DNA of 64,000 bases, taken from NCBI GenBank assembly GCA_947629825.1, contig CANRFF010000003.1, positions 124,001 to 188,000 on the forward strand. Direction: 5' to 3'. A model generated the notes under the pieces. That model made no database searches. It was not told where the DNA came from and saw only the letters and a program-made list of their open reading frames with translations. This DNA comes from an uncultured Anaeroplasmataceae bacterium (GTDB taxonomy: Bacteria; Bacillota_I; Bacilli_A; Acholeplasmatales; Anaeroplasmataceae). Positions 1-64,000 of this stretch are shown piece after piece. A program made the position numbers and the translations under genes. Numbering within the stretch: position 1 is the first letter of the stretch; each line of letters begins with the position of its first letter.

Positions 1-414
1 GTTACATTTGTACTGGATAGCCAAGGAAAAACAAGATTCTTTGATCAAACGGTAAGGGTTGATGTTTATAACGGTCATCCTTGTGTTTATGACGATGGTG
101 TAATGTATGAGATTGCAGGTGGTCAGTTCCTTTCGGTCAATCAGAAAAACTTCAAAAACGACTGGGAAATCCTTTTGGAAAACTTAGAAGACGGTAAAAA
201 AGAAGAAGAAAAAACGGAAACACCGACTTATAGAGTAACTTTGAGAAAGTTTGGTAGTACCGACACCTTTGTCTTCTATACAAAAGGAGAAGGCAAGGTT
301 ACACCTGTCGTTGCCGCACCGACCAAAATCGGATTCCGAGAGATTTATACAATCACCAATATGTATGCGAATGAAGAGTTGACTCAATCGGTTACCTATT
401 TCGGTTGGAAGTAA
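1..414 (+). CDS. C-terminal part of an unknown protein (truncated by window edge)
   Basis: The frame is open from base 1 and ends with TAA at 412-414, so about 137 residues of a longer protein are visible. The first ATG in frame, at 103, is internal to a well-coded stretch, so the true start lies upstream of the window. The fragment is mixed polar and beta-rich, with an acidic/lysine-rich linker (EDGKKEEEKTET) followed by a short beta-type module ending in FGWK. No catalytic motif, membrane segment or lipobox is visible. I do not recognise the family. It is followed by a terminator, so it ends its transcription unit. Confidence 0.7.
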   Translation, partial: VTFVLDSQGKTRFFDQTVRVDVYNGHPCVYDDGVMYEIAGGQFLSVNQKNFKNDWEILLENLEDGKKEEEKTETPTYRVTLRKFGSTDTFVFYTKGEGKVTPVVAAPTKIGFREIYTITNMYANEELTQSVTYFGWK

Positions 415-556
415 TTTCAAATATTGTTTTTCTTTAAAAAAGAATGACAATAGATCCGGCTCTGACCTTTTGTTTCGATGACAAATTTCGAAAAAAATAT
501 CCCTTTCCTCTTTTTTGAGTATTCATTGAAATGAAAGTGCGGGGTCAAAGATAAAG

Positions 557-587
557 AACCGTAAGAAATTTTTACGGTTTTTTATTT
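557..587 (+). terminator. Rho-independent terminator after the first gene
   Basis: Perfect 8-bp stem AACCGTAA (557-564) / TTACGGTT (572-579) with a 7-nt loop, followed by a T-rich run to 587. The rest of the 415-754 gap holds no convincing gene; its end carries the promoter at 716-744. Confidence 0.85.
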
Positions 588-715
588 TGCCGTTCAAACC
601 ATTTTTTGTCATAAAAAAGACCGTAAATTCTTTTAAAAAAACGGATTTTCAAAACGATGAAAATCACAGGGTTATAGTTTTACTATATGCAATCGATTTT
701 TTCTTCTATTTTATC

Positions 716-744
716 TTGACATAGGGGGGGGGTATAGTTAAAAT
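716..744 (+). promoter_or_regulatory. Promoter with G9 tract in the spacer (putative phase-variable switch)
   Basis: TTGACA (716-721, perfect -35) and TAAAAT (739-744, -10) are separated by exactly 17 bp, and nine of those bases (724-732) are an uninterrupted run of G. Transcription would start near 751, giving a leader of roughly 58 nt before the ATG at 809. Gain or loss of one or two G by slipped-strand mispairing would move the spacing away from 17 bp and change promoter strength. The as-read length is the optimal one, so this copy is predicted ON. Confidence 0.8.
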
Positions 745-808
745 GGAATTGTAGGTGTTTTACAAATATCTACAAAATATAAGAAAGGAAAAGAAAAGAA
801 AGTTAAAA

Positions 809-2707
809 ATGAAAAAATTAGGTTTCATGTTTTTAACACTATGTAGTTTTTGTTTTTTGGCGGCAGCGTTTTTACAAGTAAATGCCGCAGAAACATTGGT
901 GTCCGACGTATTGACAAATACGTTTTTGGGAGTCAGCGATAACAAGTATACGGCTTTTTCCGACGTCCAAGGAACCAGTGGCGTAACTTATGCTGGTCAA
1001 ATTGCGGCAGATACTGGTGATAAGGTTCAGTTACGTTCCACCAAAGATAATGAGAATAATTATAGCGGAATTGTAACGACAGGGACGTCCAATGCCTATG
1101 TCAGACGGATTACGGTGGTTTGGAATTCGAAAACCTCTCAAACAGCGGCCCGCACATTATCTATTTACGGAAAAACGTCCGCTTATACGGGTGCGAATGA
1201 TTTATATTCCAACGATGCCGGAGTGAAAGGAACTTCTTTGGGAAACTTAAAATACGATGTGGCTAAAGACGACATTGATACGGAACTTTCCGTTACCGGA
1301 GATTATTCCTATATCGGAATTCGTTCCAACAGCGGTGCCCTTTATTTGACTTCCATTACGATTGAATGGGGAGTTCAGAATATGTCCTCTTCGTCAGTAA
1401 CTGTTCATTTCGATACCAATGGGGGATCCGTGATTGCGGATAAAAAGGTAGAACCGGGAGAGAAATTGACGAATGTGGCAACACCGACGAAATCGGGATA
1501 TGTTTTTGCCGGTTGGTATCGGGACAATAATACATTTGAACAGGAATGGAATTTGGAAAACGATATGGTTTCTGAGGAAATGACTTTATATGCCAAGTGG
1601 GACGAACGTCCTGCAAGTTCGATTGCGGAAGCCAAAGAAAAAGCCAATAACGAAGAAGTCGTATTGAATAATGTAACGGTGGTCGCAACGTATGGAAATG
1701 GATTTTTAGTCAAAGATTCGACCGGAACGTTGTTGATTTATAAAGGATATGATTATGCGAAAGATCTTTCGATCGGAGATCAGGTAAAAGTAACAGGGAA
1801 AAAGTCTGAGTATTCGAAAATGGCACAAATTGCCGATCCGGTATATACGAAAACCGGTACCGAAACCGTTACTCAGCCGACTCCGAATAAACTGACGGCG
1901 GAAGATATTAACGATACGATAAGTCAATCGGCGGAGTTTGACGATACCGAGTATGTTACTATGGTGGGAACGTTAACGATCAGCGGAAGTTATTTCAATG
2001 TCCAGCTTACCGGACCTATCGAAACTTCGGTAGAAGGTTCTATCAGTTACTATGTCGGAGATTTATCGGCACTCAATGGCAAAAAAATAGCGGTTACGGG
2101 ATATTTCATCGGAGTTTCCGGAAGTTCTACCAAATACTACAATATCATGGCAACGGAAGTCCGCGAAGCGTCTGCGACGGAAGTTTTCGAAACCATTTAT
2201 CCGGAAATGTCTTTGAAGATTGATTTTGTTGAAGATCAGGCGTCTGTCGGATTGCGTATGAGTATGTTTCTTCCGAGCGAGGCTTATTTGGCGAATGCTT
2301 CTTACGGACTCATTTTCTATGACGCTTCAGATACGGAAACTTTATTGGTTCAACTGTCCGAAAATCCTACGGCAGATGAAATCGATACGATATTAGTTGC
2401 AAATCATCGGGCGATTCGTTTGGCAGGTACGGAGTTGGCTCGGGTAGATTATCCGCATGCCACTCAGACGAGCGCAACCGGAGAATACTGGCAATATGGA
2501 GTGGTATTGAATTCGATTCCGTCAACTCAATACAATAAAGATATTATGGTAGTCGGTTTTATGATTGTAAATGGGACGGTAACGACTTCTCAGGGGACGT
2601 CCTTTAACGTGAAATCGGTTGCCCAATCTTATGTGAATCAACAAGATGCTTTCACAGATATGTATTCGGCAAGAATCGTTCAAGCGGTAACCGCATTGAC
2701 AGAATAG
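809..2707 (+). CDS. Secreted surface protein with InlB-type repeat and OB-fold domains
   Basis: 632 residues from the ATG at 809. An in-frame GTG at 755 would lie almost on the predicted transcription start and puts a charged stretch before the signal peptide, so 809 is preferred, although its ribosome binding site is only purine-rich. Visible: signal peptide (MKKLGFMFL... ending VNA-AET near residue 26), a beta-rich N-terminal region, a Listeria-Bacteroides/InlB B-type repeat at about 195-265 (FDTNGGSV, GYVFAGWY, LYAKW), then about 190 residues of tandem OB-fold-like sequence (FLVKDSTGTLLIY, GDQVKVTG, ALNGKKIAVTGYFIG), and a C-terminal beta domain. OB-folds of this kind often accompany secreted nucleases (family knowledge), and the operon indeed ends with one. 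No LPXTG or membrane anchor is present, so it is probably released or held non-covalently. Role inferred: binding nucleic acid or glycan at the surface. Confidence 0.75.
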   Translation: MKKLGFMFLTLCSFCFLAAAFLQVNAAETLVSDVLTNTFLGVSDNKYTAFSDVQGTSGVTYAGQIAADTGDKVQLRSTKDNENNYSGIVTTGTSNAYVRRITVVWNSKTSQTAARTLSIYGKTSAYTGANDLYSNDAGVKGTSLGNLKYDVAKDDIDTELSVTGDYSYIGIRSNSGALYLTSITIEWGVQNMSSSSVTVHFDTNGGSVIADKKVEPGEKLTNVATPTKSGYVFAGWYRDNNTFEQEWNLENDMVSEEMTLYAKWDERPASSIAEAKEKANNEEVVLNNVTVVATYGNGFLVKDSTGTLLIYKGYDYAKDLSIGDQVKVTGKKSEYSKMAQIADPVYTKTGTETVTQPTPNKLTAEDINDTISQSAEFDDTEYVTMVGTLTISGSYFNVQLTGPIETSVEGSISYYVGDLSALNGKKIAVTGYFIGVSGSSTKYYNIMATEVREASATEVFETIYPEMSLKIDFVEDQASVGLRMSMFLPSEAYLANASYGLIFYDASDTETLLVQLSENPTADEIDTILVANHRAIRLAGTELARVDYPHATQTSATGEYWQYGVVLNSIPSTQYNKDIMVVGFMIVNGTVTTSQGTSFNVKSVAQSYVNQQDAFTDMYSARIVQAVTALTE

Positions 2708-2720
2708 GAGGACTTGAAAA

Positions 2721-3320
2721 ATGAAAAAATTATTCAGTTGTTTGATGTTTGTTTTTGCGATTGCGGTTTTGGTCGGTTGTGGTCATAGTCATACTTTTTC
2801 CGAAGATTGGAGTTCCGATGCGGACAATCATTGGCATGCGGCAACGTGTGGTCATGCCGATCAAAAACAAGATGAAGCGGCACATACTTTCGGAGAATGG
2901 GTGGTAACCCAAGCGGCAACCATTACGGCAAAAGGCAGTCAGAAAAGATCTTGTACCGTTTGCGGATATGAACAAATTGCGCAAATTCCGCAGTTGGAAT
3001 GTAACCATACTTATGGAGAATGGGTGGTAACCAAGGAAGCAACGACAACCGAAGCCGGAAGTCGTTCGAGAACTTGTACGCAGTGCGGAAATGTGGAAAC
3101 GGAAGAAATTCCGATGATAACGCACACCCATACTTTTTCCGAGGGTTGGAGTTCCGATGATTTCAATCATTGGCATGCGGCAACGTGCGATCATACCGAA
3201 CTAAGAGAAGGACAAGCGCCACACCAGTTTGTAAATGGAAGCTGCAGTGAATGCGGATATGAAAAGACGTTGGGTTCCGAAGCCGGAGATCATAACGTAG
3301 ATTGGCCTTGGACCGAATAA
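2721..3320 (+). CDS. His/Cys-rich repeat lipoprotein
   Basis: 199 residues, AGGAGG 9 nt before the ATG. A signal peptide ending in lipobox LVGC (Cys near residue 20) predicts a lipid-anchored extracellular protein. The mature part is built of repeats: HTF-x-x-x-W-S-S-D...NHWHAATC-x-H occurs twice, and (H)T(F/Y)GEWVVT...CTxCG is present in two full copies, with a third CSECGYEK at the end. The regularly spaced Cys and His suggest metal (zinc) binding or disulfide-stabilised modules; repeats like these are widespread in Firmicutes surface proteins but have no assigned function that I know of. It lies 13 nt after the OB-fold protein and before the nuclease. A zinc-holding or structural accessory role is inference. 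Confidence 0.75.
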   Translation: MKKLFSCLMFVFAIAVLVGCGHSHTFSEDWSSDADNHWHAATCGHADQKQDEAAHTFGEWVVTQAATITAKGSQKRSCTVCGYEQIAQIPQLECNHTYGEWVVTKEATTTEAGSRSRTCTQCGNVETEEIPMITHTHTFSEGWSSDDFNHWHAATCDHTELREGQAPHQFVNGSCSECGYEKTLGSEAGDHNVDWPWTE

Positions 3321-3325
3321 ATATC

Positions 3326-3353
3326 GAAACCTTCTGTGAAAACGGAAGGTTTC
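3326..3353 (+). terminator. Weak intra-operon hairpin
   Basis: GAAACCTTC (3326-3334) pairs perfectly with GAAGGTTTC (3345-3353), but the sequence after it has no real U-run. More likely an attenuating or mRNA-processing hairpin between the lipoprotein and nuclease genes than a full terminator. Confidence 0.45.
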
Positions 3354-3376
3354 TCTGATAATAAGGAGGAATGAAT

Positions 3377-5773
3377 ATGAGGAAAAAAATGGGGTTTTTG
3401 TCGATTTTTACAGCGATCGGTTCGTTGTTTTTATTGAGTGTTCCATCGAAGAACGTTCAAGCGGCGGTATCCATGCCCACGCCTCAGTCCTCTTCGTCCC
3501 TGCCGTCTACGATTGATTTGAAAGATAATACGGACGAAGAAATTCGGAACTATTATCAATCTTTTTCCTCATTGAGCGAAGAAGAGCGAACGGGGACAAA
3601 TATTTTAAAAAATTTAAAACCGATTTTACAGAATTTTACGTATTATTCCTATGATAATGTCTGGAAAGTCTATGAAATTACGGATCGGGAATGGGAGTTG
3701 TCTCCCGCTTCCGGTACGACTTACGGAACATATCATTCGGATACGAATACCATTACCGGTTATCAATACGGCTCTTCGTCCAGCCCGAAAAACGATCCGT
3801 ATGTGCATACGCTTTATCGGAATCGGGATGCCGAAGGAGTGACGGTCGAAGCCGGAAGGATTAAAAACTGGGGAGACCATAACGGGACGGCGAATGCGAC
3901 CAACAAAGAACATGTGTGGCCGCAGTCCAGAGGATTCAAAGCGTCGAGCGGAGCAACGGGACCTGCGGGAACCGATGTTCATCACTTGATGAGCGGAGAC
4001 GCTTATGTCAATCAACAACCTCACAACAACAATCCTTATGGTTATGTCAGCCCTTCCGGCATTGATAAAGACGCAAAAAATAAAGCGCCTTATTTGGCGG
4101 GGAATTTATCCGGAACTCCGAAAAACCGCCACTCGCAAGATCAAGGGTCGGTTGTATTCGAACCGCAGGATTCCGACAAAGGAGATATTGCCCGGGCTTG
4201 TTTTTATATGGTGGCGTGCTATAACAATTTAAGCGGAACGGATACGATTACGCAGTATAATCCGAATTTGGAATTGGTAGATTATGTGACCGATGCGGGA
4301 AGCAGTGAATCGAGCAGTGCCACTCATGCCGTTTCGATCGGGATTCTTTCGGACTTGTTAGATTGGCACCGGAAAGATCCGGTGGACGAATACGAAATTC
4401 ATCGGAACAATCTGATTTTCAATAATTATCAACACAACAGAAATCCGTTTATTGATTTTCCGCAGTGGGTGGAATATATCTGGGGGGACTTGAAAGGAGA
4501 AGTATCGGCCGATCCTTTGACGGACGGAATCAACGGAGAATCCGTTTCAATCAGTTCTCAGAATAAATCAATGGTGATCGGAGAACAATTCGATTTAAAG
4601 ATTATTGCGCCTGCGAATGCGACGGTATCTTGGTCTGTTTTACCGACCGATGTGGTTTCTTTGAGTTCGACTTCGGGATTGACGACCAAAGTAACTGCAT
4701 CAAAACAGGGAAATGCGACCATTACCGCAAGTGTGAATATTCCGGGAGAGTCGGTCATTCAAAAGACTTGTATTGTAACGGTAACGGAAGCGCAGGCTTT
4801 GCCGGATTGGAAAACGGAAGTTTCCATCAGTGAACAGACGCATACGACTTCCGGAAATGCCTTTCAACTGACAATTTCCTCGGCACCGCCTTCTTCGACG
4901 ATTACGTGGAGTACGTCTTTGAACGGAGTGGTTCAACTGAGTGCGACTACCGGAGCAAGCGTAACGGTTACTCCGCTCAAAAACGGAGTGGTTACGGTTA
5001 TGGCGACGATTACTTCGGGTAGCGAGAGTGTTTCGAAGAGTTGTGTGGTAACGGTTTCCGATTTACCGGATCCTCCGTCTTGGGGGGCGGAAGTTTCTAT
5101 CAGTAAAGAAACGCATACGACTTCGGGAAGTTCTTTTGATTTGAATGTTTCAAATACGCCGACCGCTTCGACGATTACGTGGAGTGCTTCTCCCGAAGGA
5201 ATGGTTCAACTGAGTGCGACTACCGGAGCAAGCGTCACGATTACTCCGCTCAAAAACGGAGTGGTTACGGTTACGGCAACGATTACTTCGGCCGGAAAGA
5301 GCGTTTTGAAAACTTGTACGATTACGATTTCGAATCTAACGGCACCGTCGACACCGCCGAGTTCGAAACCGAGTGTGGAGTTGAATTTTAGTACGAAAGA
5401 ACTGAAAATCGGTCAGTCTTTCGATTTGCGGGCGACGATCAACGGTACGACGTCGGTCGACTGGCTGTTCGAGGGTTCCAACTTTTTGGAGATCATCGAA
5501 AACAACGACGGAAGTCTGACGATTACCGGAAAACAGGCGGGGACGGCGAAAGTGACCGCTACCATTGAGGTCGGCGGGGTTTCTTACAGTGCCGTTTGTG
5601 AAGTAACCGTTTTGAAAGCGACGCCGGAAAAAGACAACAAAGAAGAAGGCTCGCAAGATCAGCAAAACTTCCGGATTATGATTTGGGTCGTTATCGGTTT
5701 GGCGGTGATTCTGGTTCTTGTGATTGTCGGAATTGTCATCGGCTGTTCGAAAAAAAGAGAAAAATCAGCCTAG
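3377..5773 (+). CDS. Membrane-anchored extracellular endonuclease I family nuclease with Ig-like repeats
   Basis: 798 residues. AAGGAGGA (3363-3370) fits the ATG at 3377 (6-nt spacing) better than the ATG at 3371. Order of parts: signal peptide (cleavage near VQA-A); endonuclease I catalytic domain with the beta-beta-alpha metal motif NKEHVWPQS around residue 178 and TDVHHLMSGD / NNNPYG around 200-220; then at least four bacterial Ig-like (BIG2-type) modules from about 385 to 755; and a C-terminal transmembrane helix (IMIWVVIGLAVILVLVIVG) followed by a basic tail. The enzyme should cut extracellular DNA or RNA non-specifically while tethered to the membrane, with the Ig stalk carrying it through the wall. 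The two middle Ig modules are near-identical copies at the DNA level (273-bp period). The stop codon lies inside the terminator stem. Confidence 0.88.
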   Translation: MRKKMGFLSIFTAIGSLFLLSVPSKNVQAAVSMPTPQSSSSLPSTIDLKDNTDEEIRNYYQSFSSLSEEERTGTNILKNLKPILQNFTYYSYDNVWKVYEITDREWELSPASGTTYGTYHSDTNTITGYQYGSSSSPKNDPYVHTLYRNRDAEGVTVEAGRIKNWGDHNGTANATNKEHVWPQSRGFKASSGATGPAGTDVHHLMSGDAYVNQQPHNNNPYGYVSPSGIDKDAKNKAPYLAGNLSGTPKNRHSQDQGSVVFEPQDSDKGDIARACFYMVACYNNLSGTDTITQYNPNLELVDYVTDAGSSESSSATHAVSIGILSDLLDWHRKDPVDEYEIHRNNLIFNNYQHNRNPFIDFPQWVEYIWGDLKGEVSADPLTDGINGESVSISSQNKSMVIGEQFDLKIIAPANATVSWSVLPTDVVSLSSTSGLTTKVTASKQGNATITASVNIPGESVIQKTCIVTVTEAQALPDWKTEVSISEQTHTTSGNAFQLTISSAPPSSTITWSTSLNGVVQLSATTGASVTVTPLKNGVVTVMATITSGSESVSKSCVVTVSDLPDPPSWGAEVSISKETHTTSGSSFDLNVSNTPTASTITWSASPEGMVQLSATTGASVTITPLKNGVVTVTATITSAGKSVLKTCTITISNLTAPSTPPSSKPSVELNFSTKELKIGQSFDLRATINGTTSVDWLFEGSNFLEIIENNDGSLTITGKQAGTAKVTATIEVGGVSYSAVCEVTVLKATPEKDNKEEGSQDQQNFRIMIWVVIGLAVILVLVIVGIVIGCSKKREKSA
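4829..5374 (+). repeat. Tandem 273-bp Ig-domain repeat in the nuclease gene
   Basis: Blocks starting at 4829 and 5102 align with a fixed offset of 273 bp (91 codons). The stretch beginning at 4929 and its copy at 5202 are almost identical over about 70 bp, including the repeated CTCAAAAACGGAGTGGTTA. The copies are recent enough to recombine, so domain number may vary between strains. Confidence 0.8.
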
Positions 5774-5793
5774 GAATTTCCTAGGCTTTTTTT
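5767..5793 (+). terminator. Terminator of the nuclease operon
   Basis: AGCCTAGG (5767-5774) pairs with CCTAGGCT (5780-5787), 5-nt loop, then a T-run to 5793. The TAG stop of the nuclease gene is part of the left arm. Confidence 0.92.
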
Positions 5794-5817
5794 GTTGGAT
5801 AAAAATAAAAAAAATGC

Positions 5818-5846
5818 TTGCTTTTGCGTTCGGAATCGGTTATAAT
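5818..5846 (+). promoter_or_regulatory. Promoter of the S10-spc-alpha ribosomal operon
   Basis: TTGCTT (5818-5823), 17-bp spacer, perfect TATAAT (5841-5846). It is the only strong promoter seen ahead of the ribosomal cluster. Confidence 0.85.
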
Positions 5847-5852
5847 GTAAAA

Positions 5853-5975
5853 GCTTATGTATGAGCATATAGTGGCTGTGAAGTGGGAGGTTGTCGACAC
5901 GCTGATACACGTTGTCATTGCGGCGTGTAGGGTTTTTCCACGGAGCAAGTCTATACGGGATTATAGGCGAAAGGA
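5853..5975 (+). promoter_or_regulatory. Structured 5' leader of the S10 operon
   Basis: About 120 nt of untranslated leader precede rpsJ. They contain a stem ACACGC (5897-5902) / GCGTGT (5923-5928) closing a loop with CACGTTGTCATTG, and the string GTGGGAGGT before it. From memory, very similar sequence precedes rpsJ in many Firmicutes, which suggests a conserved regulatory leader. The ligand is not shown by sequence. L4-mediated control is known for the proteobacterial S10 leader, but the structure here differs. Confidence 0.6.
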
Positions 5976-5984
5976 GTTTTAAAA

Positions 5985-6290
5985 ATGGCAAAATCAAGAA
6001 TCAGAATTCGTTTGAAATCTTATGATCACAGATTGTTGGATCAGTCTGCGAAGAAAATCGTGGACAGTGTAAAGAAAACGGGATCCAAGGTCAACGGACC
6101 GGTTCCGCTTCCGACAGAAAAAGAGATTTTTACGATTTTACGTTCTCCGCACGTGAATAAAGATTCACGGGAACAATTCGAACGTAGAACGCATAAGAGA
6201 CTCATCGAAATTGTGGATCCGACTCCACAAACCATCGACGCTTTGATGCATATTGATTTACCGTCCGGTATCGATATCGTATTGAAGTAA
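5985..6290 (+). CDS. rpsJ: 30S ribosomal protein S10 (NusE)
   Basis: 101 residues, the usual length, with the S10 signature around [10 protein letters not shown] and the tRNA-binding loop near [17 protein letters not shown]. It binds the head of the 30S subunit and, as NusE, links ribosomes to NusG and NusB in antitermination. AAAGGAG precedes the ATG. It is the first gene of the cluster and the one directly downstream of the structured leader. Confidence 0.97.
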
Positions 6291-6318
6291 AAAAAATCAG
6301 AAAAGAGGAAAAAAAGAA

Positions 6319-6963
6319 ATGGCTAAGGGAATCTTAGGAAGAAAATTGGGCATGACTCAAATTTTCGATGCAGCAGGGAACTTAATCCCTGTAACCATTA
6401 TCGATGCTACTCCGAATGTTGTTTTACAACACAAAACAGTAGAACGTGATGGATATGTTGCCGTTCAGGTCGGTTTCGAAGACAAAAGAGAAAGTCTTTC
6501 GAATAAACCGGAACGGGGCCATGTTGCCAAGGCAAACACTGCTCCTAAGCGCTTCATAAGAGAATTCCGTTTCTCGGAAGCTTTAGGAAATGAGTTGTTA
6601 TCTTACAATGTTGGCCAAGAAATTAAGTGTGATATATTTGCGGCGGGAGATCTTGTCGATGTGACGGGGACTTCCAAAGGAAAGGGTTTTGCGGGAACGA
6701 TCAAGCGTTATAATCATGCTCGTTTGAGAATGAGCCACGGTACGTCTGCCTGCCATAGAATCGTCGGTTCTATGGGTCCGATCAAAGGAAATATGAAAGG
6801 GAAGAAGATGCCGGGACATTTGGGGCATGAAACCGTTACTTTGCAAAATTTAGTGATTGCGGCTGTCGATAAAGAAAGAGACTTGATTCTGATCCGCGGA
6901 AATGTTCCGGGACCGAAAAAGAGTCTGGTTGTTATCAAGACCGCAGTGAAGGCAAATTCGTAG
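6319..6963 (+). CDS. rplC: 50S ribosomal protein L3
   Basis: 214 residues. It begins [16 protein letters not shown] and carries the [14 protein letters not shown] signature and the glycine-rich [11 protein letters not shown] region that reaches toward the peptidyl transferase centre. It is one of the first proteins in 50S assembly. It follows rpsJ by 28 nt with a GAGGAAAAAAAG ribosome binding site, in the standard order S10-L3-L4-L23-L2. Confidence 0.97.
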
Positions 6964-6978
6964 GAAAGGAGATTTATC

Positions 6979-7608
6979 ATGGCAAAAATCGCATTATTAA
7001 ACCAATCCGGTGAAAAAGTAAAAGATATCAAGTTGAGTGATGAAATCTTCGGGATAGAGCCTAATCAACAAGTGATTTATGATGTTGTCAACGCTCAGAG
7101 AGCGGCAATGCACCAAGGAACGCATGATACCAAAGGTCGAAGCGAAGTTCGCGGCGGCGGTCGGAAACCTTGGAGACAAAAAGGAACGGGACGGGCTCGT
7201 CAGGGTTCCATTCGCGCACCGCAGTGGCGTGGCGGAGGAACGGTATTCGGTCCGACTCCGAGAAGTTATGCAGTGAAATTGAATAAAAAAGTAAGAAAAT
7301 TGGGATTGAAATCCGTTTTATCTTACAAATTTCAAAATGACAAAATGGTTGCGGTGGATCAGATTCGATTTACCGAACCGAAAACCAAAGATTTCCTGAA
7401 ATTTTTGGAAAACATCAAGGTAAGCGGAAAGGCGATGGTCGTTTGTACGCCGGAAGAATTGACATACGAAGCGATTTTATCCGCCCGCAATATTCCGGGA
7501 GTGTTCCTGACACCGGCAAACAACGCAAGTGTATATGAGATTTTATGTTACGATCGTTTGGTTGTAACGGCAGGAGCGGTCGCTTATTATGAGGAGGCAC
7601 TAAAGTAA
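6979..7608 (+). CDS. rplD: 50S ribosomal protein L4
   Basis: 209 residues. The exit-tunnel loop is plain: GGGRKPWRQKGTGRARQGS followed by WRGGGTVFGP, the region where macrolide-resistance changes occur. In some bacteria L4 represses its own operon by binding the S10 leader; whether it does so here cannot be read from the sequence. Strong AAAGGAGA site; 15 nt after rplC. Confidence 0.97.
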   Translation: MAKIALLNQSGEKVKDIKLSDEIFGIEPNQQVIYDVVNAQRAAMHQGTHDTKGRSEVRGGGRKPWRQKGTGRARQGSIRAPQWRGGGTVFGPTPRSYAVKLNKKVRKLGLKSVLSYKFQNDKMVAVDQIRFTEPKTKDFLKFLENIKVSGKAMVVCTPEELTYEAILSARNIPGVFLTPANNASVYEILCYDRLVVTAGAVAYYEEALK

Positions 7609-7609
7609 T

Positions 7610-7897
7610 ATGACAAAAGCATTTGATATTATTCAAGGTCCAATTATTACGGAAAAAACAATGGCTTTAAAAGAAAAAGACAATAAGTATACTTTTAAAG
7701 TAGCGAAAAGCGCCAATAAGATCGAAATCAAAAAGGCCGTTGAAGAAATTTTTAAAGTAAAAGTAGAAAGCGTTCATACAATCAATGTATTACCGAAGCG
7801 CAAAAAAGTAGGCAAATATGAAGGTTTTGCACCGGCATATAAAAAGGCCATCTGCAAATTGGCGAAGGATAATAAGATTGACGCCTTTGAAATTTAA
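7610..7897 (+). CDS. rplW: 50S ribosomal protein L23
   Basis: 95 residues with the family pattern IITEKTMAL at the N-terminus and KVESVHTINVLPKRKKVGKY in the extended loop. L23 sits at the tunnel exit and docks trigger factor and the signal recognition particle. The ATG lies one base after the rplD stop, so the two are translationally coupled; GAGG of its binding site is inside rplD. Confidence 0.96.
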   Translation: MTKAFDIIQGPIITEKTMALKEKDNKYTFKVAKSANKIEIKKAVEEIFKVKVESVHTINVLPKRKKVGKYEGFAPAYKKAICKLAKDNKIDAFEI

Positions 7898-7915
7898 TTA
7901 GGAGGAACTATTAAC

Positions 7916-8749
7916 ATGGCAGTTAGAAAATATAAGCCAACGTCAAACGGCAGACGGAATATGTCCGTTCTGACCTATGACGAAATTACAACCGATACTC
8001 CGGAAAAATCATTGTTATGTCCGAAACACAAAAGCGCCGGTCGCAACAACACCGGAAGAATTACGGTACGTCATCAAGGCGGCGGAAACAAACAAAAGTA
8101 TCGTGTAATTGATTTTAAAAGAGATAAAGACGGCGTTTTGGCAACGGTTAAGACGATTGAATACGATCCGAACAGAAGTGCCAATATCGCATTGTTGTGG
8201 TATGCAGACGGTGTAAAAAGATATATTTTGGCTCCGAAAGGATTGAATGTCGGGGATAAAGTAATGTCCGGTCCGACGGCCGATATCAAACCGGGAAATG
8301 CGATGGCTTTGGGGCAGATGCCGGTCGGCAGTGTGATTCACAATATCGAATTACATCCGGGAAAAGGCGGACAATTTGCCCGCAGTGCCGGAGTATCCGC
8401 ACAGATTCTGGGTCGTGCCGATCAATATGTGATTGTTCGATTGAGTAGTGGCGAAGTTCGCAAGATCTTAGCTACCTGCAAAGCGACATTCGGTGAAGTC
8501 GGCAACGAATCTCATGAATTGGTTCGTATCGGTAAAGCCGGTAAAGCACGTCATATGGGACTTCGTCCGGAAGTCCGCGGTTCCGTTATGAACCCGAATG
8601 ACCACCCACACGGCGGTGGTGAAGGAAAGGCTCCGATCGGTCGCCCGAGTCCGATGACTCCGTGGGGCAAACCGGCATTGGGGTTGAAAACACGTAAAAC
8701 GAAAAAGGCTTCTACAAAACTCATCGTCCGTAGAAGAAACGATAAGTAA
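7916..8749 (+). CDS. rplB: 50S ribosomal protein L2
   Basis: 277 residues. The C-terminal signature [14 protein letters not shown], with the conserved histidines near the peptidyl transferase centre, is intact, as is the basic tail ([19 protein letters not shown]). L2 is needed for subunit association and peptidyl transfer. Preceded by TAGGAGGA and 18 nt downstream of rplW. Confidence 0.97.
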
Positions 8750-8764
8750 TAAGGAGGAAAGAAT

Positions 8765-9043
8765 ATGGCTCGTTCAATTAAAAAAGGTCCTTTTTGCGAC
8801 GATCATTTGATGAAAAAGGTGTTGGAGCAAAAAGAAAACAAAGACAAAAAAGTCATTCAGACATGGTCTCGTAGATCAACCATTTTTCCGGCATTCATCG
8901 GCTTGACAATTGCTGTATACAATGGGCGTGAACATGTTCCCGTTTACATTACAGAAGATATGGTAGGACATAAGTTGGGTGAATTTGCTCCTACAAGAAC
9001 TTATCGTGGACATAGTGCCGATGATAAGAAGGCCAACAAATAG
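8765..9043 (+). CDS. rpsS: 30S ribosomal protein S19
   Basis: 92 residues, starting [14 protein letters not shown] and ending with [16 protein letters not shown], the S19 signature. It pairs with S13 in the 30S head near the A-site tRNA. AAGGAGGA lies just ahead of the ATG. Normal in length and order. Confidence 0.97.
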
Positions 9044-9066
9044 TCAAAAGGAGAGAAGAAGACAAG

Positions 9067-9408
9067 ATGGAAGCAAAAGCAATTGCAAAAACTGTTAGAA
9101 TCACTCCTCGCAAGGCTCGCCTTGTCGTAGATTTAATTCGTAATAAGGATGTAGCTGAAGCAAAGGCTATCTTAAAGCTGACAAAAAAGCAAGCCTGTGA
9201 AGTGGTGTCTAAAGTATTAAACTCTGCATGTGCGAATGCAGAACACAATTATAATATGGATTCGAGTAATCTGTATGTGAAAACAGCTTATGTAACAGAT
9301 GGTATTCGTATGAAAAGAATGTTGCCTCGTGCCAAAGGAAGAGGAGACGTTATTGTAAAAAGATCTTGTAACATCACCGTTATTGTAGCTGAGAAAGAAA
9401 GCAAGTAA
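9067..9408 (+). CDS. rplV: 50S ribosomal protein L22
   Basis: 113 residues. It has the [15 protein letters not shown] start and the tunnel-lining hairpin [26 protein letters not shown]. The hairpin keeps its basic character, although [11 protein letters not shown] departs from the common VDEGPTLKR pattern. L22 contacts all 23S rRNA domains and narrows the exit tunnel beside L4. AAGGAGAGAAG lies upstream. Confidence 0.95.
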
Positions 9409-9420
9409 GGAGGAATACAT

Positions 9421-10200
9421 ATGGGTCAAAAAGTAAGTCCTGTCGGATTGCGTGTCGGTATCAATCGTGATTGGGATGCCGCTTGGTATGCGCCGAAGAC
9501 AGAGGTTGCGGATATTTTATTGGAAGATTTGAAAATTCGTAAATATTTGTCCGACGTATATAAAAAGGCATCGATTTCCCGTGTGATTATCGAACGTTTC
9601 AAAGGTACAAATAAAGATCGTATTAAAATTACGTTGTCTACGGCGAAACCCGGTGTTGTCATCGGTCATGAAGCGGAAACCAAAAACAAAGTGGTAAAAG
9701 AATTGGCATATAAGACGAAAAAAGAAATCATCTTGAATGTCGTTGAAATCAAAAAGCCGGAATTGGATGCGACTTTGGTTGCGAAATCGATTGCCGAGCA
9801 GTTGGAAGCCCGTGCTTCGTTCCGCCGTGTTCAGAAAGTTGCCATTCAAAGAGCGTTGAAAGCCGGTGCCAAAGGAGCGAAAACATTGATTTCCGGTCGT
9901 TTGGGTGGAGCGGAAATGGCTCGTAGCGAAGGATATAATGAAGGTCAGGTTCCTCTTCAGACATTACGTGCCGATGTGGATTATGCCGTGGCAGAGGCAT
10001 TGACGACATACGGTAAGTTGGGTGTGAAGGTTTGGATTTATAAAGGTGAAATTTTCGAAATGGCACCGAGACCGACCGAGGACAGACGTCCCGCAAGACC
10101 GAACAGAGCACCGAGAAAACCGGTGAAAGAAAATAAAGAAGCAAAAGAAGTCAAAGAAACAAAAGAAACGAAAACTGCCGACTCTAAAGGAGGTAAATAA
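9421..10200 (+). CDS. rpsC: 30S ribosomal protein S3 with atypical KH loop and basic/acidic tail
   Basis: 259 residues against about 218 in Bacillus. The N-terminal KH domain and the C-terminal signature ([41 protein letters not shown]) are clear. Two oddities: the KH GXXG loop, normally GKGG or GKKG, reads G-H-E-A at 9664-9675; and the protein ends in about 40 extra residues rich in Lys, Glu, Arg and Pro. S3 sits at the mRNA entry tunnel and contributes to helicase activity. AAGGAGGA precedes the ATG. Confidence 0.96.
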
Positions 10201-10202
10201 TT

Positions 10203-10625
10203 ATGTTAATGCCGAAAAGAGTGAAGTACCGCCGTCCTCATAGAGTTTATTTCCGTGACAGAAAAGCAAAAGGCGGTACGGAAATTGTATTTGGTGAATA
10301 CGGTTTGGTAGCTACGGAAGGATGCTGGCTGACCAATCGTCAAATCGAAGCGGCCCGTATTGCGATTACTCGTAAAATGGACCGTCAGGGACAGGTATGG
10401 ATTAAAGTATTCCCGCATTTAGCAAAGACGAAGAAACCTTTGGAAGTCCGTATGGGTTCCGGTAAAGGTGCTCCGGAAACTTGGGTAGCCGTTGTTAAAG
10501 AGGGATTGGTATTGTTCGAAGTTGCAGGTGTAACCGAAGAAGTTGCTCACGAAGCATTGCGTTTGGCTTCTCACAAATTACCTTGCAGTACAAAGATTGT
10601 AAAAAAAGTAGGTGAAGAGCAATAA
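10203..10625 (+). CDS. rplP: 50S ribosomal protein L16
   Basis: 140 residues beginning [14 protein letters not shown], with the signature [16 protein letters not shown]; the usual Gly after APE is Thr. L16 completes the A-site region of the 50S subunit at a late assembly step. The AAAGGAGG binding site lies within the last rpsC codons, and the stop overlaps the first base of rpmC. Confidence 0.97.
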
Positions 10626-11059
10626 TGAAAGCAGCAGAAGTTCGTAAATTGACCGAAAAGCAGATCAATGAAAAAATTGCCGAATTAAAAAGCGAATTGT
10701 TTAATTTGAAGTTTCAGGCTGCTTTGGGAAATTTGGAAAAACCTACTCGAATGGGTGAAATCAAAAGAGATATTGCCAGAATGAAGACCATTCTTACGGA
10801 AGGTTCTTATTTGAAAGAAGAAGCAAAGAAAACACGGTCGAAAAAGACCGGCGAATCTGCCAAAACGGAACCGACTCCGAAGAAGAAAGCAACCAAGACG
10901 GAAGAAACCGTAACCGAACCGGCTCCGGCAGAAACACCGGCACCGAAGAAGAAGACGGTCAAAGCCAAAAAGGAAGAAACTTCCTCGGAAACCGTTGAAC
11001 AGGCACCGAAGAAGAAAACCGGAACCAAGAAAAAGGCAACGGTTGAAGGGGCAGAATAG
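10625..11059 (+). CDS. rpmC: 50S ribosomal protein L29 with an extra 80-residue tail
   Basis: Residues 1 to about 66 are a normal L29 ([31 protein letters not shown]-like [19 protein letters not shown]). L29 proteins are normally 60-75 residues; this one continues to 144 with a low-complexity tail of Lys, Glu, Thr and Pro containing repeated APKKKT/TPKKKAT units. There is no frameshift: the frame is continuous and the next gene starts 11 nt later with its own AGGAGG. L29 sits by the tunnel exit next to L23, so the tail would project near nascent chains. Overlaps the rplP stop by one base. Confidence 0.95.
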
Positions 11060-11070
11060 GAGGATACCAC

Positions 11071-11328
11071 ATGGAAAATACTGGAGGTAAATTTTTTACA
11101 GGAACTGTTGTTTCTGATAAAATGGACAAAACAATCGTCGTATCTGTTGATACTTTTGGTGTACATAAATTATATAAGAAACGTGTGAAGAAGTCGAAAA
11201 AGTTTCATGTTCATGATGAGAACAACACCGCTAAAGTCGGAGATGTTGTTCGTTTCAAGGAAACCAGACCGCTTTCCAAAACCAAGTTCTATACTTTGGT
11301 GGAAGTGGTCAGTGTGAAACAACTTTAG
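11071..11328 (+). CDS. rpsQ: 30S ribosomal protein S17
   Basis: 85 residues with the OB-fold signature [13 protein letters not shown] and [16 protein letters not shown]. It binds helix 11 of 16S rRNA early in 30S assembly. AGGAGGATACCAC precedes the ATG. Confidence 0.97.
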
Positions 11329-11357
11329 AGACCGGATTCCTGAAAGGAGGTACAATC

Positions 11358-11726
11358 ATGGTTCAACAAGAAACAAGATTAGCGGTGGCCGATAACAGCG
11401 GCGCTCGTGAATTACTGATTATTAAAGTATTGGGTGGAGCACTGCATCGATATGCCAATATCGGAGATATCGTTGTATGCTCTGTAAAATCTGCAACCCC
11501 AAACGGTGCAGTTAAAAAGGGTGATGTGGTCAAAGCGGTAATTGTTCGTACAAAAGCCGGTTTGAGAAGAAATGACGGTTCTTATATCAAATTCGATGAA
11601 AATGCGGCAGTTTTGATTCGTGAAGACAAGACTCCGAGAGGGACTCGTATTTTCGGACCTGTCGCAAGAGAATTGCGTGATAAAGAATATATGAAAATTA
11701 TTTCTTTAGCACCCGAGGTACTATAA
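11358..11726 (+). CDS. rplN: 50S ribosomal protein L14
   Basis: 122 residues, the standard length. [19 protein letters not shown] and the signature around [16 protein letters not shown] are intact, ending in SLAPEVL. It forms an intersubunit bridge with 16S rRNA and is the RsfS docking site. AAAGGAGG upstream; 29-nt gap after rpsQ. Confidence 0.97.
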
Positions 11727-11740
11727 GGAGGTGCGAATCG

Positions 11741-12082
11741 ATGAATATCAAAACAGGTGATACTGTCGTTGTCATTGCCGGCAAGGACAGATATACGAAA
11801 GACAAAAAAGGAAATATCGTTCCGACAACGGGGAAAGTGTTGAAGGTTTATCCGAAAACAAATAAGGTTTTGGTCGAAGGTGTCAATATGGTTGTCAAAC
11901 ATCAGAAACCGACACAGGAAAATCAAAACGGCGGAAAAATCGAAAAAGAAGCGCCGATCGATGCTTCCAACGTAATGTTGTTGGATCCGAAAGTGAACAA
12001 ACCTACTCGTGTGGGGATTAAATTTGATGAAAACGGAAGAAAAATCAGAGTTTCTAAAAAATCTGGTTATGAATTCCGATAG
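11741..12082 (+). CDS. rplX: 50S ribosomal protein L24
   Basis: 113 residues with the N-terminal KOW motif ([14 protein letters not shown]...[19 protein letters not shown]). It is an assembly initiator near the tunnel exit. The C-terminus is typical (GVKF-like [19 protein letters not shown]). AAGGAGG precedes the ATG. Confidence 0.97.
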
Positions 12083-12096
12083 AGGAGGGAATATAA

Positions 12097-12636
12097 GTGA
12101 ATCGTTTAAAAGAAAAATATCTGAATTCGATCAAAGCGGAATTAACGAAGCAATTTGCTTATCATTCTTCTATGGAAATTCCAAAGTTGGAGAAAATCGT
12201 TTTGAATATGGGCGTCGGCGATGCGGTGGCCAATTCCAAACTGTTAGATGATGCGGTCGATGAATTGACGCAGATTTCCGGACAAAAACCGGTGATTACG
12301 AAAGCAAAAAAATCCATTGCCAACTTCAAATTACGGGAAGGAATGCCGATTGGTTGCAAAGTGACGTTAAGAGGCGACAGAATGTATGAATTTTTAGATA
12401 AATTGGTGTCGGTCGCTTTACCGCGGGTACGTGATTTCCACGGAATCAGCGGAAATGCGTTCGACGGTCGTGGAAATTATACATTGGGCGTCAAAGAACA
12501 ACTGATTTTCCCGGAAATCAACTTTGATAAAGTGAAAAAAGTTCGTGGTATGGACATCGTAATCGTTACTACGGCAAAAACAGATGAGGAAGGTCGTGCC
12601 TTATTGCAATTATTAGGTATGCCTTTTAGAAAGTAA
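12097..12636 (+). CDS. rplE: 50S ribosomal protein L5
   Basis: 179 residues with a GTG start eight bases after GAGGAGGG. L5 signatures are intact ([55 protein letters not shown]). It anchors 5S rRNA together with L18 in the central protuberance. ATG is used by most neighbours, so the GTG may lower initiation slightly. Confidence 0.97.
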
Positions 12637-12651
12637 GAGAGGAATAAAATT

Positions 12652-12837
12652 ATGGCAAAAACTTCAATGGTTGTTAAAAATCATAGAAAAGCGAAATTCA
12701 GTTCGCGTGCATATACCCGTTGCGAACGTTGCGGCCGTCCACATGCCGTTATCGGAAAATTCAAGTTATGTCGTATTTGTTTCCGTGAATTAGCATATAA
12801 AGGGCAAATTCCAGGCGTTAAAAAAGCAAGCTGGTAA
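12652..12837 (+). CDS. rpsN: 30S ribosomal protein S14, zinc-binding type
   Basis: 61 residues. Two CXXC pairs (CERC...CRIC) bind zinc, marking the short C+ type typical of Firmicutes; the longer zinc-free paralog is not in this window. It sits in the 30S head. Order L5-S14-S8 is standard for the spc operon. Confidence 0.97.
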
Positions 12838-12864
12838 TTTCCATTAGGTAAGGAGGAATAATTT

Positions 12865-13257
12865 ATGATGACAGATCCAATTGCGGATATGTTAACCCGC
12901 ATTAGAAATGCAAATACAATGCGTCATGAGACGGTAGAAGTTTCATCCTCTAAAATCAAGACTGCAATGTTGGAAGTTTTAAAGGAAGAAGGATATATTG
13001 TAGATTTTACTGTTTCCAAAGAAGTAAAAAGCGTTACTACAATTACATTGAAATATACCGCAGACCATCAAAGAGTCATAAGGGGATTGAAAAGAATTTC
13101 TAAACCGAGTCTGCCGGTATATACGAAGGCAGAAGAATTACCTAAGGTATTGAACGGATTAGGAATTGCGATTATCTCTACTTCTCAGGGAATCATGACA
13201 GATAAAAAAGCACGTAAGTTGAAAATCGGTGGAGAAGTATTGGCTTACGTTTGGTAA
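12865..13257 (+). CDS. rpsH: 30S ribosomal protein S8
   Basis: 130 residues starting [17 protein letters not shown], with the C-terminal [25 protein letters not shown] signature. It binds the central domain of 16S rRNA; in E. coli it represses the spc operon. TAAGGAGGA lies ahead of the first ATG. Confidence 0.97.
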
Positions 13258-13283
13258 AAAACAAAAATATGGAGGTGTTTTAA

Positions 13284-13826
13284 ATGTCTCGTATTGGTAA
13301 TAAGGCTATCACATTACCTGCCGGCGTTAGCGTGGATGTTCAAAAGGACAATTTCGTAACCGTTAAAGGCCCTAAGGGTGAGTTAAGCTTTCAATTCAAT
13401 AGCGAACTAAAAATTGGTACAGAAGGTACCGAATGTGTAGTGCAACGTCCCAACGATACGAAACTGATGAAAATGATGCATGGTACTACCCGTGCGTTGT
13501 TGCATAATATGGTTGTCGGAGTATCGGAAGGATTTCAGAAAACATTGGAAATCAACGGAGTCGGGTACCGTGCTCAATTACAAGGAAATACGTTGGTGAT
13601 TTCCGCAGGGTATTCTCATGTGGTGGAAAAACCGATTCCGAAGGGATTGAAAGTCGAATTACCGAAAAACACTCAGATTGTGATTTCGGGGATCGACAAA
13701 CAGTTGGTAGGACAATTTGCGGCAGAAGTTCGTGAAGTACGGAAACCGGAACCTTATAAAGGCAAAGGAATCAAATATGATTACGAACATATTCGTCGTA
13801 AGGAAGGAAAAACTGCTAAGAAGTAG
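13284..13826 (+). CDS. rplF: 50S ribosomal protein L6
   Basis: 180 residues, [15 protein letters not shown] start, two homologous domains, and the C-terminal signature [26 protein letters not shown]. It sits near the factor-binding site. ATGGAGGTG precedes the ATG. Confidence 0.97.
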
Positions 13827-13842
13827 TTGAAAGGAGTCTCGT

Positions 13843-14205
13843 ATGATTAAAAAAGTTTCTAGAAATGAAAATCGTTTAAAAAGACATTTGCGTATTCGTC
13901 AAACCGTGAGCGGAACTCCTGAAAAACCGAGATTGAATGTTTTTCGTTCCAATAAGCAAATTTATGCTCAAGTTATTGACGATACAACGGGAAGAACCTT
14001 ATGCAGTGCTTCTTCCAAAGATAAAGAACTGTCGTTGACGAACGGTTCCAATATCGAAGCGGCCGCAAAAGTCGGAACATTGGTTGCGCAACGTGCAATC
14101 CAATTGAAAATCGAAAAAGTGGTATTTGACCGTGGCGGATATTTATATCACGGACGTGTCAAAGCATTGGCGGAAGCGGCAAGAGCCGCCGGATTAAAAT
14201 TCTAA
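13843..14205 (+). CDS. rplR: 50S ribosomal protein L18
   Basis: 120 residues with a basic N-terminal arm and the C-terminal [24 protein letters not shown]-like signature. It binds 5S rRNA with L5. GAAAGGAG precedes the ATG; 16 nt after rplF. Confidence 0.97.
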
Positions 14206-14221
14206 GGAGGGGGAATTGCGA

Positions 14222-14728
14222 ATGCGTAAAGAACGTAAAGAAGTTGAACAACCTGAATTTGAAGAACGTGTTGTTACCATCAATCGTGTTACGAAAGTTG
14301 TGAAAGGTGGTAGACGGTTCCGTTTCGCTGCGTTGGTTGTCATCGGCGACAGAAAAGGACGTGTCGGTTTCGGTACGGGAAAATCTCAGGAAGTTCCGGA
14401 AGCCATTAAAAAGGCTGTCGAAAATGCCAAAAAGAATTTGATTACTGTTTCTACATATAAAAATACGATTCCTCACGAAGTAACCGGTATTTACGGTGCG
14501 GGGCGTGTCATTTTAAGACCGGCCAGCGAAGGTACCGGAGTGGTTGCCGGTGGTCCGGTTCGTGCCGTTGTGGAATTAGCTGGAATTAGTGATATTCTAT
14601 CGAAATCATTGGGGTCTGCTACGCCGATTAACGTAGTCAGAGCCACAATAGAAGGGTTAAAGAGTTTGGAAACTGTCGAACAAGTCGCTTTGCGTCGGGG
14701 AAAGACAGTGAGCGAAATTCTGGGTTGA
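14222..14728 (+). CDS. rpsE: 30S ribosomal protein S5
   Basis: 168 residues from the ATG at 14222. An in-frame TTG at 14216 is possible, but TAAGGAGGGGG (14203-14213) is better spaced for the ATG. The S5 double-stranded-RNA-binding signature ([22 protein letters not shown]) and the C-terminal [14 protein letters not shown] are intact. S5 lines the mRNA entry channel and affects decoding fidelity. Ends with TGA, showing the standard code. Confidence 0.96.
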
Positions 14729-14732
14729 GAAT

Positions 14733-14909
14733 ATGTATAAAATTACTCTAGTGAAAAGTTTAATCGGTCGTAAACCGAATCAAGTTGCAACCGCAAAGGC
14801 ACTGGGATTAAGAAGAATCGGTCAAACAGTGACCAAAGAGGAAAATGATGCAGTCAGAGGAATGATCGTTACCATTCAACATTTGGTAAAGGTCGTTCAG
14901 GAAAAGTAG
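14733..14909 (+). CDS. rpmD: 50S ribosomal protein L30
   Basis: 58 residues: it starts [17 protein letters not shown], continues [11 protein letters not shown] and ends VVQEK, the L30 pattern and length. It lies 4 nt after the rpsE stop without a strong ribosome binding site of its own, so it is probably translated by coupling. Position between rpsE and rplO is the standard one. Confidence 0.96.
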
Positions 14910-14922
14910 GAGGTGCCAGACG

Positions 14923-15360
14923 ATGTTAAATCAATTAAAACCCGTAGATGGCGCAAGACATTCGAAAAAACGTGTCGGACGTGGAATCGGCAGCGGTTTG
15001 GGAAAGACCGCCGGCAGAGGAACGAAAGGTCAGAATTCCCGTTCCGGTGGCGGAGTTCGTCCGGGATTTGAAGGAGGACAGTTGCCGTTGTTCCAACGGT
15101 TACCGAAAGTCGGATTTCATAATCGCAATCGGAAAGAATATGCCATTGTGAATCTGAAGCAGTTGAATTCTTTCGAAGATGGTGCGACCGTGGATGTACA
15201 GGCTTTGGTTCAAAAAGGATACGTCAAAAAAGTTTTGGATGGCGTAAAAGTATTAGGTCAAGGAGAGTTAACAAAGAAATTAACAGTAAAAGTTCATAAA
15301 GTTTCTGCTTCCGCAAAAACAGCGATTGAAAAAGCTGGCGGTACTGTAGAGGTGATCTGA
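14923..15360 (+). CDS. rplO: 50S ribosomal protein L15
   Basis: 145 residues. The glycine/arginine-rich N-terminal extension ([21 protein letters not shown]) that threads into 23S rRNA is clear, followed by the globular C-terminal domain. AGGAGGTG precedes the ATG. Ends with TGA just before the TTG start of secY. Confidence 0.97.
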
Positions 15361-15361
15361 G

Positions 15362-16672
15362 TTGCTGGAGAAAGTAAAAAAAATCTTAAGCAATCGTGAG
15401 ATTGTCATTAAGATTATGTTTACATTTGCGATTTTATTGGTATTTAAAGTCGGAACGTATATTCCGATTCCGTTGGTTTCCACAACCAGTATCCGCCAGA
15501 TTTTGGCCGGAAACGACTTCTTGACGGTATTGAATGCTTTTTCCGGAGGAGGATTGTCCAATTTCTCGATTTTGGCATTGGGAATTTCTCCGTTTATCAC
15601 GTCTTCCATTATTGTTCAGATGTTCGAATTGATTATTCCGAAATTGAAAGAATGGTCCGAACAAGGAGAAGTTGGAAAAGGAAAATTGAATCGTGTAACC
15701 CGATATGTTACCATTGTTTTGGCATTGGTACAGGGATTGGTATTGATTTTCGGATTGGGTTCCAAACCGGAAAACGTATTGATCGATTCTTTGATTCAAT
15801 ATAAAAATTATTATTGGGCATTTTACATTTATATGGCTTTGGTCATTACTGCCGGTTCTGCATTTACGATGTGGTTGGCCGATTTGATTACCCGTCACGG
15901 AATCGGGAATGGGTCGTCGATGATTATTTCGGCGGGAATTATTTCTTCCATTCCGGCAATGTTTACCACGATGGGAAACAAATATTTGGGAGCCAATACG
16001 TCGGCAGCGAATGTGACGCTGTATATTTTGATTCTGGTATTGTATTTGGCGATGATTTTGGCGGTAGTATTCTTTGAAGGGGCCGTTCGGAAAATCCCCG
16101 TTCAATATGCCAACCGACAGGCATCTCAAGGATCCGATATTCCGATCAAATTGAACAGTGCCAGCGTAATTCCGGTCATTTTCGCTTCTACGTTGATGAG
16201 TATCCCGATGACCGTTGTCGGTGTGTTGGGCTTATCGACTTCTTCGAATCAGGGGGCTTATTGGGTGAATGAGATTTTCTCCAATTCCAAACCGATCGGA
16301 ATGGCACTTTATATTATTTTGATTGTTTTCTTCAGTTTCTTTTATTCGTTTATGACGGTCGATCCGGACAAGATCAGCGATAACTTGGATAAACAAGGCG
16401 CTTATATTCCGGGATATCGTCCGGGAGAAGATACCAAAGTACAACTTTCGAAAATGTTATTCAGAATCACGTTGATCGGCGCAGCATATCTGACGATCAT
16501 CGCCTTGGTTCCGATTATTGTCGCAGCGATCTTCGGATTCAGTCGTTCGGAAGCGTCGGTAATTACGATTGGCGGTACTTCGTTGATCATTATTGTCGGT
16601 GTTGCGATTGAAACGTTCCGTCAGATCGAAACGGCTTCGGAAACGAAAGATTACAAAGGGTTCTTGGATTAA
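15362..16672 (+). CDS. secY: Protein translocase subunit SecY
   Basis: 436 residues, ten predicted membrane helices, the channel core of Sec-dependent protein export. Conserved points: GTYIPIP in the first helix, GISPFITSSIIVQMF in TM2, and the cytoplasmic loop with FFEGAVRKIPVQYANR. It starts with TTG, preceded by GAGGTGAT inside rplO, and the rplO stop almost touches it, implying coupling. adk follows by 12 nt. Confidence 0.97.
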   Translation: MLEKVKKILSNREIVIKIMFTFAILLVFKVGTYIPIPLVSTTSIRQILAGNDFLTVLNAFSGGGLSNFSILALGISPFITSSIIVQMFELIIPKLKEWSEQGEVGKGKLNRVTRYVTIVLALVQGLVLIFGLGSKPENVLIDSLIQYKNYYWAFYIYMALVITAGSAFTMWLADLITRHGIGNGSSMIISAGIISSIPAMFTTMGNKYLGANTSAANVTLYILILVLYLAMILAVVFFEGAVRKIPVQYANRQASQGSDIPIKLNSASVIPVIFASTLMSIPMTVVGVLGLSTSSNQGAYWVNEIFSNSKPIGMALYIILIVFFSFFYSFMTVDPDKISDNLDKQGAYIPGYRPGEDTKVQLSKMLFRITLIGAAYLTIIALVPIIVAAIFGFSRSEASVITIGGTSLIIIVGVAIETFRQIETASETKDYKGFLD

Positions 16673-16684
16673 GGAGATTTCGAT

Positions 16685-17329
16685 ATGAAATTGTTGATTA
16701 TGGGAAGACCCGGTGCCGGAAAAGGAACACAAGCGGTCAACATCAAAGAGTATTATCATATTCCTCATATTTCGACGGGGGATATGTTCCGGGCAGCCAT
16801 CAAAAACGGAACCAAATTGGGAATGACTGCCAAAGAATATATGGATCAGGGGTTGTTGGTCCCGGATGAAGTAACGATCGGGATCGTTCGGGAAAGACTG
16901 TTGGAAAAAGACTGCGAAAACGGCTTTTTATTGGACGGATTTCCGAGAACAATTCATCAGGCGGAAGCATTGACGGCATTTTTACAGGAAAATCATATTC
17001 GGTTGGATGCCGTATTGGATGTGGATGTTCCCGCTGAAATTCTGGTTCGAAGAATGGTAGGAAGAAGAGTCTGCAAGAAATGCGGAGCGACCTATCACGT
17101 CGAATTCAATCCGCCGAAAACGGAAGGAATATGCGATGTCTGTCAGACCGCTTTGATTCAAAGAGCGGACGACACCGAAGAAACGGCGATCAATCGTCTT
17201 TCGGTCTATGACAAACAGACCGCACCGCTCTTGGATTATTATTCCAAACAAAATTTATTGAAAACGGTCAATGGAAATCAACCGTTGGATCAAGTTTTTG
17301 AAGACATTAAAAACGTCTTGGGAGCTTAA
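16685..17329 (+). CDS. adk: Adenylate kinase (zinc-lid type)
   Basis: 214 residues. Converts ATP + AMP to 2 ADP. P-loop GRPGAGKGT at residues 7-15, GDMFRAAI in the AMP site, and [13 protein letters not shown]. The LID has four cysteines (CKKC...CDVC), the zinc-binding form usual in Gram-positive bacteria. Standard position secY-adk-map. Confidence 0.97.
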
Positions 17330-17332
17330 AAT

Positions 17333-18082
17333 ATGATTGAAATCAAAAGTGAACGTGAAATTGAACTTTTGAGGGAAGCGGGGAGAATCGTTGCGTTATG
17401 TCACGAAGAGATGAAAAAACAGGTTCGACCGGGAATTTCCACATGGGAACTCGATCAGATCTGCGAAAAAATCATTTTGAGTCATAATGCAACCCCTTCA
17501 TTCAAAGGGTATGGTGGTTTTCCATCGGCCGTATGTGCCTCTGTGAATGAAGTCGTGGTTCATGGTTTCCCAAGTAAAAAACAAATTTTGAAGTCGGGAG
17601 ATATCATTGCGATTGATATCGGGGCTTGTTATAAAGGCTATCACGGAGATTCGGCATGGACGTATGCCGTTGGCGAAATCAGTCCTGCGGATCGAAAATT
17701 GATGCAAGTCACTCATGAAGCATTGTTTCGAGGGCTCGAACAAGTCAAAGAAGGAGCCCATTTGGGAGATGTCAGTGCTGCGATCGGAAATTATGTGGAT
17801 TCTTTCGGTTATGGGATTGTGGAAGATTTCACCGGCCATGGCGTCGGCAGAGAAATCCATGAAGATCCGCCGATTTTCAATTTCGGTGTTGCGGGAACGG
17901 GGCCGATTTTGAAAGAAGGAATGGTTCTTGCGATCGAACCGATGGTCAATGCCGGTACGAAAAAAGTGAGAATTCTTTCGGACGGTTGGACGACGGTAAC
18001 GAAAGATAAATCGAAAAGTGCTCATTTCGAACATACGATTGTAGTGCGAAAAAACGGTTATGAAATATTGACGACACTTTAA
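17333..18082 (+). CDS. map: Methionine aminopeptidase type I
   Basis: 249 residues. Removes the initiator Met from nascent proteins. Ligands of the two-metal site are visible: HGFP (His), [16 protein letters not shown] (two Asp), [12 protein letters not shown] (His), EPMVN (Glu) and the final Glu in FEHTIVV. Starts 3 nt after adk. Confidence 0.96.
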
Positions 18083-18097
18083 CAAGGAGACGATAAG

Positions 18098-18319
18098 ATG
18101 GCAAAGAAAGACGACGTTATTGAGATGGAAGGAAAAGTATTGGAAGTTCTTCCCAATACTCAGTTTATTGTAAAACTTGAAAATGATCATCAGGTTTTGG
18201 CTCACGTTTCTGGTAAAATCCGTATGAATAACATACGCATTTTACCAGGGGATAAAGTCACGATCGAATTGTCGACGTATGACTTAACACGTGGCAGAAT
18301 CACTTACAGACATAAATAA
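18098..18319 (+). CDS. infA: Translation initiation factor IF-1
   Basis: 73 residues, one S1-like OB-fold ([45 protein letters not shown]). It binds the 30S A-site during initiation. AAGGAGACG precedes the ATG; standard location between map and rpmJ. Confidence 0.97.
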
Positions 18320-18336
18320 TATTGGAGGTATTAAAA

Positions 18337-18450
18337 ATGAAAGTAAGACCATCAGTAAAACCAATTTGTGATAAATGCAAAGTGATCAGACGCAAAGGAC
18401 GCTTAATGGTGATTTGCGAAAATCCGAAGCATAAACAAAGACAAGGATAG
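18337..18450 (+). CDS. rpmJ: 50S ribosomal protein L36
   Basis: 37 residues starting [20 protein letters not shown]. The zinc ligands C-x2-C, then Cys and His near the C-terminus (ICENPKHKQ) are all present, so it is the zinc-binding form. TTGGAGG upstream. Confidence 0.97.
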
Positions 18451-18472
18451 AAAGTAGGAGGGTGCGAAAAAT

Positions 18473-18838
18473 ATGGCACGTATTGCAGGAGTAGATATTC
18501 CAAGTGAAAAAAGAATTGTAATTTCATTACAGTATATTTACGGTATCGGCGGACCTACCGCAACAAAAATTTTGAAAAATGCGAATGTATCCGAAGATAT
18601 CCGTACCAAAGATTTGACGGAAGAACAATTACAGGCAATTCGTTCTGAAGTTGCGAAAGTAAAAGTAGAAGGGGACTTGAGAAGAGAAGTTGCCTTGAAT
18701 ATCAAACGCTTAATGGAAATTGGCTGTTACAGAGGAATGCGTCACAGAAAAGGATTGCCGGTTCGTGGGCAAAACACCAGAAACAATGCACGTACTCGTA
18801 AAGGTCCGAGACATACCATTGCGAATAAGAAGAAATAA
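18473..18838 (+). CDS. rpsM: 30S ribosomal protein S13
   Basis: 121 residues: [15 protein letters not shown] start, helix-hairpin-helix region ([14 protein letters not shown]), and the basic C-terminal tail [15 protein letters not shown] that contacts P-site tRNA. AGGAGGGTG precedes the ATG. Confidence 0.97.
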
Positions 18839-18852
18839 GGAGGAAATGATAT

Positions 18853-19236
18853 ATGGCACGGAAAGTTACAAAGCGTCGTGTGAAAAGAAACTGCCCGGTT
18901 GGGGTAGCCCATATTCATTCGACTTTCAATAATACGATCGTTACAATTACTGATCCGGCGGGAAATGTAATTTCTTGGAGCAGTGCGGGGGCTTTAGGCT
19001 TTAAAGGAAGCCGTAAATCAACTCCTTTTGCTGCCCAGATGTGTAGTGAAGCAGCTGCCAAAGCGGCCGTGGATCAGGGAGTATCGAAAGTAGAGGTTAC
19101 AGTTAAGGGGCCCGGTCAAGGGCGTGAGGCTGCGATTCGTTCATTGACAGTGGCAGGATTGGAAATCACCGCAATTACGGATGTGACTCCGGTTCCGCAT
19201 AACGGCTGTCGTCCGCCAAAACGTCCGAGAGGATAG
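18853..19236 (+). CDS. rpsK: 30S ribosomal protein S11
   Basis: 127 residues with [18 protein letters not shown] near the start and the C-terminal [18 protein letters not shown] signature. It forms part of the 30S platform next to the Shine-Dalgarno helix. TAAGGAGGA upstream. Confidence 0.97.
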
Positions 19237-19275
19237 TTTTAAAGTGGTAAGTGAAAAAGAATAAGGAGGCCCATA

Positions 19276-20235
19276 ATGAAAGATTTAAAGTTCGAAAAAC
19301 CGAGAACGAGTGTAGAAGAAGTAGCAGATCAGGGAAATTACGGTAAATTCGTGATTTCTCCGTTGGAAAGAGGATTTGGTATCACTTTGGGAAATGCACT
19401 TCGTCGGGTGTTGTTGTCTTCTCTTCCGGGGGCAGCTTTTGTCAATGTCAAAATTGACGGCGCCGAACATGAATTCGAAAATGTTGACGGAGTGGTGGAA
19501 GATGTTATTACCATTATTTTGAATTTGAAAAGAGTTGTATTGGCCGTTGACAGCGATGATCCGAATTTCGAATCCGTTGTGGAAATCAACAAAGGAGAAG
19601 GCGAAGTGACGGCAGCGGACATCATGCATAACAACGATGTTACCGTGGTCAATCCGGATCAACACATTGCGACAGTAGCGGCAGGCGGAAATTTACATAT
19701 GTTTCTGACGATTCGAAGAGGAGTCGGATATGTAAGTTCCGTTGCGAATAAAGAATACAACCAATCCATTGGCGTTATTTCCATTGATTCCATTTATACA
19801 CCGGTGGTGAATGTTGCGTTCAATGTCGAAAAAACCCGTGTGGAAAACGTCAATGTCGCTTCATTCGACAAACTGGAAATCGAGCTTCAGACAAATGGTT
19901 CTATCACAGCCAAAGAGGCTTTGGCGATTGCGTCGAAAATGATGATAGAACATTTGCAAGTTATTGTCGAATTGAGTGAAAAAGCATCGATGACGGACTA
20001 TATGATCGAAACGGAAGACGATAATCAGAATCGTAAATTGGAAATGACGATCGACGAACTCGATTTATCGGTACGTTCTTACAACTGTTTGAAACGTGCC
20101 AGTCTGAATACCGTTGCGGAACTGGCCGCTAAGACGGAAGAAGATATGATGAAAGTTCGGAATTTGGGAAGAAAGTCATTGAAAGAAATCAAAGAAAAAT
20201 TAGAAGCCTTAGGATTAGGCTTTAAAAAAGATTGA
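19276..20235 (+). CDS. rpoA: RNA polymerase alpha subunit
   Basis: 319 residues. The N-terminal dimerisation domain (PLERGFGITLGNALRRVLLSS) and the C-terminal domain, with its helix-hairpin-helix that binds UP elements and activators (NCLKRASLNTVAELA, VRNLGRKSLKEIKEKL), are intact. It nucleates assembly of RNA polymerase. AAGGAGG precedes the ATG. Confidence 0.97.
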   Translation: MKDLKFEKPRTSVEEVADQGNYGKFVISPLERGFGITLGNALRRVLLSSLPGAAFVNVKIDGAEHEFENVDGVVEDVITIILNLKRVVLAVDSDDPNFESVVEINKGEGEVTAADIMHNNDVTVVNPDQHIATVAAGGNLHMFLTIRRGVGYVSSVANKEYNQSIGVISIDSIYTPVVNVAFNVEKTRVENVNVASFDKLEIELQTNGSITAKEALAIASKMMIEHLQVIVELSEKASMTDYMIETEDDNQNRKLEMTIDELDLSVRSYNCLKRASLNTVAELAAKTEEDMMKVRNLGRKSLKEIKEKLEALGLGFKKD

Positions 20236-20253
20236 TCGTAAGGAGGCATAAAA

Positions 20254-20613
20254 ATGGCATATAGTAGATTACGTCGCAGCTCGGACCAGAGAAAAGCCGT
20301 TCTTCGTGACTTGGTAACGGATTTGATTTTAAATGGTCAGATCGAGACGACTTTGGCAAAAGCCAAGGAATTGAAAAGAATCGCCGATAAGATGGTAACG
20401 TTCGGAAAAACCAATACATTGCATTCCCGTCGTTTGGCAGCAAGTTTCATTCGTTTTGAAAAAGCGGAAGACGGAAAGTATGCAATTCAAAAGCTGTTTG
20501 ATGAAATTGCACCGAAATTCAAGGATCGAAACGGTGGATATACTCGCATTATCAAGTCGGGATTCCGTCGTGGCGATGCGGCACCGCTCGCATTGATTGA
20601 GTGGGTGGAATAA
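20254..20613 (+). CDS. rplQ: 50S ribosomal protein L17
   Basis: 119 residues with the family start [18 protein letters not shown] and C-terminal [25 protein letters not shown]. Last gene of the ribosomal cluster, followed at once by a strong terminator. Confidence 0.97.
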
Positions 20614-20620
20614 GCAAAAG

Positions 20621-20660
20621 ATCTCTAAAGAAAAGTTGATTTTCTTTAGAGATTTTATTT
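20621..20660 (+). terminator. Terminator of the S10-spc-alpha cluster
   Basis: 14-bp perfect stem ATCTCTAAAGAAAA (20621-20634) / TTTTCTTTAGAGAT (20640-20653), 5-nt loop, then a T-rich tail. Confidence 0.92.
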
Positions 20661-20686
20661 ATTCTTTTCTTTTTTTGCGATATAAT
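20658..20686 (+). promoter_or_regulatory. Promoter ahead of the 207-aa membrane protein
   Basis: Perfect TATAAT at 20681-20686; the hexamer 17 bp upstream, TTTATT (20658-20663), is a poor -35 and overlaps the terminator tail. Confidence 0.5.
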
Positions 20687-20717
20687 AAAAGAAGATTTGA
20701 AAGATAGGGGAGAAACA

Positions 20718-21341
20718 ATGAAAAAGTTAATCGATCGAATTTTACATCCCAAAAAGATCGCACTCTGGTGGCTTTATCTGGTTGTGGGAATTTTGGGAAT
20801 CATTTTGGGAATTATGTTGATGCCGGTCTGGGATTCGTGTCCGAACTGGGTTTTTTGGAAATCCTGGGGAATCACCATCGTGAATATGATTATCTGTGCG
20901 GCCATTCTTTTGTATTTGGGACTGTATCTCGTGAAGAAAATCATGCAAAGGAACAACAATGTCGTTAAAATTCTGACCATTATCGAATTCGTTGTTTTGG
21001 CTATTGTCGCTTTAGGGTGCGTCTTACAACAATTCAACGTGATTCGGGTCGGCGGACCGTGTGCGATCTTGGGATTGGCACTGTGGTGTCGTGGTTCCGT
21101 TGAAATTTTCAGAGCGTATTATCATCAAAAAGGAAATAATGAAAAATACCCTCTTTGGTGGTTGGTTGTTGCGTTGGCGTTGGTGACGTTCGGAGTTTAT
21201 CTGTTTGCGAAACCGTTGTTTTCGGAACTGGTGGTATTGTGGATCTTTGTGGTGCTGATTATATTGATTTCCATCATCTTGATTACCGATGCTTTTTTGG
21301 CAAAGCCCACCAAAAAAAGAACAACTGAAAATTCAAATTAG
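20718..21341 (+). CDS. Six-helix membrane protein of unknown function
   Basis: 207 residues from the ATG at 20718, which AGGGGAG precedes by 5-6 nt; the in-frame TTG at 20697 lacks a binding site. About six hydrophobic segments (for example LYLVVGILGIILGIMLM, VVLAIVALGCVL, VVLWIFVVLIILISIILI) with short loops, and a Trp-rich first helix. The helix count and size recall the HdeD/DUF308 group, but I see no diagnostic motif, so this is only a suggestion. It has its own promoter and terminator, so it is monocistronic. The stop codon is inside the terminator. Confidence 0.7.
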   Translation: MKKLIDRILHPKKIALWWLYLVVGILGIILGIMLMPVWDSCPNWVFWKSWGITIVNMIICAAILLYLGLYLVKKIMQRNNNVVKILTIIEFVVLAIVALGCVLQQFNVIRVGGPCAILGLALWCRGSVEIFRAYYHQKGNNEKYPLWWLVVALALVTFGVYLFAKPLFSELVVLWIFVVLIILISIILITDAFLAKPTKKRTTENSN

Positions 21342-21365
21342 GCAGGGTTTTCCCCGGCCTTTTTG
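21340..21365 (+). terminator. Terminator overlapping the stop of the membrane protein gene
   Basis: AGGCAGGG (21340-21347) pairs with CCCGGCCT (21353-21360) with one mismatch, loop TTTTC, followed by TTTTTGTT. Confidence 0.75.
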
Positions 21366-21383
21366 TTGTAAAGGAGAATTTGT

Positions 21384-23099
21384 ATGCTGAAAAGATTTAT
21401 TCGATATTATCGCCCATATAAGAAAATCTTTTTTCTGGATATGTCGGCGGCGTTGTTGATTTCCCTGATCGGAGTCAGTTATCCGATTCTTACCAATCAG
21501 ATATTGGAACAGTTCATTCCGAACCGTCAGTTGAATATGATTCTTTATTTCGGAATCGCTCTGTTGGGTTGTTATCTGATTCGGATGTTTTTACGATATT
21601 TCGTTCAATACTATGGGCATGTCATGGGCGTGAATATGCAAGCGGATATGCGACGGGAAATGTTTCGGAAATTGGAAAAATTGCCGTTTTCTTACTATGA
21701 CGAACATGAAACCGGAAAAATTATGTCCCGGATGACCAACGACTTAATGCAAGTTTCGGAATTGGCACATCACGGCCCCGAAAATATTTTTATTTGCGGA
21801 ATTACGGTTTTGTTGTCGTTTGTGTATTTGATGACGTTGAACTGGGAGTTGACGTTGATTGTTTTTGCGTGTGTACCTCTTTTGATCGGAATTTCTTTGG
21901 TAATGAGAAAACGAATGAATCGGGCGTTTATGGAAACAAGAAAATCCGTTGCCGTCATCAATGCGTCTTTGGAATCTTCCATCACGGGCATTCGGGTAAC
22001 CAAAGCGTTTCACAATGAGGAAGAAGAATACCGCAAATTCGAAATCGGTAATCGCCGATTTGTCAAAGAACGCAGCAAAGCGTATCAGGCAATGGGACAA
22101 TTTTCTTCGTCGACGGCGTTTGTTACCGACCTTTTTAATATTGTGGTATTGGTCATCGGAGCGGTTTTTTTGTATCTGGATCGGATCAATATCGCTCAAC
22201 TGACGACTTTTATGGTTTCCATCAACATTTTTATCAATCCGCTTACGACGCTGATCAATTTCGTCGAGCAGTATCAGGAAGGAGTTACCGGATTCAAACG
22301 GTTTATTGAAATTATGGATGAACCGGAAGAAGTCGAAAATGAAAACGCATTGGATTTGGACAAGTTGGAAGGAAATATTCTTTTTGACCATGTCAGTTTC
22401 GATTATGAGACGACGAAAGATGTCCTCCGTGATGTTTCTTTTGAAATCCCCAAAGGAAAAACAATCGCTTTGGTGGGGCCTTCCGGAGGCGGTAAGACGA
22501 CGATTTGTCATTTGATACCGCACTTTTATCCGCTTCGATCCGGAGCGATTTATATCGACCGGTATTCTTTGGATGAGTTGTCTTTCAAAACCGTCCGCAA
22601 CAATATCGGAATCGTTCAACAGGATGTCTTTTTGTTCAACGGAACGATTTTCGATAACATTCGTTACGGAAAATTGGACGCAACGGAAGAAGAAGTGATT
22701 TCGGCTGCCGAAAAAGCCAACATTCACAACGACATTCTGGCTTTGAAAGACGGCTATCAGACCGTCATCGGGGAACGGGGAATCAAACTCTCCGGCGGAC
22801 AGAAACAACGGCTATCCATTGCGAGAGTGTTTTTGAAAAATCCGAGTATTCTGATTTTGGACGAAGCGACCAGTGCGCTGGATAACGTTACGGAATCGTA
22901 TATTCAGAAATCCTTGAACGAACTGGCCAAAGGAAGAACGACTTTGGTGGTGGCTCACCGGCTTTCCACCATTAAAAATGCCGATGAAATCTATGTGGTT
23001 ACCGACGGCAGAATCGCAGAACGGGGAACCCATGAAGAGTTATTAGATCAAAAAGGAATCTATTACGAATTGTATCAGATGCAGTTTCAGGAAGAGTAG
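21384..23099 (+). CDS. ABC exporter, fused membrane and ATPase domains
   Basis: 571 residues: six-helix exporter domain (1 to about 320) and ATPase domain with Walker A GPSGGGKTT, Q-loop (VQQDVFLFNGTI), signature LSGGQKQR, Walker B ILILDEATSAL and H-loop VVAHRLST. This is the half-transporter plan of MsbA/BmrA/LmrA-type lipid or drug exporters, acting as a homodimer unless a partner exists elsewhere. Walker A has Gly-Gly where Ser-Gly is more common. Substrate cannot be told from sequence. AAAGGAGA precedes the ATG. The next gene follows by 8 nt. Confidence 0.9.
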   Translation: MLKRFIRYYRPYKKIFFLDMSAALLISLIGVSYPILTNQILEQFIPNRQLNMILYFGIALLGCYLIRMFLRYFVQYYGHVMGVNMQADMRREMFRKLEKLPFSYYDEHETGKIMSRMTNDLMQVSELAHHGPENIFICGITVLLSFVYLMTLNWELTLIVFACVPLLIGISLVMRKRMNRAFMETRKSVAVINASLESSITGIRVTKAFHNEEEEYRKFEIGNRRFVKERSKAYQAMGQFSSSTAFVTDLFNIVVLVIGAVFLYLDRINIAQLTTFMVSINIFINPLTTLINFVEQYQEGVTGFKRFIEIMDEPEEVENENALDLDKLEGNILFDHVSFDYETTKDVLRDVSFEIPKGKTIALVGPSGGGKTTICHLIPHFYPLRSGAIYIDRYSLDELSFKTVRNNIGIVQQDVFLFNGTIFDNIRYGKLDATEEEVISAAEKANIHNDILALKDGYQTVIGERGIKLSGGQKQRLSIARVFLKNPSILILDEATSALDNVTESYIQKSLNELAKGRTTLVVAHRLSTIKNADEIYVVTDGRIAERGTHEELLDQKGIYYELYQMQFQEE

Positions 23100-23107
23100 G
23101 TGAGAAT

Positions 23108-24274
23108 ATGTTGAAAGTGATTTTGCTTCCGCATCGGGAAGAGCGGATTTTCAAAGGCGGAGTCTGGATTTACAACAACGAAATTTCTTCTTTTGAAGGA
23201 ACGATTGAAAACGGAGCGGTTGTCCGGGTGGAATCTTCTCGTGGGGAATTTTTATGTTACGGGTTTTTGAATCTGGATTCCAAGATTATGATTCGCATCT
23301 TGTCAACGAAAGAAGACGAACCGATCGATCGGACTTTTTTCCAAAAACGGATTCATCAGGCGATTCTTCATCGAAAACAATTGGGTGTTTGTGAATGTGG
23401 CCGATTGATTTTTTCGGAAGCGGATTTTTTACCGGGATTGGTCGTCGACGCTTACGGGGATTATCTGGTGGTACAGATCACTTCCTTGGGCATGGAAAGA
23501 ATCAAAGACGAAATCGTAAAACTTTTGGTTTCGGAGTGTCATCCGAAAGGCATTTACGAACGAAGTGATATGAAAGTCCGCTTGAAAGAGGGACTTTCGG
23601 AACAGAAAGGAACGTTATACGGAGAAGTTCCGCAGGATACGATCATTCAAGAAAACGGAATCGATATCCGTGTGGATTTGTACGAAGGTCAGAAAACGGG
23701 TTATTTTTTGGATCAGAAACTCAATCGGGACTGTTTGAAATATTATGTGAAGGACCGGGTGGTGTTGGATTGTTTTTCCCATACCGGAGGATTTGCCTTA
23801 CATGCGGCGAAATACCATGCGAAAAAAGTGGTTGCCTGCGATATTTCTCAAAAAGCGGTCGAAGAGATCCGACAGAATGCCAAGCGGAATCATTTCGATC
23901 AGATCGAAGCGATTTGCACGGACGTCTTTGATTATTTGCGTCAAGAAGAAATCGCCGATGTTTACGATGTGATCATTTTAGATCCGCCGGCCTTTACCAA
24001 AGACAAACATTCCGTCAAAAAAGCCTATGCGGGATATAAGGAAATCAATGTTCAGGCAATGAAAAAAATCCGTTCCGACGGATACCTGATCACTTGTTCC
24101 TGTTCGCAGCATATGACGTTGGATTTGTTTGTACGGATGTTGAAAGAATCCGCAGAGGACAGCAAAAGAAAAGTTCAGTTTTTACAGTTGAGCGGTCAGG
24201 CGCCCGATCATCCGGCACTTTTGTCCCAAGAAGAACAATTCTATTTGAAATTTGTCGTTTTGCGGGTGTTATAG
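23108..24274 (+). CDS. rlmI: Class I SAM-dependent rRNA methyltransferase (RlmI/RlmK-like)
   Basis: 388 residues. An N-terminal PUA-like domain (KVILLPHREERIFKGGVWIYNNEI), a central linker (YEGQKTGYFLDQKLNR), and a Rossmann methyltransferase domain with VLDCFSHTGGFALHAA (SAM motif I) and the catalytic-region motif DPPAFTK, then a Cys-rich CSCSQ strand. RlmI makes m5C1962 in 23S rRNA; the paralogue specificity is inferred from family only. GTGAG precedes the ATG and the ABC exporter ends 8 nt upstream, so they are co-transcribed. Confidence 0.88.
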   Translation: MLKVILLPHREERIFKGGVWIYNNEISSFEGTIENGAVVRVESSRGEFLCYGFLNLDSKIMIRILSTKEDEPIDRTFFQKRIHQAILHRKQLGVCECGRLIFSEADFLPGLVVDAYGDYLVVQITSLGMERIKDEIVKLLVSECHPKGIYERSDMKVRLKEGLSEQKGTLYGEVPQDTIIQENGIDIRVDLYEGQKTGYFLDQKLNRDCLKYYVKDRVVLDCFSHTGGFALHAAKYHAKKVVACDISQKAVEEIRQNAKRNHFDQIEAICTDVFDYLRQEEIADVYDVIILDPPAFTKDKHSVKKAYAGYKEINVQAMKKIRSDGYLITCSCSQHMTLDLFVRMLKESAEDSKRKVQFLQLSGQAPDHPALLSQEEQFYLKFVVLRVL

Positions 24275-24276
24275 TC

Positions 24277-24305
24277 TTGTATTTTTGCCGATTTCGATAT
24301 ATGAT
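24277..24305 (+). promoter_or_regulatory. Promoter of the peptidase pair
   Basis: TTGTAT (24277-24282), 17-bp spacer, TATGAT (24300-24305), ending 26 nt before the start codon. Confidence 0.65.
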
Positions 24306-24330
24306 AGAACTAACTTGAAAGGAGTTATTT

Positions 24331-25557
24331 ATGACCAGTAAAGTGTGGATACGGCATCGAAAGAAAGTTTTCGATCTGATGGAAGATTCGTCGATATTGA
24401 TTGTGAAATCCAATCTTCATAGCGAAGAGCGGGAAAATGTCCAAAGAAATTATTATTTTTTGACCGGAAATGCCGAAAACGACAATATCGTTTTGCTGGC
24501 GAAAAGCCACGGAAAAGAATATGAAATGATTTTTATCGCCCCTTATGACGAGTTGGAAGCCAAATGGGTAGGCACTCCGCTTTCCAAGGAAGAAGTCCGC
24601 TTGCAGACGGGAATTGCGTCGGTTCGTTATCGGAATGAATTCGATTCCGTTTTTTACCGAATGCTTGGAAGTCATGCGAAAGTGTATCTGGATTTTTCCA
24701 GAGAAAACCGAACGCAAATGATTTCCGAAGAAGAAGTGTTTGCCGAAGAACTTCGTAAGAAAAATCCTTGGTTGGAAATCAAAAACGCTCATCCGTTGTT
24801 TTCCACCGCCCGTACGGTGAAATCTTCCGAAGAAATCGAAGCGATGAAAAAGGCGATTGCGATTACTCAAAAAGGAATCGAAGCCATTTTGAGCCATATC
24901 GGTCCGATGAAAGAATATCAGTTGGAATCCTATTTCGATCAAGCGATCAAATATCACGGGGCTACCGGCTATGCTTTTCCGACGATTGCGGCTTCCGGAA
25001 AAAACGCAACATGTTTGCATTATCAGGAAAATCAGGCGGATGCCGAAGAAAACGATCTGATTTTGTTTGATCTGGGGGCTTCGTATCATATGTACTGTGC
25101 GGATATTTCCAGAACTTTTCCCATCAGCGGTAAATTTACGCCCCGCCAAAAAGAAATTTACAATATCGTTTTAAAAGGGCAGGAAGAAGTGATGAAAGCC
25201 GCAAAGCCCAATGTGACGACCTGTCAACTCAATGAGATTCTGGTGGCCTTTTTCGCAAAAGAGTTAAAAAGAATCGGATTGATTGAAAAAGACGAGGAAG
25301 TCGGGAAATACTATTATCACGGCGTATCGCATCATATCGGTTTAGAATGTCATGATCTGTGCGATTATACTCCTCTTCAGGCGGGAAGTATCATTTCCGA
25401 TGAACCGGGACTCTATATCGAAGAAGAGGGGATCGGCATCCGGATCGAAGACGATCTTCTGATTACCGAAGACGGATGTGTCAATTTAAGTGAGGGAATC
25501 ATCAAAACCGTCGAAGATATCGAAAATTTTATACAAAAAGCAAAGGAAGGAAGATAA
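24331..25557 (+). CDS. Xaa-Pro aminopeptidase (M24B family)
   Basis: 408 residues. An N-terminal creatinase-like domain containing the AMP_N pattern, then a pita-bread catalytic domain with metal ligands in LFDLGASYHMYCADISRTFP (two Asp), HGVSHHIGLECHD (His), and the two Glu of SDEPGLYIEEEGIGIRIEDD. It releases N-terminal residues next to proline, in the cytoplasm. GAAAGGAG upstream. Followed 3 nt later by a second metallo-aminopeptidase, so the pair looks like a peptide-degradation operon. Confidence 0.92.
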   Translation: MTSKVWIRHRKKVFDLMEDSSILIVKSNLHSEERENVQRNYYFLTGNAENDNIVLLAKSHGKEYEMIFIAPYDELEAKWVGTPLSKEEVRLQTGIASVRYRNEFDSVFYRMLGSHAKVYLDFSRENRTQMISEEEVFAEELRKKNPWLEIKNAHPLFSTARTVKSSEEIEAMKKAIAITQKGIEAILSHIGPMKEYQLESYFDQAIKYHGATGYAFPTIAASGKNATCLHYQENQADAEENDLILFDLGASYHMYCADISRTFPISGKFTPRQKEIYNIVLKGQEEVMKAAKPNVTTCQLNEILVAFFAKELKRIGLIEKDEEVGKYYYHGVSHHIGLECHDLCDYTPLQAGSIISDEPGLYIEEEGIGIRIEDDLLITEDGCVNLSEGIIKTVEDIENFIQKAKEGR

Positions 25558-25560
25558 CGA

Positions 25561-26790
25561 ATGAAAAAGAGTGTTTTAAAGAAATATGCTCAACTGATTG
25601 TGAAAGTCGGGGCAAATGTGCAAAAAGGACAGGAAGTGGTCATTTCCGCTTCCGTTGACGACGCTTATTTTGTCAAGTATGTCGTGGAAGAGGCTTATAA
25701 AGCCAAAGCGAAATTGGTTCATGTGGAATGGAATTGTCAGGATCTGGCCAAACTGAATTACAAATATGCGAAAACTTCGGTATTGAGTGAAATTCCGAAT
25801 TGGCGGATTCAGAAGATGGAACATCAGGTGGAAGTTTTGCCGGCAATGATTCATATCGAATCTCAGGATCCCGACGGACTTTCCGGAATCGATCAGGTGA
25901 AGTTGTTGGCGGTTCAACAAAAAGTGGGTCCGCAAATGATGAAGTACCGGGAACAGATGGACAACAAATATCAATGGACGATTGCCGGAATTCCGGGCGA
26001 AAAATGGGCAAAGAAATGTTTCCCGAATCTGAGTACCAAAAAAGCCGTCGACGCTTTATGGGACGCCATTTTGAATGTAACCAGAGTAAACGGAGATGCG
26101 CTGGAAAACTGGCGGATTCACAATGCGAATCTGGCCGAAAAATCAAAGAAATTGAACGATTTGCATATCAAAACGTTGAAATATACTTCCGCAAACGGAA
26201 CGAACTTTTCCGTCGATCTGAAAGAATGTATGGAATTCAAAGCCGGTGGAGAATATACGTTGAGCGGAACGTACTACAATCCGAATATGCCGACCGAAGA
26301 ATGTTTTACTTCTCCGGACAAACATACGGCAAACGGAGTGGTTATGGCGACGAAGCCGCTTTCCGTTCGCGGAGTATTGGTTTCGGATTTCGGGTTCCGT
26401 TTTGAAAACGGAAAAGTGGTCGAAGTACTTGCGAAAGACGAAAAAGCCAAAGAAGTTTTGGAAAAATTGATTTCCACGGACGAAGGGGCTTCCCATCTGG
26501 GCGAGGTGGCACTGGTTCCGTATGATTCTCCGATCAACCAGACCGGACTGTTGTTTTACAGTACGTTATATGATGAAAATGCTTGTTGCCATTTGGCTTT
26601 GGGAAGAGCCTTCACGGAATGTATCCGCAATTATGAGAAGTATTCCGAAGAAGAAATCAAGGCCGTGGATTTGAACGTTTCGATGATTCATGTGGATTTT
26701 ATGATCGGAAGTTCGGATTTGTCGATTGACGCCACCACATACGACGGAAAAGAGATCCCGATTTTCAGAAACGGAACTTGGGCAATCTGA
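25561..26790 (+). CDS. Aminopeptidase, M29 (AmpS/PepS) family
   Basis: 409 residues, the normal length. Matches the family through the N-terminal LKKYAQLIVKVGANVQKGQEV, the metal-binding region EECFTSPDKHTANGVV, NACCHLALGRAF, and the near-terminal MIGSSDLSID...PIFRNGTWAI. The family uses two metals and cleaves a range of N-terminal residues. Coupled to the M24B gene by a 3-nt gap. Confidence 0.93.
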   Translation: MKKSVLKKYAQLIVKVGANVQKGQEVVISASVDDAYFVKYVVEEAYKAKAKLVHVEWNCQDLAKLNYKYAKTSVLSEIPNWRIQKMEHQVEVLPAMIHIESQDPDGLSGIDQVKLLAVQQKVGPQMMKYREQMDNKYQWTIAGIPGEKWAKKCFPNLSTKKAVDALWDAILNVTRVNGDALENWRIHNANLAEKSKKLNDLHIKTLKYTSANGTNFSVDLKECMEFKAGGEYTLSGTYYNPNMPTEECFTSPDKHTANGVVMATKPLSVRGVLVSDFGFRFENGKVVEVLAKDEKAKEVLEKLISTDEGASHLGEVALVPYDSPINQTGLLFYSTLYDENACCHLALGRAFTECIRNYEKYSEEEIKAVDLNVSMIHVDFMIGSSDLSIDATTYDGKEIPIFRNGTWAI

Positions 26791-26796
26791 AAAAAA

Positions 26797-26824
26797 CCTG
26801 TGTGAAAAACACAGGCTTTTTTTT
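26797..26824 (+). terminator. Terminator of the peptidase operon
   Basis: CCTGTGT (26797-26803) / ACACAGG (26809-26815), GAAAA loop, then eight T. Confidence 0.93.
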
Positions 26825-26828
26825 AGGA

Positions 26829-26857
26829 TTGAAAATCAGAACGATTTATAATATAAT
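26829..26857 (+). promoter_or_regulatory. Promoter of pyrG-asnA
   Basis: TTGAAA (26829-26834), 17-bp spacer, TATAAT (26852-26857). A second TATAAT overlaps at 26847-26852 but has no matching -35. Confidence 0.75.
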
Positions 26858-26874
26858 TTTAGTTGAAGGAAACG

Positions 26875-29553
<2,679 letters not shown>

Positions 29554-29592
29554 TAACAGTTGAGATTTGACTCAAAGTAAGTAGGTGAAAAA

Positions 29593-30588
29593 TTGTTGGT
29601 ATTAGGAGTGGAAACCAGTTGCGATGAAACATCGGTGGCGATTGTCAGAGACGGAAAAGAAGTGTTATCGAATGTGATTCATTCGCAAATCGATGTCCAT
29701 GCGCTTTACGGAGGGGTTGTTCCCGAAATTGCTTCCCGACAACACGTCTATCAAATTTCTATGGTATTTGAAAAAGCCTTTCGGGATGCGAAAGTAACAC
29801 CGGAAGAAATCGATTTGGTGGCGGTAACGAAAGGTCCCGGATTGATTGGGTCGTTGTTGGTTGGGGTGAATGCGGCCAAAACGTTTGCGCTTTTGTATGA
29901 AAAACCGATCATCGGCGTTCATCATCTGGCAGGGCATATTTATGCGAATGCGATCGAACACGAAATGAAATTTCCGTCGGTGGCGTTGTTGGTTTCCGGT
30001 GGAAATACGGAATTGATTTATATGAAAGATCATTTTGAATTTGAAATCATCGGGCAGACTTTGGACGACGCTGTCGGAGAGGCGTATGACAAAGTCGCAC
30101 GGGTCGTGGGACTTTCTTATCCCGGCGGTCCCGCAGTGGATCGTCTGGCGACGGAAGGAAAAGACACCTATTTGCTTCCGCGGGTCTATCTGAGTGCGGA
30201 TTCTTATGATTTTTCGTTTTCCGGATTGAAAAGTGCGGTCATCAATCTGGTTCATCGGGCTTCTTTGAAAAACGAAGAAATTTCGGTGGCCGATTTGTGT
30301 GCGTCTTTTCAAAATGCCGTTACGGAAGTTCTGGTGCAAAAGACTTTCCGTTTGGCCAAAGAAAAAAAAGTGAAACAGATTATCGTTGCCGGCGGAGTGT
30401 CGGCCAATCGGGGATTGAAAGAACGATTCGAACGGGAAAACGACGGATTTGAAATTTGCATTCCGTCGATTCGCTACTGTACGGACAATGCGGCCATGAT
30501 TGCGGCTGCAGGATATTATCAATATCGCAAAAATCCGCACACCGATGATTTATCTATGAATGCAGTTGCCAATTTGGAATTAACCTAG
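29593..30588 (+). CDS. tsaD: tRNA threonylcarbamoyladenosine transferase TsaD
   Basis: 331 residues with a TTG start after TAGGTGA. Transfers threonylcarbamoyl to A37 of ANN-decoding tRNAs with TsaB and TsaE. ASKHA fold: [14 protein letters not shown] at the start, the metal-binding [19 protein letters not shown], and CTDNAAMIA near the end. uppP follows by 10 nt. Confidence 0.96.
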
Positions 30589-30598
30589 GGGAGAATAT

Positions 30599-31477
30599 AT
30601 GGACATTATTTCAATATTGAAGATGTTGGTGTATGGAACTATCGAAGGCATTACGGAGTGGTTGCCGATCAGCAGTACGGGGCATTTGTTGGTTTTGGAA
30701 GCATGGTTGGACTCCGATCGGATTTTTCAAGGCGGAGCCGAGTTTTTCGAATTTTTCTTGGTGGCGATTCAACTGGGAGCGATTCTGGCGGTAGTGGTTT
30801 GTTTTTTCAATCGTCTGAATCCGTTTTTCGGAAAATCTTTACAAAAGGAAAATGCCAAAAAATCTTGCGAAGAAAAAAAAGAGATCGGTCTTTTGTGGCT
30901 CAAAGTTCTGGTGGCAACACTGCCGGCAATGATTTTGGGACTTTTGTTGGATGACTTTTTGGATCGCTATTTCTATCGGGTGATTACCGTTGCGGTGACG
31001 TTGATTGTTTATGGAATTTTGTTTATCGTAATGGAGATTTGGAATCGAAAAAGAAATTTTCAAATCAAAAGTGTTCATGAAATTTCTTTTAAAACGGCGT
31101 TTTTGATTGGATTATTTCAGGTATTGGCTTTGATTCCCGGAACTTCGAGAAGTGGGGTTACGATTCTGGGAGCGATGATTTTGCTTTGTGAAAGAGATGT
31201 GGCTGCGGAGTTTTCTTTCTTTTTATCGATTCCTGTGATGTTCGGGGCTTCTTTATGGAAAGGAATCAAATATCTGACCCACGCTTCGACGATTGCCGTT
31301 TCGGATATTTATCTGTTGCTGATCGGGGCGGTGGTGGCTTTTGCGGTTTCCGTGGTCGTCATTCGCTTTTTATTGAAATTTGTCCGCAACCATGACTTCA
31401 AAGTTTTCGGAGGATATCGGATTGCGTTTGGTATTTTGTTGTTGATTTTAATGGGATGTCAGGTTCTTTCTGTATAA
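30599..31477 (+). CDS. uppP: Undecaprenyl-diphosphatase UppP (BacA)
   Basis: 292 residues, about eight membrane helices. The two active-site segments are intact: EGITEWLPISSTGHLL near the N-terminus and PGTSRSGVTILGA near residue 180. It dephosphorylates undecaprenyl diphosphate outside the membrane for reuse in wall synthesis. GGGGAGA precedes the ATG. It heads a run of four genes that also contains a PAP2 phosphatase. Confidence 0.95.
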   Translation: MDIISILKMLVYGTIEGITEWLPISSTGHLLVLEAWLDSDRIFQGGAEFFEFFLVAIQLGAILAVVVCFFNRLNPFFGKSLQKENAKKSCEEKKEIGLLWLKVLVATLPAMILGLLLDDFLDRYFYRVITVAVTLIVYGILFIVMEIWNRKRNFQIKSVHEISFKTAFLIGLFQVLALIPGTSRSGVTILGAMILLCERDVAAEFSFFLSIPVMFGASLWKGIKYLTHASTIAVSDIYLLLIGAVVAFAVSVVVIRFLLKFVRNHDFKVFGGYRIAFGILLLILMGCQVLSV

Positions 31478-31502
31478 AAACGTTGGAAAGGGGAAAGAAA
31501 AA

Positions 31503-32834
31503 ATGAAAAAAATCCGTACGTATTTGAGAAGTAATTTATATTTGGATGTCTGGTTTTTGTTTTTCCTCTTTTTGAGTTTTTTCATCGAACCGTTGATTTC
31601 GTTATCGGCGGGAACAGGATTTGTCATGAATCCGGCAGAACAGGTTTTCAAAGGATATCTGGCGATTATTCAATCTTCTTCCATCTTGGTAACGGACTAT
31701 GTTTATATTGCGGGATTGGGAGCGACGTTTTTTAATGTCGCAACGATTTTGATTATCAATTTGTTATTGATCAAAGGATTGAAAATCCAGATTACCGGAC
31801 CGGTTTTTGCGGGCGTGATGATGATTTGCGGTTTTTCCTTTTTCGGAAAAAACATTTTCAATACCATTCCGATTTATTTTGGGATTTATTTGTTTTCTTT
31901 GTTTAAAAAAATTCCTTATAAAAATTTTATCATCACCATTTTGTTTTCGACAGGAATTTCACCGCTGGTCAGTTATTGTTTCTTTGGTTTTCATTTGGCG
32001 TATTATATTTCGATTCCTCTGGGAATCGTCTGCGGGATTGTCGCAGGCTTTTTGCTTCCGGCATTTTCTTCCCATACGGTAGTGTTTCACGAAGGATTCA
32101 ATTTATATAACGTCGGCTTTGCCCTCGGTATTATCTCTGCGGTTTTTTACGGAATATTCACTTTGGCCGATATGAATGTTCAAACGGTTTTGTTGTATGA
32201 CTATTCCACCACGAAGACATTTTATATTATTTTACCGGTGATGTCGGTGATTTCAATGGTGATCGGAATCTGTTTGAATCCGAAAAAAATATTTCCTTCG
32301 TATCTGGCAATGACCAAAACCAGCGGAAGATTGGTCAGTGATTATGTCCGGCAGTTCGGAATCGAGGCGGTTTTGTTCAATTTCGGTACGATCGGATTAT
32401 CGTTATTTGTGATTTGCGTATCGTTTCAAGTTCCGATGAACGGAGTGATTTTCGGAAGTATTGTGTCCATTTTGGGTTTTTCCGGATTCGGTCTTCATTT
32501 GAAAAATGTTTTGCCGATTTGGATCGGAGCCGGGTTGATGATTTATATCTGGATGTTGGTAAGAAATTATTATGTTTTGCAGATGTCTTCGATTATGGCA
32601 TTTATTTTTGCGAGCGGTCTTGCGCCGATTTGCGGAAAATACGGGATCGTATATGGTCTTGCGGCGGGAATGCTTCATATCGTTTTGACGCCGATCATGC
32701 TTTATTTTCAAGGAGGATTCGACTTGTATAACAATGGCTTGTCGGCCGGATTCGAAGCGGCGATTTTAAATGTTGTGGGAGAAAAGATTTTCGTTCGGAG
32801 GGAAAGAAATGGAAGAAGAATTAAAAATTTGTAA
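31503..32834 (+). CDS. DUF1576-type polytopic membrane protein with internal duplication
   Basis: 443 residues, 11-13 hydrophobic segments. Recognised as DUF1576-like from overall pattern; function not established to my knowledge. The two halves repeat: VTDYVYIAGLGATFFN / VSDYVRQFGIEAVLFN, FAGVMMICGFSFFGKN / FGSIVSILGFSGFGLHLKN, and FHEGFNLYNVGFALG / FQGGFDLYNNGLSAG. Such duplicated halves are typical of secondary transporters and flippases. It sits between uppP and a PAP2 phosphatase gene and overlaps the next small gene by 26 nt. A role in moving undecaprenyl phosphate or another lipid is inference from context. GAAAGGGGAAAG precedes the ATG. Confidence 0.72.
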   Translation: MKKIRTYLRSNLYLDVWFLFFLFLSFFIEPLISLSAGTGFVMNPAEQVFKGYLAIIQSSSILVTDYVYIAGLGATFFNVATILIINLLLIKGLKIQITGPVFAGVMMICGFSFFGKNIFNTIPIYFGIYLFSLFKKIPYKNFIITILFSTGISPLVSYCFFGFHLAYYISIPLGIVCGIVAGFLLPAFSSHTVVFHEGFNLYNVGFALGIISAVFYGIFTLADMNVQTVLLYDYSTTKTFYIILPVMSVISMVIGICLNPKKIFPSYLAMTKTSGRLVSDYVRQFGIEAVLFNFGTIGLSLFVICVSFQVPMNGVIFGSIVSILGFSGFGLHLKNVLPIWIGAGLMIYIWMLVRNYYVLQMSSIMAFIFASGLAPICGKYGIVYGLAAGMLHIVLTPIMLYFQGGFDLYNNGLSAGFEAAILNVVGEKIFVRRERNGRRIKNL

Positions 32835-33147
32835 AATCATGGAAGAATTTTCTTTGTGTCTGTTGAATCAGGGAATTTTCGAATTCAAAATGGAAATTCA
32901 ACATACGGAAGAGTCAACTACCATGTGTTTCGACTGTCCGAAACTTCCGTCTGAAACGGTATCCGATATGCTTCGCCGTCTGAAAGCGAAACGACAGGAA
33001 GAAATCGAAGTGTACGGTTGGGAACTGTTGGGACAAGGAGTGGCCAATAACGAATTGGAGTTGGTCGGGATGTTGATCAACGATGTTCATCACGAATGGG
33101 TCGGAGAAAGGAGTCGTTTTGTTTTAACACGCTATGAAAATAACTAA
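32809..33147 (+). CDS. Small cytoplasmic protein linked to the DUF1576 gene
   Basis: 112 residues from the ATG at 32809 (CGGAGGGA 6 nt upstream); an in-frame TTG at 32770 is not supported. It overlaps the membrane protein gene by 26 nt and the PAP2 gene by 14 nt, so all three are tightly coupled. Soluble, acidic at first, with CLLNQGIFEFKMEI, TTMCFDCPKLPSE and a C-terminal half NNELELVGMLINDVHHEWVGERSRFVL. No known motif recognised. It may be a soluble partner of the membrane protein. Confidence 0.72.
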   Translation: MEEELKICKIMEEFSLCLLNQGIFEFKMEIQHTEESTTMCFDCPKLPSETVSDMLRRLKAKRQEEIEVYGWELLGQGVANNELELVGMLINDVHHEWVGERSRFVLTRYENN

Positions 33148-33829
33148 TTGGAGATTTTTAATTAAAATTATTGCGACGGTCGTCTTCAGTATTACTTTGA
33201 TTGTTTTGGCAACCATAATTTATCTGAATGGACTGCGACCGCTGGCAGTAGATGAATATTTCAGAGATGTTGCCTATGAAATCCGCGGTTCGAAATACGG
33301 ATTCTGGTACTGGTTTTTCAGAATTATGACGGAATTCGGAAACGTTTATATTATTTTTCTGATTGTTTTGGCGACGGTCATTTTGACCAAATGCGACTAT
33401 CGGGCCGTTTTGTTGATTGTCGGAATCCTGTTATCCTTTGTGATCAGTACGGGAATGAAAGGATTGTATATGAGAGAACGTCCGTTTGAGAATATGCGCT
33501 GGATGTCGGAAGATTCCACCAGTTTCCCTTCATCTCATTCGGCAGCGGCGGGATTTTTATATTCGTTTCTGTTTTATCTGATTTTCCATACTTCGATCAA
33601 AAAAAAGTGGAAAACGGTTCTTTGCGTTTGTTGCACACTGATCATCTTCATTGTGATGGGTTCCCGTTTGATTCTGGGAGTTCACTATTTTTCGGATTGT
33701 TTGGCCGGATTGAGTATCGGAATTATGGTTTCCTGTCTGATGATGCAGTTATATAAAATCTGTATTAAATATGATTTTATGACGGTCGGGTTATTCGAAA
33801 AAATCAAAGAGAATCGGAAATCTCAATAA
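33134..33829 (+). CDS. PAP2-family lipid phosphatase
   Basis: 231 residues, six membrane helices. The three PAP2 signature motifs are complete: K-x6-RP in KGLYMRERPFENMRW, PSSHSAAAG, and SR-x5-H-x3-D in SRLILGVHYFSDCLAG. Members dephosphorylate phosphatidylglycerol phosphate, undecaprenyl diphosphate (BcrC/PgpB) or related lipids. Being co-transcribed with uppP, a BcrC-like role is likely but not proven. The 3' end overlaps the convergent CRP-like gene by 7 nt. Confidence 0.92.
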   Translation: MKITNWRFLIKIIATVVFSITLIVLATIIYLNGLRPLAVDEYFRDVAYEIRGSKYGFWYWFFRIMTEFGNVYIIFLIVLATVILTKCDYRAVLLIVGILLSFVISTGMKGLYMRERPFENMRWMSEDSTSFPSSHSAAAGFLYSFLFYLIFHTSIKKKWKTVLCVCCTLIIFIVMGSRLILGVHYFSDCLAGLSIGIMVSCLMMQLYKICIKYDFMTVGLFEKIKENRKSQ

Positions 33830-34362
33830 TCTCGGCGGAATGCCCAAAAACGAATTTTTTCTTCCGAAAGAAGATAAAATAATTTGTTTTGATGTTCGAG
33901 AATTTGTCTGTGGGCAAGAATCCGGAAAAAAGAAGAGAGTTCTTTTGGGGCGATTTGCAGATACGTTGCGAGTTCTTTCATCGTTTTTTTGAGATAAATC
34001 CGTTGGGATTGTTGACTGTGGAATTCATAATAAAAATATCGACAAATCCGTGTGATCGGATCTTTGATATAAAGCAATTCCAAATGCAGTTGGGTATCTC
34101 TCAATCGTTCGGACAAGTAGGTGGCGAGTTGTCGGGAATCCAACAGTTCTTTCAAAATCCAATGCCCTTCGGTCATTGTCATCACGATATAATCGTAAAG
34201 AGCGTAGGGATAGGAAAAAATCTGATCGGCGAATAAGATGTCGTCTTTTTGATAAGTATAGAGGATGTGATTGTCTTTTTGGGCGACCACGGTTCCTTTT
34301 TCGATATGAAAAATTCCGGGGAGAAATTCCCCTTCCGAAATCCAATGTTTTTGTGGTTTCAT
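33823..34362 (-). CDS. CRP/FNR-like regulator with a shortened effector domain
   Basis: 179 residues from the ATG at 34360-34362; upstream codons in this frame lie over the antisense of the dehydratase gene and look non-coding. It has a truncated cNMP-type beta-barrel (EGEFLPGIFHIEKGTVVA, YTYQKDDILFAD), a long dimer helix, and a C-terminal winged helix-turn-helix (TMKELATYLQIAPKELSSFFRIL, then a wing). No cysteine cluster for iron-sulfur sensing is visible. No clear ribosome binding site or own promoter is seen; it begins just after the terminator of the dehydratase operon, so it may be expressed by read-through. It could regulate that operon (inference). Confidence 0.65.
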   Translation of the reverse strand: MKPQKHWISEGEFLPGIFHIEKGTVVAQKDNHILYTYQKDDILFADQIFSYPYALYDYIVMTMTEGHWILKELLDSRQLATYLSERLRDTQLHLELLYIKDPITRICRYFYYEFHSQQSQRIYLKKTMKELATYLQIAPKELSSFFRILAHRQILEHQNKLFYLLSEEKIRFWAFRRDY

Positions 34363-34398
34363 AAACAGAAAAGCCAAGTTTTTACAACTTGGCTTTTT
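34362..34398 (-). terminator. Bidirectional terminator after the dehydratase operon
   Basis: Perfect 10-bp stem AAGCCAAGTT (34371-34380) / AACTTGGCTT (34386-34395); the minus-strand stop codon is in the loop. T-rich on both exits (TTTTT on the plus side, TTTTCTGTTT on the minus side). Confidence 0.8.
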
Positions 34399-35656
34399 CT
34401 CCTTCCTTGATTTTTTCTCTTGCGATCGCAAGCATGAGTTTGATACGGTTTTCCTGATTGACTTTGGTTGCGGAAGGATCGTAATCGATCGCAACGATAT
34501 TGGCGTCGGGGTGCAGAGATTTGATTTTTTTCATAACTCCTTTTCCGCAGATATGATTCGGCAGACAGCCGAAAGGTTGCGTACAAATGATATTTCCGTA
34601 ACCGATTTCGATCAATTCCATCATTTCCGCCGTCAGCAACCAGCCTTCTCCCATTTTGGTTCCGTGAGAAAGGACGCCCTCGGAGAGATCTTTGGTGTGA
34701 GAGAAGTATTTCATCGGTGTGAATCGTGTCTTTTCGATACTGTGAATCATCCATTTTTCCCTTCTTCGCAAATACTTGATTCCGAAAGAAGAAATCCACT
34801 TTTTCAAAAGACCCCGACCGTAATATTGGTGGTCGTAAATGGAATTATAAAGACAGTAGAGGATAAAACCGTACAGTCCCGGAACCATAACTTCGGCATT
34901 TTCGGATACCAAAAAATCTTCCAGATGATTATTGCCTAAGGCGGCATATTTGACGTAGATTTCTCCGACGACTCCGACTTTCGGTTTGGCTTGAGAGAGA
35001 TCCAGATCCAACTGATCGAATGATTGGGCGATGTTTTTCAGGTTCTTGCGAATGCTTCTTGCGCCGGTTCCTTGATGACGTTCGAATTGTTTTCCGATTT
35101 GAGCAATCCAGAAGTCCGCCAGTTTCTTGGCGGCACCGGCTTCTTTTTCATAGGAACGGGTCTTATTGTAAAGATACATAATTTCATCGCCGTAGGTCAT
35201 TGCGGCAACGATTTGTTTGATCAAAGGATAAGTCAGACGAAGTCCGCTGTCTTTTTCCAGATTGGAAGCATTGAGCGAAACGACGGGAATGAATCCGTAT
35301 CCGGCTTTATCCAAGGCTTTTCGAAGCAAGTGAATGTAGTTGGAAGCCCGACATCCGCCACCGGTCTGCGTAATCAGAAGAACCAGATGATCGAGATCGT
35401 TGCGGTGATTCAGATTGTCGATAAATTGCCCGATGACCAACAAGGCCGGATAACAAGTATCGTTATGAACGTATTTCAACCCTTCTTCTACCACTTCGTG
35501 TCCTTCGTTTTTCATTACTTCCACCCGATAGCCCGACTCAATGAGCGCTTTTTCGAACAGAGCCATATGAAACGGCAACATCGAAGGAATCAAAATGGTA
35601 TGGGTTTTCCGCATTGAAGAAACAAATTTCGGATATTCTCTTACTTCGCTTTCCAT
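34382..35656 (-). CDS. 2-hydroxyacyl-CoA dehydratase-type iron-sulfur protein (COG3581-like)
   Basis: 424 residues. Related to HgdB-type dehydratase and double-cubane-cluster proteins: cysteines fit for cluster binding occur in NDTCYPALL, TGGGCRASNY and CTQPFGCLPNHICGKG. It starts inside the end of the activase gene (16-nt overlap), so the two are made together. Proteins of this pair type receive electrons at very low potential from the ATP-driven activase. The substrate of this branch is unknown. Cytoplasmic and oxygen-sensitive by family. Confidence 0.82.
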   Translation of the reverse strand: MESEVREYPKFVSSMRKTHTILIPSMLPFHMALFEKALIESGYRVEVMKNEGHEVVEEGLKYVHNDTCYPALLVIGQFIDNLNHRNDLDHLVLLITQTGGGCRASNYIHLLRKALDKAGYGFIPVVSLNASNLEKDSGLRLTYPLIKQIVAAMTYGDEIMYLYNKTRSYEKEAGAAKKLADFWIAQIGKQFERHQGTGARSIRKNLKNIAQSFDQLDLDLSQAKPKVGVVGEIYVKYAALGNNHLEDFLVSENAEVMVPGLYGFILYCLYNSIYDHQYYGRGLLKKWISSFGIKYLRRREKWMIHSIEKTRFTPMKYFSHTKDLSEGVLSHGTKMGEGWLLTAEMMELIEIGYGNIICTQPFGCLPNHICGKGVMKKIKSLHPDANIVAIDYDPSATKVNQENRIKLMLAIAREKIKEGEKAKL

Positions 35657-38565
35657 TTCTTTTCCTCCTTTTTTTGTTCCAAAGCCGCAAACAGACTTCT
35701 CAAACGAATTTTAACGGCACCCAGATTGGTGATTTCATCGATCTTGATTTGCGTATAAATGCGATTGTGGTTTTCCAGAATGCTTTTGCATTCATCGGTG
35801 GTAACGGCGTCCAATCCGCAACCGAAACTAACCAGTTGAACCAGATTCATATCCGGTTGGGTTGTGCAGTATTTGGCTGCGGCATACAATCTGGCGTGAT
35901 AGGTCCATTGATTCAGTACCCCTACTTTGAATTTCGGTACCAGATGAGAAACGGATTCTTCCGTAACCACCGCAACGCCGAACCCGTTGATCAGTTTATC
36001 GATTCCGTGATTGACTTGCGGGTCGACATGATAAGGCCGTCCGGCCAGAACAATGATTTGTTGTTGATTTTTTCGGGCATTTTGAATGATTTCGTCCGCT
36101 TTGTTGCGGATATCCGCCAAATAGTCTTCATACGCCTGATAGGCTTTCGAAGCGGCTTTGGCAATTTCCGCTGTCGAACAACGGAACGGTTTCAGAATCA
36201 TTTTCATTTTCATTTTGAATATTTTTTCATCGTGAATCCCGATAAAAGAATGGATAAAACGAACTTGTTCGATTTCTTTGACGTTGTTTTCGATGGTCTG
36301 AGGATAATAAGCAACAATCGGGCAATTGAAATGATTGTCGCCTTTGTGTTCGTCGATATTATAGCTCATACACGGGTAGAAAATTGTCGTAATCCCATCC
36401 TGAATCAATTTGAGAATATGTCCGTGAACCAGTTTGGCAGGATAACAGATGGTATCCGACGGAATGGTATGTTGTCCCAAAGTATATATTTTTTCATTGG
36501 AAAAACCGCTGTGAACGACTTCGAATCCCAACTGGGTAAAGAAAGTATGCCAGAACGGATAGAGTTCATACAGATTGAGAGCCAGCGGAATTCCGATCTT
36601 GCCCCGATTTCCTTTGACGGAAGAATAACTCATCAATCGATTCCGGATATATTCGTACAGGTTGGAATCTTCGTTTTTTACTTTTTTGGTCAATGGTTTT
36701 TCACAGCGATTTCCGCTGATAAAACGATTCTGATTGCTTCCGAACGTGTTGACCGACAACAGACAGTGGTTATTGCAAATCTGACAGTTGAAATTGCGTA
36801 CTTCGTGTTTGAAAGAGGTCAGTTGTTCTTTGGTAATGGTCGAAGAATGTTCCAAATTCAAAGATTTGGCATAGAGTGCGGCCCCGTAAGCCCCCATCAA
36901 ACCGGAAATGTTCGGACAAATGACTTGCAGATTCAATTCCTTTTCAAAGGCACGTAATACGGCTTCGTTATGAAAGGTTCCTCCCTGAACGACAATATGT
37001 TTTCCCAAAGAAGCATGGGAAGGAACCCGAATCACTTTATATAATGCGTTTTTGACAACGGAAATGGAAAGTCCTGCGGAAATATTGTCGATGGTGGCGC
37101 CGTCTTTTTGAGCCTGTTTGACCGAAGAATTCATAAAGACCGTACATCTCGATCCCAAATCCACCGGTTTTTTCGCCATCAATCCCAACTTGGCAAATTC
37201 TTCAATCGAATAGCCCAAGGCATTCGCAAAAGTCTGCAGAAAAGAACCGCAACCGGAAGAACAGGCTTCGTTCAGGAAAATATTGGCGATCGCCTGATTT
37301 TCGATTTTAAAACATTTGATGTCCTGTCCGCCGATATCGATTATGAAGTCGACTTCCGGATTGAACTTGAAAGCCGCTCTGTAGTGAGCCATGGTTTCCA
37401 CCAATCCGGCGTCCAAAGAAAATGCGTTTCTTGCCAGATCTTCACCGTAACCGGTCGAAGCGGAGCCGGCAATTTTGATCTTCGGATATTGTTCGTATAA
37501 CTGTTCGAAGATTTGCCGGATGACTTCTACGGGATTTCCTTTGTTCGGCAGATATTTTTCAAAACGAATTTGTTCGTTTTCGTCGATCAGAACGAATTTT
37601 AAAGTCGTGGAACCGCTATCGATTCCCAAATATAAATTTCCGTCGTAATTGTCCAGCGGAAGAAGGTCGATATGGGCTTTTTGATGACGTTTTCTGAATT
37701 CGTCCAATTCCTGTTGATTTTCAAACAGCGGTCGATTATAAGCGTAAGTGGCTTGATTGACGAAATGTTGAAGTTGGTTTAAAATCTTTTGAAGCGAATC
37801 GGCTTTTTTCGCACAAAGCGCCGCCCCGATTGCCACATAATAAAGAGAGTTTTCCGGACAAATTCCGTGAATGCCGAGCGCTTCGTCGAAACTGTTTTGC
37901 AGTTCGGAAAGGAAGGTCAGAGGTCCGCCCAGATAAGCGACTTTTCCTTTGATTTCTCTTCCCTGAGCCAGCCCGCCGATCGTTTGATTGACTACGGCTT
38001 TGAAAATGGAAGCGGCAATATCGGATTTGGAAGCGCCTTGATTCAATAGCGGTTGAATGTCGGATTTGGCAAACACACCGCAACGGGAAGCAATCGCATA
38101 TAATTTCTGATGATTGGTCGCAAGTCCGTTGATTTCGGTAATGTCGACATTCAAAAGCGTTGCCATTTGGTCGATAAATGCGCCGGTTCCTCCGGCACAA
38201 GACCCGTTCATCCGGACTTCCATTCCGTTGGTTAAGAATAAAATTTTCGCATCTTCCCCACCGAGTTCGATAATACAGTCCGTATTCGGGATCAGTTGAT
38301 TTGCGGCGATTCTCGTCGCATAAACTTCTTGAACGAAAGTGACGCCGATCCCGTCGGCAATGCCCATTCCGGCGGATCCGGAAATAGCAAAAAGCACGGA
38401 ATCATCGACGATTTTTTGTCGAATCAACGTTTCGATCGTGGCGATCATATTATCTTTGATATGAGAATAATGACGTCGATAATCCGAAAAAACGATTTGA
38501 TCATTTTCGTCCAGAACGACGCATTTAATGGTGGTGGAACCGACGTCCAAACCGATTTTTTTCAT
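35641..38565 (-). CDS. Large 2-hydroxyacyl-CoA dehydratase activase (two BadF/BcrA ATPase domains plus DUF2229)
   Basis: 974 residues. Two ASKHA ATPase domains: the first (GLDVGSTTIKCVVLDE, GGEDAK, GSCAGGTGAFIDQ, ASRCGVFAKSD) and the second from about 315 (GIDSGSTTLKFVLID, DIGGQDIKC, EACSSGCGSF, GSRCTVFMNSS). Each keeps the two cysteines that, in HgdC dimers, hold one [4Fe-4S]. Then a Cys motif (CQIC-x3-C) and a DUF2229 domain (IGIPLALNLYELYPFW, DTICYPAKL, YPCMSY). It uses ATP hydrolysis to push electrons into the partner protein ('archerase'). Strong AAAGGAGGG site. Physiological role of these giant fusions is unknown. Confidence 0.9.
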   Translation of the reverse strand: MKKIGLDVGSTTIKCVVLDENDQIVFSDYRRHYSHIKDNMIATIETLIRQKIVDDSVLFAISGSAGMGIADGIGVTFVQEVYATRIAANQLIPNTDCIIELGGEDAKILFLTNGMEVRMNGSCAGGTGAFIDQMATLLNVDITEINGLATNHQKLYAIASRCGVFAKSDIQPLLNQGASKSDIAASIFKAVVNQTIGGLAQGREIKGKVAYLGGPLTFLSELQNSFDEALGIHGICPENSLYYVAIGAALCAKKADSLQKILNQLQHFVNQATYAYNRPLFENQQELDEFRKRHQKAHIDLLPLDNYDGNLYLGIDSGSTTLKFVLIDENEQIRFEKYLPNKGNPVEVIRQIFEQLYEQYPKIKIAGSASTGYGEDLARNAFSLDAGLVETMAHYRAAFKFNPEVDFIIDIGGQDIKCFKIENQAIANIFLNEACSSGCGSFLQTFANALGYSIEEFAKLGLMAKKPVDLGSRCTVFMNSSVKQAQKDGATIDNISAGLSISVVKNALYKVIRVPSHASLGKHIVVQGGTFHNEAVLRAFEKELNLQVICPNISGLMGAYGAALYAKSLNLEHSSTITKEQLTSFKHEVRNFNCQICNNHCLLSVNTFGSNQNRFISGNRCEKPLTKKVKNEDSNLYEYIRNRLMSYSSVKGNRGKIGIPLALNLYELYPFWHTFFTQLGFEVVHSGFSNEKIYTLGQHTIPSDTICYPAKLVHGHILKLIQDGITTIFYPCMSYNIDEHKGDNHFNCPIVAYYPQTIENNVKEIEQVRFIHSFIGIHDEKIFKMKMKMILKPFRCSTAEIAKAASKAYQAYEDYLADIRNKADEIIQNARKNQQQIIVLAGRPYHVDPQVNHGIDKLINGFGVAVVTEESVSHLVPKFKVGVLNQWTYHARLYAAAKYCTTQPDMNLVQLVSFGCGLDAVTTDECKSILENHNRIYTQIKIDEITNLGAVKIRLRSLFAALEQKKEEKKWKAK

Positions 38566-38606
38566 TTTTCGAACCCTCCTTTACAAGTATGCCAACACAA
38601 CATTTT

Positions 38607-38635
38607 ATTATATTATAAATAATATAACAAGTCAA
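38607..38635 (-). promoter_or_regulatory. Promoter of the activase-dehydratase operon
   Basis: On the minus strand TTGACT (38635-38630), 17-bp spacer, TATAAT (38612-38607). The -10 and spacer are covered by a perfect palindrome. Confidence 0.75.
38608..38627. promoter_or_regulatory. Perfect 9-2-9 palindrome, candidate operator
   Basis: TTATATTAT (38608-38616), two A, ATAATATAA (38619-38627). It overlaps the minus-strand -10 and most of its spacer, where a dimeric repressor would block RNA polymerase. The composition is all A/T, so chance or a supercoiling-sensitive site is also possible. Confidence 0.5.
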
Positions 38636-38675
38636 TAAAATGCCTATTTCGACAAAAGAAATTCCGTTTTTTTTC

Positions 38676-38704
38676 TTACATGAAATGAAAAAATTTGATA
38701 TAAT
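38676..38704 (+). promoter_or_regulatory. Promoter of the Veg-like gene
   Basis: TTACAT (38676-38681), 17-bp spacer, TATAAT (38699-38704), divergent from the activase promoter. Confidence 0.65.
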
Positions 38705-38732
38705 AAAACGAGAAGACGGAAAGGAGTTTTTT

Positions 38733-39035
38733 ATGGAAAACAGAGGGTTTATCACAATAGATCAATACGAAAATTTACAAAAAAAATTCAAGGAATTACA
38801 GGAAAAAGGACCGATTCATGTCAATCTGACGAAAGGGAAAAAAAGAGTGGAACATGCGACGACGTATATTTTGGGAATCTATGCGAAATTTGTTTGTGTT
38901 CAATCCCGGGTCAATCATTATGTGGAAGATTTTACGATATCGTATTCCGATCTGTTTTCCAAAGAAATCGTGATTGACGAACTCGATTGGGATCTGATTA
39001 CATCCAAAAAAGAAATCGAACAAAAAGAGACTTGA
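38733..39035 (+). CDS. Veg-family protein
   Basis: 100 residues from the ATG at 38733 (GGAAAGGAG upstream). A longer frame from 38640 runs through the promoter and is rejected. The core (HVNLTKGKKRVEHATTYILGIYAKFVCVQ...FTISYSDLFSKEIVI) resembles Bacillus Veg: a basic GKKR-x5-G-x3-Y pattern, then SYSD. Veg stimulates biofilm formation in Bacillus subtilis; its function here is unproven. The N-terminal 25 residues (IDQYENLQKKFKELQEK) are an extra helical part. Monocistronic. Confidence 0.75.
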   Translation: MENRGFITIDQYENLQKKFKELQEKGPIHVNLTKGKKRVEHATTYILGIYAKFVCVQSRVNHYVEDFTISYSDLFSKEIVIDELDWDLITSKKEIEQKET

Positions 39036-39056
39036 TTTTCGAGTTTCTTTTTTTTT
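39027..39056 (+). terminator. Terminator of the Veg-like gene
   Basis: GAGACTTG (39027-39034) pairs with CGAGTTTC (39040-39047, two G-U), ATTTT loop, then nine T. It includes the stop codon. Confidence 0.85.
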
Positions 39057-39080
39057 ACCGAAGAAAACGATATCTTTTTC

Positions 39081-39109
39081 TTGTAAGAGACGGCGTTTTA
39101 AGATATAAT
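39081..39109 (+). promoter_or_regulatory. Promoter of the GLUG-repeat lipoprotein gene
   Basis: TTGTAA (39081-39086), 17-bp spacer, TATAAT (39104-39109). An AT-rich stretch follows before the start codon. Confidence 0.72.
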
Positions 39110-39165
39110 AGAAAATAGTATTAAATATAATATATTTAAAATTGTGTCAAAAGGATAAAGAATTC

Positions 39166-40740
39166 ATGAGAAAAATGAAATGTCTGATTGCCGTGGGAAT
39201 CTTCTTCATCGGAATGATTCTTGTGGCGTGTACCAATAAAAATATTGATGTTTCCGGGACGATGTCCATTCAGGAATATACCTCATCTTTGAAAATCGAC
39301 TCTTCTTATCAGGATCCGAGTGAACAACTGACTCGGGAATTGGTGAAAATCAGCGTGCAGTTGAGTACGGACGGAGAAGACGTGGAGAAAAAAGACGTTA
39401 CGATCGATTTGGAAAAAATGGAAGGGGCAACGGTGGAATTTACTTCTTTGGACGTGGGAACGGAATATACGGTCGAACTGATTGCATATTATGACGGAGC
39501 GCACAAGAAATTGGATGCGCAAACGGTATCGACGCTTTCCCATGGGGAAACAGAAGAAGACCCGATTGAAATCCATACCGCTACGGATTTGAAAAATATG
39601 GATCGGGATCCGGACGCCTATTACAAACTGATGGCAGACATCGATTTCCAATCGGAAAGTCTGTCGGCCATTTTCAATACGTCGAATCCTTTTTTAGGAC
39701 ATTTCGACGGGAACGGAAAAAGCATTTCCAATGTTTTATTGGGATCGGAATCGACGTACAGCGGAATTTTCGGTGTGATTTCCGGGGAAGGAAAAAGCGA
39801 AAGTAAACAGGCCACCGTGAAGAATCTGAAGTTGAAAAACATCACGTATGATGCGGAACGCTCCAATCGGTATCTTGGGGCTTTGGCCGGAAAAATCGAA
39901 AATTGTGCGGTGGAATCCGTAACGGTGGAAAATGTCCGGTTCACTTGTCGGTGTTGGTCCTCTTCCACGATTATGGTGGGGGCTTTGGCCGGTTGGGCGG
40001 TCAATTCCACGATAAATCATATTATCGTTAAAGGAATCGAGTTGGAACTTCCCGTCGCAAGATTTCATGTATATGTGGGCGGTTTGATTGGTTCTTGCGA
40101 AGAAGTATCCATCGGCAATTCTTCCGTCGAAGGAACGATTTCGGCACAGATCACTCATACTTCCGTTAATGACGGATATGCTTATATCGGTGGTTTTGTC
40201 GGAGTGAACGATTCTGTGAAACCGATGAAAAACTGTTATGCCAAATGTGATATTACCGTTACCGAAGATTCGGTATATTCCGGTTATCGAAGTTATACGT
40301 CCTGCGTCGGCGGTTTTGTCGGTCGAAACTGGCGGAACAACTGTAATATCGACGGCTGTGCGGCCATTGGTCAAATGGATATCACGCTTTCTTTTGCCTA
40401 TACGGTTTATGTCGGTGGTTTTTACGGAGATTTGATTTTCGGCTCCGTTTTAAAGAATTGTTTTTATGTTCCCACCAAAGAGGGTCTGAAAGTGAGATTG
40501 ATGAGTGCGGAAGTATCGGACGACGAAAAAGAAGAAGGAATTACCAAACAGACCGCTTTTGTGGGATTGACCGTCGGTTATTGTGATGAGTATTCCATAC
40601 TGGATCATGTGTTTGCTTATCAGTCGTTATGGAGTGTCGTTCCCGAAGGATCCGACCAAAATCACATTACGGTTGCCGCTTCGGCGATCAGTTCGGATTT
40701 ATCGATATTGAGTGAATTTGTCCGAAGCGCCATTGTCTGA
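39166..40740 (+). CDS. Surface lipoprotein with GLUG-type repeats
   Basis: 524 residues from the ATG at 39166 (AAGGA 10 nt upstream); an in-frame TTG at 39142 is less likely. Signal peptide with lipobox LVAC (Cys about residue 23). Residues 30-120 look like a fibronectin-like beta domain (ATVEFTSLDVGTEYTVELIAYY). Then comes a repeat region with the GLUG pattern (GALAGKIENC, GALAGWAVNS, GGLIGSCEEVS, GGFVGVND, GGFVGRNW, GGFYGDL), each followed by a C-rich turn, predicted as a right-handed beta-helix. Such repeats are common in adhesins and IgA-protease-like surface proteins. No catalytic motif is seen; adhesion or scaffold role is inferred. Confidence 0.78.
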   Translation: MRKMKCLIAVGIFFIGMILVACTNKNIDVSGTMSIQEYTSSLKIDSSYQDPSEQLTRELVKISVQLSTDGEDVEKKDVTIDLEKMEGATVEFTSLDVGTEYTVELIAYYDGAHKKLDAQTVSTLSHGETEEDPIEIHTATDLKNMDRDPDAYYKLMADIDFQSESLSAIFNTSNPFLGHFDGNGKSISNVLLGSESTYSGIFGVISGEGKSESKQATVKNLKLKNITYDAERSNRYLGALAGKIENCAVESVTVENVRFTCRCWSSSTIMVGALAGWAVNSTINHIIVKGIELELPVARFHVYVGGLIGSCEEVSIGNSSVEGTISAQITHTSVNDGYAYIGGFVGVNDSVKPMKNCYAKCDITVTEDSVYSGYRSYTSCVGGFVGRNWRNNCNIDGCAAIGQMDITLSFAYTVYVGGFYGDLIFGSVLKNCFYVPTKEGLKVRLMSAEVSDDEKEEGITKQTAFVGLTVGYCDEYSILDHVFAYQSLWSVVPEGSDQNHITVAASAISSDLSILSEFVRSAIV

Positions 40741-40770
40741 AAAATCTTCGGAATCAAAGGAGATGAAAAA

Positions 40771-42099
40771 ATGGGATTGATGATTTATAATTCTTTATCG
40801 GGAAAAGTGGAAGAATTTCAACCGATTCATCCCGGGAAAGTGCAAATGTATGTGTGCGGACCGACCGTTTACAGTTATCTTCATATCGGGAATGCCCGTC
40901 CCATTGTTTTTTACGATATTTTGAAAAATTATTTAACATTTTTGGGCTATCAGGTCACATATGCTTCTAATGTTACGGACGTGGATGACAAAATCATTCA
41001 AGCCGCCATTCGTCAAAACAAAACCGAAAAAGAAATCGCAGAGTTCTACGAACAGGCATATTATGAGGCGATCGAAAAAGTGGGAAGTCATTTGCCGGAT
41101 TTGATTCCGCATGCGACGGATTACGTTGCGGATATGATTGACTTTATCCGGAAGTTATTGGAAGAAGGATATGCTTATGAAGTCGACGGCGATGTTTTTT
41201 TCCGGGTTCGGAAAATTTCCGATTACGGCTGTCTTTCCAAACAGGTTCGGGAAGAGTTGGAACAGGGGGCTCGGATTTCGGTCAATGATAAAAAAGAAGA
41301 TCCGTTGGATTTTGCGTTGTGGAAAAAGACGGAAGTGGGAATTCAGTGGGATTCTCCTTTCGGCAAAGGTCGCCCGGGTTGGCATACCGAATGTGTGGTG
41401 ATGAACCACCGGTTGTTCGGCGGTCCGATTGATATTCACGGCGGCGGAATGGATTTGAAATTTCCGCATCACGAAAACGAGATTGCCCAGTGCAATGCGT
41501 TATATCATCATCATCTTGCGAAGTACTGGATGCATGTGGGAAGAGTGGATTTCGAGGGACAGAAAATGTCCAAATCCAAAGGGAACGTCATATCCGTGAA
41601 AGATTTTGAGAATACTAAAGTCGGAATGATCGTGAGAATGATTTTGGGTTTTACTCCGTATCGGAATAATTTTTCTTATTCCCAACAATTATATGAACAA
41701 TATGAAAAGATGTTCGATAAATGGCAACGGACTTATCGTCAGGGACTTTACGAACTTCAGGAAAAAGAACTTCATAACGATGCGGTCTGTCAGGAAGATT
41801 TGGCGGAATTCGAAAAATGGATGAATCAGGATTTGAATGTACAGAATGTTTTGACTTTATTGGAACGAATGATGAAAGAATTGAACTTGGCTCTTCGGGC
41901 AAAAAAGATCGAAGAGATTGCGATGAAATGGAATACGATCGATCGGATTCTTAAAGTATTCGGCATTTGTCTATTCGTAGAGCCGATGACGGAAGAGCAG
42001 TTAAACGTTTATCGTTTATGGTTGAAATGTCGTGAAGAAAAGAACTTTACGCAAGCAGATATTTATCGGAATCAACTGGTAGAGTGGGGAATGATTTAA
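40771..42099 (+). CDS. cysS: Cysteinyl-tRNA synthetase
   Basis: 442 residues, slightly short for the family. Class I synthetase: HIGNARP (HIGH motif) near residue 32, KMSKSKGN, and zinc ligands (the Cys in YVCGPTVYS, Cys in GWHTECVVM, and HHENE). Charges tRNA-Cys. AAAGGAGATG precedes the ATG. No T-box leader is present in the 30-nt gap upstream. The shortening is in the C-terminal part. Confidence 0.95.
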   Translation: MGLMIYNSLSGKVEEFQPIHPGKVQMYVCGPTVYSYLHIGNARPIVFYDILKNYLTFLGYQVTYASNVTDVDDKIIQAAIRQNKTEKEIAEFYEQAYYEAIEKVGSHLPDLIPHATDYVADMIDFIRKLLEEGYAYEVDGDVFFRVRKISDYGCLSKQVREELEQGARISVNDKKEDPLDFALWKKTEVGIQWDSPFGKGRPGWHTECVVMNHRLFGGPIDIHGGGMDLKFPHHENEIAQCNALYHHHLAKYWMHVGRVDFEGQKMSKSKGNVISVKDFENTKVGMIVRMILGFTPYRNNFSYSQQLYEQYEKMFDKWQRTYRQGLYELQEKELHNDAVCQEDLAEFEKWMNQDLNVQNVLTLLERMMKELNLALRAKKIEEIAMKWNTIDRILKVFGICLFVEPMTEEQLNVYRLWLKCREEKNFTQADIYRNQLVEWGMI

Positions 42100-42131
42100 A
42101 GAAAATATCTGTGTCAAAAGGAGGTATAAAA

Positions 42132-45100
42132 ATGGCTAATTTTGATGAGAAAAATATTTTTGCGAAAAAGCAGAATCCCGTTTCGGAACCGGCCGAAAAG
42201 CCTGTTGAAGAACAGCCTTCTGTAAAAGAAGAAACGCCGGAACCGGTTTCGGAAGAACCTTCCGTTTCTGAAACGGAGACGACTTCTGAAAGCGATGAGA
42301 GTATGACGGTCATCGGAGAAGAATTGCTGGAATCCGAAAAATTGCAGAAGAAAAGAGAGCGTCAGGCCGCAAAAGAGAAGAAACTGCAGGAAAAAACACG
42401 TGAAAAAATGATTCAGACTCATCGAAAAGAGTTGAAGAAGAATCCGGAAAACATCAAACGGTACGAAACGGATGTCGAAAGCGGTTTGCCGGACGACATT
42501 GTGGAAAAAAGAGTTTTTGATAATTTGTTGAATACATCCAAAAAAGGTTCTACCAAATCCATCAAGAAAATTATTTTTTCCAATATCTTTACGTTTTTCA
42601 ATATCGTAACCATTTCCATTGCGGTATGGTTGATGACCGTACAGGCGTGGACCGATCTGGTATTTCTGGTCATTGTCACGGCGAATGTGGTGATTGGAAT
42701 TTATCAGGAAATCAAAGCGAAAAAAGCGATTGATCGGTTGTCGTTGATTTCCGCTCCGACCACTCATGTGGTTCGTGGAGGAAACGAACAGGAAATCAAT
42801 GTCGAAGACGTGGTTTTAGATGATATTCTGGTATTGAAAAGCGGAAACCAGATCTGTGCGGACAGTATCGTTGTCCAAGGAAACGTCGAAGTCAACGAAT
42901 CGTTGTTGACCGGAGAAAGCGACTCGGTTATCAAGAAAAAAGGCGATTTGTTGTTTTCGGGTTCTTTTGTGGTTTCCGGAAATTGCAAAGCCCGTGTCGA
43001 TAAAGTCGGAAAAGAAAATTATATCGAAAAACTATCCGATCAAGCGAAAAAATATCAGAAACCGAAATCGGATTTATTGAAGTCTTTGAATTTGATTATT
43101 ATCGTCATGGCTTCTTTGATTATTCCGATTGGGGTTACTCTGTTTTGTTTACAATATTTTGCCAACCATATCGATTATGTCACCTGTGTTCGGAAGACGG
43201 CAGGAGCAATGGTCGGAATGATTCCTTCGGGGTTGTGGTTATTGACTTCCGTGGCTCTGTTTGTCGGAATTATCCGCTTGTCGCAGAAAAATGTTCTGGT
43301 TCAGGAATTGTATTGTATCGAGATGCTTGCGCGCGTCAACGTATTGTGTTTGGATAAAACGGGAACGATTACGGACGGCACCATGAGTGTCAAAGAAGTG
43401 ATCGACTTTAATACGCTATACGGTTTGTCCACCAAAAATATCATATCGGCGATGTTGAATGCGCTCAACGAGTCGAATTTGACGGCACAGGCACTGGAAA
43501 CCAAATTCGGATTGAATAAACGAATGAAACATATTGCGACGATTCCGTTCAATTCCCAAAGAAAATTCAATGCGGTTACTTTTGACAAAATGGGAACTTT
43601 TGCGTTGGGGGCACCGGAATTCGTGTTGAAAGACAATTATGCGATTGTTCATAAGGAAGTCGACAAATATGCTTCTATGGGATATCGTGTTCTGAGTTTG
43701 GCTCATTTCAACGGAATGATTGAAAACAATCAGTTGCCGAAGAGCAATCCGGAAATTATATCGCTCATTTTAATCGAGGACAATATTCGTCCGGATGCGA
43801 TTGAAACGATTGACTATTTCAAAAAGAGCGGTGTGGAAGTTCGTGTGATTTCGGGAGATAATCCGATTACGGTTTCCAAGATTTCCGAACGGGCGGGCAT
43901 CGAAAATGCCGATCAGTATATTTCTTTGGACGGACTTTCCGATATGGAAGTGGAAAGAGCCGCTTTGAAATATACGGTGTTCGGACGGGTATCGCCTTCC
44001 CAAAAGAAACTATTGGTAACAACGCTCAAAAGTGCCGGAAAGACCGTCGCCATGACCGGAGACGGTGTCAACGATATTTTGGCGTTGAAAGAAGCGGACT
44101 GCAGTATTGCGATTGCTTCCGGAAGCGAAGCGGCCCGGAATGTTTCCCATTTGGTTTTGTTGGATTCCAATTTCGGATCGATGCCGAAAGTGGTTTCCGA
44201 GGGAAGAAGAGTCATCAATAATGTCAGCAGCGTTGCGGCTTTATTCTTAACGAAGACGATTTTCTCTTTGTTGTTGGCCATTCAAGCGATGTTGTCCCGA
44301 GGGGTTTATCCGATTTCGACCAATCAACTGATTATGATCGATTTGTTTGCGATTGGAATTCCGTCGTTCTTCTTGGCACTGGAGCCGAACAACAACGAGG
44401 TTCGCGGTAAATTCCTGAGTAATGTCATCAAAGGGGCTTTGCCGGGGGCATTGACCATTTTGATTATTTCGTTACTGGTTTTCTTGTTGTCGGAAAGTTT
44501 GGATTTGGACAGCATTTCCCTTTCTACGATTATTGTCATAGCGGCAACGTATACCTGTCTTATGGTTCTGTTTAAAGTATGTAAACCATTAAATACGTTA
44601 CGGCGAATCTTATGTATCGGTTGTTTCGGGGCTTCTTTGATTATTTCGGTATTGTTACCGCAGTTTTTGGAATTGAGACCGTTGGTGCACTTTTCTCAAT
44701 ATTATTCGACCAATCTCCAACAAGAGATTATGACGTCGTATCCGAGTGTGGAAATCAGCCGGGAATATTATTATGTTTTCGACGGAAAAGTAACGGAATT
44801 TCAAAAAACCGCTGCCCAAAGAAATATCAATGTGTCCAGTCAATATGATGCGGAAAACGGGAAATACACTTATGTTCTGAACGGAACAAATATTTACGAA
44901 GATGTCGTTATTCCGCAGATTTCCCTGACGTCCGGCGGAAATATCGTTTTGGGCGGATATGAAACGTTTTTGCTCAATAATCCGGTGGAAAATTCCGTTA
45001 CGCTCGAAGAAAATAAAGAATATCTGATTTACGAAGATCACTTTGAAAAGAACTTCTGTATCGACGAAGACGGAAAATTATATTATAAAGTGATCGGCTT

Positions 45101-46004
45101 TGACGAAACGACGAAAACGAACAAAGAAATTTTACTGGCGGTCATGAGAACCTTGACGGATACCTCTTCGTATTATAATTTTTACAATAAGTACGGAGAA
45201 ACCAAAACGAAAGACGTTCAGGTATGTCTGATGCCGAAAGTGGAACTGAATAACGACGAATTGTTGGTAACGACGTTCAATTCCAGCATTCAGTCTTCCA
45301 GTATGGACTATACGTTCAAGACCAATGTCAGTGGCAATTTAACATTGAAAATCGATACGAAGACACTGGAGTTGTTGGTTAACGGAAAACCATTGACGTA
45401 TCTTTTGGAAGACGGCGTTCGTACGGATACATTTAAAATTCAAATGCCTACGTTCTCTTTCAAAGAAGATCGACGGATTTTAATCAATGGAATCGATACG
45501 CAAATTCCGGCAAATACGTTCGGAATTCAAAGTCCGATCGATGCAAACGGGAATGTGGCGGATTATTCCAAGTTGAAAGTCGTTCCGTATGATTCTTTGT
45601 ATTATATTACGAATAATTCCAGTTCTTCGATTTTCGGAGAATCCAATAGTAACGTGAGATTGTCTCATCCGGAATTGTGTCCGGAAATTTCGGTAACGGA
45701 AGCCGGAAATTATATTATCGACGGATATTATACGGAATTCAAATCCAATTCCCGACTGTTGAATCCGAAAGTAGACAACAATTATTATCTGATTTTGGGC
45801 GATGTGAAAACGGATTATCGGATTTCTCCTTCGACCATTACGGTTACCAACAGCGGCTTGGTTCAGGAATTGTCCACTCCGGCCAAAATTTTCTTGGTGA
45901 TGTTGTGTTTGTTGGCAGTACCTCTGATGAAAATTTTCCAAGCAGCTGTTCCGTGGATCAAAAAGCAAGTCAAATGGGTGCAGAAAATCTTATCTAAATT
46001 CTGA
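42132..46004 (+). CDS. P-type cation ATPase with large extracytoplasmic insert before the last helix
   Basis: 1290 residues from the ATG at 42132 (AAAGGAGG upstream; an in-frame ATG at 42084 overlaps cysS and is rejected). The first 130 residues are an acidic, Pro/Ser-rich then charged coiled region. The ATPase core is complete: LTGES (about 260), IPSGLW in M4, phosphorylation site DKTGT (about 408), GDNPIT, and TGDGVND (about 642). The pattern fits the CtpE/YfgQ-like branch, probably calcium or another cation. After the ninth helix (ending near 847) come about 400 residues of beta-rich sequence, outside the membrane by topology, then a final helix (PAKIFLVMLCLLAVPLMKIF) and a basic tail. The insert has at least three related modules (PQISLTSGGNIVLGG, PEISVTEAGNYIIDG, and PTFSFKEDRRILING). 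Confidence 0.88.
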   Translation: MANFDEKNIFAKKQNPVSEPAEKPVEEQPSVKEETPEPVSEEPSVSETETTSESDESMTVIGEELLESEKLQKKRERQAAKEKKLQEKTREKMIQTHRKELKKNPENIKRYETDVESGLPDDIVEKRVFDNLLNTSKKGSTKSIKKIIFSNIFTFFNIVTISIAVWLMTVQAWTDLVFLVIVTANVVIGIYQEIKAKKAIDRLSLISAPTTHVVRGGNEQEINVEDVVLDDILVLKSGNQICADSIVVQGNVEVNESLLTGESDSVIKKKGDLLFSGSFVVSGNCKARVDKVGKENYIEKLSDQAKKYQKPKSDLLKSLNLIIIVMASLIIPIGVTLFCLQYFANHIDYVTCVRKTAGAMVGMIPSGLWLLTSVALFVGIIRLSQKNVLVQELYCIEMLARVNVLCLDKTGTITDGTMSVKEVIDFNTLYGLSTKNIISAMLNALNESNLTAQALETKFGLNKRMKHIATIPFNSQRKFNAVTFDKMGTFALGAPEFVLKDNYAIVHKEVDKYASMGYRVLSLAHFNGMIENNQLPKSNPEIISLILIEDNIRPDAIETIDYFKKSGVEVRVISGDNPITVSKISERAGIENADQYISLDGLSDMEVERAALKYTVFGRVSPSQKKLLVTTLKSAGKTVAMTGDGVNDILALKEADCSIAIASGSEAARNVSHLVLLDSNFGSMPKVVSEGRRVINNVSSVAALFLTKTIFSLLLAIQAMLSRGVYPISTNQLIMIDLFAIGIPSFFLALEPNNNEVRGKFLSNVIKGALPGALTILIISLLVFLLSESLDLDSISLSTIIVIAATYTCLMVLFKVCKPLNTLRRILCIGCFGASLIISVLLPQFLELRPLVHFSQYYSTNLQQEIMTSYPSVEISREYYYVFDGKVTEFQKTAAQRNINVSSQYDAENGKYTYVLNGTNIYEDVVIPQISLTSGGNIVLGGYETFLLNNPVENSVTLEENKEYLIYEDHFEKNFCIDEDGKLYYKVIGFDETTKTNKEILLAVMRTLTDTSSYYNFYNKYGETKTKDVQVCLMPKVELNNDELLVTTFNSSIQSSSMDYTFKTNVSGNLTLKIDTKTLELLVNGKPLTYLLEDGVRTDTFKIQMPTFSFKEDRRILINGIDTQIPANTFGIQSPIDANGNVADYSKLKVVPYDSLYYITNNSSSSIFGESNSNVRLSHPELCPEISVTEAGNYIIDGYYTEFKSNSRLLNPKVDNNYYLILGDVKTDYRISPSTITVTNSGLVQELSTPAKIFLVMLCLLAVPLMKIFQAAVPWIKKQVKWVQKILSKF

Positions 46005-46065
46005 AAATTTGTTTCTTTTGTTATAAATTGTCTTTCTTTGTCTCACACTATACTTGGGTGATAGT

Positions 46066-46230
46066 TTGATACCGAAGACGAAAGAAGAAGAAAATCTGGA
46101 ACGAATCCGAAGAATGAATATCGTTCGTCAGCAACTGGTCATTTCCGATCAGTTTTACGATGAAGAGATTGCGAATGAATTTTATTTGTTGGCACCGGTA
46201 GACATCAATGATATGTATAATCAGAATTAG
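46066..46230 (+). CDS. Small hypothetical protein, 54 aa
   Basis: TTG start at 46066 with GGGTGAT just upstream; an alternative TTG at 46054 has none. The product is acidic and charged (IPKTKEEENLERIRRMN ... YDEEIANEFYLLAPVDIND). Support: codon choice like its neighbours, a ribosome binding site, and a strong terminator whose stem begins at its stop codon, as for other genes here. Function unknown. Confidence 0.55.
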   Translation: MIPKTKEEENLERIRRMNIVRQQLVISDQFYDEEIANEFYLLAPVDINDMYNQN

Positions 46231-46256
46231 CGGGAATCGGATATTCCCGCTTTTTT
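46230..46256 (+). terminator. Terminator after the 54-aa ORF
   Basis: GCGGGAAT (46230-46237) / ATTCCCGC (46243-46250), 5-nt loop, six T. Also ends transcription from the P-type ATPase gene. Confidence 0.9.
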
Positions 46257-46291
46257 ATTGAAAAACAAATATTTTTCACTTCCTTTATGGG

Positions 46292-46320
46292 TTGTAAAAA
46301 AAAACAAAATGGATTATAAT
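46292..46320 (+). promoter_or_regulatory. Promoter of fba
   Basis: TTGTAA (46292-46297), 17-bp spacer that is mostly A, TATAAT (46315-46320). Confidence 0.78.
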
Positions 46321-46358
46321 AATATATAAACAGATACAATTAGGAGGATAAATTTCAT

Positions 46359-47228
46359 ATGCCATTAGTAAATGTAAAAGATATGATGGAAAAGGCCAGA
46401 AAAGGCCACTATGCCGTAGGTGCATTCAATATCAACAATCTTGAATGGACAAAATCGATTCTTCAAACGGCAGAAGAATTAAAAGCTCCGGTCATTTTGG
46501 GAGTTTCCGAAGGAGCCAACAAATATATGACCGGATACAAAGTAGTAGCGGATATGGTAAAAGCAATGATCGAAACGTTGAATATTACCGTTCCCGTTGC
46601 GCTTCATCTGGATCACGGAACGTATGAGGGAGCTCAAAAAGCATTGGCTGCCGGATACTCTTCGGTTATGTTTGACGGATCTCATTACAGCATTGAAGAA
46701 AATGTAGAAAAGACCAAAGAGATCGTTGCGCTTGCCAAGAAAATGCATGCGACGGTAGAAGCCGAAGTCGGATCCATCGGTGGTGAAGAAGACGGAGTTA
46801 CCGGACGGGGAGAAGTCGCAGATCCGAATCAATGTAAAATGATTGCCGATTTGGGAATCGATATGTTGGCTGCCGGAATCGGAAATATTCACGGACAATA
46901 TCCGGCAAATTGGCAAGGATTGGATTTCGAAACGTTGGCGGAAATCAAGAAAGTTTGCGGAGATATGCCGTTGGTATTGCATGGCGGAACGGGAATTCCG
47001 GAACATATGATCAAAAAAGCAATTTCTTTGGGCGTATGTAAAATCAATGTCAATACGGAATGTCAGTTGGCATTCGCATCGGCTACGAGAGCCTATATCG
47101 AAGCCGGAAAAGATCGCGAAAAGAAAGGCTTTGACCCACGGAAACTGTTGGCACCGGGTGCGGAAGCAATCAAACAAACCGTTCGTGAAAAAATGGAAAT
47201 GTTCGGTTGTATCGGAAAAGCAGAATAA
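46359..47228 (+). CDS. fba: Class II fructose-bisphosphate aldolase
   Basis: 289 residues. Cleaves fructose 1,6-bisphosphate into two triose phosphates in glycolysis. Zinc and substrate sites: LHLDHG near residue 85, VEAEVGSIGGEEDG, GNIHGQYP and LHGGTGIP, with INVNTE at the phosphate site. TAGGAGGA precedes the ATG. The single, A-rich-spacer promoter suggests high expression. Confidence 0.95.
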   Translation: MPLVNVKDMMEKARKGHYAVGAFNINNLEWTKSILQTAEELKAPVILGVSEGANKYMTGYKVVADMVKAMIETLNITVPVALHLDHGTYEGAQKALAAGYSSVMFDGSHYSIEENVEKTKEIVALAKKMHATVEAEVGSIGGEEDGVTGRGEVADPNQCKMIADLGIDMLAAGIGNIHGQYPANWQGLDFETLAEIKKVCGDMPLVLHGGTGIPEHMIKKAISLGVCKINVNTECQLAFASATRAYIEAGKDREKKGFDPRKLLAPGAEAIKQTVREKMEMFGCIGKAE

Positions 47229-47279
47229 ATACGAAAAAGGACGATTTTATCGCCCTTTCGTTTATATGGAGGTAAAATG

Positions 47280-47918
47280 ATGAAAATTGCGCTGATCAAT
47301 GAAAATTCTCAGGCAAATAAAAACGAATTGATCTATAAAACACTGAGTCGGGTTGCCGGCAAATACGGACATGAAGTGTACAATTACGGAATGTTTGACG
47401 AAACCGACACTCCTTTGACCTATGTTCAAAACGGCTTGTTGGCAGCGATTCTCTTGAATTCCGGTGCCGCTGATTTTGTGGTAACGGGGTGCGGAACGGG
47501 AAGCGGAGCGATGCTTGCGTGCAATTCTTTTCCGAAAGTACTTTGCGGATTGATTGTCGATCCGTCGGACGCTTATCTGTTTGCGCAAATCAATGACGGA
47601 AACTGTGCCGCCTTTCCTTTTGCCAAAGGATTTGGTTGGGGAGCCGAACTCAATCTGGAATATTGTTTCGAAAAGTTATTCGGAACTCCGACGGGACAAG
47701 GATATCCGAAAGAAAGAGCGATTCCGGAACAAACGAACAAACGGATTTTGGATTCCGTCAAAGAAATTTCCCATACTCCGATGATCGAAATTCTGAAAAG
47801 AATCGATGCCGATTTTTTACGGGCGACCATTCATCGGAATTCTTTTGAAAAATTCTTTTTCGAAAATGCCAAAGATCCGGAAATCAAAGAATACTGTCGA
47901 CAAGTTCTCGAACGATAA
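47280..47918 (+). CDS. RpiB/LacAB-type sugar-phosphate isomerase with C-terminal extension
   Basis: 212 residues from the second of two adjacent ATGs (GGAGGT is better spaced for 47280). The first 140 residues follow the RpiB fold: MKIALINENSQANKNE, then GADFVVTGCGTGSGAMLACN, where the Cys of TGCGTG corresponds to the catalytic Cys of RpiB, and KVLCGLIVDPSDAYLF. RpiB proteins are usually near 150 residues; here about 60 more follow. It likely isomerises a sugar phosphate; which one cannot be told. It lies 51 nt after fba. Confidence 0.78.
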   Translation: MKIALINENSQANKNELIYKTLSRVAGKYGHEVYNYGMFDETDTPLTYVQNGLLAAILLNSGAADFVVTGCGTGSGAMLACNSFPKVLCGLIVDPSDAYLFAQINDGNCAAFPFAKGFGWGAELNLEYCFEKLFGTPTGQGYPKERAIPEQTNKRILDSVKEISHTPMIEILKRIDADFLRATIHRNSFEKFFFENAKDPEIKEYCRQVLER

Positions 47919-47934
47919 AACGGAAGTGATGTCT

Positions 47935-48966
47935 ATGAAATACAAAATCAATATGCTTTCCAAAGCGGATAGTGTGGACGGACAAGGCGTGGGAAGTGCT
48001 TATATCGAACAGGTTCGTTTGGTTCGGGAAATGTTGTCCGACCAATTTGAAGTGGTGATCAATTCCCATAAAAAAGCGGATATCGTTCATGTTCATTCCG
48101 TCAATCTGGGATTTTATTTCCGTTTTCGGAAAAAGAAAGGCGCAAGGGTAATGTATTGCCACTTTCTGCCGGAGACGTTGGAAGGGTCGATTCATCTTCC
48201 GAAACTGTTTTTCTGGGTATTCAAAAAATATGTTCTTTCTTTTTATAAGAAAGCGGAACATCTGGTGGTCGTCAATCCGATTTTCATTGAAGATTTGGTA
48301 AAATTGGGGGTTCGAAGAGAACATATCCACTATATTCCGAATTATGTTTCCAAAGAAAATTTTTACCCTTTGTCTTCCTCGCAAATTCTTGAAATTCGAA
48401 AAAAATATCAGATTGATCCTGATCGTTTTGTCGTATTGGGGTGCGGTCAGGTTCAAACCAGAAAGGGAGTTCTGGATTTTGTGGAAGTGGCGAAAAAAAA
48501 TCCGGATAAGACCTTTGTATGGTGTGGCGGATTCAGTTTTGCCAAGATTACCGACGGCTACAAAGAATTGAAAGAAATTATGGATCATCCGCCGGTAGAG
48601 AATCTGAAGTTCTTGGGAATTATTCCCCGAACCGAAATGAATCAGATGTTCAATATGGCAGATTGTCTGTTTATGCCGTCTTATAACGAATTGTTTCCGA
48701 TGTCGATTTTAGAGGCGGTTTCATGCAACCGACCGGTCGTTTTGCGGGATTTGGAGTTATATAAAAATATTTTGTGGGATCAGTATTTGTCCGGAAATAA
48801 CAATGAGGAATTTTCAGAAATCATCGACCGTTTGGCTACCGATTCCGCTTACTATGAAGAAACGGTGAAAAAAGCCCAAACGATTGCGCAATATTATTCC
48901 AAAGAAAATGTTGCGTCTTTGTGGAGAGAATTTTATTTGTCTTTGGTTTCTCCATTGAAGAAATAA
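47935..48966 (+). CDS. GT4 glycosyltransferase, likely diglycosyl-diacylglycerol synthase type
   Basis: 343 residues from the ATG at 47935; ATG 47929 is too close to the binding site GGAAG. GT-B fold family 4: an N-terminal acceptor domain without signal peptide (KINMLSKADSVDGQGVGSAY) with basic/aromatic segments fit for membrane surface contact (FFWVFKKYVLSFYKKAEH), and the C-terminal nucleotide-sugar domain with GQVQTRKGVLDFVEVAK and the E-x7-E motif in MPSYNELFPMSILEAV. The pattern recalls the CpoA/alDGS enzymes that add the second sugar to glucosyl-diacylglycerol. Exact sugar is uncertain. Ends at a strong terminator. Confidence 0.8.
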   Translation: MKYKINMLSKADSVDGQGVGSAYIEQVRLVREMLSDQFEVVINSHKKADIVHVHSVNLGFYFRFRKKKGARVMYCHFLPETLEGSIHLPKLFFWVFKKYVLSFYKKAEHLVVVNPIFIEDLVKLGVRREHIHYIPNYVSKENFYPLSSSQILEIRKKYQIDPDRFVVLGCGQVQTRKGVLDFVEVAKKNPDKTFVWCGGFSFAKITDGYKELKEIMDHPPVENLKFLGIIPRTEMNQMFNMADCLFMPSYNELFPMSILEAVSCNRPVVLRDLELYKNILWDQYLSGNNNEEFSEIIDRLATDSAYYEETVKKAQTIAQYYSKENVASLWREFYLSLVSPLKK

Positions 48967-48970
48967 AATA

Positions 48971-49012
48971 AAAACTCTTTTGTAACAACATACATACAAA
49001 AGAGTTTTTTTA
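48971..49012. terminator. Bidirectional terminator between convergent genes
   Basis: 14-bp perfect stem AAAACTCTTTTGTA (48971-48984) / TACAAAAGAGTTTT (48995-49008) with 10-nt loop and T/A runs on both sides. It serves the glycosyltransferase gene (plus) and the gene ending at 49010 (minus). Confidence 0.92.
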
Positions 49013-49600
49013 TTTTGTTTCGATTTTTTGAAATATGTTTCTCATGACTTGTTCATCGTCTTCGTGATAAATTCCGTACTCCAACGCAATTTCATAGAAA
49101 ATGGATTCCATCGATTGAAATTCGATTTGATTTCGTTCGAAAATCGGATTGACAATATCATTGAGTAAGGGAAAATATACGTCCGGTACATTTTGTCTCT
49201 GATCCAAAAAATGATTGACGTTTTCAATGAAATCCAATAGCGGTTGAAGATCGGTTTTCGCAATCTGATGATTTTCCAACTCCGAAAGGAAATCGGTCGC
49301 ATACAGAAGAAGATTGATGGTTTTGGCACAGGATTCCATTTTCCGATCGTCTTTTTGGAATTGATAATCCAGAATGGTCTGAATCATATAAAAACCATCG
49401 TAAATGTAGTCGAACCCCGTTTCGAAAAAGAGTTGTTCATCGTCGGAAAGTTTTCTTTTTAACGATTGTTGATAGAAGAAATCCACAACGGCAATCACGG
49501 AAGTGAAACGGGAAATCGTCTGACTTTTATTAAAAATCAACGTGTGGATAAAATCTCTGTTTTCCGCCTTCCATTTGGCATAATCGGTAAATATATCCAT
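49010..49600 (-). CDS. Hypothetical helical protein downstream of lysS
   Basis: 196 residues, acidic, predicted mostly alpha-helical, no signal peptide or membrane segment, no motif that I recognise. It starts 8 nt after the lysS stop, so it is co-transcribed with it. Residues such as FFETGFDYIYDGFYMIQTIL and MESIFYEIALEYGIYHEDDEQ suggest a helical bundle. Function unknown. Confidence 0.75.
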   Translation of the reverse strand: MDIFTDYAKWKAENRDFIHTLIFNKSQTISRFTSVIAVVDFFYQQSLKRKLSDDEQLFFETGFDYIYDGFYMIQTILDYQFQKDDRKMESCAKTINLLLYATDFLSELENHQIAKTDLQPLLDFIENVNHFLDQRQNVPDVYFPLLNDIVNPIFERNQIEFQSMESIFYEIALEYGIYHEDDEQVMRNIFQKIETK

Positions 49601-49607
49601 ACGACCT

Positions 49608-51089
49608 CTAATTTCTGTTTTTATTGTGAGGGAATAAAATAATATCCCGGATATTGGTTTTTCCCGTCAACAACATCACCAATCGATCGATTCCGATCCC
49701 GATTCCACCGCAAGGAGGCATTCCGTATTCCAGTGCCTCGATAAAATCGGTGTCGATTTCGCAAGCCTCGTCATTTCCCAAATTTCTTTCTTTCAGTTGA
49801 TTTTCAAACCGTTCCAACTGATCGATCGGGTCGTTTAATTCGCTGAATGCGTTCGCATATTCCGTTCCGCCGATAAACAGTTCGAATCGATCCGTATATC
49901 GCGGATCTTGGTCGTTTTTCTTGGCCAGCGGAGAAATTTCAATCGGATGTCCGTAGAGTAATGTCGGTTGAACCAATTTATCTTCGCAGTATTTTTCGAA
50001 AAACGCATTGACGATATGTCCGACACCGGTAAAATGATTCGGAACTTCGATTTGATGTTCTTCGGCCAACTTTTTGGCTTCTTCGAACGTGTAGTGGTTC
50101 CAGAAGTCGACGCCACATTCGTTTTTAATGGCATCTACCATATGCAATCTTTCAAAGTGCGATACATCGTAAGTTGTACCGTCGAATTCCACGGTTGTCG
50201 TATTTAAAACTTCCATACATACGCTTCGGAAGAAGTTTTCCACCAAATCCATCATGCCTTCCATATCGGAATAAGCCAGATAGGCTTCCACTGTGGTGAA
50301 TTCCGGATTGTGCTTGGCGTCGACGCCTTCGTTTCTGAACAGTCTTCCGATTTCATAAACGGCTTCCATACCGCCTACAATCAGTCTTTTGAGTGGCAAT
50401 TCCGTCGCAATCCGCAAATAGAATTGCATTTCCAGCGTATTGTGATAAGTGATAAAAGGACGTGCGGCTGCCCCACCCAAAATCGGTTGAAGAACGGGTG
50501 TCTCCACTTCGACAAATCCTTTCTGATCGAAAAAGTGTTGTACGGCACGAATGATTTTCGGTCTTAAAAACGCAACTCTTTTGGATTCTTCGTTGACAAT
50601 CAGATCCACATACCGTCTCCGTCTGGTTTCTTCGACATCTTGTAAGCCGTGAAATTTTTCGGGAAGCGGTCGAATGGCTTTGGAAAGATGAGTGAATACT
50701 TTACAGCGGACGGTCAACTGTCCGGTGTTTGTCCGCATCATCGTTCCTTCGATTCCCACGATATCGCCAATGTCCGATTTGACAAAAATTTCATAATTTT
50801 CCTCACCCATCAATTCTTTGGAAAGATAACACTGAATGTCGGAAAACTTATCTGATATATTGATAAAACCGATTTTTCCCTGACGTCTTTTGGCCATCAG
50901 TCGACCGGCAATTTTCACGTTGAAATTCTGTTGATCCAATTCTTCTTTGGAGTAAGAATCGTATTTTTCGAAAATGGTTTGAGAGTTATCGCTCCGATCG
51001 AAACGTTGTCCGAATGGTCGGATTCCTTTTTCTTTCAAAAAATTGATTTTTTCAATGCGAATTCGCTCTTGTTCGGGTCTTTTTTCCAT
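49608..51089 (-). CDS. lysS: Lysyl-tRNA synthetase (class II)
   Basis: 493 residues from the ATG at 51087-51089, which has AGGAGG 6 nt upstream; a frame extension to 51104 is not needed. N-terminal anticodon-binding OB-fold (VKIAGRLMAKRRQGKIGFINISD) and class II motifs: motif 2 (FRNEGVDAKHNPEFTTVE) and motif 3 (GIGIGIDRLVMLL). Charges tRNA-Lys. Confidence 0.96.
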   Translation of the reverse strand: MEKRPEQERIRIEKINFLKEKGIRPFGQRFDRSDNSQTIFEKYDSYSKEELDQQNFNVKIAGRLMAKRRQGKIGFINISDKFSDIQCYLSKELMGEENYEIFVKSDIGDIVGIEGTMMRTNTGQLTVRCKVFTHLSKAIRPLPEKFHGLQDVEETRRRRYVDLIVNEESKRVAFLRPKIIRAVQHFFDQKGFVEVETPVLQPILGGAAARPFITYHNTLEMQFYLRIATELPLKRLIVGGMEAVYEIGRLFRNEGVDAKHNPEFTTVEAYLAYSDMEGMMDLVENFFRSVCMEVLNTTTVEFDGTTYDVSHFERLHMVDAIKNECGVDFWNHYTFEEAKKLAEEHQIEVPNHFTGVGHIVNAFFEKYCEDKLVQPTLLYGHPIEISPLAKKNDQDPRYTDRFELFIGGTEYANAFSELNDPIDQLERFENQLKERNLGNDEACEIDTDFIEALEYGMPPCGGIGIGIDRLVMLLTGKTNIRDIILFPHNKNRN

Positions 51090-51115
51090 AATAATCCTCC
51101 TCAAATCAATTTAAC

Positions 51116-51144
51116 ATTATAACATATTCCATAGGAAAAAACAA
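51116..51144 (-). promoter_or_regulatory. Promoter of lysS
   Basis: Minus strand TTGTTT (51144-51139), 17-bp spacer, TATAAT (51121-51116). The rest of the 51145-51313 gap shows no gene, T-box or clear terminator. Confidence 0.65.
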
Positions 51145-51313
51145 CCGAATGGAGCGTTAAAATCAAAGGAGAAAAGATTTGATCTTTCAAAACAAACGAA
51201 TCCAAGCGAAAAAAAGAAAATTCACAGCCTTTTCAAATGAAAAGATCCACAAAAATGAGCCGAGACGACCGAGAAAAAATCATTCAAAATGTCTGGTCAT
51301 GAAAAGAGCGTGC

Positions 51314-51745
51314 TTAGAATAATTCATAGATACTTTTCGGTCGCTCATACGGATGTCGCTTGTAATAGCGGTGTAATTGGATTTTTCTTTGAATATACGG
51401 ATAAAAAAACGGAATCGATGCTTTTTTGATCCAAAGAAACAATTTCTTTTTGACCGGTTGAAAAAGATCGGTGATTTTTCGATTGGTATCGATGATTTTT
51501 CGGTGAAAAAACTTTCGGGCAAGATAAATTCCCCATAAAAAAAACAGAAGATAAACACTGAGCAAAATGATATGATACCGATGAGAAACCCGAATCAAAA
51601 CGACCGCTATCGTCCCAAAGAAGAGAAGAGTTTTCGTCAGAAGAAGTCTTTTCTGATGAAAAAACAAGATTTGGTACACCAAATAGGTAAAGGCTCCTAA
51701 ATACAAACAAACCAGAACTTTGAAAAGATTATATAAGGATTCCAT
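51314..51745 (-). CDS. YabQ-like sporulation membrane protein
   Basis: 143 residues; three N-terminal membrane helices (LFKVLVCLYLGAFTYLVYQILFF, TLLFFGTIAVVLIRV, IILLSVYLLFFLWGIYLA) then a basic cytoplasmic tail. Assigned by context and pattern: it directly follows yabP, as in Bacillus where YabQ is needed for the spore cortex. Shorter than Bacillus YabQ (about 211). The ATG follows the yabP stop directly. Confidence 0.65.
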   Translation of the reverse strand: MESLYNLFKVLVCLYLGAFTYLVYQILFFHQKRLLLTKTLLFFGTIAVVLIRVSHRYHIILLSVYLLFFLWGIYLARKFFHRKIIDTNRKITDLFQPVKKKLFLWIKKASIPFFYPYIQRKIQLHRYYKRHPYERPKSIYELF

Positions 51746-52006
51746 TTATTGAAATAATCGTTTGAAAAATCCTTTTTTTTCAATAGGGCCTTTTTTGTTT
51801 TTCTTTTCAATGGATTCCACCGTTCCCGAAATTTTAATGGTATGATTATCCGAACTGACTTCTTTCAAAGCCAAATCGATTCCGTTCAATTCATAAACTT
51901 CATTGGAAATTTCCAGTAAAAATCGATGTTCCGAGAATTCTTTGATATTGGAAATATTGTTTACGGTCACTTCGTTGGGATATACGACAAAGTTAGCGGA
52001 AGACAT
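51746..52006 (-). CDS. yabP: YabP-family sporulation protein
   Basis: 86 residues from the ATG at 52004-52006 with GGGTGAT upstream; the TTG at 52036 has none. A small beta-rich protein matching YabP/YqfC: (VTVNNISNIKEFSEHRFLLEISNEV, then HTIKISGTVESI) and the C-terminal GFFKRLFQ, like GFFSKLF in Bacillus YabP. YabP is required for spore cortex formation in the mother cell. It is separated from rqcP by a terminator, so it should have its own, probably sporulation-specific, promoter. Confidence 0.78.
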   Translation of the reverse strand: MSSANFVVYPNEVTVNNISNIKEFSEHRFLLEISNEVYELNGIDLALKEVSSDNHTIKISGTVESIEKKNKKGPIEKKGFFKRLFQ

Positions 52007-52063
52007 GATAAAATCACCCAATTTACTATATGACAATGGGGGCGGAAAAAGACCGATATTTCC

Positions 52064-52092
52064 AAAGAAAAAAATGCCGTAAAAGGCATTTT
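52064..52092 (-). terminator. Terminator after rqcP (minus strand)
   Basis: Arms AAAATGCC (52071-52078) and GGCATTTT (52085-52092), loop of six; on the minus strand it exits into a T-run. The right arm overlaps the rqcP stop codon. Confidence 0.88.
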
Positions 52093-52345
52093 ATTTCTGT
52101 GTTTCGGAAATGAATTCATATAAAGCGGAGGCATTTTCTTTTTTTACGGAAGTCTCCAACGATACCACTTTGACGGTAACGGATTTATTTCCGAATTCGA
52201 TGGTAATCTCATCGTTGATTTTGATTTCTTTCGATGGTTTGGCGGAAATTCCGTTGACCAGAACTCGTTCGTTTTTGGCGACTTCTTTGGCAAGCGTACG
52301 CCTTTTGATCAAACGGGAAATTTTCAGATATTTATCCAATCTCAT
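52091..52345 (-). CDS. rqcP: S4-domain RNA-binding protein RqcP (YabO)
   Basis: 84 residues. The S4 domain fills the N-terminal part ([22 protein letters not shown]...GKPSKE-like [22 protein letters not shown]). RqcP works with RqcH in C-terminal alanine tailing of stalled nascent chains on 50S subunits. Its start overlaps the ftsH stop by 4 nt, so both are co-translated. Confidence 0.9.
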
Positions 52346-54342
52346 TGTACATCATCGGAAGAAGTCGATTCGGCTTTTTCGGTGCCGGATTCTTCGGTAT
52401 TTGCCGGTTCGGCGGTCGATTCGGAAGCAGAAGATTCGGGAGCAGATTCTTTATTTTTTTCTTCCTCTTCTTTACGGTCGAACCAACCCAGTTTTCCCGT
52501 TGCGACAATTTCGTCGATATCGGATTTGGTTAATGTTTCCACTTTAATCAGATATTCTGCGATGGTTTTCAATAAGTCCAGATTCTCCGTGATGACTTTT
52601 TTGGCACGTTCATAACATTCTTCCACAATCCGCCGTGTTTCTTTGTCGATTTCCAAAGCGATTTGGTCGGAGAAGTTCTTTTCTTTCAGATAATCTCTTC
52701 CCAAAAAGACGCTTCCTTGCGGTTGTTCGTATTGAATCGGACCCAAGTCGGACATTCCGTATTCCGTAACCATCGCTCTGGCGATTTTGGTTGCCTGTTG
52801 GAAGTCATTGGAAGCACCGGTGGAAACTTCGTGAAAGTTGATTTCTTCCGAAACCCGTCCGCCGAGATATCCCGTGATGCGATCCAACAATGATTGTTTG
52901 GTTTCCAGATAGCGTTCCTCTTCCGGCAACATCAACGCATATCCGCCGGCAGCACCTCTCGGAATGATGGTTACTTTTTGAACGATATTCGCATTTTCCA
53001 GTTTCAATCCGATAATCGCATGTCCGGCTTCATGGTGAGCAATCAGACGTTTTTCGGCGTCGGTGATTTTTCTGGACTTTTTCGCAGGTCCCATCATCAC
53101 ACGATCCACCGCTTCGTCAATATCCTGAGTGTTGATGACTTTTCTGTTTTGTCTTGCGGCAAGCAGAGCGGCTTCATTCAGTAAGTTTTCGATATCCGCA
53201 CCGCTGAATCCGGGAATTCTTTGGGCGATTTCTTCCAATTTGACGGAAGGATCCAGATGTTTGTTTCGTGCATGAACTCTTAAAATGGCTTCCCGTCCCG
53301 TTACATCGGGATTACTGATGGTGATTTGCCGATCGAATCGTCCCGGTCTCAACAAAGCCGGATCCAGTACGTCCGGCCGATTGGTTGCGGCCATCACGAT
53401 GATTCCGATATTGCCGGTAAACCCGTCCATTTCGACCAATAATTGATTCAGTGTTTGTTCTCTTTCGTCATGTCCTCCGCCCATTCCGGCACCCCGTTGG
53501 CGTCCGACGGCATCGATTTCGTCGATGAACACGATACAAGGGGCGTTTTCTTTGGCGGTTTTGAACATATCTCTCACACGGGAAGCACCGACTCCGACAA
53601 ACATTTCCACAAAATCAGATCCGGAAATCGAGAAAAACGGAACGTTTGCTTCTCCGGCTACGGCTTTCGCAAGTAATGTTTTACCGGTTCCCGGAGGGCC
53701 GAACAGAAGAACTCCTTTCGGAATTCTTGCGCCGATTTCGGCATATTTTCTCGGATTTTTTAAAAAGTCGATGATTTCCACCAATTCCTCTTTTTCTTCG
53801 TCGCAACCGGCCACATCTTTAAACGTAACGGTTTTGCTTCTGGAAAGACGAGCCGTGGATTTGGCGAAATCGAAAGCCTTGTTGTTTCCTTGACTTCGGA
53901 ACAGGAAAATGAAGAATCCGATCATTAAAATATAAGGAATCAGGCTGACGACAACCGATAAAAAGACATTTTCGGAAAGTTGCTGCAGCGGAATGCTGAT
54001 GGCAGAAGTTCCGGTAGTCAATTCATTGAACTGGGCGGTAGTGATATTACAATAGAAAGATTCGTACCGATCGGAAGTATTTTTGATTTCTCCGTAAATG
54101 ACATACATTCCTTCATTGTAAGAAGAACCGCCACGCGGTCTTGCGTATAAAGTAGAGATATCGATATCTTCTTGATTCAAAGCCACCTGTAATTCCGAAT
54201 AACTTAATTCTTTCGGATTTTGTCGGGTCAGATTCTGAATCAACAGAATCACGCCGATGACAAGGAATATTACCAATAAGTAAAATAACCAATCCATTCT
54301 TTTTCGTGGTTTTGGTGTTTGATTTTCATTGTTATTTTGCAT
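52342..54342 (-). CDS. ftsH: ATP-dependent zinc metalloprotease FtsH
   Basis: 666 residues. Two N-terminal membrane helices ([18 protein letters not shown] and [19 protein letters not shown]) flank a small external domain. AAA+ domain with Walker A GPPGTGKT, Walker [12 protein letters not shown], second region RPGRFDRQI, and zinc site HEAGH. A Ser/Glu/Ala-rich tail of about 45 residues follows. Degrades membrane and regulatory proteins. AAGGAGGAA precedes the ATG; hpt ends 10 nt upstream. Confidence 0.96.
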
Positions 54343-54351
54343 AGTTCCTCC

Positions 54352-54888
54352 TTATTTAGAATAAATTTCTTCTTTTAAAACGCCGATATAAGGCAAATTT
54401 CGGTATTTTTCATTGTAGTCCAATCCATATCCCACGACAAATTCGTTGGGAACTTTTCCTCCTACGAAATCGGCATGAATCGGCAGAGTTCTCCGATCGG
54501 GTTTATCCAAAAGAACGCATAGCCGGACGCTGTTGGCACCTTTTTCTTTCAGTTGTCTGGAAACTTCGGATAATGTTCTTCCGGTATCCAGAATATCATC
54601 GACCAGAATAACGTCTTTTTGATAGACATCTACCGATAAATCATAATCGACGGACAGTTTCCCCGTGGATTCCGTTCCGTTGTAAGAAGATACTTTCATA
54701 TAAGCAATCGTGCAGTATAAGTCAACATTTTTCAAAAGGTCGCTCATAAACGGATGACATCCGTTCAAAAGCCCGACAAACAATGGTTCCCGGTCGGCAT
54801 ATTTTTCCGTGATTTCTTTTCCCAGCCGTTGAACCATTTCTTGAATTTTTTCTTCCGATACACAGATTTTTTTAATATCATTATGCAT
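54352..54888 (-). CDS. hpt: Hypoxanthine phosphoribosyltransferase
   Basis: 178 residues from the ATG at 54886-54888 (AGGAAG upstream); it overlaps the tilS stop by 8 nt. PRPP-binding motif VILVDDILDTGRTL and the C-terminal GKVPNEFVVGYGLDYNEKYRNLPYIG are typical. Salvages hypoxanthine and guanine. In Bacillus Hpt partners FtsH and TilS in the same order. Confidence 0.95.
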   Translation of the reverse strand: MHNDIKKICVSEEKIQEMVQRLGKEITEKYADREPLFVGLLNGCHPFMSDLLKNVDLYCTIAYMKVSSYNGTESTGKLSVDYDLSVDVYQKDVILVDDILDTGRTLSEVSRQLKEKGANSVRLCVLLDKPDRRTLPIHADFVGGKVPNEFVVGYGLDYNEKYRNLPYIGVLKEEIYSK

Positions 54889-56188
54889 TTTTGACTTCCT
54901 CACACACGAAAAAGAGTTCGCCTTGTGATTTTTGCTTGGCAACCTCTTGGCTTTTGGCAAACGGAACCACCCACAGAATCGTTCCGGTTGCGTCCGTTAC
55001 GATGGGAGTTTGTTGTCGCAGCAAAGCCGATAATTTGCGGTCGATCATCAAGCGCGAAACTTTTTTATTTCCATAACTCATTTTAATACAGTCCCCGTCT
55101 TTTCGATTTCTTACGAAAAAAGGCAACTTTAAATTATTATAACATAATTTTAAGTAGTTTGCATTATTTTGAGGTATTTTTTTTGAAAAATAAAACCGAT
55201 ATCGGTTCTGAAAAAGAATCTGTTGGTCAAGTTGAAGTTCCACTTCCGAAAAAAGTTCGTTTTTTTCTTTGCGAATCATCGCTTTGTCATATTCCCGAAC
55301 AAACGAAAAAGAGTTTTTCAAATCGATTTTTTGATTTCCGTAAGGTGTTTTCAACAACTCATAACAAGACAACAATATTTTTTGGTTTTTCGGAATTTCG
55401 TTTTTTTCAAACAACAGACACAAAATGTCTTTCCGAACGGCAATCGGCTCTTGGAAAAAAGAACAGACGTCAATAATATTTTGGTTTTCATCGAGATATT
55501 TTATACTGTGAGAACGGATAAAAGAAAAGGCTTCTTTGACCTGAACGGAAAACTCCTGAACTTTTTCGATATTGAAAGAAAACCCTTTGAGAACCGGAAG
55601 CAGATGATGTCGGATCCGGTTTCGTAAATAATCGTCTTTCTGATTCGATGAATCTTCGAAATAGATCAGATGATTTTCGAAAGCATAATCGTAAATTTCT
55701 TTTTTGGTCAGACATAAAAAAGGTCTGGCGATTTTCAAAGAATCGTTTTCCTGTAAAACGGAAAGCCCGCCATATCCGTATAAATTGGACCCTTGCATCA
55801 AACGCATCAATATGGTTTCCATCTGATCATCCAGATGATGAGCCGTCGCAATCCAAGGAGTATGATATTTTTCCGCAACCTGACGGAAAAAACGATATCG
55901 GGCATAGTGGGCGTCATTGTGGAAATTCGTCAGATCCGTATGGTAATAAGAACACAACTCGAAAGGAATATGCAATTCATCGGCAAAAAGGCGCATTTGG
56001 CGTTCCTCTTCTGCGGATTCCATGCGCTGATGATGATTGACATGGGCAAGAATGACTTGATAACCCAGTTGATGTAGTAAATAAAGCAAAGTTACCGAAT
56101 CGACTCCGCCGGATGTTGCGACAACAATGGGCGAAGAAAAATCGAATAAGTGCTGTTCGTCAATGAAGCGTTGAACTTTTTGTTGCAT
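54881..56188 (-). CDS. tilS: tRNA(Ile)-lysidine synthase
   Basis: 435 residues. The PP-loop SGGVDSVTLLYLL and the HHLDDQMETILMRLMQGS region bind ATP and tRNA; a C-terminal domain (LPFFVRNRKDGDCIKMS, KKVSRLMIDRKL) follows. Converts C34 of the AUA-reading tRNA-Ile to lysidine. AGGTGATG precedes the ATG. Confidence 0.95.
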   Translation of the reverse strand: MQQKVQRFIDEQHLFDFSSPIVVATSGGVDSVTLLYLLHQLGYQVILAHVNHHQRMESAEEERQMRLFADELHIPFELCSYYHTDLTNFHNDAHYARYRFFRQVAEKYHTPWIATAHHLDDQMETILMRLMQGSNLYGYGGLSVLQENDSLKIARPFLCLTKKEIYDYAFENHLIYFEDSSNQKDDYLRNRIRHHLLPVLKGFSFNIEKVQEFSVQVKEAFSFIRSHSIKYLDENQNIIDVCSFFQEPIAVRKDILCLLFEKNEIPKNQKILLSCYELLKTPYGNQKIDLKNSFSFVREYDKAMIRKEKNELFSEVELQLDQQILFQNRYRFYFSKKIPQNNANYLKLCYNNLKLPFFVRNRKDGDCIKMSYGNKKVSRLMIDRKLSALLRQQTPIVTDATGTILWVVPFAKSQEVAKQKSQGELFFVCEEVKNA

Positions 56189-56205
56189 ATAGCATCACCT
56201 TTGCT

Positions 56206-56233
56206 ATTTTACCATATTTTTCCTTTTTATCAA
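56206..56233 (-). promoter_or_regulatory. Promoter for tilS-hpt-ftsH-rqcP
   Basis: Minus strand TTGATA (56233-56228), 16-bp spacer, TAAAAT (56211-56206); it overlaps the end of spoIIE. Confidence 0.5.
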
Positions 56234-58206
56234 ATAGCTTTAATCGCAATCAAAGACAAGTCGTCTTTCAATTTCCTTTGTTCTTTTTCTTCCATATATT
56301 GAACAATTTTATTGCATAAGGCTTCCGTACTTTCCGTTCCCGAACGGACCAGATCGTAAAATTCGTCTTTCGAAATAAAATCGCTGATCCCGTCGGATAA
56401 AAGGAAAATATAATCTCCCGACGACAAATCCAATTCGAAAGAAGAATTGACTTCGTCCAAGTGAAGAGGTAAAGATCGGTTTTCCAAGGCTTTTAATTGA
56501 TGATTATGTAAAATATAAGTAGTGGTTGATCCCATTTTGTATAAATGCATTTTTTGATTGGCGGTATTGATATACAAAAAGTCCAATGTGGCGTAATGGT
56601 CGTAGTTTCTTTTCAAATCGCAGACATCTTCCAACAAGTGAAGAATGGTTTTCATGGAAAAATGGTACGACGAAAGCAAAGAAATGGTTTTTAAGGCGTT
56701 GGCCGATTCCATATAGGCCTGATATCCGCTACCCATTCCGTCGGATAAGGCGAAGATATAAGACGAGTTGAAATCTTTTTTGATATAATAATTGTCTCCG
56801 CTCATTAAATTTTCGTTTTTCGCAATCACGGTATGGGCATAAGAAATTTTCAAAAGGGGTTTTTTATAAAAATAAATACGGATGTTCTTATCGTTCGGAA
56901 CGATTTTCAGTTCCAGTTCTTCCCCGAAAGATTTGTATGCCAATCGCAGAAGCAAACTTTCTATGATGATTTTTTGTTTGGAAAAATCAATCGTGAAAAA
57001 GAGCGTTTCACAAGACAGATTGATATCGATATTCAAAACTTCATAACCGAATTCTTCCAACAGACGAATCAATTTCTGATATTCTTTTTTAAGTAGTAAA
57101 CTCTGGTGATAAAGATGATTGATTTCATCGGCCAACGCTCGGATTCCGCTGTATTCCGTTGCGGTGGACTTGATTTCCCAATCGGTCGGGCTGTAAAATC
57201 GGTGATAATTCGGGCAATCGTAAATGTTTTGATTCAGTCCCTGCATCGCTCCGTAGATGAAACTGTATCTCCGATCCGGTTTGGCTTTGCATAACGTTTT
57301 GCGATAACAATGGTCGCAGTAAGTTTGACTCAGATCGTTGATTTTTTGATTGTTGAGTATTTTTTGTTCGTTGTTTTGGCGGAATTCTGCGGATAATTGT
57401 TGAAGATATTTCGCAAAATCCCGAAAGAGCGAATCAATGTAGTCGGCTTCTACGGAAATCGTTTTGTTTCCGGCAGGAAAGAACGTGAGGACAATCGTAT
57501 AGATTCCCAAAAAGATCCATTCCCATGACGAATAGGAAAATGTCAGAAAAATACCGGGCGGGACAAAACCGACGGCAACGGCCGCAAGGACGTCGGTACA
57601 AGAAGAAGGAGATTCTATCAAAAGATCGACGGCATAAAAAATCGCAAACAAAATAAGATATTTTGCGTCTTTGAAAAGATATAGTTGCATGAATAAAAAA
57701 AGAATGAATGACAGAGGAAGTCGATTTCGAAGAAACAAAACGAAATAAGCCAATAAAATACATAAATAAACGAGATTCTGATGATAGGCAATCGTATTGT
57801 TTTTTTGTTCGAAAGTCTGATAAGAATACAAAAGGTTGATACAAGAATAAACGACTCCCAAAAGAAGAATCGGTTCCAATAAATTCATCTGAAATTGTTT
57901 TTGAAGCAACTGGGTCAAAAAAACCGTAAGAAATCCGAAGACGAAGACGGTAAAAGCATAAAAGCGATTTTTTTTGATCCACCGCAACAAAAGAAAATGA
58001 ATGAGAACAACTCCCAGCAAAATACAAGTTTCGGATATCGGAAACCAGAAACAAAGAGCCAACGGGAAAATCATATCAATGGGATTTTGCAAGCAAAAAA
58101 CGGAAATCAGAAACACACAGACATAAATGGAAACGGATTTCGGTAAAAACAATAAAGAAGTGATCCAAAAGAGGACGTGTAATCCGAACCGAAGGATATT
58201 TTTCAT
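56230..58206 (-). CDS. spoIIE: Stage II sporulation protein E (PP2C phosphatase)
   Basis: 658 residues from the ATG at 58204-58206 (CGGTGA upstream). About ten N-terminal membrane helices to roughly residue 260; a linker with a Cys/His cluster (YCDHCYRKTLCKAK); and a C-terminal PPM phosphatase domain with FALSDGMGSGYQAYMES, LLSDGISDF and DDLSLIAIKAI. SpoIIE dephosphorylates SpoIIAA to activate sigma-F in the forespore and helps form the polar septum. Shorter than Bacillus SpoIIE (about 827), mainly in the linker. Its presence next to tilS argues that this organism forms, or once formed, endospores. Confidence 0.92.
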   Translation of the reverse strand: MKNILRFGLHVLFWITSLLFLPKSVSIYVCVFLISVFCLQNPIDMIFPLALCFWFPISETCILLGVVLIHFLLLRWIKKNRFYAFTVFVFGFLTVFLTQLLQKQFQMNLLEPILLLGVVYSCINLLYSYQTFEQKNNTIAYHQNLVYLCILLAYFVLFLRNRLPLSFILFLFMQLYLFKDAKYLILFAIFYAVDLLIESPSSCTDVLAAVAVGFVPPGIFLTFSYSSWEWIFLGIYTIVLTFFPAGNKTISVEADYIDSLFRDFAKYLQQLSAEFRQNNEQKILNNQKINDLSQTYCDHCYRKTLCKAKPDRRYSFIYGAMQGLNQNIYDCPNYHRFYSPTDWEIKSTATEYSGIRALADEINHLYHQSLLLKKEYQKLIRLLEEFGYEVLNIDINLSCETLFFTIDFSKQKIIIESLLLRLAYKSFGEELELKIVPNDKNIRIYFYKKPLLKISYAHTVIAKNENLMSGDNYYIKKDFNSSYIFALSDGMGSGYQAYMESANALKTISLLSSYHFSMKTILHLLEDVCDLKRNYDHYATLDFLYINTANQKMHLYKMGSTTTYILHNHQLKALENRSLPLHLDEVNSSFELDLSSGDYIFLLSDGISDFISKDEFYDLVRSGTESTEALCNKIVQYMEEKEQRKLKDDLSLIAIKAI

Positions 58207-58222
58207 AAAATCACCGAGGGCA

Positions 58223-58256
58223 ATTATAAAAAAACGAAAATAAAAAAGTTGTCGCA
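58223..58256 (-). promoter_or_regulatory. spoIIE promoter with a Spo0A-box-like site
   Basis: TATAAT on the minus strand (58228-58223) has no TTGACA 17 bp upstream. Instead a site TGTCGCA (58250-58256, plus strand) matches the 0A box TGTCGAA at six of seven positions, 21 bp from the -10. This spacing resembles Spo0A-activated spoIIE/spoIIG promoters. Confidence 0.45.
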
Positions 58257-58277
58257 TTGCGAGAAATTCGTTATAAT
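58249..58277 (+). promoter_or_regulatory. Promoter of maf-dusB
   Basis: TTGTCG (58249-58254), 17-bp spacer, TATAAT (58272-58277). Its -35 overlaps the 0A-box-like site of the divergent spoIIE promoter. Confidence 0.65.
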
Positions 58278-58298
58278 ATTGAAAGAAGGAGAATGCTT

Positions 58299-58865
58299 AT
58301 GAGAATTGTTTTGAAAAGTGCTTCCGAAAGAAGAAAAGAATTGTTGAAAGAAGCGGGATATTCTTTTGTTTGTTGTCCTGCCGATATCGATGAAACGATG
58401 GATGAAAAGAAAACACCGGAAGAAAACGTTCGAAATCTGGGATTGAAAAAAGCTCTTTGGAATCAAGAGCAGTTTCCTTCGGATCTGTTGATCGGGTGTG
58501 ATACGATCGTGGTACTTTCCGATCGGATTTTCGGAAAACCGAAAGATGAACAAGACGCTTATCGGATGTTATCCGAACTTTCCGGTAAAATGCATACGGT
58601 CATGAGCGGAGTCGGCTTGGTATATCAAAACCGGCAAATGAGTTTTGTCGTTCAGTCGAAAGTATTTTTCAAAAAATTGACCGAAGAAGAAATCAGAGAT
58701 TACATTCGTACGAAAGAATGCTTCGGTAAAGCGGGAAGTTATGCCATTCAGGGTATCGGTAAAAAATTGGTGGATCATTATGAGGGATCTTATAGTAATA
58801 TTGTCGGCTTGCCGATGGAAGAATTGAAAAAGAAAATGGGTGAGATTCTTGAAATGGAAAATTAG
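58299..58865 (+). CDS. maf: Maf family nucleoside triphosphate pyrophosphatase
   Basis: 188 residues from the ATG at 58299 (AAGAAGGAG, 8-nt spacing); the nearby ATG at 58293 is too close. Start VLKSASERRKELL, catalytic region IGCDTIVVL and the KPKDEQDAYRML motif. Maf proteins hydrolyse non-canonical or pyrimidine nucleotides and affect septation. dusB begins inside its end. Confidence 0.93.
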   Translation: MRIVLKSASERRKELLKEAGYSFVCCPADIDETMDEKKTPEENVRNLGLKKALWNQEQFPSDLLIGCDTIVVLSDRIFGKPKDEQDAYRMLSELSGKMHTVMSGVGLVYQNRQMSFVVQSKVFFKKLTEEEIRDYIRTKECFGKAGSYAIQGIGKKLVDHYEGSYSNIVGLPMEELKKKMGEILEMEN

Positions 58866-59826
58866 AGATGTCGAAATCGATTCCCCATTGGTGTTGGCTC
58901 CGATGGCCGGAGTTACCAACGAAGCATTCCGCCTCTTGTGTAAAGAAATGGGGTGCGGTCTGGTAGTGGCCGAAATGGTCAGTGACAAGGCCATCGAATT
59001 TCAAAATCCGAAGACGCTTCAAATGACGCAGGTAAACCATAAGGAACATCCGGTCAGTATGCAAATTTTCGGCGGTGATCGAAAAACTTTGGTTCATGCG
59101 GCTCAATACATCGATCGGGAAAGCGATGCGGATATCATTGACATCAATATGGGTTGTCCGGTCAATAAAGTAGCCAAAAAAGCACAGGCAGGGGCATACT
59201 TACTGCAAGATCCGCAACAAGTGTATGAATTGACGAAAGCGGTAGTGGATGCCGTTTCCAAACCGGTAACGGTCAAAATCCGTTTGGGTTGGGATTCCGA
59301 GCATATCAACTGCATTGAAAATGCGAAAATGATCGAAAAAGCCGGAGCGTCGGCCATTACGGTTCACGGAAGAACCAGAAGTCAGTTTTATACGGGAAAA
59401 GCCGATTGGGAATGGATCCGCAAAGTAAAAGAAGCGGTGTCGATTCCGGTGATCGGAAACGGGGATGTCACCGATGTTTTTTCAATGAAGAAAATGCTAT
59501 CCGAGACCAAAGTTGATGCGGTTGCGATTGGCAGAGGGGCAATCGGGAATCCGTTTATTTTCAGGGAGTGCAGAGCCTATCTGACGGACGGAACGGTATT
59601 GCCGAAAGCGAATAACGAAGAAATTTTTCATACGATTCTGAAACATCATCAGATGCTTGCGGATCTCAAAGGAGAAAAACTTTCATTGTTGGAAATGAGA
59701 ATGTTTATTTCCCACTACATCAAAGGAAAACCAGGCAGTTCCAAAGTGAAAGATTTGTGTAATCAACAAACGGATTTTAAAGAAGTCATTCGGATTCTGG
59801 AAGATTTTTTGATAAAAAAAGCATAA
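58849..59826 (+). CDS. dusB: tRNA-dihydrouridine synthase (DusB-like)
   Basis: 325 residues from a TTG at 58849, preceded by GGGTGAG; an in-frame GTG at 58840 is possible. FMN-binding TIM barrel: VLAPMAGVTNEAFR, NMGCPVNKVAKK (catalytic Cys), HGRTRSQFYTG, IGNGDV and GRGAIGNPFIF. Reduces uridines in tRNA. Overlaps maf by 17 nt. Confidence 0.93.
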   Translation: MKWKIRDVEIDSPLVLAPMAGVTNEAFRLLCKEMGCGLVVAEMVSDKAIEFQNPKTLQMTQVNHKEHPVSMQIFGGDRKTLVHAAQYIDRESDADIIDINMGCPVNKVAKKAQAGAYLLQDPQQVYELTKAVVDAVSKPVTVKIRLGWDSEHINCIENAKMIEKAGASAITVHGRTRSQFYTGKADWEWIRKVKEAVSIPVIGNGDVTDVFSMKKMLSETKVDAVAIGRGAIGNPFIFRECRAYLTDGTVLPKANNEEIFHTILKHHQMLADLKGEKLSLLEMRMFISHYIKGKPGSSKVKDLCNQQTDFKEVIRILEDFLIKKA

Positions 59827-59887
59827 AAAAACTTCGCACCGAAATGCGAAAGAAACCGGCTGACAACCATAAAATGAAACTTTGAAA

Positions 59888-59970
59888 TGAGAATGAACGA
59901 TTGAAATGGATGAAATCGTTCATTTTTGCATGATGGTCATTCATTTTGAAATAATAATCGTTCATTCTCA
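59888..59970. repeat. Inverted and 21-bp tandem repeats between dusB and hflX
   Basis: A perfect 15-bp inverted repeat, 59888-59902 and 59956-59970, encloses 53 nt. Read on the minus strand, the segment is three imperfect 21-bp tandem copies, each starting ATGAACGAT or ATGAATGAC, with another copy of ATCGTTCATT inside at about 59924. No good binding site precedes the short minus-strand reading frame here, so it is treated as non-coding. Confidence 0.65.
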
Positions 59971-60012
59971 TATTACTATCGTTGATTCTTGTTTTTTCTT
60001 TGCGAAAAGTTT

Positions 60013-61275
60013 TTATTGAACGATCTGATCCAGATCATACATTCGGAAATCGGGATATTTTTGTACCGGCAGTTCTACGTCATAATATATTCCGAATTCT
60101 TGATATTCTTTTCGATAAATGTGCAGACCTTCTTCCAAAATATGACTCAAATTTCCTTTGGAATAGGGAATCAACAATCGTACACGGAGCGTGGACGGAC
60201 CGACTTCCTGACAGATCAGATCCAGAAGTTGCCGGATATGAAGTTGAGTTTTATTGGAAAAAGTCAAATATTTTTGTCCCGGAATACAAAGGGTTTCATC
60301 TGTTGTCTGATCCCATTTGTTCAGCAAAAAAATCATCGGAATCCGGTCTGCTTGGAGAGTGTAAAGAACTTGTGATACCACTTGAAATTGTTCGTTGATA
60401 TAAGGGGAAGAAGAATCGATGACGTGCAGAATCAAGTCGGCTTGACGGATTTCCGCAAGAGTCTGATAAAAAGAATGAATCAATGTGTGAGGCAATCGGG
60501 AAACAAAACCGATGGTATCTACTAAAATGAATTCTTTTTGTTCGAAAGAAATTTTTCGGTTATAGGTGGAAAGCGTGGCAAACAGTTGATCTTTTTCCAC
60601 GACGGTTTTTCCGTTTTCGCAAACGTATTTTAATAAGGAATTCATCGTAGACGATTTTCCGGAATTGGTATATCCGACCAAAGCGACAATGGGAATGTCG
60701 TTTTTTTGTCTGCGGGTGCGTTCCGTCTTTTTTCTTTTTTCGATCTGTTGAAGAGATTTTCGGATTTGTTGAATTTCCGCAAGCAATCTTCTCCGGTCCA
60801 GATTCGTTTGGCTTTCTCCCGCACCTCGGTTGGTAACTCCGGCTTTGCTGCCTCCGATTCGGGATTCTTTTTCCCGTAATCCGGCAATTCTCGGTAATAA
60901 ATAAAGATTTTTTGCCAATCGGATTTCCAGTTTGGCTTCCGGAGTGGAGGCTCTTTGTTCGAAAATCCGCAAAATCAAATAACTGCGGTCGATACATTCG
61001 ATTTGCAATTCCTCTTTTAAATTTCGTAGTTGAGAATAGGTGAGTTCGTCGTTGAAAATGACTGCATCGGCGTCTTTGGCAAAAACGGCGAGTTTGATTT
61101 CGTTCAGTTTTCCTTTTCCCACATAAGTTCTGGCGTTGGGATGTTCGGCTTTTTGAAAGAAACGATCCACGGTTTTCATGTTGAGTGCCTCGGCAAGTTT
61201 TTTCAATTCGTCCAAAGAATATTCGATATCATACCGATCTTGTGAAGTCGTTACCGCAACTAAAATCACTTTCAT
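60013..61275 (-). CDS. hflX: GTPase HflX
   Basis: 420 residues. N-terminal HflX domain (THVGKGKLNE-like YVGKGKLNEIK), a coiled stretch with GERESQTNLDRRRL-like GAGESQTNLDRRRL, and the GTPase domain with G1 GYTNSGKSS, G3 DTIGFVSRLP and G4 NKWD. HflX splits stalled or hibernating 70S ribosomes after stress. GGGAGGCGAA precedes the ATG. Confidence 0.95.
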   Translation of the reverse strand: MKVILVAVTTSQDRYDIEYSLDELKKLAEALNMKTVDRFFQKAEHPNARTYVGKGKLNEIKLAVFAKDADAVIFNDELTYSQLRNLKEELQIECIDRSYLILRIFEQRASTPEAKLEIRLAKNLYLLPRIAGLREKESRIGGSKAGVTNRGAGESQTNLDRRRLLAEIQQIRKSLQQIEKRKKTERTRRQKNDIPIVALVGYTNSGKSSTMNSLLKYVCENGKTVVEKDQLFATLSTYNRKISFEQKEFILVDTIGFVSRLPHTLIHSFYQTLAEIRQADLILHVIDSSSPYINEQFQVVSQVLYTLQADRIPMIFLLNKWDQTTDETLCIPGQKYLTFSNKTQLHIRQLLDLICQEVGPSTLRVRLLIPYSKGNLSHILEEGLHIYRKEYQEFGIYYDVELPVQKYPDFRMYDLDQIVQ

Positions 61276-61301
61276 AAATTCGCCTCCCTCTTCGCAGATT
61301 C

Positions 61302-61330
61302 ATTATAAGGTATTTTTGGGATTTATTCCA
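61302..61330 (-). promoter_or_regulatory. Promoter of hflX
   Basis: Minus strand TATAAT (61307-61302) with TGGAAT (61330-61325) 17 bp upstream; the -35 is a partial match. Confidence 0.5.
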
Positions 61331-61361
61331 GTGTGCGTGTATGTAAATTTGAATTAAAGCA

Positions 61362-61367
61362 TATAAT
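61362..61367 (+). promoter_or_regulatory. -10 element for the Clp-like gene
   Basis: Perfect TATAAT shortly before the ribosome binding site at 61377. No good -35 is found at 16-18 bp, so it may need an activator. Confidence 0.4.
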
Positions 61368-61389
61368 AACTTTAGTTAGGAGGAGACCT

Positions 61390-63312
61390 ATGGAAGAATT
61401 CAATGCTCGTGCGAAACAGGTTTTAGAGCAAATGCGACAATATTCTTCACAATATCATATAAAAACCATTGGCAGTGAATTTCTGATATTATCTATGTTT
61501 GATACGGAGGACAGTCTATGCCATTTTTTATTGACCGAATATGATATTACCCGGGAAGATATTTTAGAACAAACCGAAAATATTTTTATTTTAAGAAAAG
61601 AAAACGGGGAATGGAATACATCGTTTGAAACGATACTTCATCAGGCACAATTACTGGCAAGCGACGGTAAAATTTCGGAAGAACATTTGTTTATGGCCGT
61701 ACTGATGTGCCGGAATACCATTGCCTGTGCGATTTTGGAAGCGTTGGAACTGAATATCGACGAGTTGATTATCGACGTCAAAGAAATTTATGATTTCGAC
61801 AATCAGTCTGTCGAAGAATTGTCTTATGTCAGAAACATTTCGAAATTGGCCAAAAACAAAGAACTGTCCACGTTTGTTCAACGGGAAGAATATATCAAAA
61901 GATTGGATGTCATTTTACATCGTAAATATAAAAACAATCCGCTGTTAATCGGGAATGCCGGCGTGGGAAAAACCGCTATTGTCGAAGGGTACGCTCAAAA
62001 ATTATCGGAAGAAAAAAGCGATGTTTCGATTTTATCTTTGAATCTGACGGCAATGCTTGCGGGCACGAGATACCGCGGAGATTTCGAAGAGCGGTTTGAT
62101 CGGTTTGTCAAAGAGATTGCCGGCAAAAAGAATGTGATTATTTTTATTGACGAAATTCATACGATCATGGGGGCGGCGACAACGGAAGGAAATCTGGATG
62201 TTGCGAATATGCTGAAGCCGTTTCTGGCTCGAAACGGAATCAAATTGATTGGTGCGACCACCATTGAAGAGTATCATAAGACCATTGCGAAAGACAAGGC
62301 GCTGTCCAGAAGATTTCAGGCATTGTTCGTTCATGAGCCGACCATGGAAGAAACCAAGAAAATTCTTTACGGAATCAAAGAAGATTACGAACAATTTCAT
62401 CAAGTGAATATTTCTTCGGAAGTGTTGGACTATCTGATGTTGGAAAGCGACAGACAGATCAATCGGAAGTTCCGTCCGGATAAATGTATCGATATTCTGG
62501 ATGATTTGCTTGCGACGGCCCATTTGTTCGGTCGGACCGAAGTGACTTTGGAAGATGTCGACCATACCATTCAAGCGTATTTGGGAAACGGAATTCCGCA
62601 GGTTCATAAGGAATTGTCATTTCCGAAATTGGCGCAATACGACTGGTTGTTTCATTCTCATTTATTGGAAGAAAAACCATTACTGCGTTTGAATTATGTC
62701 GGAAATAAGACCGGTTTGTTTTCTTTGTTGGAAGACTGCAAAACGATTTTCAATATTGGCGACGAAGCCATTTTGAATTTGGATTTGCAGGCTTATCGGG
62801 ATTCTTTTATGATGTCGGGATTGGTGGGAGCCCCTCCCGGATATGTGGGATATGAAGATGAGGGGATTCTTTCCAAGCATATATTATCTTATCCGCTTTC
62901 CGTTCTGGTTTTTAAAAATTTCAAATATGCTCATCCGGCGATTCAATCTTTTATTGTCAATATGTTATCTTCGGGGGTATTTACGGACCAACGAGGAAGA
63001 AGTATCAGTCTGGAACACGTGGTGATCATTGTGGAAGGGACCGAAGAAAAGATGAATATCGGTTTCAAGAAAAACAATGTCGTTCAAAGTGATACGATTT
63101 TCGATGAAGTTTTATGCCGGAATTCAACTCAACAACATTTTTTGAATCGGGAATATGAAAAAGCATTATCCCGATTACATTACGAAATTTCTTTCGATTT
63201 CGATATCGAACCGGAAAACAAAAAGAAAGTAAATTCTTATCTGTATGAATTCACTCAAAAGAACAAATACGGAAAATACGTCATCAAAAAAGAAGATATT
63301 TTCGACATTTAA
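61390..63312 (+). CDS. Clp/Hsp100 ATPase with a degenerate second AAA+ domain
   Basis: 640 residues from the ATG at 61390 (AGGAGGAG upstream), against about 810 for ClpC. Residues 1-150: two Clp_N repeats. D1: Walker A GNAGVGKT (about 188), Walker B IIFIDEIH (about 250), RYRGDFEERF and ALSRRFQ (arginine finger), all intact. The middle domain is nearly absent. D2 is recognisable by GAPPGYVGYEDEG (about 480), but the Walker A place reads YVGNKTGLF and the Walker B place VLVFKNFKYAHP, so ATP binding and hydrolysis should be lost. An IGF tripeptide at about 557 sits where ClpC has its ClpP-docking VGF. Substrate remodelling or ClpP feeding by D1 alone is inferred. Confidence 0.85.
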   Translation: MEEFNARAKQVLEQMRQYSSQYHIKTIGSEFLILSMFDTEDSLCHFLLTEYDITREDILEQTENIFILRKENGEWNTSFETILHQAQLLASDGKISEEHLFMAVLMCRNTIACAILEALELNIDELIIDVKEIYDFDNQSVEELSYVRNISKLAKNKELSTFVQREEYIKRLDVILHRKYKNNPLLIGNAGVGKTAIVEGYAQKLSEEKSDVSILSLNLTAMLAGTRYRGDFEERFDRFVKEIAGKKNVIIFIDEIHTIMGAATTEGNLDVANMLKPFLARNGIKLIGATTIEEYHKTIAKDKALSRRFQALFVHEPTMEETKKILYGIKEDYEQFHQVNISSEVLDYLMLESDRQINRKFRPDKCIDILDDLLATAHLFGRTEVTLEDVDHTIQAYLGNGIPQVHKELSFPKLAQYDWLFHSHLLEEKPLLRLNYVGNKTGLFSLLEDCKTIFNIGDEAILNLDLQAYRDSFMMSGLVGAPPGYVGYEDEGILSKHILSYPLSVLVFKNFKYAHPAIQSFIVNMLSSGVFTDQRGRSISLEHVVIIVEGTEEKMNIGFKKNNVVQSDTIFDEVLCRNSTQQHFLNREYEKALSRLHYEISFDFDIEPENKKKVNSYLYEFTQKNKYGKYVIKKEDIFDI

Positions 63313-63324
63313 CGGTAAAAAACG

Positions 63325-63352
63325 GAATGACTTTGTCGTCATTCTTTTTTTT
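63325..63352 (+). terminator. Terminator of the Clp-like gene
   Basis: GAATGAC (63325-63331) / GTCATTC (63338-63344), six-nt loop, eight T. Confidence 0.92.
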
Positions 63353-63364
63353 ATTGAAAACTTA

Positions 63365-63373
63365 TGATATAAT
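63365..63373 (+). promoter_or_regulatory. Extended -10 promoter of degV
   Basis: TG-A-TATAAT extended -10 at 63365-63373; the -35 region is T-rich terminator tail with no hexamer match. Confidence 0.55.
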
Positions 63374-63404
63374 ACCGATATTGATAAAGAATGTGGGTGG
63401 GAAA

Positions 63405-64000
63405 ATGTCAAAAGTAAAAATTATTACGGATTCCACAAATGATTTGGATCCGAATACCATTCGGGAAAACGGAATCGAAGTCATTCCTCTTTACGTGAAT
63501 TTTTCGGATGGGTCTTATAAAGACGGAGTGGAAATTACCACGGAAGAGTTGTATGCCAAAGTGGATCAGATTCACGAATTGCCGAAAACTTCCGCAATTC
63601 CGGTTTCAACGTTGATCGAAGAGTTTTCCAAGTGGATTTCCCAAGGATATGAGATTGTCTTTACCGGGATTTCCAAAGCCATGTCGAGTACTTACGACAA
63701 TGCGGTTTTGGCGGCGAACGAAGTGGCTCCGGACAAAATTTTTGTGGTGGATTCCATGAATTTGTCTACGGGGATCGGACTTTTGGTACTGAAAGCATGT
63801 AAATATCGGGATCAGGGTCAGACAGCGAAACAAATCGCAGATCAACTGAATTCGGACAACAAAAAAGTGTTGTCGCAGTTTGTGATTGAGCGGATGGATT
63901 ATTTGTATAAAGGTGGAAGATGTTCCAGTATGGAAAAAATCGTGGGAACCCTTTTGAAAATAAAACCGTTGATTGCTGTTCGGGACGGAAAAATGCACGT
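63405..64000 (+). CDS. degV: DegV family fatty-acid-binding protein (cut by window end)
   Basis: 198 codons are visible of a family that is normally about 280 residues; the frame is open at 64000. ATG at 63405 after GGGTGG. Family features: KIITDSTNDLDP at the start, LPKTSAIPVST, GISKAMSSTYDNA and YLYKGGRCSSMEKIVGTLLKIKPL. DegV/FakB proteins bind a fatty acid for phosphorylation by FakA, feeding exogenous fatty acids to lipid synthesis. Confidence 0.93.
   Translation, partial: MSKVKIITDSTNDLDPNTIRENGIEVIPLYVNFSDGSYKDGVEITTEELYAKVDQIHELPKTSAIPVSTLIEEFSKWISQGYEIVFTGISKAMSSTYDNAVLAANEVAPDKIFVVDSMNLSTGIGLLVLKACKYRDQGQTAKQIADQLNSDNKKVLSQFVIERMDYLYKGGRCSSMEKIVGTLLKIKPLIAVRDGKMH

Follow-up and report, generated by a model that had tools for sequence, protein, structure and literature searches.

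A poly-G promoter spacer ahead of a surface-protein and nuclease operon in an uncultured Anaeroplasma-like bacterium: a candidate length-switch promoter from a lineage-wide set

Does the run of nine G residues in the spacer of the promoter at 716-744 of the window (the whole 64,000-nucleotide stretch of DNA analysed here) act as a slippage site that resets transcription of the genes behind it, or is it a fixed element, a by-product of inheritance or an accident? The promoter stretch (atcTTGACAtaGGGGGGGGGtatagtTAAAATgg, containing TTGACA, G9 and TAAAAT) reads in the order TTGACA, TA, nine G, TATAGT, TAAAAT, and direct reading bears out the preliminary description, which had placed TTGACA and TAAAAT 17 bp apart with G9 at 724-732. 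The features of the promoter and of the operon are as follows.

557-579, plus strand: inverted repeat followed by T residues, upstream of the promoter (direct reading; the scan lists it on the minus strand)
716-721, plus strand: -35 hexamer TTGACA, 6/6 (read off the sequence; promoter scan)
724-732, plus strand: G9 homopolymer within the spacer, the proposed slippage site (sequence reading and run count; the genome has seven promoters of this type)
733-738, plus strand: alternative -10-like hexamer TATAGT adjoining the 3' end of the G run, spacer 11 bp (sequence reading)
739-744, plus strand: -10 hexamer TAAAAT, 5/6, spacer 17 bp (722-738) (sequence reading; scan)
809-2707, plus strand: gene 1, 632 residues, signal-peptide-like N terminus and Listeria-Bacteroides repeat (PF09479) (Pfam; homologues in the relatives G005 and G006)
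2721-3320, plus strand: gene 2, 199 residues, lipoprotein-like and His/Cys-rich, with no Pfam match (open reading frame and domain search)
3371-5773, plus strand: gene 3, Endonuclease I (PF04231), 800 residues; it has Ig-like domains and, at its C terminus, a membrane-spanning stretch (Pfam)
5767-5787, plus strand: strong intrinsic-terminator-like hairpin closing the operon (terminator scan)

TAAAAT is the better -10 hexamer, since the choice of TATAGT would leave a spacer of 11 bp; in relatives, the G run of a poly-G promoter is usually followed at once by TATAAT. With a score of 11/12 the window promoter is the top promoter-like site in 400-6400, a region for which the scan gives 11 such sites in all against 10.7 expected, no excess over chance. 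A first-order model predicts 0.37 G9 runs per 64 kb, an overestimate in that the observed G5-G6 counts lie below the same model, and a single one is unremarkable. What is non-random is the position of the run between -35 and -10, because this arrangement recurs. The pattern TTGAC-N-G6+-N-TANNAT matches seven times in the assembly of the genome (G000; 1.42 Mb in 12 contigs), each time with a run of nine or ten G, whereas the backward pattern used as a control never matches; among 41 genomes, this one included, 13 carry poly-G spacer promoters and the backward control again has none. The uniqueness given to the tract in the preliminary description therefore extends to the window, where it is the sole G run longer than six, but not to the genome, in which there are at least seven such promoters.

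Because genes 1-3 are co-directional, closely spaced and flanked at both borders by terminator-like elements, the promoter probably serves the whole three-gene operon, and the repeat at 557-579 is likely to be the terminator of the preceding gene, insulating the transcription unit. The operon had been called a surface-nuclease operon; surface and nuclease genes are indeed present, but the sole nuclease (Endonuclease I) is the product of gene 3, and gene 1 encodes a repeat-bearing surface protein. The C terminus of gene 2, GSEAGDHNVDWPWTE, resembles, by eye only, peptides of ~45 residues encoded at the same place in relatives. It ends in a GDxxxxxPW motif, similar to the short peptides of the relatives' poly-G operons.

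The congeners G005 and G006 share the gene order, with a gene 1 homologue, a peptide of 44-46 residues and two Endonuclease_1 proteins. Gene 1 is 32% identical to its G005 homologue over 227 residues (E 2e-19), the G006 match being weaker, and Endonuclease_1 is 34% identical to that of G005 in the catalytic region. Both operons are headed by poly-G promoters, TTGACA-N10-G8-TACAAT (spacer 18) and TTGACT-N10-G9-TATAAT (spacer 19), respectively; the three homologous operons thus have spacers of 17 (window), 18 and 19 bp within diverged flanking DNA. A search of the genus at the DNA level for orthologues of the window promoter found none close enough, and the operon was recovered via protein. In G010 the homologous contig stops close to the expected tract position. 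Contig ends often lie at or near poly-G tracts (G009:C11, G010:C75 and G007:C338), and such breaks, which carry no weight in the argument here, may arise from length mixtures or from badly sequenced G runs.

The other six spacer promoters of the genome, with G9-G10 tracts, stand before a 2209-residue BspA-type leucine-rich protein, two BspA-type lipoproteins, a PMT_2 glycosyltransferase, a sugar-nucleotide dehydratase cluster and one region without an assigned product. Relatives contribute ~40 further poly-G promoters, mostly from two genera of one family: the family scan finds them in 8 of 11 genomes of genus g1, 6 of 9 of g4 (two scans combined), 1 of 28 of g6 and 0 of the others, and the looser -10 pattern of the 41-genome scan adds one genome in g3. 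A C-tract version of the pattern has 0 matches in 55 genomes. A draw of 395 genomes from across the class includes 18 with poly-G promoters, with 0 matches for the control. Among the matches listed in the scan of named genomes are gut Bacilli and Clostridia, Saccharibacteria, Spirochaetia, Streptococcus, Gemella, Helicobacter and Streptobacillus.

The closest known system is porA of Neisseria meningitidis, in which poly-G lies between -35 and -10 and 11G gives high, 10G half and 9G 13-fold less surface protein (PMC3639595; the promoter is also described by van der Ende 1995, cited in a passage of PMC5084427). As in porA, the window promoter has a G homopolymer between the consensus -35 and -10 hexamers of a sigma70-type promoter and drives a surface or exported product. 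porA, however, is one gene of a Gram-negative pathogen with experimental proof, whereas here there are many promoters in uncultured Bacilli known from sequence alone, and unlike in porA the G run usually abuts -10. We consider it likely that the promoter at 716-744 is a length switch of the porA type, with the G9 as its slippage site, and that it belongs to a lineage-wide set. Slipped-strand mispairing would add or remove G residues and so change the -35 to -10 spacing, which would raise or lower transcription across the entire 745-5790 operon step by step; by analogy with porA, G9 would be an active state, a gain or loss of one G would have a graded effect and changes of two or more would mostly turn the promoter off. 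Since the window promoter is one of at least seven alike in the genome, the sequence suggests that many surface genes can be turned up or down randomly as G runs slip, and the promoters of the set would together create variety in surface proteins and surface glycans and in some genes of phage defence. Spacer-length phase variation had been proposed in the preliminary description, and it gains from the recurrence of the tract at surface-gene promoters, the other spacers in the two relatives and the differing tracts behind identical 5' flanks described below; its idea of one G as an on/off change fares less well, as the resulting 16- or 18-bp spacer would be expected to act in a graded manner, as in porA (PMC3639595).

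In genus g1, the non-G 5' part of the poly-G spacers is 9 nt in 16 of 22 promoters and the G run is 8-11, giving spacers of 17 bp in three, 18 in 11, 19 in five and 20 in three; this 5' part has a recurring AAAxTATAx look. Ordinary TTGACA/TATAAT promoters of g1 peak at a spacer of 17 (55 of 126 among the matches listed), and spacers of 19-20 bp are found in 8 of 22 poly-G promoters versus 9 of 104 ordinary ones among the matches listed (p = 0.002). Because poly-G spacers are mostly 18 bp here and 18-19 bp in the wider set, the 17 bp assumed earlier may not be best for a spacer filled with G, and the optimum may lie at a greater length. In diverse taxa (L077-L194) spacers look bimodal, at 15-16 and 18-19 bp, with 17 rare (7 of 127 among the matches listed), in a search whose pattern admitted 13-20 equally.

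Tract lengths in relatives, a check that the preliminary description had proposed, differ in some cases and are constant in others, with the proviso that a metagenome assembly may misstate the length of a homopolymer. Orthologous promoters of family b have G10, G10 and G12, the G12 copy with a degraded -10, and within single genomes, promoters that share the 5' flank and the -10 carry unequal numbers of G in G389 (G10/G11), Lapin-033 bin54 (G9/G10) and the G400 array (G8/G9). Family c has G8 in all three species. Indels also occur in the promoter flanks, and their enrichment in the tract is only modest. In the G400 tandem array, eight paralogous surface genes have promoter copies with G9 in seven and G8 in one. 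The array (L328/L329/L330; G400:C6:4500-30000 and C41) encodes paralogous exported proteins of ~450-500 residues behind near-identical poly-G promoters, in which G9 goes with a spacer of 19 and G8 with one of 18. It resembles the vlp arrays of Mycoplasma hyorhinis and other mycoplasma variable-lipoprotein arrays, the vlp genes being a family of variable surface lipoproteins, and the single copy of differing tract length is reminiscent of antigen switching with one gene on and the rest off.

The same comparisons bear on a different explanation, that the G run, as a constant part of the promoter, marks a surface-gene regulon, being either a regulator site or an A-like G-tract DNA shape favoured near -10 by the RNA polymerase of this lineage. 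The nearly constant contact of the tract with -10, the ~9-nt 5' part with its AAAxTATAx look and the G8 of family c speak for it. The strongest case is family a, in which six species keep a spacer of exactly 17 bp with pure G8 in two and an interrupted G-rich 3' part in four; it points best to a fixed G-rich element, or else to switches that have become locked at 17 bp. One would not expect a fixed operator to allow pure runs of 7-14 and spacers of 13-20, or tract lengths that differ despite identical 5' flank and -10, and a binding site hardly explains the need for a pure run; if spacing were fixed, the G count should be offset by the remainder of the spacer, and no such compensation was seen (permutation p = 0.52). 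We regard a fixed element as unlikely, though still a live rival.

Several of these observations nevertheless count against the slippage switch itself: the tract is identical in family c and in seven of the eight G400 copies, and the 17-bp spacer of family a is kept even with an interrupted G run. The length-constant family c and G400 copies argue that turnover of the tracts is not extreme. MutS homologues, which would lower slippage rates, are also present, with MutS_V domain proteins in 13 of 13 genomes (859 residues in G000); the porA strain likewise has a functional mutS, and its mutS mutant switches faster (PMC3639595). Loss of mismatch repair in a hypermutable lineage was considered as a cause and rejected, given these homologues.

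First open reading frames behind poly-G promoters have export-like N termini in 31 of 41 cases, versus 49 of 182 background frames (Fisher 1e-8), by a crude hydrophobic-N-terminus test with some false positives (e.g. L271). The first genes that are not export-like include a glycosyltransferase, a sugar-nucleotide enzyme and two Mokosh MkoA-like operons from two genomes, one with G8 and spacer 17 and the other with G11 and spacer 20; another poly-G promoter heads an operon with a TIR-like protein. The defence-like loci, Mokosh MkoA-like and TIR-like, are at L252:1241-7949, L274:19-6864 and L273:4144-7550, and the Mokosh-like and TIR-containing operons are possibly phase-variable phage defence. 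This range of products makes it improbable that slippage is real but incidental, the promoters being inherited or copied sequence in which length changes are noise with little fitness effect. Some promoters do look duplicated along with their genes, as in the G400 array, and tract lengths are often conserved between species; yet exported products, defence genes and glycan enzymes are enriched across unrelated downstream genes, and the promoter type recurs in unrelated taxa. Chance coincidence or an assembly artefact at the window locus alone is very improbable: simple statistics would allow a single G9 per 64 kb, but in scans of 41 to 395 genomes the control patterns give 0 matches where the poly-G pattern gives dozens, independent assemblies concur, and chance is ruled out by the backward and C-tract controls.

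Many tracts of the Campylobacter phasome are intragenic. The set found here, collected with a promoter pattern, is by comparison with the Campylobacter and Neisseria phasomes mostly transcriptional, and its genomes likewise hold many surface-biased candidate switch loci. In those simple-sequence phasomes many surface-biased phase-variable loci occur per genome (PMC6321876, PMC5084427); of the tracts in PMC5084427, about half are intragenic. Slippage of a G tract also controls surface structures of a gut commensal, in the Bifidobacterium breve pilus (PMC9187656), but that tract lies in coding sequence and acts on translation, whereas nearly all tracts found here are in promoters. According to PMC3899988 and work cited in PMC5084427, repeat length controls surface-gene promoters in N. 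meningitidis opc (poly-C), the Bordetella pertussis fimbrial genes and M. hyorhinis vlp, with other bases or other positions relative to -35 and in other lineages. The switch mechanism itself is established. The open-licence literature searched appears to hold no description of its operation at the promoters of many loci in uncultured gut Bacilli, and the search turned up no case of poly-G switching at many promoters of a single uncultured Bacilli lineage with defence operons among them. That Anaeroplasma-like and other uncultured gut Bacilli have a promoter-level phasome, stochastically and gradually setting surface proteins, surface glycans, extracellular nuclease and Mokosh-type defence, is a proposal for which we see even chances; if true, surface make-up and phage defence would differ from cell to cell. 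The promoters form a defined list of loci for testing length switching in uncultured, apparently gut-dwelling bacteria.

Poly-G operons also contain, after the first surface gene, peptides of 44-50 residues of the form (Y)xxPxxExxxIxxEDIxAxS...W-G-[KR], which look like secreted or modified peptide precursors.

L253:3132-3263: short peptide
L256:2809-2958: short peptide
L258:5873-6007: short peptide
L266:3150-3287: short peptide

An upstream element of two TAGACA repeats around an opposite-strand G run is shared near poly-G promoters of two species (upstream in L254, and L273; G006:C39 and G004:C2). Contig C4 of G000 has more G runs immediately 5' of TATAAT-like boxes, and a G8 lies within the conserved gene mnmA (G000:C6:71226-71233). 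On the minus strand of the same contig, a G9 (G000:C4:72133-72141; L040) ends 8 nt before the TTG start of an ABC-transporter ATPase, at the position of a ribosome-binding site, and is a possible translational variant. At G000:C2:182448-185518 (L036:2449-5519), a G9 lies exactly where a 735-codon Ig-like open reading frame switches frame, the second frame running for ~300 codons; this locus looks like either a translational counterpart, that is, a coding phase-variable locus, or a decayed gene.
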